Shown here piece after piece: positions 1 through 23,579 of a stretch of DNA of 23,579 nt. This DNA is from a virus, in IMG/VR virus record IMGVR_UViG_3300044858_002271, positions 1-23,579 of that record. The stretch is one strand, 5' to 3'. Made by a program: the position numbers and the translations under genes. Below the pieces are notes generated by a model. It saw nothing but the letters and a program-made list of their open reading frames with translations. It searched no databases and was not told where the DNA came from. The stretch's first letter is position 1, and each line of letters starts with the position of its first letter.

Positions 1-16
1 GGAAAGCATGGGGAAT

Positions 17-283
17 ATGGCAAGCAAGAAAGACTCAAGACTCGCTAGAGCAGGTGTATCTGGTTTTAATAAACCAAAGCGCACACCAAGTCATCCGACC
101 AAATCACATGTTGTTGTAGCCAAAGAAGGAAGCCAGGTTAAAACTATTCGTTTTGGTCAACAAGGCGTAACTGGTGATAGACAACCAACTGCAAGACAAA
201 AATCATTTAAGGCTCGTCATGCTAAAAATATATCTAAAGGAAAGATGTCTGCAGCATATTGGGCAGATAAGGTGAAATGGTGA
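17..283 (+). CDS. Small basic protein, DUF6321-like
   Basis: An 88-residue Lys/Arg-rich protein that opens MASKKDSRLARAG and ends MSAAYWADKVKW. This resembles a small conserved protein found in tailed phages and some bacteria (DUF6321-like, from memory). It contains a KPKRTP.HPTKSH motif and a SFKARHAKNI motif and has no membrane segment. No reaction is known, and the basic composition only allows a guess at nucleic-acid binding. An in-frame ATG three codons upstream (position 8) is possible. I prefer 17 because the family normally begins MASKK, although the window edge cuts the upstream ribosome-binding region. The next gene starts inside its last codons. Confidence 0.75.
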   Translation: MASKKDSRLARAGVSGFNKPKRTPSHPTKSHVVVAKEGSQVKTIRFGQQGVTGDRQPTARQKSFKARHAKNISKGKMSAAYWADKVKW

Positions 284-450
284 AAGGTAAAGCATTTTGG
301 GACAAGAAGAATCCAAAGGGTACATCTACAAAACTGACTCCTGCACAGAAGGCTGCTGCCAAGGCTCGTGCAAAGGCTGCGGGACGGAAGTATCCCAACC
401 TTGTGGACAACGCTGCTGTAGCACGGATGAGTAAGAAGAAGGGTAAGTAA
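277..450 (+). CDS. Small Lys/Ala-rich basic protein
   Basis: A 57-residue, strongly basic protein beginning MVKGKAFWDKKNPKG and ending RMSKKKGK. The middle (TPAQKAAAKARAKAAGRKYPN) resembles a small conserved phage protein seen beside virion genes, but the function is unknown. The ATG overlaps the stop region of the preceding gene, and its own TAA shares the A of the next ATG (TAATG), so the three leading genes look translationally coupled. The start could instead be the GTG at 280. The ATG is preceded by AAGG. Confidence 0.7.
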   Translation: MVKGKAFWDKKNPKGTSTKLTPAQKAAAKARAKAAGRKYPNLVDNAAVARMSKKKGK

Positions 451-725
451 TGGCAACAGGAATAGCAGGAAGCACTCTAACAAGCGAAATGAACCGTCTT
501 GCCAATGGTGGTACATATCCCGCTATAACAGCCTATAAAGCCCTTGTAGGGGCTGCTAACACCTGGGCTGGTACCGATGGCTTGGCTCTATTAGGTGCCC
601 TTAATTACAAGGCAAGCAGCACAAGACAGCCAAATAACTACAAAGGTTTAAACGCTGTATGTAATGAGATTGCTGGAACCTCTGGGTTATCAGCCGTAGA
701 TGCTTTAAGGAGTATAAATATATGA
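450..725 (+). CDS. Small unknown protein before virion genes
   Basis: A 91-residue protein rich in Ala, Gly, Thr and Asn that I do not recognise. It has motifs such as NGGTYPAITAYKALVGAAN and repeated small-residue stretches, one Cys, and no clear membrane segment. The start overlaps the upstream stop by one base and the stop overlaps the next start as ATGA, placing it firmly in the structural operon. A minor virion component or assembly factor is the most that context suggests. Confidence 0.7.
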   Translation: MATGIAGSTLTSEMNRLANGGTYPAITAYKALVGAANTWAGTDGLALLGALNYKASSTRQPNNYKGLNAVCNEIAGTSGLSAVDALRSINI

Positions 726-1615
726 GTACATTTACTCAATTAGCGGACCGTGTTGAGTCTGTACTTCATGCATATACAGAAAATACTGAGCCAACCTCAT
801 GGCTTACTACTAGCGCTACGACAACTACAACTACTTTAGCCGTTCACGATGCATCAGTTATTGGTCGTGGATACATACAAGTTGATGATGAAATTGTGTT
901 TGTTCATACAACGGACAATGTGGCAAACACATTAACTCTTGCTCCTTGGGGTAGAGGACAGCGTGGTACTGTTGTTGCTGCTCATAGCGCAAATGCTAAG
1001 GTAACAGTAAGCCCATTATTCCCACGGCAAGAAATTAAAAATGCAATTAATGACACTATCAATGCAATGTACCCTATGGTCTTTGCTCTTGGTTCTTATG
1101 ACTTTGATTACATAGCATCACAATATTCATACTCAATACCTTCTGCTGTAGAAAATGTTTTAAGTGTTACTTACTCAATAGTTGGTCCATCTAAAGAGTG
1201 GTTCCCTGCTCGTGGTTGGCAATTAGACCGCACTGCAGACACTGATGCATTTAGCAACGGTAAGAGTCTTTCAATATATTCTGAGATTACACCTGGACAA
1301 ACAGTCCATGTTTCTTATTCTAAACGCCCAACATTATTAACTAATGACAATGATGAGTATGCAACTGTATCAGGTATGCCATCATATTCAGAAGATGTAG
1401 TTATCTATGGCGCAGCATTTCGTATGGTTTCTTTCTTAGACCCATCACGCCTTGGCTCTCAATCTGCAGCAGCCGATATTTTAGATGGCGTAAGACCTAA
1501 TGGTTCTGGACAAAATGCATCCAGATTCCTATACAACATTTATCAACAACGCTTAAACGAAGTGGCTGACAACCAACGCCGTCAACACCCAATTCGTTCC
1601 CACTATCAGAGATAA
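722..1615 (+). CDS. Virion structural protein, adaptor/connector-like
   Basis: A 297-residue protein. Residues ~25-100 form a Thr-rich beta segment of the type IQVDDEIVFV...LTLAPWGRGQRGT..AAH, a small domain recurring in phage virion proteins and also found at the N terminus of the next gene. Residues ~105-125 (EIKNAINDTINAMYPMVFAL) look like the helical start of head-tail adaptor proteins. The rest is beta-rich with a C-terminal helix ending QRRQHPIRSHYQR. The order, before the fibres and after small virion genes, fits a head-tail connector or tail completion protein. It starts in an ATGA overlap with the previous gene. The precise role is inferred. Confidence 0.6.
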   Translation: MSTFTQLADRVESVLHAYTENTEPTSWLTTSATTTTTTLAVHDASVIGRGYIQVDDEIVFVHTTDNVANTLTLAPWGRGQRGTVVAAHSANAKVTVSPLFPRQEIKNAINDTINAMYPMVFALGSYDFDYIASQYSYSIPSAVENVLSVTYSIVGPSKEWFPARGWQLDRTADTDAFSNGKSLSIYSEITPGQTVHVSYSKRPTLLTNDNDEYATVSGMPSYSEDVVIYGAAFRMVSFLDPSRLGSQSAAADILDGVRPNGSGQNASRFLYNIYQQRLNEVADNQRRQHPIRSHYQR

Positions 1616-1623
1616 GGTAAACA

Positions 1624-3510
1624 ATGGCAGCAGGCGACCCAGGTACCCCCAAGCGGAATTTCTCCTCAACCGCAGTAGAAACTTCGCTTCAATCATCTAT
1701 AGCAGCACAATCACAAGGTGCATCAAACACATCTTTTATTGTCGCATCAGTTAGCGGTTTTCCAGCCGTTCCGTTTACATTAGTTGTTGACCCAGATACT
1801 TCTAAAGAAGAAGTCTTAACGGTTACTGCTGCGAACAGCACAACACTTACTGTAACTCGTGGTGAAGATAGCACTCAGGCTGTAGCCCACTCTGCTGGTG
1901 CTGTCGTAAGACATGGTGTTTCAGGTAGAGATTTTCGTGAAGAGCAAACACATATTGCTGCTCGTGGTTATGATATAGACCAAGCAATCCTTGACCTTGC
2001 TAATCAAACACATGTTCACGGCTTAGCCTCTGGTGATGGTAGCGTAGTAGGTACAACTAAAACACAGACTCTTACTAACAAAACTTTAACTTCACCAATT
2101 ATTACTGGTGGACAAGTTGGTGATACTGGCATTACCTTTGAAGGTGCAACTCCAGATGCAAACGAAACCTTCTTACAAGTAACCGACCCAACGGCTGATA
2201 GAACTATTACTTTGCCTGATGCTTCAGGTAATGTTGTTCTTGATACCCTTACCCAAACATTAACTAATAAAACTTTAACAAGCCCCACAATTTCAGGTTC
2301 ACCAGTTATTACTGGTCTATCTAGCGCAGGTATGGTTTCATCATCTGCAACTCCAAAAGATTATGTAGATGCAATTCTTGGTTCAGCCACTGCTGCTGCT
2401 ACAAGTGCAGCCTCTGCTGCAGCAAGTGCTACCGCAGCAGCAACATCTGCCACAAGCGCTGCTGCCTCTGCTACGGCTGCTGCGACAAGCGCTACAAGTG
2501 CATCAACATCTGCTACTGCTGCAGCAACCTCTGCAACATCTGCTGCTAACAGCGCAACTGCTGCAGCCACAAGTGCTACAAGCGCAGACAGCGCAGCATC
2601 TATTGCTATTGCACAAGCATCTAATGCATCTGCCTCAGCATCTGCTGCTGCAACAAGCGCAACATCTGCACAAACATCTGCTACATCATCTGCAACAAGT
2701 GCAAGTGCTGCTGCTACATCTGCATCAAGTGCAGCAACTTCAGCATCTAGCGCTTTAACATCTGCTAACTCAGCAGCAACAAGTGCTTCATCTGCTGCTG
2801 CAAGTTATGACCAATTTGATGATAGATACTTAGGTAGTAAAACTTCTGACCCTACAGTGGATAACGATGGCAACCCATTAATAACTGGAGCGTTGTACTT
2901 TAACTCAGTAACCAATGCCATGAAAGTTTATAGTGGTTCATCTTGGGGCAATGTTGCACCAGATACATCCAACTTTATTGATAAATCAATCCTTACTGCT
3001 AAGGGTGCTTTAATATCTGCAAGTGGTGCCTCTACACCAGTAGCACTTACAGCACCATCTACCAATGGGTATGTTTTAAGTTATGACTCTGCTACAACTA
3101 GCGGACTGTCTTGGATTCTTCCTAACCCTGGAGATATTACTGGAGTAACTGCTGGCACTGGTCTATCAGGTGGAGGAACATCTGGCGATGTAACTTTAAA
3201 CCTTGCTGATACTGCAGTAACTCCTGCTTCATATACATATACAAGTTTAACTGTTGATGCTCAAGGTCGCATAACCGCAGCATCAAGCGGAACCACGCCA
3301 GTAACTTCAGTTACCTCAGCAAGCACAACAAGAATTTCTGTTGGCGGTACGGCTACTGCCCCGACAATAGATTTAGTAACAACGGGTGTAACTGCTGCTA
3401 CTTATACATCAACAACTCTTACCGTAGATGCCTACGGAAGAATTACCTCTGCATCTGACGGTTCTGCTGGTGGACCAACTGTTGGCAGAGTTTATTTTAT
3501 GGCTAATTAA
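1624..3510 (+). CDS. Tail fibre with Ala/Ser/Thr repeat shaft
   Basis: A 628-residue secreted-like fibre. Residues ~40-100 carry the same beta domain as the preceding gene (SKEEVLTVTAANSTTLTVTRG). Two TQTLTNKTLTSP repeats follow at about 140-230; this motif is common in phage fibres of aquatic hosts. Residues ~250-390 are almost only Ala, Ser and Thr in short heptad-like units (SATSAAASATAAA), a likely trimeric stalk. The C terminus has two copies of a YTSLTVDAQGRITAAS-type repeat and ends GRVYFMAN. It probably mediates host attachment. The shaft makes long shadow reading frames on the other frames and strand. Confidence 0.85.
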   Translation: MAAGDPGTPKRNFSSTAVETSLQSSIAAQSQGASNTSFIVASVSGFPAVPFTLVVDPDTSKEEVLTVTAANSTTLTVTRGEDSTQAVAHSAGAVVRHGVSGRDFREEQTHIAARGYDIDQAILDLANQTHVHGLASGDGSVVGTTKTQTLTNKTLTSPIITGGQVGDTGITFEGATPDANETFLQVTDPTADRTITLPDASGNVVLDTLTQTLTNKTLTSPTISGSPVITGLSSAGMVSSSATPKDYVDAILGSATAAATSAASAAASATAAATSATSAAASATAAATSATSASTSATAAATSATSAANSATAAATSATSADSAASIAIAQASNASASASAAATSATSAQTSATSSATSASAAATSASSAATSASSALTSANSAATSASSAAASYDQFDDRYLGSKTSDPTVDNDGNPLITGALYFNSVTNAMKVYSGSSWGNVAPDTSNFIDKSILTAKGALISASGASTPVALTAPSTNGYVLSYDSATTSGLSWILPNPGDITGVTAGTGLSGGGTSGDVTLNLADTAVTPASYTYTSLTVDAQGRITAASSGTTPVTSVTSASTTRISVGGTATAPTIDLVTTGVTAATYTSTTLTVDAYGRITSASDGSAGGPTVGRVYFMAN

Positions 3511-3530
3511 CGGATAAGAAAGGATAATAA

Positions 3531-3860
3531 ATGGCAAGTGGATTACAAGGAAAGTCTGCACCTGCGGCAAATACCTGGACAAATATATACACAGTTCCAT
3601 CTGGAAAGGTATTAAGTTTTTCCATTAATGCAGTAAATAGAAGCACGGCAACTGCAGCAGTTGATTTTGTTATATCAACTTCTTCTACCTCTGGAGGTAT
3701 TGCAACCTCAGAATATGTTGAATTTGGTGCAGTATTGGCTGGCTCTGGTACAACATTAGAACGCTCTGGATTGTTAACTGATGCAACTAATGGAGCGTAT
3801 ATATGGGTTCGCTCAACAACCGCAAATGTTTCGTTTCAAGTATATGGATATGAGGAATAA
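3531..3860 (+). CDS. Small fibre-associated virion protein
   Basis: A 109-residue beta-rich protein with the pattern KSAPAANTWTNIYTVPSGKV...AVNRST at the N terminus, resembling small phage proteins encoded next to tail fibres. Ser, Thr and Gly dominate, there is no Cys, and no membrane segment is seen. AGGATAATAA lies just upstream of the ATG. It lies between the repeat fibre and the Gly-rich adhesin, so it may be a fibre-tip or connector subunit. That role is inferred from position and composition. Confidence 0.7.
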   Translation: MASGLQGKSAPAANTWTNIYTVPSGKVLSFSINAVNRSTATAAVDFVISTSSTSGGIATSEYVEFGAVLAGSGTTLERSGLLTDATNGAYIWVRSTTANVSFQVYGYEE

Positions 3861-3862
3861 TC

Positions 3863-4699
3863 ATGGGTAAAAATATAAGTAATCTTGTACAAAATGTAGT
3901 TCCTACTGGGGTTCCGTATGGACTTACTCTTCAACAAACAATTACATCGGGCACATCGGTAACCATACCTACAGGCGTTACCTGGGTATATGCACTATGC
4001 ATTGGCGGAGGAGGCGGTGGCAGAAGTAGCAATGGTAGCGGTGGCGGTGGCGGTGGTTTTGCTGCTGGATGGGTACCTGCAACATCAACTTGTGTTGTTG
4101 GTGCTGGCGGTGGTGATGGTGGTAACGGGGGAAGCACCCTTTATAGTTATTTAAGTGCTGCTGGTGGCGCTGCTGGGGTTACAAGCGGAGTTAATACAGG
4201 AGGTAACGCGGGTGGTGTTTCACTTGGCGGAACTGCTGCTTCTGGTAGTGGTGGTAGTGGAGGTGGTGGTTCTGGCTCTGGTGGTGCTGGCGGAGGTTCA
4301 GTAATTGGATTCTTTGGAGGTCTTTCATTTACTGGCGCAACAGGCGCAAGTGGTGGTAGTAATGGAGGAAACGGTGGTACTGCTTTTGCAGGTGGCGGAG
4401 GTGGTGGTATTAACGGCGGAGGTAGTGCTGCTGGTGGCAACGGATTAGTAAGCGCTGGTGGTGGTGGTATTAGTACTACTGGTGGTGCTGGTGGTAACGC
4501 TAACGGATTTACGGGTGGTTCTGCAAATGGCAGCAACAACGGCAGAGGCGGTGGAGGTGCTGGTTATTTAGGAAACGGCGGAAACGCAAGCGGTTCTGCT
4601 GGTGGTTCAGGTGGCTCTGGCGGAGGCGGAGGCGGAGGCTCAAACCAAAGCATTGCAGCAGGTAGTGGTGGCAACGGAGCCATCCTTCTTTGGTACTAA
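3863..4699 (+). CDS. Glycine-rich tail adhesin-like protein
   Basis: A 278-residue protein. Residues ~20-50 (LQQTITSGTSVTIPTGVTWVYAL) form the beta lead-in typical of phage glycine-rich domains. From about residue 49 onward the protein is runs of Gly broken by Ser, Asn and Ala, ending GNGAILLWY. Such Gly-rich domains form packed polyglycine type II helices in the known adhesin gp38 of phage S16, with the host-specific loops at their turns; a similar fold here is inference. GAGGAATAATC precedes the ATG. Complementary-strand frames are Pro-rich shadows. Confidence 0.8.
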   Translation: MGKNISNLVQNVVPTGVPYGLTLQQTITSGTSVTIPTGVTWVYALCIGGGGGGRSSNGSGGGGGGFAAGWVPATSTCVVGAGGGDGGNGGSTLYSYLSAAGGAAGVTSGVNTGGNAGGVSLGGTAASGSGGSGGGGSGSGGAGGGSVIGFFGGLSFTGATGASGGSNGGNGGTAFAGGGGGGINGGGSAAGGNGLVSAGGGGISTTGGAGGNANGFTGGSANGSNNGRGGGGAGYLGNGGNASGSAGGSGGSGGGGGGGSNQSIAAGSGGNGAILLWY

Positions 4700-4709
4700 G
4701 GGGTAAAAT

Positions 4710-4952
4710 ATGACGAAAAAAGTAGCAATGATGTCTGGAAATACTGTTGCAAATATTATCGTAGTAGATGATATAGAACAATCAAGCAAAGATTTAAATG
4801 CCACATTAATTGAATTTGATGAAATAAATCTTGCTGCTATTGGTTGGGTGTATAATTCTGAAACAGGAAAATTTAATCCTGTAGAAGAAAATCCTGTAGA
4901 AGAAAATCCTGTAGAGGAAAATCCTGTAGAGGAAAATACAGAGCAAGCATAA
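4710..4952 (+). CDS. Tail-fibre-assembly-like protein with PVEEN repeat
   Basis: An 80-residue protein. Residues 1-55 (VANIIVVDD...IGWVYNSETGKFNP) resemble the small proteins that follow fibre genes and are often annotated as fibre assembly or chaperone proteins. The acidic tail repeats NPVEE four times, encoded by tandem 15-bp units at about 4875-4936. The repeat length is a multiple of three, so copy-number changes would alter tail length without shifting the frame. It follows the Gly-rich adhesin closely, which supports a role as its partner. Confidence 0.65.
   Translation: MTKKVAMMSGNTVANIIVVDDIEQSSKDLNATLIEFDEINLAAIGWVYNSETGKFNPVEENPVEENPVEENPVEENTEQA
4874..4936 (+). repeat. Tandem 15-bp repeat encoding NPVEE
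   Basis: Four nearly identical units of AATCCTGTAGAAGAA, differing only by an A/G change in the later copies, lie in tandem at the 3' end of the small gene after the Gly-rich adhesin. They code for an acidic Pro/Glu tail. The near identity of the units suggests recent slippage expansion. Confidence 0.9.
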
Positions 4953-4971
4953 ATCAAATTTAGGGGACAAC

Positions 4972-5814
4972 ATGTTTGATGAAAGCAATGTACTAGAAAA
5001 TATTGACGAGTTAAGAAAGCATAAACTATTTATAGCGACTCCTATGTATGGGGGTAATGCCCAAGGACCGTATACAAATAGTTTATGCAACTTAACTTAC
5101 CTGCTTGGAAAATATGGTTTAAATTTTGCTTCTTGTTTTCTTTGGAACGAATCTTTAATAACACGAGGTAGAAATATTTGCGTAAAAGAATTTCTAAAAT
5201 CCAATGCAGACATTTTATTTTTTATAGATGCAGATGTTGGCTTTAATCCTTATGATGTTTTAAATATGATGGATGTAATGACCAAATCAAAAGATAAAAA
5301 AATTGTATGTGGGATATATCCAAAGAAAAGCATTAACTGGCAAAACATAGACAGTGCATATAGAAACAATATGATAGAAAATGTAAAAGATGCACCCTCA
5401 TATTCTTCATCTTTCGTTGTACATTTTGATGTTCCTGATAATGAAACCCAATCCTTTAATGTATATGAACCACTAAAGGTTCGTTACAGTGGTACTGGTT
5501 TTATGATGATTCACAGGGAAGTCTTTGAAAAGTATAAAGAGTCTTATCCAGAAAAATCATCCATTGACCCAAACACTGGGGAAGAAATATTTTATTATTT
5601 TGATTGCGAAATAGATTTAGATAGTAAAGAATATCTTTCCGAAGATTATATGTTTTGTAAGTACGCTAGAAAAATAGGTTATGATATTTGGGCTATGCCT
5701 TGGATAACACTATCTCATAGTGGCTTTTATATACATACTGGTTCTTTTGCTCAAAATGCTATGATGTTATATGAACTAGATATGAAAAATAATAACAGGG
5801 GGCAAGATGAGTAA
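4972..5814 (+). CDS. GT-A-type glycosyltransferase
   Basis: A 280-residue cytoplasmic enzyme. The N terminus reads KLFIATPMYGGNAQGPY, followed by SLITRGRNICVKEFL and the metal-binding DxD motif FFIDADVG (D86, D88). The pattern is that of small GT-A glycosyltransferases, which transfer a sugar from a nucleotide-sugar. Later motifs YSGTGFMMIHREVF, EDYMFCKYARKIGYDIW and LSHSGFYIHTGSF fit the acceptor half. The substrate is unknown; a fibre, other virion protein or the host surface are possible. It overlaps the next gene by eight bases. The pair is visibly more A/T-rich than the fibre genes before it. Confidence 0.75.
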   Translation: MFDESNVLENIDELRKHKLFIATPMYGGNAQGPYTNSLCNLTYLLGKYGLNFASCFLWNESLITRGRNICVKEFLKSNADILFFIDADVGFNPYDVLNMMDVMTKSKDKKIVCGIYPKKSINWQNIDSAYRNNMIENVKDAPSYSSSFVVHFDVPDNETQSFNVYEPLKVRYSGTGFMMIHREVFEKYKESYPEKSSIDPNTGEEIFYYFDCEIDLDSKEYLSEDYMFCKYARKIGYDIWAMPWITLSHSGFYIHTGSFAQNAMMLYELDMKNNNRGQDE

Positions 5815-6517
5815 AAAAATTATCATAACACCAATGGAAAAAAATTCAGAAAATTTTTTAAATATAGTTCCAGCAAGTGAATTTGTTCCTGAGTGGTACA
5901 GAAAATCACCAACAACTCTTAATGGAACAAATACTGAAATTAATATACAAAATAAAATAGCAACAAATGCAACCTATAAAAAATGCACTCCGTTTTTTGA
6001 TGCACTTACCCATGGCTACATGGTGTTTTTAACGGCAGATATTGAGGTTACAAGGAAGGCTGATGGTTTGCCATATATCATGTGGAGAACCGCTAGAGAA
6101 ATAATTTCCGAACACTCAAACGACCAGTGGGCTGGACTTCCTTGCCCAGAAGGTTACTCTCCGTATGTATACAAATGGCATAATCAATTTCAAATAAAAA
6201 CTCCTAAAGATTATTCACTACTATTTCTTAACCCAATAAATAGAACAGACCTACCATTTACTACTGTTACTGGAATTGTTGACTGTGACTTATATACTGG
6301 ACAGGTTCAATTTCCGTTCTTTATTAAAGATAACTTTGTTGGGATAATTGAAAAAGGAACTCCCGTTACGCAAATTATTCCAATTAAAAGAGAAACTTGG
6401 AAGCGAGAGCATGGAAGTTATGATGAGAATAAATCCACCCTACATGCAGAGAAATATTTATCCACAATTAAAAGGTCATACAAAAAAAATTATTGGAATA
6501 AAAAAGAATTTAAGTAA
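5807..6517 (+). CDS. Conserved unknown phage protein, beta-rich
   Basis: A 236-residue protein with recognisable segments ASEFVPEWYRKSP, CTPFFDALTHGYMV, YKWHNQFQIKTPKDYSLLFLNP, DLPFTTVTGIVD and FFIKDNFVGIIEKGTPVTQIIP. From memory this resembles a protein found in many marine and freshwater phages with no assigned function. The last segment, a small-residue turn with GTP..QIIP, is faintly like the dUTPase or dCTP-deaminase fold, but no catalytic motif is visible. It overlaps the glycosyltransferase and shares its A/T-rich composition, suggesting they travel together. Function unknown. Confidence 0.65.
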   Translation: MSKKIIITPMEKNSENFLNIVPASEFVPEWYRKSPTTLNGTNTEINIQNKIATNATYKKCTPFFDALTHGYMVFLTADIEVTRKADGLPYIMWRTAREIISEHSNDQWAGLPCPEGYSPYVYKWHNQFQIKTPKDYSLLFLNPINRTDLPFTTVTGIVDCDLYTGQVQFPFFIKDNFVGIIEKGTPVTQIIPIKRETWKREHGSYDENKSTLHAEKYLSTIKRSYKKNYWNKKEFK

Positions 6518-6585
6518 TTAAAGCAACAAATATTAATAACATAAAAGTAATACCCTGTGTCCCCTGGGTAAAACTACACCTGAGT

Positions 6586-6630
6586 ATGTGTTTAAACTGC
6601 TCATATTGTTTATACTAACTAAGGAGAAGC
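6586..6630 (+). promoter_or_regulatory. Candidate promoter and strong RBS for minor tail gene
   Basis: The 113-base gap before the minor tail gene holds a TATACT at about 6612-6617 that could be a -10 element. A TGTTTA about 16 bases upstream is a weak -35. AAGGAGAAGC directly precedes the ATG. A short TACCC/GGGTA inverted repeat at about 6551-6570 could end the upstream transcript, though it has no clear U tract. Confidence 0.4.
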
Positions 6631-8601
6631 ATGGCAGATAGTAGACCACCAGATATATCCGAGCGCGTATATGTTGATTTATCAGGTCGCATCTCAGCAT
6701 ACTATGACCCAACCACATACAAGTATGATGTTGCTGTTGGTAGCATGCCTTTCATTTACGCCATTACAGATAACACTCCATACCGTAGACAGACTGCTGA
6801 ATTTCGTACAGCCCGTGTTGACCAACTCCGTGACCCAGGTGAACAATCACTATCAGGTTCAGGATATTGGATTAGAAGTCAATCATCATTTCATTTAGGA
6901 ACCAACTCTCAGTATCAAGAACCTATTGTTGGTACTCTTGATGAAGCACGCTTTAGATACTATGACTCTATAGGTATTGACCCGTGGACACCAGGTGAAA
7001 TTAAATTACTTAAGTCTTGCTCTTTACAAGAGGGTTCAGCATCTCGTGCTGGCGTATTTTCAACCACTATCGGTGGTGTTGACTACTTAATTAAAGTAAC
7101 TGGTGCATCTACTGAAACAATCCGTGTATTGCGTATTAGAATATCTGACCTACAAGAAACCACAATTATTAACAATACCCAAATTACAGAAACTATTTTG
7201 TATGGGTGCATGGGCGGTAACGACCTCATGCTTGTTACTCCTACTAAAGTGTGGCGTTATTCATTTGATGAAGGTACTCCTGCACTACACCAAGATTATG
7301 CAATCAACTCAGCCAACGCAGCAAGTGCTGTTATTAATTATGTAAAGCAACGCTTTATCCTTGCATATACCGATGTAAATAAGAACACATTTGTATATGA
7401 ACTTAACCGCAATACTGGTTCTAGCATTAACCTAAGCACACTTACTGCAGTTAATGGCTCAACCACGCTACCTATCGGCTTTACATTTACTGCTGTTACA
7501 GAGGCTAGTGCTGCTATCTATGTTGGTGGATTCTCAGGTGATGAAGGAACCGCATATAAAATTACGGTTGATGATACGGGTGCATTAAACACGATGACCA
7601 GTGTGCTCCAACTACCACGGGGTGAAACCATGACAGCCATGTATGGCTACCTTGGCACCTTTGTTATGTTAGGAACCAATCAGGGTGTTCGCATAGCCAT
7701 TGCAGATGACAATGCCAACCTGTCCTATGGACCGATTATTGTGCCAGTAACTGGAAATGTTTACGCCTTTACTGCACGAAACGAGTTTGTTTTTGCTGGT
7801 GTTAAATCTTATATTGGCGGTGCCTCTGGATTAGTACGCATCAACCTAGGTCAACCATTGCAATCGGGTGGCTATGCTTGGGCTAAAGATGTATATGCAG
7901 TAGAAACTACTGGAAGTGTATGGGCTATAGCAACTACACCAACAGGTCGTAAAGCATTTACTGTTGAGAATTCAGGCTTATGGATTGAGGATGCTTCTAA
8001 TCTAGTTGAGTCTGGTGAAATAACTACAGGTATTATTCGTTATGAAACCCTTGAAAACAAAGCATGGAAGCGCCTTAAGATTCGTACAGAGGCTGCACTA
8101 CAGGGCAGCATTGATATTTTCCGTGTAGTAGATGGTGTTGCAACATCTTTTAGAACAGTAGTAGAAGGAAGTACAACAGATTATGACTATGATTTATCCT
8201 CGGTTTTTAATGATGTTAATGTTGAAGCGCAATTTAAGTTCAGGCTTAACCGCAACTCAACGACTGCTACTACTGGTGCGGTTATGGCTGGCTACTCTGT
8301 TAAGGCTTTGCCTACTCCTACCCGTGCTCGTCTTATTCAGTTTCCTTTATTTTGTTTTGATTCTGAGCGTGACCGTCTTAAGAACATTATGGGGTATCAA
8401 GGATATGCACTCAATAGACTTCAAGCGCTTGAGCAAATGGAAGCGTTGGGAGAAACTGTAATCATCCAAGATTTCACGGCTAATGGTGAACCTATTGAGG
8501 CTGTGATAGAGCAAGTATCATTTACAAGAACAACACCACCAAACGGTAACTTCACTGGTTGGGGTGGAATCATCCAAATAACCGCAAGAACCGTTGTCTA
8601 G
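6631..8601 (+). CDS. Large minor tail protein
   Basis: A 656-residue virion protein beginning MADSRPPDISERVYVDLSGR. Residues ~20-130 form an N-terminal domain, then repeated beta segments of the YLGTFVMLGTNQGVRIA kind suggest a propeller-like body at ~150-470. The last ~100 residues (ERDRLKNIMGYQGYALNRLQALEQMEALGE) mix helix and sheet and end ARTVV. It resembles minor tail or tail-tip proteins of actinobacterial phages placed directly before lysis genes. An AAGGAG site stands at normal spacing. The exact location in the virion is inferred. Confidence 0.7.
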   Translation: MADSRPPDISERVYVDLSGRISAYYDPTTYKYDVAVGSMPFIYAITDNTPYRRQTAEFRTARVDQLRDPGEQSLSGSGYWIRSQSSFHLGTNSQYQEPIVGTLDEARFRYYDSIGIDPWTPGEIKLLKSCSLQEGSASRAGVFSTTIGGVDYLIKVTGASTETIRVLRIRISDLQETTIINNTQITETILYGCMGGNDLMLVTPTKVWRYSFDEGTPALHQDYAINSANAASAVINYVKQRFILAYTDVNKNTFVYELNRNTGSSINLSTLTAVNGSTTLPIGFTFTAVTEASAAIYVGGFSGDEGTAYKITVDDTGALNTMTSVLQLPRGETMTAMYGYLGTFVMLGTNQGVRIAIADDNANLSYGPIIVPVTGNVYAFTARNEFVFAGVKSYIGGASGLVRINLGQPLQSGGYAWAKDVYAVETTGSVWAIATTPTGRKAFTVENSGLWIEDASNLVESGEITTGIIRYETLENKAWKRLKIRTEAALQGSIDIFRVVDGVATSFRTVVEGSTTDYDYDLSSVFNDVNVEAQFKFRLNRNSTTATTGAVMAGYSVKALPTPTRARLIQFPLFCFDSERDRLKNIMGYQGYALNRLQALEQMEALGETVIIQDFTANGEPIEAVIEQVSFTRTTPPNGNFTGWGGIIQITARTVV

Positions 8602-8618
8602 TATACAAGGAGTATGAA

Positions 8619-8822
8619 GTGACCCCTGCTGATTGGGCTGCAATAGCCGTATCCGTAACCACCTTAATTGGCGCTTTAGCCATGGGTGTAAAACATTTAA
8701 CAAAGCACTATCTATCGGAACTTAAGCCCAATGGTGGCTCTAGCCTCAAAGATACCGTCAATGCGCTAGAGAAAAAAGTTGAATTACTAACTGACTTAGT
8801 TAAGGAAGCATTAAGGAAATAG
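8619..8822 (+). CDS. Small membrane / coiled-coil protein beside endolysin
   Basis: A 67-residue protein starting at a GTG with AAGGAG six bases upstream. Residues ~7-26 (AAIAVSVTTLIGALAMGV) form one membrane segment. Then comes ELKPNGGSSLKDTVNALEKKVELLTDLVKE, a motif plus coiled coil typical of small actinophage proteins encoded next to lysins. A longer reading from 8559 would overlap the tail gene heavily and lacks a good RBS. It could be a holin partner or antiholin. Its stop is followed by the endolysin ATG after one base. Confidence 0.7.
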   Translation: MTPADWAAIAVSVTTLIGALAMGVKHLTKHYLSELKPNGGSSLKDTVNALEKKVELLTDLVKEALRK

Positions 8823-9272
8823 ATGACAACTGTTGCCAAGAGAGCCACACCTGCTGCAATCGCTGTGTTGCGCCAGGCAACGGCACTAAGACCAAAGCGT
8901 AAGAAAGCAAGTGATGGTTTATTACCATCTGCTTCTCACTTAAAACAGAGTCCTACTTCAGACCATAACACAGGGTATGCAGTTGACTTAACCCACGACC
9001 CTAAAAATGGTATAGATTGTTTTGAAATATACGAGAAGTTAAAAGAAGATAAACGAGTTAAGTATTTAATATTTACTGGTAAAATTTGGTCAGCCAAAAA
9101 TGGTGAAACTAAATATACTGGAGTTAATCAACATAATAAACACCTACATATTTCCATCAAAGACAACTGTGGTAATGACACATCACTGTGGTTTGGCTGG
9201 ATGGGAAAAGCAAAAACACTCAACAAGGTAGTAGCATCAGTAAAGCCACTGCCAAAAAAGGAGAATCAATGA
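8823..9272 (+). CDS. Endolysin, M15/VanY-like peptidase
   Basis: A 149-residue lysin. SDHNTGYAVDLTHDP (H48, D55) and HNKHLHISI (H107, H109) supply the His/Asp zinc ligands expected of M15-type D-Ala-D-Ala or L-Ala-D-Glu peptidases, which cut the peptide stem of the cell wall. A segment KRKKASDGLLPSASHLKQSP precedes the metal motif, as in phage relatives. There is no signal peptide, so release to the wall should depend on a holin. The last ~25 residues are basic. AAGGAAATAG precedes the ATG. The stop overlaps the next start as ATGA. Confidence 0.8.
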   Translation: MTTVAKRATPAAIAVLRQATALRPKRKKASDGLLPSASHLKQSPTSDHNTGYAVDLTHDPKNGIDCFEIYEKLKEDKRVKYLIFTGKIWSAKNGETKYTGVNQHNKHLHISIKDNCGNDTSLWFGWMGKAKTLNKVVASVKPLPKKENQ

Positions 9273-9481
9273 AGGATTTAATCGCAAGATTAAAGAGCAA
9301 AAAGACTAAGGCTGCAGTTAAGTCTTATCTTCGTGCAGTACTAGCCTCAGCAATTACTATGGGATTAGCCCTTGCTGCTGACCTAGCACCTGAATATGCA
9401 ATTTTAATCGGCTCTATCGCAGGTCCACTCGCTAAATGGGCAGACAAAACCGAAAGAGAATACGGTTTAGGTTCTAAATAA
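9269..9481 (+). CDS. Candidate holin, small membrane protein
   Basis: A 70-residue protein with a basic N terminus (MKDLIARLKSKKTKAAVKSY), then hydrophobic segments around 23-40 and 44-55 (LASAITMGLALAADL, AILIGSIAGPLAKW) and a charged C-terminal tail. Two short membrane passes directly after an endolysin are typical of a holin. GGAGAATCA precedes the ATG, which overlaps the lysin stop. The gene ends 24 bases before a strong terminator, closing the late operon. Holin function is inferred from topology and position. Confidence 0.65.
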   Translation: MKDLIARLKSKKTKAAVKSYLRAVLASAITMGLALAADLAPEYAILIGSIAGPLAKWADKTEREYGLGSK

Positions 9482-9504
9482 CTTAATACTGTTTAAACAA
9501 AAGA

Positions 9505-9546
9505 CCCCCGCAGTCAAGAGAAATCTTGATTAGCGGGGGCTTTTTT
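9505..9546 (+). terminator. Rho-independent terminator after lysis cassette
   Basis: Arms CCCCCGC and GCGGGGG enclose a second perfect stem, TCAAGA/TCTTGA, around a GAAA tetraloop, and the outer stem is followed by CTTTTTT. This is a textbook terminator for the rightward late transcript. Confidence 0.9.
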
Positions 9547-9635
9547 GTATGTTCGCCTGCTTTACCTATTTTCCCTTATAGGTACCCCACAATACATTTC
9601 CCCAAATGTAAAGCGGTTAATGCAACTATAACACA

Positions 9636-9857
9636 CTAATCACAATCCATACCTGGGTTATCTACTGGAGTAGGAGCAGTAATTAATGCACCACAACCAA
9701 CGCACTCTGCATCTGTAAACCATAAAACAATTTCGCCTTTTTGAAATATGCATTTGACTTTAAAAACTTGAACACCACAAGGGCAAACATGCGTTGGAAT
9801 ACCACGGTAATCTTGCTGTGCAAAGTGTTGCTTTCGCTTACGCTTCAGCAACCACAT
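9636..9857 (-). CDS. Actinophage-type Zn-ribbon protein
   Basis: A 73-residue leftward gene. Residues 24-27 give CPCG and residues 52-55 give CVGC, followed by GALITAPTPVDNP. This layout matches small Zn-ribbon proteins common in actinobacterial phages (from memory). The N terminus is basic (WLLKRKRKQHF). Longer readings upstream would run through the divergent control region. The chosen ATG has AGGA seven bases upstream. It is transcribed away from the replication operon, so it could be a regulator of the shared promoter region, but no function is established. Confidence 0.65.
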   Translation of the reverse strand: MWLLKRKRKQHFAQQDYRGIPTHVCPCGVQVFKVKCIFQKGEIVLWFTDAECVGCGALITAPTPVDNPGMDCD

Positions 9858-9865
9858 ACACTTAT

Positions 9866-9893
9866 CCTGTTCTGCACGAACAGGAGTATACTG
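9866..9893. promoter_or_regulatory. Divergent promoter/operator region with palindromes
   Basis: A perfect 19-bp palindrome, CCTGTTC and GAACAGG separated by five bases (9866-9884), is followed by AGTATACT (9886-9893). The latter is its own reverse complement, so it offers a TATACT -10 element on both strands. The leftward Zn-ribbon gene starts at 9857 and the rightward replication operon at 9981. The arrangement suggests one operator controlling both. -35 elements are poor on both strands. Confidence 0.5.
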
Positions 9894-9933
9894 GTAAACT
9901 GAAATTAAATAACAATCATGTAATTCCTTGGGC

Positions 9934-9987
9934 GTGTCGCAGGATAGAGGAGCGAGGTAGGTGTAGACTCCTCTATTGCTATGACAC
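9934..9987 (+). promoter_or_regulatory. Leader hairpin enclosing the nuclease start codon
   Basis: A 9-bp perfect stem, ATAGAGGAG (9944-9952) with CTCCTCTAT (9968-9976), is extended by GCA/TGC and GTGTC/GACAC across small bulges. The ATG at 9981 lies in the lower stem. The only GAGGAG nearby is paired in the upper stem, and no Shine-Dalgarno stands within 15 bases of the ATG. This looks like a translation-controlling leader. Confidence 0.5.
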
Positions 9988-10835
9988 TTGAAGAAAAAAC
10001 TGGCAAGAACTACATCTCTCACAGCGCCATGAGTACATGGCTAAACTGTGGGTGGTCGTACTATCTTAGCCGAATACAGAAAGTGCCTGAGAACCCATCC
10101 TACTGGCTTGTAGGTGGCAAATCTGTGCACGAGTGCACCGAGTGGTATGACCGTATGGACCCAAAGATGCAACAGATTGCAGATGTAGATTGTCGTGCAG
10201 TCTTTGTAGACATTTGGCAAAAGAACTACGACTTGGCAAATAACGGGATGCCCTTCCGTGCAGGAGGTAGGTCAAGCAAACAGTATCCAAATAAAGAGGA
10301 TGCTAGTTGGTGGTTAGAACACGGACCTAAAATGTTCCACTACTGGATTGAGTGGCGCAAACAAGAAAAACCCTACACTCCATATCTACTTTCAGATGGT
10401 ACCTTCGCTGTTGAAACAGAACTTAATGTTGAAGTTGGCGGAGTATTAATGAAAGGTTTTCTTGATAGATTAATGGTATCTCCTGAGGGAGAACTTACCG
10501 TTATAGATATTAAGACATCAACAAAGGAACCAGCCAGCCACACACAACTAGGAACCTACGCCGTCATGTGCGAAAAAACTATAGGTGTTCGCCCTACCAA
10601 GGGTGCATACTTTATGGCACGCACAGGGGAATTAACTATCCCCGTAGACCTAGACCACTATACAGAAAGTCGTTTAGGTTCACACCTAAGAGGCTTCAAA
10701 ATTGCGATTGACAATAACATATTCATACCACAACCTGGATTTATGTGTGGTACATGTTCTGTCAGTCACGCTTGCTATGCAGTCAAAGGTAAGGACTCAC
10801 ATAAATATCCCGAACTAGGAGAAACAAATGAGTGA
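9981..10835 (+). CDS. Cas4/RecB-like PD-(D/E)XK nuclease with Fe-S cysteines
   Basis: A 284-residue nuclease. HE at 50-51, D162 in GFLDRL, D176-I-K178 and a QxxxY motif (Q189, Y193) form the PD-(D/E)XK core of the RecB/Cas4 family. One early Cys (C23, in LNCGWSYYL) and three late ones (C256, C259, C265) match the four-Cys Fe-S cluster of Cas4 and AddB-type nucleases. A DNA-end processing or recombination exonuclease is likely. It is the first gene of the replication operon. There is no Cas1 or CRISPR nearby, so it is a phage recombination enzyme rather than part of an adaptation module. Confidence 0.8.
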   Translation: MTLEEKTGKNYISHSAMSTWLNCGWSYYLSRIQKVPENPSYWLVGGKSVHECTEWYDRMDPKMQQIADVDCRAVFVDIWQKNYDLANNGMPFRAGGRSSKQYPNKEDASWWLEHGPKMFHYWIEWRKQEKPYTPYLLSDGTFAVETELNVEVGGVLMKGFLDRLMVSPEGELTVIDIKTSTKEPASHTQLGTYAVMCEKTIGVRPTKGAYFMARTGELTIPVDLDHYTESRLGSHLRGFKIAIDNNIFIPQPGFMCGTCSVSHACYAVKGKDSHKYPELGETNE

Positions 10836-11208
10836 AAACACACCAATACAAATCAACTTCAAGACCAAGAAAGATGGCATGTTAATTAACCTTCGTGCTA
10901 ACGATGGTGCTGAACTTGATAATTTGCTAAACCAAATTACTGAGCGCCTTGCTGCGTTAATTGATTTGGAAAAAACAACTGAGGGCATGGCTGTTGTAAA
11001 GAACGCCTTCCCTCAATCACAAGTGGTTAGTTCACCGTCTACACCAACAACAGCAGCACCAGCAGGTGCACCTGATTGTGCGTGTGGTGGAGGAAACATG
11101 CGTTTCGTACCAGCAGGTATTGCTAAATCTACTGGTCGCCCTTACAAGGCATTTTATGCTTGCCCTAAACCACAGGGTCAGGCTTGCCAAAACAAGGTTC
11201 CTGCATAG
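10828..11208 (+). CDS. Zn-ribbon protein, possible ssDNA-binding partner
   Basis: A 126-residue protein. Residues 1-60 form an alpha/beta N-terminal region (INFKTKKDGMLINLRANDG...LLNQITERLAALI). A Ser/Thr/Pro/Ala linker follows, then a Zn ribbon with CAC near 84-86 and later Cys in FYACPKPQGQAC, similar to GRF-type or topoisomerase C-terminal ribbons. Such proteins sit beside replication genes in actinophages and may bind single-stranded DNA; this is inferred. It overlaps the nuclease stop by eight bases and has GGAGAAACAA before its ATG. Confidence 0.65.
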   Translation: MSENTPIQINFKTKKDGMLINLRANDGAELDNLLNQITERLAALIDLEKTTEGMAVVKNAFPQSQVVSSPSTPTTAAPAGAPDCACGGGNMRFVPAGIAKSTGRPYKAFYACPKPQGQACQNKVPA

Positions 11209-11211
11209 CAA

Positions 11212-11991
11212 ATGCGCTTACTCTCTCGCGCAATCAGGACTGCTTCTCAGGGTGGTGCCACGCTTCCAACGGTGTGGCGCTCCCTGATGGAGCAACAGAT
11301 AGCATTTAGGCGAGGCGAAGTTAGCATGGTTGCAGGACCACCAGGTGCTGGTAAATCTACCTTTGCCTTATCACTTGCTGTACACGCACAAGTGCCAACA
11401 CTTTATATATCTGCTGATACACACTCTCATACTATGAGTTTGCGTTTGCTTGCTATGTTAACTAACAGAACACAAGCAGAGGTTGAACCTATGATGGAAG
11501 CAGATAGAGAGTGGGCAGCGCAGATGTTAAAACCTGCAGACCATATTATGTGGGAGTTTGATTCTGCGCCAACATTAAAAGATATTGAAGATGCAATCCT
11601 TGCAGCGAGAGAACGCACTGGCAAGGATGTTGAACTTATAGTTCTTGATAATGCGGTTGATGTCACGCTAGATGGACAAGATGAGTGGGGTGGGCTACGC
11701 ACTCTTATGCGTGAACTCAAATGGTGGGCACGAGATACTGGTGCTGCTGTGGTTGTTTGTCACCACACTAGCGAGGGCGTTACTGGTAATCCATGTCCAC
11801 CACGCTCATCATTACATGGAAAAATTGCACAGACTCCTTCTCTAATACTTACTGTGTTTGGGCAGATTGCTTCTATGGGTGTATGTGCTGTGAAGAATAG
11901 ATACGGACCAGCAGATGCCAATGGTGCTTCACCAGTTTGGTTATCTTACGACCCTGCAAGTATGCAGATTAAGGATGCAGTAACAACATGA
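11212..11991 (+). CDS. RecA/DnaB-superfamily ATPase
   Basis: A 259-residue ATPase with Walker A GPPGAGKST (42-50), Walker B ELIVLDN (D146) and a VVVCHHTSEG segment (H184, H185) that fits the RecA-fold motif 3 position of DnaB-like helicases. It lacks the DnaB N-terminal domain and is about half the length of DnaB, so it is a single-domain helicase or recombinase-like protein as seen in many actinophages. It lies between the Zn-ribbon protein and the primase pair, in line with a replication role. No good Shine-Dalgarno precedes the ATG. Confidence 0.8.
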   Translation: MRLLSRAIRTASQGGATLPTVWRSLMEQQIAFRRGEVSMVAGPPGAGKSTFALSLAVHAQVPTLYISADTHSHTMSLRLLAMLTNRTQAEVEPMMEADREWAAQMLKPADHIMWEFDSAPTLKDIEDAILAARERTGKDVELIVLDNAVDVTLDGQDEWGGLRTLMRELKWWARDTGAAVVVCHHTSEGVTGNPCPPRSSLHGKIAQTPSLILTVFGQIASMGVCAVKNRYGPADANGASPVWLSYDPASMQIKDAVTT

Positions 11992-12308
11992 CATGGGAAA
12001 TAAAGTTAGTTGAAAATATGGGTGAGTTAATCGGCTCGCCAAATAGTGAAAGTGTAGTTGTGCCGACAGAACCACTGCTTGAAGATATTAAAAAACAGTT
12101 GCAATTTATACCAAAAAATTTTACTTGGACAGTGGGATGGAGAACTTATGTTTGGCAAGAAACGGAAAAAAAAGAATTTAAAGACCTTACTCAAAGTGAA
12201 CATGACAAACTATATGATGGAGAAACCCTCAGTCACCCCGAAGATGGTGGAGAAAGCGATAAAGGACTCGGAACTACCACAGGCGATGAAGGAAACTCTG
12301 CTCAGTGA
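11988..12308 (+). CDS. Unknown acidic protein in replication operon
   Basis: A 106-residue acidic protein starting in an ATGA overlap with the ATPase. Residues 1-70 (MTWEIKLVENMGELIG ... KNFTWTVGWRTYVWQE) look like a folded alpha/beta domain known in phage genomes but unassigned. The last ~35 residues (SHPEDGGESDKGLGTTTGDE) are low-complexity and overlap the next gene in another frame, so they may be a loosely constrained tail. Function unknown. Confidence 0.6.
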   Translation: MTWEIKLVENMGELIGSPNSESVVVPTEPLLEDIKKQLQFIPKNFTWTVGWRTYVWQETEKKEFKDLTQSEHDKLYDGETLSHPEDGGESDKGLGTTTGDEGNSAQ

Positions 12309-12564
12309 ACTACCTGAGTTTGTGGAACACATTGATGAAGCAACAGATAAAATCTTCAACCCTTCCTCCATCTGGTTTGAATCAGTCCAGTTTGCTGACT
12401 ATGTGGGTCAACTTGCTATACATCTCCAAGACGAACACGGAGCAGACTGCCGAGAAGAAATCGCTGAACGATTAACAATGATGAGTGAGTCATTTAAACA
12501 ACTAGCAGAACATGCAATGTTAGTGATAGACCAATTAGAAAGCAGACAAAATGGCGCACAGTAA
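12214..12564 (+). CDS. Unknown helical protein, start uncertain
   Basis: About 116 residues, beginning MMEKPSVTPKMVEKAIKD. It is mostly helical, with ELPEFVEHIDEATDKIF and IWFESVQFADYVGQLAIHLQDEH segments and a long C-terminal helix. The body resembles a family of phage proteins placed in replication operons, function unknown. The upstream gene overlaps it by about 95 bases in a different frame. No convincing Shine-Dalgarno is seen, and starts at 12202, 12217 or 12250 are also possible. The ending overlaps the next gene. Confidence 0.6.
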   Translation: MMEKPSVTPKMVEKAIKDSELPQAMKETLLSELPEFVEHIDEATDKIFNPSSIWFESVQFADYVGQLAIHLQDEHGADCREEIAERLTMMSESFKQLAEHAMLVIDQLESRQNGAQ

Positions 12565-13288
12565 TAAGGAAATGCTATCTATAATTTGGTGTGACAATGG
12601 CACTACAGATGGTAAGTTTACAGAAGGTTTAGTTTATACACTGATACATGCACATACATACGGTGTGCCAATTAATAACGCTATCCGTGTACAAGGTAAT
12701 CAGATAGCAAGACAGCGCCAAGCAGCCATTGAAATGTGGCAAAAAGTAGGTACAGACTGGGCATTGTGGGTTGACTCTGACATTGTACTAACACAGGACA
12801 TGCTCAAGACCCTATGGGATACAGCAGATAAAGTTGTTCGCCCTGTAGTAAGTGGCGTTTATTTTATATCTAAACAAATGGAAGGTTCATTGATGCAACC
12901 TATGCCATGTGTATTTAATGAAGGTAATAACGAATATGAAATTGCCTACTTACATCCGTTGCCTAAGAATCAAGTAGTTAAGGTTGACAATGCTGGTATG
13001 GGTTTGGTCTTAATGCATAAGAGTGTATTGAAAGCATTAAATGAAAAGTTCCCTGATGACTTTTGGTTTGGTGAAAACAATGAGCGAGGAGATAAGTTTA
13101 TAGGTGAGGATATTGCCTTCTTCCGTAAGGTTAGACAGTCAGGTATTCCTGTTCATGCTCACACTGGTGTGATAGCCAAGCACATGAAACGGTTTGCATT
13201 TGATGATGCATATTACAATCTTTATTGGGGAGCAGTTGAGTTAGCAGAAAGGAAAGAGCGTGAGTCTACAGAAAAGCAACAAGCGTAG
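12551..13288 (+). CDS. GT-A-type glycosyltransferase inside replication operon
   Basis: A 245-residue cytoplasmic enzyme with RVQGNQIARQRQAAIEMW followed by the DxD motif WVDSDIVL (D75, D77). Then come VVSGVYFISKQ, DNAGMGLVLMHKSVL and IGEDIAFFRKVRQSGIPVHAHTGVIAKH, the acceptor-side pattern of small phage glycosyltransferases. It differs clearly from the tail-region glycosyltransferase, with which it shares fold-level motifs only. Placement among replication genes hints at early expression and possible modification of DNA bases or of a host component. The target is unknown. Confidence 0.75.
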   Translation: MAHSNKEMLSIIWCDNGTTDGKFTEGLVYTLIHAHTYGVPINNAIRVQGNQIARQRQAAIEMWQKVGTDWALWVDSDIVLTQDMLKTLWDTADKVVRPVVSGVYFISKQMEGSLMQPMPCVFNEGNNEYEIAYLHPLPKNQVVKVDNAGMGLVLMHKSVLKALNEKFPDDFWFGENNERGDKFIGEDIAFFRKVRQSGIPVHAHTGVIAKHMKRFAFDDAYYNLYWGAVELAERKERESTEKQQA

Positions 13289-13622
13289 AGGTGCACACTT
13301 TGAAATAGAACTGGTGGATTGGTTTATGTCCAACGGTATAAATGCCCAACGCTTACCGCGTTCGGGGCGCAATGATGTTGGTGATGCCTATGTACCAGGA
13401 GTTAATGGTGCTTATGTTGTAGAGGCTAAGGCTCCAAGGCGTGATGGTCGCATTGACCTGTCGGGTTGGTTGCGTGAGGCTGATGTTGAAGCAGACAACT
13501 ATATGAATCAGAAAAAATTAAAGGTAAGACCAACACCTTTAGTAATAATCAAGGCAAGCAATAAAGGAATAGGAGAAGCGTATGTCGTTCAGAGGCTCAG
13601 TGATGTCCTCCCCAACCTCTAA
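13260..13622 (+). CDS. Holliday-junction-resolvase-like nuclease
   Basis: A 120-residue PD-(D/E)XK nuclease. An early Glu in RRGAHFEIELVDWF, D39 with GD at 41-42 (SGRNDVGD) and EAK at 55-57 (VVEAKAPR) give the E...D...ExK core seen in archaeal Hjc-like and VRR-type phage resolvases. Its likely role is cleaving branched DNA before packaging. The start is a GTG at 13260, overlapping the glycosyltransferase by 29 bases. Confidence 0.7.
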   Translation: MSLQKSNKRRGAHFEIELVDWFMSNGINAQRLPRSGRNDVGDAYVPGVNGAYVVEAKAPRRDGRIDLSGWLREADVEADNYMNQKKLKVRPTPLVIIKASNKGIGEAYVVQRLSDVLPNL

Positions 13623-13980
13623 GCACGACATAGTAAAAGTACTTGAGCATTATGGTTTTACGATTCCAGAAAATCGTGGTGGATGGATGTCAGTTAGATG
13701 TGTATTCCATAACGACCATGTTAAATCGGCTCGTGTAAGCATTGATGGCGGTGGCTTTAGATGTTTTGCTTGCGATATGGCTGGAGATGTTTATTCAATT
13801 ATCATGAAAAGAGAAGGAGTTAATTATGGTGAGGCTCTCAAAATCGCAGAGGGAATTACTGGCGAAGGCAACAGAGAACTACGAAAGAAACCTAGGAGAG
13901 GCTCTCCCATATCTAGCGACTCGCGGTATAACAGAAGCAACGGCTCGTATGTTCCGCCTCGGCTTCGTGGCGAGTCCTGA
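13582..13980 (+). CDS. Primase zinc-finger protein (CHC2 domain only)
   Basis: A 132-residue protein with an N-terminal CHC2-type zinc finger (C40, H43, C61, C64; VFHNDHVKSARVS and FRCFACDMAGD), the template-reading domain of DnaG primases. It lacks the catalytic Toprim domain, which the next gene carries in another frame. Residues ~100-132 are basic and Ser/Arg-rich and overlap that gene. AGGAGAAGCGT precedes the ATG. It is likely to act with the Toprim protein as a two-chain primase. Confidence 0.85.
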   Translation: MSFRGSVMSSPTSKHDIVKVLEHYGFTIPENRGGWMSVRCVFHNDHVKSARVSIDGGGFRCFACDMAGDVYSIIMKREGVNYGEALKIAEGITGEGNRELRKKPRRGSPISSDSRYNRSNGSYVPPRLRGES

Positions 13981-14446
13981 AACAGGACATGAAATATATC
14001 AAGGCAAGTTAGCAATACCATACTTAACACCATCAGGTGTAATTGATATTCGTTTCCGTAGTTTAAACAATGACAACGGACCGAAGTATCTTTCTCGCCC
14101 TGGTGCTACTACCCACATCTATAACATTAGCGCTCTGACTCAAGACAGTAGTATGTTAGTTGTTTGTGAAGGTGAGATTGATACCATCATTGCAACTCAA
14201 GTTGGCTTTACTGCGGTTGGATTACCTGGTGCTAACAACTGGAAACCATACTACTCAAGAGTGCTAGATGGTTGGGAAAAGATTATGTTGTTTTGTGATG
14301 GTGATAATGCAGGCAGGGAAATGGCTAAGACAATTAGCCGTGAACTAGACAATGTATTCCCTGTGTTTATGCCTGACAATCAAGATGTTAACGATGTGTT
14401 CCTAACCGAGGGAGCAGATGGATTACGCAGACGAGTGGGTGCCTAA
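13826..14446 (+). CDS. Primase Toprim-domain protein
   Basis: A 206-residue protein. Residues 20-60 (YLATRGITEATARMFRLGFVAS) and 60-85 match the N-terminal part of the DnaG RNA-polymerase core. The Toprim motifs are VVCEGEIDTIIA (E115) and LFCDGDNAGRE (D158, D160), giving the expected acidic triad. AAGGAGTTAATT before the ATG is an excellent RBS, so this is an independent gene and not a broken 3' half. It overlaps the zinc-finger gene by 155 bases in another frame. Confidence 0.85.
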   Translation: MVRLSKSQRELLAKATENYERNLGEALPYLATRGITEATARMFRLGFVASPETGHEIYQGKLAIPYLTPSGVIDIRFRSLNNDNGPKYLSRPGATTHIYNISALTQDSSMLVVCEGEIDTIIATQVGFTAVGLPGANNWKPYYSRVLDGWEKIMLFCDGDNAGREMAKTISRELDNVFPVFMPDNQDVNDVFLTEGADGLRRRVGA

Positions 14447-14448
14447 CC

Positions 14449-14847
14449 TTGGCTAAGAACTCATCATTTGATTTAGACTTTGGATACGGAAGAAAAGGAG
14501 AACAACTTGTTGAAGAACTACTCACCGAGGGTAGAACTGTGGAAGTTAAGAGAGATAGAAAATGGTACAAGACTAACAACTTATACATTGAAACTTCCTG
14601 CTATTTTAAAAAGACCGAAGCATGGGCAGATTCAGGTTTATCAGTCACAGAGGCTTCCTATTGGGCTTTCGTTCTACAGGTATCGGTCATCATGGTACCT
14701 ACACCTGTACTTAGGTATGCAGTAGATAACTTTGGTAGAGAAATAACCTGCGAGATACCACCTAACTTAAGTAAAGGTTATCTAATTACAGTAGATGATT
14801 TGATGACCGCAACTAGAAAGTATAATGATGAGCCAACCAATGGATGA
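14449..14847 (+). CDS. PD-(D/E)XK-like nuclease
   Basis: A 132-residue protein with LDFGYGRKGEQLVEELL, then VEVKRDRKWYKTNNLYIE, which gives a D...ExK core (E32, K34) and a late Glu, a small nuclease family found in actinophage replication operons. The rest (VIMVPTPVLRYAVDN) is unassigned. The start appears to be a TTG at 14449 just after the primase stop; no in-frame ATG lies before the motif. The substrate is unknown. Confidence 0.65.
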   Translation: MAKNSSFDLDFGYGRKGEQLVEELLTEGRTVEVKRDRKWYKTNNLYIETSCYFKKTEAWADSGLSVTEASYWAFVLQVSVIMVPTPVLRYAVDNFGREITCEIPPNLSKGYLITVDDLMTATRKYNDEPTNG

Positions 14848-15523
14848 ACAAGATAAAGTTTGGGAAACTATTTATAGTATAGCCCGACAAGTATCAAGCC
14901 GTTCTAATCGTATCCATCGTGGGCTTGTAAGTATTGATGATTTATACCAGCACATGTCCTTATGGGCACTAGAACACTGGCATAAGATTGAACAATGGGA
15001 AAATGAAGAAAGTTTAAAGTATAAATTACGCAGAACTTTTTACAATGAAGCACAAAAGTATGTGGCTAAGGAGCGCTCAAGATACTCACGCTCTCCAATG
15101 TCTGACTCTTTTTACTACACGCATCAAGTATTGCATGAGTTACTACCTGATGTATGGGAGCATGTTGGTTGGGTTGATACACCTGACATGTCAAAGGAGT
15201 TTATCTCACACACAAGTAAACCATCAGAGGGTGGCAATAGATTGGCGTTGTTATCAGATGTTGCCTTTGGTTTAGACCGCTTGAATAAGAACGATAAAGA
15301 CTTGCTCCGTATGCGGTATGCACAAGGTGGTATGGATTTTGCTGCCCTTGCTGAAACTTATGGTGCAAGTGATGAAGCCATACGCAAGCGTGTTAAGCGT
15401 GCCTTGGATAAGTTGCAAGATAGGCTAGGCGGAGAGCCACCTGTTTGGCGTGGGCGTAGGCGTATTCGTAGTAATGCAGAAGCACAAGCAGAGATAAGAA
15501 ACCAAGAAGAAAGAGGGGACTAA
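14825..15523 (+). CDS. Phage sigma factor, sigma-70-like
   Basis: A 232-residue protein. Residues ~35-90 (GLVSIDDLYQHMSLWALEHW ... FYNEAQKYVAKERSR) fit sigma region 2. Residues ~150-200 (LNKNDKDLLRMRYAQGG, FAALAETYGASDEAIRKRVKRALDKL) are a clear region 4 helix-turn-helix. The basic tail (WRGRRRIRSNAEAQ) may aid DNA contact. It probably redirects host RNA polymerase to phage promoters, possibly late ones. It overlaps the previous gene by 23 bases. The ATG ATG pair leaves the exact start open. Confidence 0.8.
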   Translation: MMSQPMDEQDKVWETIYSIARQVSSRSNRIHRGLVSIDDLYQHMSLWALEHWHKIEQWENEESLKYKLRRTFYNEAQKYVAKERSRYSRSPMSDSFYYTHQVLHELLPDVWEHVGWVDTPDMSKEFISHTSKPSEGGNRLALLSDVAFGLDRLNKNDKDLLRMRYAQGGMDFAALAETYGASDEAIRKRVKRALDKLQDRLGGEPPVWRGRRRIRSNAEAQAEIRNQEERGD

Positions 15524-15619
15524 ATGAAAACTATATTATTGGAGTTGCAGATGATGCTCCTTGATTTAGAATTCTATAAGTTAGTGTTAGAAATATTTAT
15601 TGGATTGGGTATTAATTGA
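15524..15619 (+). CDS. 31-residue hydrophobic peptide
   Basis: A tiny gene immediately after the sigma-factor stop with GAGGGGACTAA before its ATG. The product is 31 residues and rich in Leu, Ile and Met (LLELQMMLLDLEF, LVLEIFIGLGIN), so it may form an amphipathic or membrane helix. Its TGA overlaps the TTG start of the next gene. I do not recognise it. The RBS and coupling argue that it is translated. Confidence 0.55.
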   Translation: MKTILLELQMMLLDLEFYKLVLEIFIGLGIN

Positions 15620-16155
15620 TAATTGGATTGAGTGGCTACGCCCGTAGCGGTAAAGATACTGTTGCGGAATTGTTGTGTCTTAATTACGGATACGAAAGAG
15701 TTTCTTTTGCAGACCCTATGCGTAAAGCATTATATGTCTTAAGTCCTAAGTTAGATGGCATAGTGCGTTTATCAGAATATGTAGATGATTATGGTTGGGA
15801 TGTAGCAAAGCAGAACCAAGAGGTTCGCAGATTACTACAAGTCTTTGGCACCGAGGTTGGGCGCAAGATGTTTGGCTTAGATTTTTGGATTGACATAGCA
15901 TTAAAAGATATAGATAACAGTAAGCATGTCGTCATTAGTGATGTCAGATTTCCCAACGAGGCTGATGCAATAACTAAACTTGGTGGTTCTATATGGCGCA
16001 TCAATAGACACAACCATAGTGCTGTCAATGGACATGCATCAGAACATGCTATGGATAATTATTTATTTAATCATGTTATCTATAATGATGGAACACTTGA
16101 TGACTTAAGTGATGAAGTATTTATGTTGGCTAAACATTTAGGCTTGGACAAATAA
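15616..16155 (+). CDS. Deoxynucleoside monophosphate kinase
   Basis: A 179-residue kinase with a P-loop GYARSGKDT (7-15), then YERVSFADPMRKAL, VRRLLQVFGTEVGRKMFG and VISDVRFPNEADAI, the set of motifs of phage dNMP kinases (T4 gene 1 type). The enzyme phosphorylates dNMPs to dNDPs and feeds phage DNA synthesis. The start is a TTG overlapping the preceding peptide stop, with no better in-frame start before the P-loop. It is the last gene of the rightward replication operon and is followed by a terminator. Confidence 0.85.
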   Translation: MIIGLSGYARSGKDTVAELLCLNYGYERVSFADPMRKALYVLSPKLDGIVRLSEYVDDYGWDVAKQNQEVRRLLQVFGTEVGRKMFGLDFWIDIALKDIDNSKHVVISDVRFPNEADAITKLGGSIWRINRHNHSAVNGHASEHAMDNYLFNHVIYNDGTLDDLSDEVFMLAKHLGLDK

Positions 16156-16184
16156 AAAACCCCCGCCAAAAAGCGGGGGCTTTG
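16154..16184. terminator. Bidirectional terminator between convergent operons
   Basis: Arms CCCCCGC (16160-16166) and GCGGGGG (16173-16179) surround a CAAAAA loop. Rightward the stem is followed by CTTTG, leftward by TTTTTT, so it ends both the replication operon and the leftward Cys-rich gene, most strongly in the leftward sense. Confidence 0.9.
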
Positions 16185-16198
16185 TTGTGTCCTTATTG

Positions 16199-16351
16199 TT
16201 ATGCCAAAGCACAACCTTCTTGATGTCCCTCTGGGTGTTCTTCTGGACAACCACAATCCCTTACTGTCCATATTGGTTCATCACATTGATTGCCTGAACA
16301 GTTGTGACAAAAACAATATGTTTTAATAACTGTGTGATTACAGCATTTCAT
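16199..16351 (-). CDS. Cys-rich microprotein, 50 residues
   Basis: A 50-residue protein with nine Cys and several His, arranged as CC at 3-4, CFCHNC at 13-18, C23, CGC at 33-35 and C47. It probably binds one or two metal ions (Zn or Fe). It has its own RBS, GACAGGAGAAAAA, sharing GACAGGAG with the motif used by the other leftward genes but without the CTTAA part. A TATACT at 16399-16404 (leftward sense) may be its -10. It ends at the bidirectional terminator. Function unknown. Confidence 0.65.
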   Translation of the reverse strand: MKCCNHTVIKTYCFCHNCSGNQCDEPIWTVRDCGCPEEHPEGHQEGCALA

Positions 16352-16398
16352 TTTTTCTCCTGTCATATACCGCCAACCAATTTGATTGGCTTGGTATA

Positions 16399-16404
16399 AG
16401 TATA
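16399..16404 (-). promoter_or_regulatory. Candidate -10 element for Cys-rich gene
   Basis: Leftward TATACT about 48 bases before the ATG at 16351, in A/T-rich DNA with short inverted repeats (AATTAG/CTAATT). No convincing -35. Confidence 0.3.
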
Positions 16405-16485
16405 CTAATTAGGATTTTCTAATTTTATTTTTTTAACAAATCATAAACGGCGACACTCCCATAAATCCCAAATGCTGAGATGCTA

Positions 16486-16514
16486 TTGACAGTATAAAAT
16501 ACTGACTTTAGAAA
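16486..16514 (+). promoter_or_regulatory. Candidate rightward promoter with embedded palindrome
   Basis: TTGACA at 16486-16491, a 17-base spacer and TAGAAA at 16509-16514. A perfect 15-bp palindrome, CAGTAT-AAA-ATACTG (16490-16504), overlaps the -35 and spacer, in the position of an operator. Transcription would begin about where the hairpin at 16516-16557 begins. Confidence 0.45.
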
Positions 16515-16515
16515 T

Positions 16516-16557
16516 AGAGAAGCCTAGCAAGACAGGAGAGAATTGCTAGGCTTTTCT
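16516..16557. ncRNA. Hairpin carrying the start-associated motif in its loop
   Basis: Fifteen paired bases (one G-U), AGAGAAGCCTAGCAA with TTGCTAGGCTTTTCT, enclose a 12-base loop GACAGGAGAGAA. The 11-mer AAGACAGGAGA at 16529-16539 is identical to the core before leftward start codons. Rightward, with the promoter upstream and a TTTTCT tail, it could be a ~40-base RNA that is little more than a terminator hairpin. Leftward it would end the WhiB transcript, and its loop would be the exact complement of that core. Confidence 0.55.
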
Positions 16558-16596
16558 AAGTGCACCTAACTAATTGCTAGATGCACAAGTCTATAA

Positions 16597-16941
16597 TCAT
16601 ATCATAGTTTTAGGCTCTGTCATCTGCCATCTAATTACTTTACGCATAAACTTTCTTCTGTTTGGCGTAGTTCCACCCCATATTCCATAGGTTTCATGGG
16701 CTAATCCCCACTCCAAACAAGCCTCCATAACAGGACAATCAGAGCACATCTTGTTAATCATCTTCTCTTCAGAGTAGGTAAAAGTTTCTTGCGGTGGGTA
16801 GAAAACTTCCGTATCTATACCTTGACATATACCAGAACTAAGCAGTTTATAGTTATATCTTAAGACATAACGAGTTAGTTCATTGCCAGTTCTTGATGTT
16901 ATTTTTATTTCTTGAAGTATTTCATGGTGTTTTGGTTTCAT
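16597..16941 (-). CDS. WhiB-family regulator
   Basis: A 114-residue protein with the four WhiB cysteines (C39, C66, C69, C75; MCSDCPVMEAC) for a 4Fe-4S cluster, then the G(V/I)WGG turn (86-90) and the basic C-terminal segment TPNRRKFMRK that contacts DNA or RNA polymerase. WhiB proteins occur only in Actinobacteria and their phages, where they bind sigma region 4 and alter transcription, sometimes blocking superinfection. The start lies three bases after the upstream stop with no strong RBS, suggesting coupling. Confidence 0.9.
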   Translation of the reverse strand: MKPKHHEILQEIKITSRTGNELTRYVLRYNYKLLSSGICQGIDTEVFYPPQETFTYSEEKMINKMCSDCPVMEACLEWGLAHETYGIWGGTTPNRRKFMRKVIRWQMTEPKTMI

Positions 16942-16944
16942 TTT

Positions 16945-17418
16945 CTAATACCAGTTCTTGGCTAGGTGATGGGCGTATGCTCTGCATATACCTTTCTTGC
17001 CATATTTTCTTTCAATATATGCAAGTCCAGCATTTACTTGGGCATAACCATCTAAGGTTGGTTTAACCTTTATATTCTTCCAAGTTTCAGGCATGAGTTG
17101 TGCGATACCTAGAGCACCACTTGATTTGTTGCGTGCCTTTGGTCGCCAATTACTTTCCTTTGTCCATAGTTCAAAGAGGCATGGGTATTGTTCAAGCATA
17201 TCCATTTGGATTAATCTATCTACCGCATATCTTTGGTAGTCGTTCTCATAGTATGCAATTAGTTTACCCTTGGGTTGGTGATTTATGTTTACTATTGGCG
17301 TGTTGATAATTAACAGCACACCTAAAGTAAACGATGAGATTATCCATAGCCTAGCGTGGGGATGTATCTGTCTTAAGACATTACGCATTTTACTATTCTT
17401 CTTTTTCGTATTTACCAT
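16945..17418 (-). CDS. Membrane-anchored lytic transglycosylase (SLT/Rpf-like)
   Basis: A 157-residue protein. A basic N terminus is followed by a signal anchor at ~22-42 (ARLWIISSFTLGVLLIINT), then an SLT-type domain: LFELWTKESNW with catalytic E88, SSGALGIAQLMPETW at ~99-113, and a C-terminal GLAYIERKYGKKGICRAYAHHLAKNWY that matches actinobacterial transglycosylases. It would cut peptidoglycan outside the membrane. It is far from the late lysis cassette, so its role may be in superinfection control, wall remodelling or virion entry. AGGA lies upstream of the ATG, which overlaps the previous gene by 26 bases. Confidence 0.8.
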   Translation of the reverse strand: MVNTKKKNSKMRNVLRQIHPHARLWIISSFTLGVLLIINTPIVNINHQPKGKLIAYYENDYQRYAVDRLIQMDMLEQYPCLFELWTKESNWRPKARNKSSGALGIAQLMPETWKNIKVKPTLDGYAQVNAGLAYIERKYGKKGICRAYAHHLAKNWY

Positions 17419-17554
17419 AGTAGTTTCCTATCGCTAGTTCAACCATTTCTGCATACCCTCTTTCACAAGGTGTGCACCTGTCTGTCATGATGTTGATTAG
17501 TCGTGGATTAATTACTAACCCACTACACTTCTCGCACCTCATGTGTGTCGTCAT
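17393..17554 (-). CDS. Four-Cys Zn-ribbon microprotein, 53 residues
   Basis: A 53-residue protein with CEKC (7-10) and CTPC (27-30), the spacing of a small treble-clef or ribbon zinc site, then an acidic helix ERGYAEMVELAIGN. It starts in an ATGA overlap with the upstream gene and its 3' end overlaps the transglycosylase start. The function is unknown. Such proteins can be DNA- or protein-binding adaptors. Confidence 0.65.
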   Translation of the reverse strand: MTTHMRCEKCSGLVINPRLINIMTDRCTPCERGYAEMVELAIGNYYGKYEKEE

Positions 17555-17793
17555 ATTGATGCCTTGCTATGTTCTTTAACTCTATCAAGTTTTAGATAGA
17601 ACTCATTACCCACTTGGTCTACCCAATCAGGTTGTAAAACAAATCTACCTTCATCATCTAGCCAAGTAGCCTCAAATCCATATTCCCAATTCCAATGCAA
17701 GATAACTCTATAGTCCTTGCCGTCATGGGTAATTGTCATGTCTTTATCGTAGGCTGTTTCTGTCTTAAGAACCGAACCGATTTCTATATCCAT
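17551..17793 (-). CDS. Unknown 80-residue acidic protein
   Basis: A beta-rich, acidic protein with HDGKDYRVILHWNWEYGFEATWLDDEGRF and no Cys. The ATG at 17793 has GGGGAGATGAGG upstream, so longer readings starting at 17862 are unlikely. The segment VLKTETAYDKD near the N terminus is encoded by CTTAAGACAGAA, related to the start-associated motif. Overlaps the next gene as ATGA. No family recognised. Confidence 0.6.
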   Translation of the reverse strand: MDIEIGSVLKTETAYDKDMTITHDGKDYRVILHWNWEYGFEATWLDDEGRFVLQPDWVDQVGNEFYLKLDRVKEHSKASI

Positions 17794-17794
17794 G

Positions 17795-17920
17795 TTAATC
17801 CTCATCTCCCCACATGCGGTCAGGTTCAAAGCATACGCAATCAATCTCGTTGCAATCATCACAGGTTTGGTTAATACCTAATGCAACATCATCTCCTTGT
17901 AGATACATCGGCTCACCCAT
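17795..17920 (-). CDS. Cys microprotein, CxxC...CxC, 41 residues
   Basis: A 41-residue acidic protein with CDDC at 20-23 and CVC at 28-30 followed by FEPDRMWGDED. The CxxC...CxC layout probably binds zinc. AGGAAAG precedes the ATG. It begins within the end of the upstream gene. The pattern parallels the 16-residue gene at 20008-20058, which has the same CxxC...CxC order. Function unknown. Confidence 0.65.
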   Translation of the reverse strand: MGEPMYLQGDDVALGINQTCDDCNEIDCVCFEPDRMWGDED

Positions 17921-18071
17921 GATTGCTTTCCTGTTCGTTCTTTACTATGTCATTGATGGTTGGTTCGTTTAACTGTTTATACATAGGCGCAAGTAATTTC
18001 TCGGAAAACTCGTGCACTCTATTGTAATACCAAAACTCCCACTCGTCTTTATCTATATTATTTTTGTCCAT
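17913..18071 (-). CDS. Unknown 52-residue acidic protein
   Basis: A 52-residue helical, acidic protein (DKDEWEFWYYNRVHEFSEKLL ...) with no Cys. GGGGGAGGACA stands directly upstream of the ATG, a very strong RBS, and the gene overlaps both neighbours by 8 to 14 bases. I do not recognise a family. It is the rightmost of the genes in this block that do not use the start-associated motif. Confidence 0.6.
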   Translation of the reverse strand: MDKNNIDKDEWEFWYYNRVHEFSEKLLAPMYKQLNEPTINDIVKNEQESNHG

Positions 18072-18252
18072 TGTCCTCCCCCTCTGCTAGTTCGCAATCG
18101 TTGAGGAATTGAACTTTATCAAAGGTGGGGTCGTGTTCTTTGAAAGCATCAGCCAAGGCATCTACCAGCGTGTCTATCTCGCCAGCAGGTGCATCAAACT
18201 CATTTTTTATTGCAGTTATTGTATCTGCAATTATCAAGTAAATCTTATTCAT
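18058..18252 (-). CDS. Small phage protein with FD..(K/Q)FL..C motif
   Basis: A 64-residue protein with helices and the C-terminal motif DPTFDKVQFLNDC. This resembles the small phage family typified by NPRFDRAKFLEACG, of which a closer copy lies at 21222-21407 in this same block. The ATG overlaps the upstream stop (TAATG) and has the start-associated motif at 18260-18272, with seven bases between AGGAG and ATG. Function unknown. Confidence 0.65.
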   Translation of the reverse strand: MNKIYLIIADTITAIKNEFDAPAGEIDTLVDALADAFKEHDPTFDKVQFLNDCELAEGEDNGQK

Positions 18253-18398
18253 TATTTATCTCCTGTCTTAAGTAATAACATTGGTTTATTGCAGTTTAAT
18301 TTGGGACATCTAACTATATATTTTTCCCATGGTTGCTGATAGATGAATTGCTTTCTAACAGTATCGCAGTAGCGACATACAAACTCATGCATTGGCAC
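18252..18398 (-). CDS. Zn-finger microprotein, 48 residues, GTG start
   Basis: A 48-residue protein with CRYC at 8-11 and a second pair CPKLNC at 31-36, a likely four-Cys zinc site, and ending LLLKTGDK. The GTG at 18398 is chosen because the motif (18406-18418) places AGGAG exactly seven bases away, as for its neighbours. The ATG at 18403 opens another frame and would sit only two bases from AGGAG. The last codons, CTT AAG ACA GGA, are themselves the next gene's motif. Confidence 0.6.
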   Translation of the reverse strand: MPMHEFVCRYCDTVRKQFIYQQPWEKYIVRCPKLNCNKPMLLLKTGDK

Positions 18399-18424
18399 CA
18401 CATTTCTCCTGTCTTAAGTAATGA

Positions 18425-18649
18425 TTACCTTTTTAGTAATCGTTGAGTAATAATCTCACGAGTATCATCGTAAGAGGTGGAGGCTCGCCCGTCTTTGCCT
18501 TCTGTCCACACAACAAGGCGGTGGTCGTATCGGATAGTGCTACCTTGTCCGTATAAGTCCATCAATAGTGATGCCCCTTCTGTATCCCTGCATGATGCTA
18601 CATACCCACCTAGTGGGTCATAGACTTTGTATATTGGTGATGCTCCCAT
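18425..18649 (-). CDS. Small phage protein (YKVYDP...GYVASC family)
   Basis: A 74-residue protein with IYKVYDPLGGYVASCRDTEGASLLMDLYGQGSTIRYDHRLVVWTEGKDG, a pattern I recognise from small proteins of actinobacterial phages with no assigned role. It is mixed alpha/beta with one conserved Cys. Its ATG overlaps the upstream TAA (TAATG). The RBS is GGGAGG, part of a degenerate copy of the motif (18656-18669). Confidence 0.65.
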   Translation of the reverse strand: MGASPIYKVYDPLGGYVASCRDTEGASLLMDLYGQGSTIRYDHRLVVWTEGKDGRASTSYDDTREIITQRLLKR

Positions 18650-18816
18650 TACTTCCTCCCTGTTTTTAACTTAGCATATTCTGTTTTTATTTTATTTACA
18701 ATATCGGTAAAGTTTTTTTCATCTTCACTTGACCACATATTTTGTTCGCTTAATGATGCACTATACTCATGTATTGCACCATTAATCATTAGCAGTTGTT
18801 CTGTTGTGAACTTCAT
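18649..18816 (-). CDS. Unknown 55-residue protein
   Basis: A 55-residue, mainly helical protein (MKFTTEQLLMINGAIHEYSASL ... NFTDIVNKIKTEYAKLKTGRK). There is no Cys and no membrane segment. It starts in a four-base ATGA overlap with the upstream gene, preceded by CTTAAGACAGGGAG at 18823-18836. The closing LKTGRK is encoded by a degenerate copy of the same motif. No family recognised, but coupling at both ends supports it as a gene. Confidence 0.6.
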   Translation of the reverse strand: MKFTTEQLLMINGAIHEYSASLSEQNMWSSEDEKNFTDIVNKIKTEYAKLKTGRK

Positions 18817-19064
18817 TGTTTGCTCCCTGTCTTAAGTAATAAGTTTTTTTCTGCTTGGCTGATGGCATCATCTAATAAGTAGCGCATGTCGCTGAACTCC
18901 CACTTATCAAAGATGCGATTGGCTTCTAACCAAACCTCATCAGACACAGTTTCTTCTCCATCTATGCCCATCTTGGACATGTCCTCTTGTTCATACCATT
19001 GGATACAAACCTCTGCATCTTTTGGTAATTGTTGTAGTGCTTTGATTACTTTTTCTACCTGCAT
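18813..19064 (-). CDS. Unknown 83-residue acidic protein
   Basis: An 83-residue protein with VIKALQQLPKDAEVCIQWYEQEDM near the N terminus, a pattern like small phage proteins that begin with a short helix and a strand, then an acidic middle and a helical DMRYLLDDAISQAEKNLLLKTG. It is preceded by an exact motif copy (19072-19084) and its own C terminus LLKTGSKQ encodes the next copy. Function unknown. Confidence 0.65.
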   Translation of the reverse strand: MQVEKVIKALQQLPKDAEVCIQWYEQEDMSKMGIDGEETVSDEVWLEANRIFDKWEFSDMRYLLDDAISQAEKNLLLKTGSKQ

Positions 19065-19098
19065 TATTTTTCTCCTGTCTTAAGTAATAACCTACGGA

Positions 19099-19476
19099 CT
19101 ATCCGTAAGTTAGTTCTCCGAAGATTGCATATTGAATAATCATGTCGCCAAAGCAAGCGTCATAATCCTCAGTATCTAGTGGGTATCCACCGCAATGAGT
19201 TTGACCTGCTTTAATTGCCAGTTCATATCCTCTACGCATATCCTCAATCTCAACAACATAAGACTTCTCTCCGATGCTGTCGTAAACTCTTACGGGTTGA
19301 GGGTTTGGCACAATCTTTCCATCTTTCTTAAGCCATAAGTCAATACCTTGGTAGTTTGGTTTGCGTAGTTTTCTGCACCAGTAATACATGCCAGCACCAT
19401 CACAACCCCAAACCGCTTCCCATAATTGGTCAACTGTAAAGGTCTTGCTTACTGTTAATGTGTTGCTTGTGTCCAT
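19099..19476 (-). CDS. Conserved phage hypothetical, 125 residues
   Basis: A 125-residue protein. The end, DYDACFGDMIIQYAIFGELTYG, and the middle, EIEDMRRGYELAIKAG, match a phage family of unknown role in which the C terminus reads roughly LQCALFGEIVYG. WGCDGAGMYYWC at ~28-39 is the other conserved part. Only the right half of the motif (GACAGGAG, 19484-19493) stands before the ATG. The gene is first behind the CAGTTGTCAACTG promoter-like site at 19526, so it probably heads a transcription unit. Confidence 0.7.
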   Translation of the reverse strand: MDTSNTLTVSKTFTVDQLWEAVWGCDGAGMYYWCRKLRKPNYQGIDLWLKKDGKIVPNPQPVRVYDSIGEKSYVVEIEDMRRGYELAIKAGQTHCGGYPLDTEDYDACFGDMIIQYAIFGELTYG

Positions 19477-19524
19477 TTGTTTTCTCCTGTCTGTTGGTAT
19501 TGGTATAACACTATCACACAGTTA

Positions 19525-19698
19525 TCAGTTGTCAACTGTCTTTGATGTGATGTTGCTCTCATGTATTAAGTCAGAACTTGGGCAATCTTCATACGGGAAA
19601 TACTCTTGTTCTTCACATGAGCAGAAATTAAATTGTGCTACTTGTGTGGCATGAGTTAGTTGTGCCAACTCGCCCCAACTTATAGACATCTCACTCAT
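19525..19698 (-). CDS. Unknown 57-residue Cys-containing protein
   Basis: A 57-residue acidic protein with CSC at 26-28 and C39 (FNFCSCEEQEYFPYEDCPSSD), too few Cys for a classical finger. The start is an ATG within the last codons of the upstream gene, with motif copy ATTAAGACAGGAG (19706-19718) seven bases before it. Its stop codon lies inside the CAGTTGTCAACTG palindrome, so the promoter for the next unit is partly coding. No family recognised. Confidence 0.6.
   Translation of the reverse strand: MSEMSISWGELAQLTHATQVAQFNFCSCEEQEYFPYEDCPSSDLIHESNITSKTVDN
19526..19538 (-). promoter_or_regulatory. Palindrome with leftward TTGACA, site A
   Basis: CAGTTG-T-CAACTG, a perfect palindrome around a central base. 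Its leftward strand contains TTGACA, a consensus -35. A TAGTGT 16 bases downstream is a weak -10. It lies about 50 bases before the gene starting at 19476. Confidence 0.5.
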
Positions 19699-19828
19699 TG
19701 CTATCCTCCTGTCTTAATACATAAATTGGTTCAGTTGGTTTTGTCTTTTCAACCCAGCCCGTTTCTTTACTCCATCTAAGGCTTGGCTCTATATCTTTAG
19801 GCTGAACTTCTACCCATTTAAGTTTCAT
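19691..19828 (-). CDS. Unknown 45-residue protein
   Basis: A 45-residue protein (MKLKWVEVQPKDIEPSLRWS ...) with three Trp and a Lys/Glu-rich body. Its C terminus VLRQEDSNE is encoded by the next gene's start-associated motif read in the LRQE frame. An exact copy of the motif stands before its own ATG (19834-19846) at five-base spacing. It overlaps the following gene by eight bases. Function unknown. Confidence 0.6.
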   Translation of the reverse strand: MKLKWVEVQPKDIEPSLRWSKETGWVEKTKPTEPIYVLRQEDSNE

Positions 19829-19852
19829 TTTATCTCCTGTCTTAAGTCAGAT

Positions 19853-20011
19853 TTATTTGTATAGTAAGTCAAGGCAAAATTGAGAAAGATTTTCAAACTC
19901 AACCTTGCATTGGTCGGGTGTAGTTGCATCATTTAGTAGCCAAATTATGGCTAGTAAGAGGGCGGTCAATAGCCCCGCCCTTACTCTGCGCCCTCGTTTT
20001 GTCAGGTTCAT
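19853..20011 (-). CDS. Small single-pass membrane protein, 52 residues
   Basis: A 52-residue protein with a basic N terminus (NLTKRGRRVRAG), one membrane segment at ~13-26 (LLTALLLAIIWLLN) and a short outer tail with C35 and C47. The orientation rule puts the N terminus inside. It starts in an ATGA overlap with the 16-residue gene upstream and probably depends on it for translation, as no separate RBS is visible. Exclusion or membrane-signalling roles are possible for such proteins but none is shown. Confidence 0.6.
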   Translation of the reverse strand: MNLTKRGRRVRAGLLTALLLAIIWLLNDATTPDQCKVEFENLSQFCLDLLYK

Positions 20012-20058
20012 TTATCGCACCCGCAAATTTTTATATCTTGTAAGCAATCGCCACACAT
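20008..20058 (-). CDS. 16-residue four-Cys microprotein
   Basis: MCGDCLQDIKICGCDK has Cys at 2, 5, 12 and 14, the pairing needed to hold one metal ion. An exact motif copy (20066-20078) places AGGAG seven bases before this ATG, the usual spacing in this block; an ATG at 20065 lies directly after AGGAG and is too close. The stop overlaps the next start as ATGA. It could instead be a leader that lets ribosomes reach the membrane protein. Confidence 0.5.
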   Translation of the reverse strand: MCGDCLQDIKICGCDK

Positions 20059-20073
20059 TATTCATCTCCTGTC

Positions 20074-20496
20074 TTAAGCCACAACTAAAGATGGCTTAAT
20101 GGTTGTTGGCTCAGGCGTTGTTAAACTCCACCAAGCCCAGCCAATTTTTGTGTAAATGTATGCATACTCAGCCCATGAACTACGGGCATAGTCAAGGTAA
20201 TCACCTCGGAAATTAAAAACCTTGGCTTCTTGATTTGCCTCACCCCTGTCCCTGCCATAGGCAAGGCACCAGTTTTCGTTATGGTTTTTGTAATCGTTAA
20301 AGTCTTGTTTGTTTCCAATCTCCTGTCTTAATACAGAAAGATTTCCAAGATTTAAAAGTGCATCAATCTTGTCCTCATCTGTATAAAAGTCAGCCAAGGT
20401 TTGACCTACTCCCTCAGGGTAGCCGTCATAGTGGCAGTAAATCGCCCTAATCGTGCCGTCTTCGTTTTCTTTTCCAATCATGCTTCTTGTTGACAT
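20074..20496 (-). CDS. Conserved phage protein, STRS(M/N)I family
   Basis: A 140-residue protein beginning MSTRSMIGKENEDGTIRAIY, then CHYDGYPEGVGQTL, LLNLGNLSVL and CLAYGRDRGE. These match a widespread phage and bacterial protein of unknown function whose members begin STRS.I and contain YCHWDGYP. Aromatic residues cluster at the C terminus (WAEYAYIYTKIGWAWWSL). The motif variant CTTAAGACAGGGGG (20503-20516) serves as RBS. A further ATTAAGACAGGAG lies inside the gene (20320-20332), encoding LRQE. Confidence 0.75.
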   Translation of the reverse strand: MSTRSMIGKENEDGTIRAIYCHYDGYPEGVGQTLADFYTDEDKIDALLNLGNLSVLRQEIGNKQDFNDYKNHNENWCLAYGRDRGEANQEAKVFNFRGDYLDYARSSWAEYAYIYTKIGWAWWSLTTPEPTTIKPSLVVA

Positions 20497-20497
20497 G

Positions 20498-20701
20498 TTA
20501 TGCCCCCTGTCTTAAGTCAGAGTTATCTACCTCTTTGAAATCGCTGTAATAACCTGAGGCTATGTCGTTTCTAATCCACTTCTCTGCGCTGTAATTCCAT
20601 CTTGCTACATCACAATGTGAAGCGTGTCCGTTCTTTGTAATCGTATAAATAGAACCGCTTGTGGTGATTGTGTCACCCTTTGCGTTAATCCATTTAGCCA
20701 T
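20498..20701 (-). CDS. Unknown 67-residue protein with nested start
   Basis: A 67-residue beta-rich protein (MAKWINAKGDTITTSGSIYTITKNGHASH ...) that ends SDLRQGA, its tail encoded by the next motif copy. ATTAAGACAGGAG (20708-20720) stands six bases before the ATG. An in-frame TTG at 20731 has its own AGGAG four bases before it and would add ten residues (MPCELRQEIK). That AGGAG lies in the loop of a CAAGGCA/TGCCTTG hairpin. The family is not recognised. Confidence 0.65.
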   Translation of the reverse strand: MAKWINAKGDTITTSGSIYTITKNGHASHCDVARWNYSAEKWIRNDIASGYYSDFKEVDNSDLRQGA

Positions 20702-20723
20702 CTTTATCTCCTGTCTTAATTCA

Positions 20724-20746
20724 CAAGGCAAGTATCTCCTGCCTTG
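20724..20746 (-). promoter_or_regulatory. Hairpin with AGGAG in its loop
   Basis: Leftward RNA would pair CAAGGCA with TGCCTTG around a nine-base GGAGATACT loop. The alternative TTG start of the next gene is in the 3' arm. It may control the choice between the two starts. There is no U tract, so a terminator is unlikely. Confidence 0.45.
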
Positions 20747-20832
20747 CTAGTGCCTCAATGGTGTCGTGAACACCTGCCACCTGTCAATGGTTTGAGGCTG
20801 TGAATTAAATCACCTTTCTGTCTTAAGAAAGA

Positions 20833-20976
20833 TTAACCTTGCACCTCCGTAATTGTTAAGGCTTGCCCGTTTGCCTTTAACACTTCAGCGATTTGGTTAA
20901 TTTTTTCAAGGCTGTCCGTGCTATTTAGCCCGCAGAAATTACCTTTCTTGCTGTAAATTTCATAAACAATTTTCAT
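20833..20976 (-). CDS. Unknown 47-residue protein
   Basis: A 47-residue alpha/beta protein (MKIVYEIYSKKGNFCGLNSTDSLEKINQIAEVLKANG ...), similar in layout to tiny phage proteins with a strand, a helix and a strand. The ATG overlaps the upstream stop as ATGA and has an exact motif copy (20985-20997) with eight-base spacing. No assigned function. Downstream, 20732-20832 holds no clear gene, only a CTTAAGACAG remnant and the hairpin before the next gene. Confidence 0.6.
   Translation of the reverse strand: MKIVYEIYSKKGNFCGLNSTDSLEKINQIAEVLKANGQALTITEVQG

Positions 20977-23579: not shown

Follow-up and report, generated by a model that had tools for sequence, protein, structure and literature searches.

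A conserved hairpin of freshwater phages with a loop complementary to the ribosome-binding motif of its own operon

A hairpin that follows the WhiB-like gene of a phage early operon is real and conserved among related phages, and the loop that it presents on the leftward strand, U[A/U]CUCUCCUGUC, is by its letters the antisense of the ribosome-binding sites within that operon. The stem is free to change in hundreds of related freshwater phages, and the loop remains matched to the ribosome-binding site, which points to an RNA that would switch the translation of these genes as a group. We consider it reasonably likely that the hairpin is an antisense RNA element that acts on the phage ribosome-binding sites, lowering translation of the motif-bearing genes as the operon RNA accumulates. 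The pairing of loop and ribosome-binding site is well supported by comparison between genomes. From this we infer pairing in cells, a repressive sign, action in trans and the timing of the effect; repression of early-gene translation by the hairpin is probable.

The hairpin and the start motif in the window

The window, meaning the whole stretch of DNA that was analysed, is a virus record of 23.6 kb. Its rightward block holds structural and replication genes, a sigma factor and a dNMP kinase, and its leftward block holds small genes, the last of them WhiB-like. The hairpin lies where the rightward dNMP-kinase gene (15616-16155, + strand; phrog_139, E 1e-54) converges with the leftward operon, whose final gene ahead of the hairpin is the WhiB-like gene (16597-16941, - strand; phrog_472, E 1e-15). 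The same synteny, with the hairpin after the dNMP-kinase gene, is found in the relatives that show both. The element spans 16515-16558 and its functional strand appears to be the leftward (-) one, on which it reads 5'-TAGAAAAGCCTAGCAA-[TTCTCTCCTGTC]-TTGCTAGGCTTCTCTA-3'. Its arms (16515-16530 and 16543-16558) are 94% complementary over 16 positions, with one G.T, and enclose a 12-nt loop (16531-16542) that reads GACAGGAGAGAA on the + strand, including the ribosome-binding motif GACAGGAG, and UUCUCUCCUGUC in the leftward RNA, the complement of GACAGGAGA in the start motif. Folding was predicted at -24.8 kcal/mol (z -6.6) for the + strand and -21.6 kcal/mol (z -6.3) for the - strand, and the window contains no other perfect stem of at least 10 bp with a loop of 4-20 nt. 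The T-rich 3' flank reported earlier, TTTTCT, does follow the stem. Stem and U-rich flank are both seen, and the 12-nt loop falls outside the 3-8 nt limit of the terminator scanner, which is why the element is not listed there. Rfam gave nothing above gathering, its top match at the hairpin reaching 17.0 bits (E 0.78) where the gathering score is 37, and searching INPHARED with the nucleotides of the window locus returned no match.

Other structures are found at this junction. A second hairpin (16560-16587) sits between the WhiB stop and the anti-ribosome-binding-site (anti-RBS) hairpin, and also occurs beside WhiB in loci L159, L200, L220 and L222; its loop in relatives is often AAGGGGAAG, on a long and variable stem, and has been lost in the window. 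Directly after the dNMP-kinase gene, at 16156-16185, is a strong bidirectional terminator-like stem (AAAGCCCCCGC...GCGGGGGTTTT). Relatives without this insert have the anti-RBS hairpin in that place.

The earlier note described a start-associated 11-mer at the tip of the hairpin, and this is confirmed: AAGACAGGAGA occupies 16529-16539 and is the sole + strand copy in the window. With at most one mismatch the 11-mer occurs 15 times, against 0.38 expected. Its core, GACAGGAG, has one rightward copy, in the hairpin loop, and 13 leftward copies, 12 of which stand directly before a start codon. These 12 lie on the - strand at 22242-22249 (before gene 21591-22232, of the phrog_6361 family and SprT-like by eye), 21413-21420, 20985-20992, 20708-20715, 20066-20073, 19834-19841, 19706-19713, 19484-19491, 19072-19079, 18406-18413, 18260-18267 and 16357-16364, the last before a cysteine-rich gene of about 50 amino acids (16199-16351) downstream of the hairpin. 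The remaining copy (20320-20327, - strand) is intragenic, within VLRQEIG of ORF 20074-20496, and has no start codon at the usual spacing. Among 41 relatives, 276 of 278 copies precede starts as judged with a loose window. The motif is therefore of the start-associated type, repeated near many starts and conserved beyond the Shine-Dalgarno core.

The cysteine-rich gene, encoded on the - strand and beginning CCNHTVIKTYCFCHNC, is an insert between the dNMP-kinase gene and the hairpin, and loci L010 and L011-L013 carry other insert sequences at its place. The leftward block also contains a further repeated word, TTAAGACAG, with 18 leftward copies between 17368 and 21859 and no rightward copy (0.24 expected), sometimes without GGAG. 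In its place the sister clade has about 20 GTTTAAAC palindromes per 5-9 kb of leftward block, and the two words are possibly clade-specific operator or processing words beside the ribosome-binding site. An 8-codon mini-ORF with a TTG start at the loop (AGGAGAGAATTG) was considered and rejected, as the TTG in the stem becomes TCG, TCT, TGT or CCG in relatives.

Conservation of the loop and its co-change with the start motif

A search with the WhiB protein and a dNMP-kinase alignment yielded about 80 IMG/VR loci that share this gene order; these were recruited through their proteins, and therefore conservation of the loop was not built into the sample. The loop GACAGGAGAG[A/T]A is kept in 76 of the 77 loci with enough sequence, in a hairpin between the dNMP-kinase and WhiB stops, and the one exception (L031) retains the stem with a different loop. 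Stem pairs were counted in a register anchored on the loop, since MAFFT alignments of such short hairpins gapped one arm only. When a stem arm was set against the partner arm of another genome, 77% of positions paired. Within their own genomes, 16 distinct stems paired by leftward rules in 176 of 176 cells, 89.8% of them Watson-Crick, and rightward wobble contributed nothing. The inner 11 positions of 32 distinct hairpins contained 39 mismatches that are A.C on the + strand, and hence G.U on the - strand, and no G.T on the + strand. Placed on the dNMP-kinase tree, the stem has undergone 25 double Watson-Crick changes and 17 changes to leftward G.U, with none to rightward G.U. Just outside this core, position 12 often has G.T on the + strand, so the leftward core stem is taken to be 11 bp, with A.C before the outer pairs.

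The wobbles of the core stem are G.U only when read leftward, so the RNA under selection is the leftward one, with which the WhiB operon ends. The covariation that the earlier note had proposed to look for is thus present, the stem changing by paired substitutions around a kept loop. As far as substitution patterns can tell, this shows that an RNA structure is conserved on the leftward strand and that selection acts on its loop and not on its stem sequence. Such a structured RNA, exposing a stretch complementary to the ribosome-binding sites of its targets, has the features of an antisense or anti-Shine-Dalgarno RNA. A double-stranded DNA site such as a stoperator or operator was rejected, given the strand-specific wobble and the compensatory stem changes, as was a CsrA-like GGA-loop site on a sense-strand hairpin, the sense strand not being the one kept foldable.

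A sister clade (L015-like, 48 further loci) carries a hairpin at the same junction with different stems and with + strand loops containing GACTGG[A/T]. The start motif differs likewise: in clade 1 (41 loci, 311 kb of leftward DNA) there are 278 copies of GACAGGAG and 3 of GACTGGAG, and in clade 2 (20 loci, 135 kb of leftward DNA) 7 of GACAGGAG and 43 of GACTGGAG, the criterion for standing before a start being loose here and the test lying in the contrast of counts. The class-II amidotransferase gene (MCGIAGY...) has the ribosome-binding site GACTGGAG together with the loop GACTGG in every locus except L151, where the ribosome-binding site is ACAAAGGAGATAACAA and the loop region ACAAGGAGATAACAA; both are altered, and AAGGAGATAACAA is common to both. 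Loops varying independently of the start motif on a retained stem had been named as grounds for abandoning the proposal, and the opposite was found in every genome that shows both. At the level of sequence, then, loop and start motif are shown to be matched and to change together, and complementarity is upheld by co-change of RNA and target in few independent events, the clear ones being one between the clades and one in the further contig, L151.

Three more loops differ, those of L031, L132 and L135, on contigs too short to show start motifs; the L031 variant occurs in a single IMG/VR contig, with its start motifs outside it. If loop and motif are matched as proposed, the start motifs would be GGAAAGGACTAA for the L031 type, GACAGAAAGGAG for the L132 type and ACAAGGAGA for the L112 type. 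Near-miss start motifs in window-type operons are wobble-compatible in 19 of 72 cases, with G1>A occurring 24 times; since they are not restricted to wobble-compatible changes, pressure on single sites looks loose. In loci L107, L142, L148 and L151 of the sister clade, a conserved CCTGACGAAAGG (a small stem with a GACGAA loop) is found behind the anti-RBS loop. It lies within the same outer stem, making the element there two-headed.

E7-type leaders and the start-associated sequences of other actinophages

Two cultured phages of 'Ca. Planktophila', E7 and F5 (OX376640, OX376641; PMC10202952) have GACAGGAG starts and a DnaB about 50% identical to that of the window. The E7 hairpin carries the loop GACAGGAGAGTA, identical to that of some window-type relatives, and belongs to the 5' leader of an exonuclease gene that has a GACAGGAG start and lies immediately downstream. 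Its apex is found in at least 120 IMG/VR contigs, and a scan of genome contigs for the apex gave six matches in unrelated bacteria, about the chance level. When leaders were collected through the exonuclease protein, a search blind to the loop, CTCCTGTC was present in 55 of 55 distinct loci, with the anti-motif CUCCUGUC kept and the neighbouring loop bases varying (UACUC, UACC, UCACC, UUCAC and others); in L414 and L418 the first CTCCTGTC match is upstream of the hairpin. Among 76 distinct leaders chosen for CTCCTGTC, the downstream ribosome-binding site is GACAGGAG in 54 and deviates in 22 (GACAGGGG, GACGGGGG, GATAGGAG, GATGGGAG, GACGGGAG). All 22 deviating sites still pair with CUCCUGUC through G.U, every change being A>G or C>T. 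The antisense strand is the better folder in 40 of 41 leaders (G.U 81 vs 28), and double changes occur at 12 of 20 consensus pairs.

The E7-type leader has a stem of about 20 bp and only a few bases before the ribosome-binding site, so an in-cis pseudoknot would be strained; it is more likely that the pairing is in trans or that the base of the stem melts in part. A leader of this type was sought in the window before gene 9981 and was not found. In about 20 E7-type loci (for example L240:32475-32657) the exonuclease gene that follows the leader is interrupted after 61-62 codons. It continues in another frame in E7 and is a single 253-aa frame in L260, and a programmed frameshift or a split gene is possible.

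Over-conserved ribosome-binding sequences are known from other actinophages. Cluster K mycobacteriophages carry Start-Associated Sequences (SAS; GGGATAGGAGCCC) with a 13-bp consensus and unknown function (PMC3203893), and Microbacterium phages of cluster EF have GGGAAAGGACCCC (PMC7302621). Like these, GACAGGAG is an over-conserved ribosome-binding motif before a dozen non-structural genes. Unlike the cluster K SAS, about half of whose copies are tied to the ESAS element, it is another motif; it departs from the GGGATAGGAGCCC consensus and was rejected as a cluster K SAS, being the same kind of element from another family. Pope et al. found one SAS copy in four K1 phages that was reversed, without a gene start and unexplained, and did not decide between a phage RNA and a phage protein as the partner that binds SAS (PMC3203893). 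We found that the reversed copy is the apex of a strong hairpin in Adephagia, Angelica, CrimD, Validus, Curiosium and LastHope, with the loop CCTCCTATCC on the transcribed strand, and that blastn recovers the element in 101 records. The K1 hairpin overlaps an annotated hypothetical gene in some genomes, so the K1 parallel is a lead rather than proof. A 7-mer search found no anti-SAS hairpin in Pixie (K3), ZoeJ (K2), Kratio (K5), Unicorn (K6) or AnnaSerena (EF). Between genes 95 and 96 of Pixie (L227:30826) is a 14-bp perfect hairpin whose loop, on the transcribed strand, shows GGATAGG in the sense direction. This is the reverse of the K1 arrangement, and we do not claim the hairpin as anti-SAS.

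Proposed mechanism and alternative readings

We propose that the stem-loop after WhiB forms the end of the leftward early-operon transcript; it is also terminator-like, and termination is probably a second role of the stem. The loop, 5'-U[A/U]CUCUCCUGUC-3', as the antisense of GACAGGAG(A), would pair over 8-9 bp with the ribosome-binding sites of about a dozen genes in this operon, most likely in trans, whether from a stable 3'-end RNA or from one transcript to another. There it would compete with the 16S anti-Shine-Dalgarno, and accumulating operon RNA would lower the translation of the entire motif-bearing set. This leftward antisense reading is the part of the earlier interpretation that holds up, supported in the genomes compared by leftward-only G.U, by a loop kept against a changing stem and by co-change between clades. 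Duplexes with GACAGGAGAAAAA were predicted at -15.6 kcal/mol for the loop vs -9.7 kcal/mol for the 16S tail, and with GACAGGAGGUG the 16S tail is the stronger (-18.6 against -15.5 kcal/mol). The loop could therefore out-compete the ribosome at most, not all, motif sites.

The closest known systems are the icaR 3'-UTR and the C-rich loops of RNAIII in S. aureus. The icaR mRNA carries an anti-Shine-Dalgarno motif, UCCCCUG, in a C-rich 3'-end element that pairs with the Shine-Dalgarno of its own transcript, and cis, trans and other targets are allowed (PMC3868564). The C-rich loops of RNAIII (hairpins 7 and 13) pair with the ribosome-binding sites of several mRNAs (coa/rot) and block initiation (PMC2837412). 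The phage element resembles icaR in having an anti-Shine-Dalgarno sequence at an mRNA 3' end and RNAIII in directing a hairpin loop with such a sequence toward several ribosome-binding sites. However, icaR is one bacterial gene with one target, whereas the phage loop matches about a dozen sites and is kept matched by co-change across phages; RNAIII is a long, multi-hairpin bacterial RNA with its own promoter, whereas the phage element is a single operon-end or 5'-leader hairpin without sequence relation to it. The likeness is one of mode of action only, and Rfam yielded no such match. A literature search, with subscription papers such as the ZoeJ study outside its reach, did not turn up a phage element of this kind. 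A ribosome-binding site shared across an operon and matched to one phage hairpin loop, together with their co-evolution, would be new.

It is unlikely that the hairpin is nothing more than a bidirectional intrinsic terminator where the two operons converge, with an incidental or inherited loop match. The site between convergent genes, the G/C stem with a U-rich 3' flank in both directions and the presence of one strong hairpin per junction all suit a rho-independent terminator. Terminator loops need no fixed sequence, yet this 12-nt, target-matched loop persists as the stem changes around it, it tracks the start motif when that changes, and the same 8 nt recur at an unrelated 5'-leader position. 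We regard it as improbable that the loop pairs with the ribosome-binding sites in order to activate or protect, by blocking nuclease attack or holding mRNA ends together. Comparative data do not give the sign, and a cis 5'-leader arrangement exists, but the pairing covers the Shine-Dalgarno itself, as in icaR and RNAIII, where ribosome loading is blocked (PMC3868564, PMC2837412). A phage RNA-binding protein that reads the motif at starts, with the hairpin copy serving for autoregulation or sponging, would account for conservation beyond the Shine-Dalgarno core; it is about as improbable, as the strand selected to fold bears the complement rather than the motif and the deviations of E7-type ribosome-binding sites obey base-pairing rules. 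Least probable by our estimate is the other half of the earlier interpretation, a rightward decoy RNA of about 40 nt that would show the sense motif and titrate 30S subunits or a factor that binds the motif: its promoter-like letters on the + strand (16486-16514; TTGACA at 16486-16491, a 17-base spacer and TAGAAA at 16509-16514) occur in the window and also in a few close relatives, but the pair is absent from many relatives, whose hairpin begins at the dNMP-kinase stop codon or close to it, the core stem has no rightward-strand G.U, and in 40 of 41 E7-type leaders the sense strand is the poorer folder. Because the hexamers are unconserved and the rightward strand is not kept foldable, the decoy is unsupported and the promoter-like pair is not counted as a working part.

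The antisense reading may extend to a wider actinophage device, which we put forward tentatively and at less than even confidence. A gene set would share a signature ribosome-binding site, and one movable hairpin with a complementary loop would control the translation of all its members. The pair would evolve as key and lock and would have arisen or moved several times, to the 3' end of an operon, a 5' leader and cluster K1, which would explain why SAS are conserved beyond the Shine-Dalgarno. SAS have been known since 2011 as over-conserved ribosome-binding sites without a known reader, and a phage-encoded hairpin is a concrete candidate, one that brings a testable pairing rule; related cultured phage-host pairs exist. 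The loop and its ribosome-binding site could in principle be used as an orthogonal translation switch. If one loop matched to a shared ribosome-binding site does control the whole operon, it would be an economical way for these phages to time their early genes.
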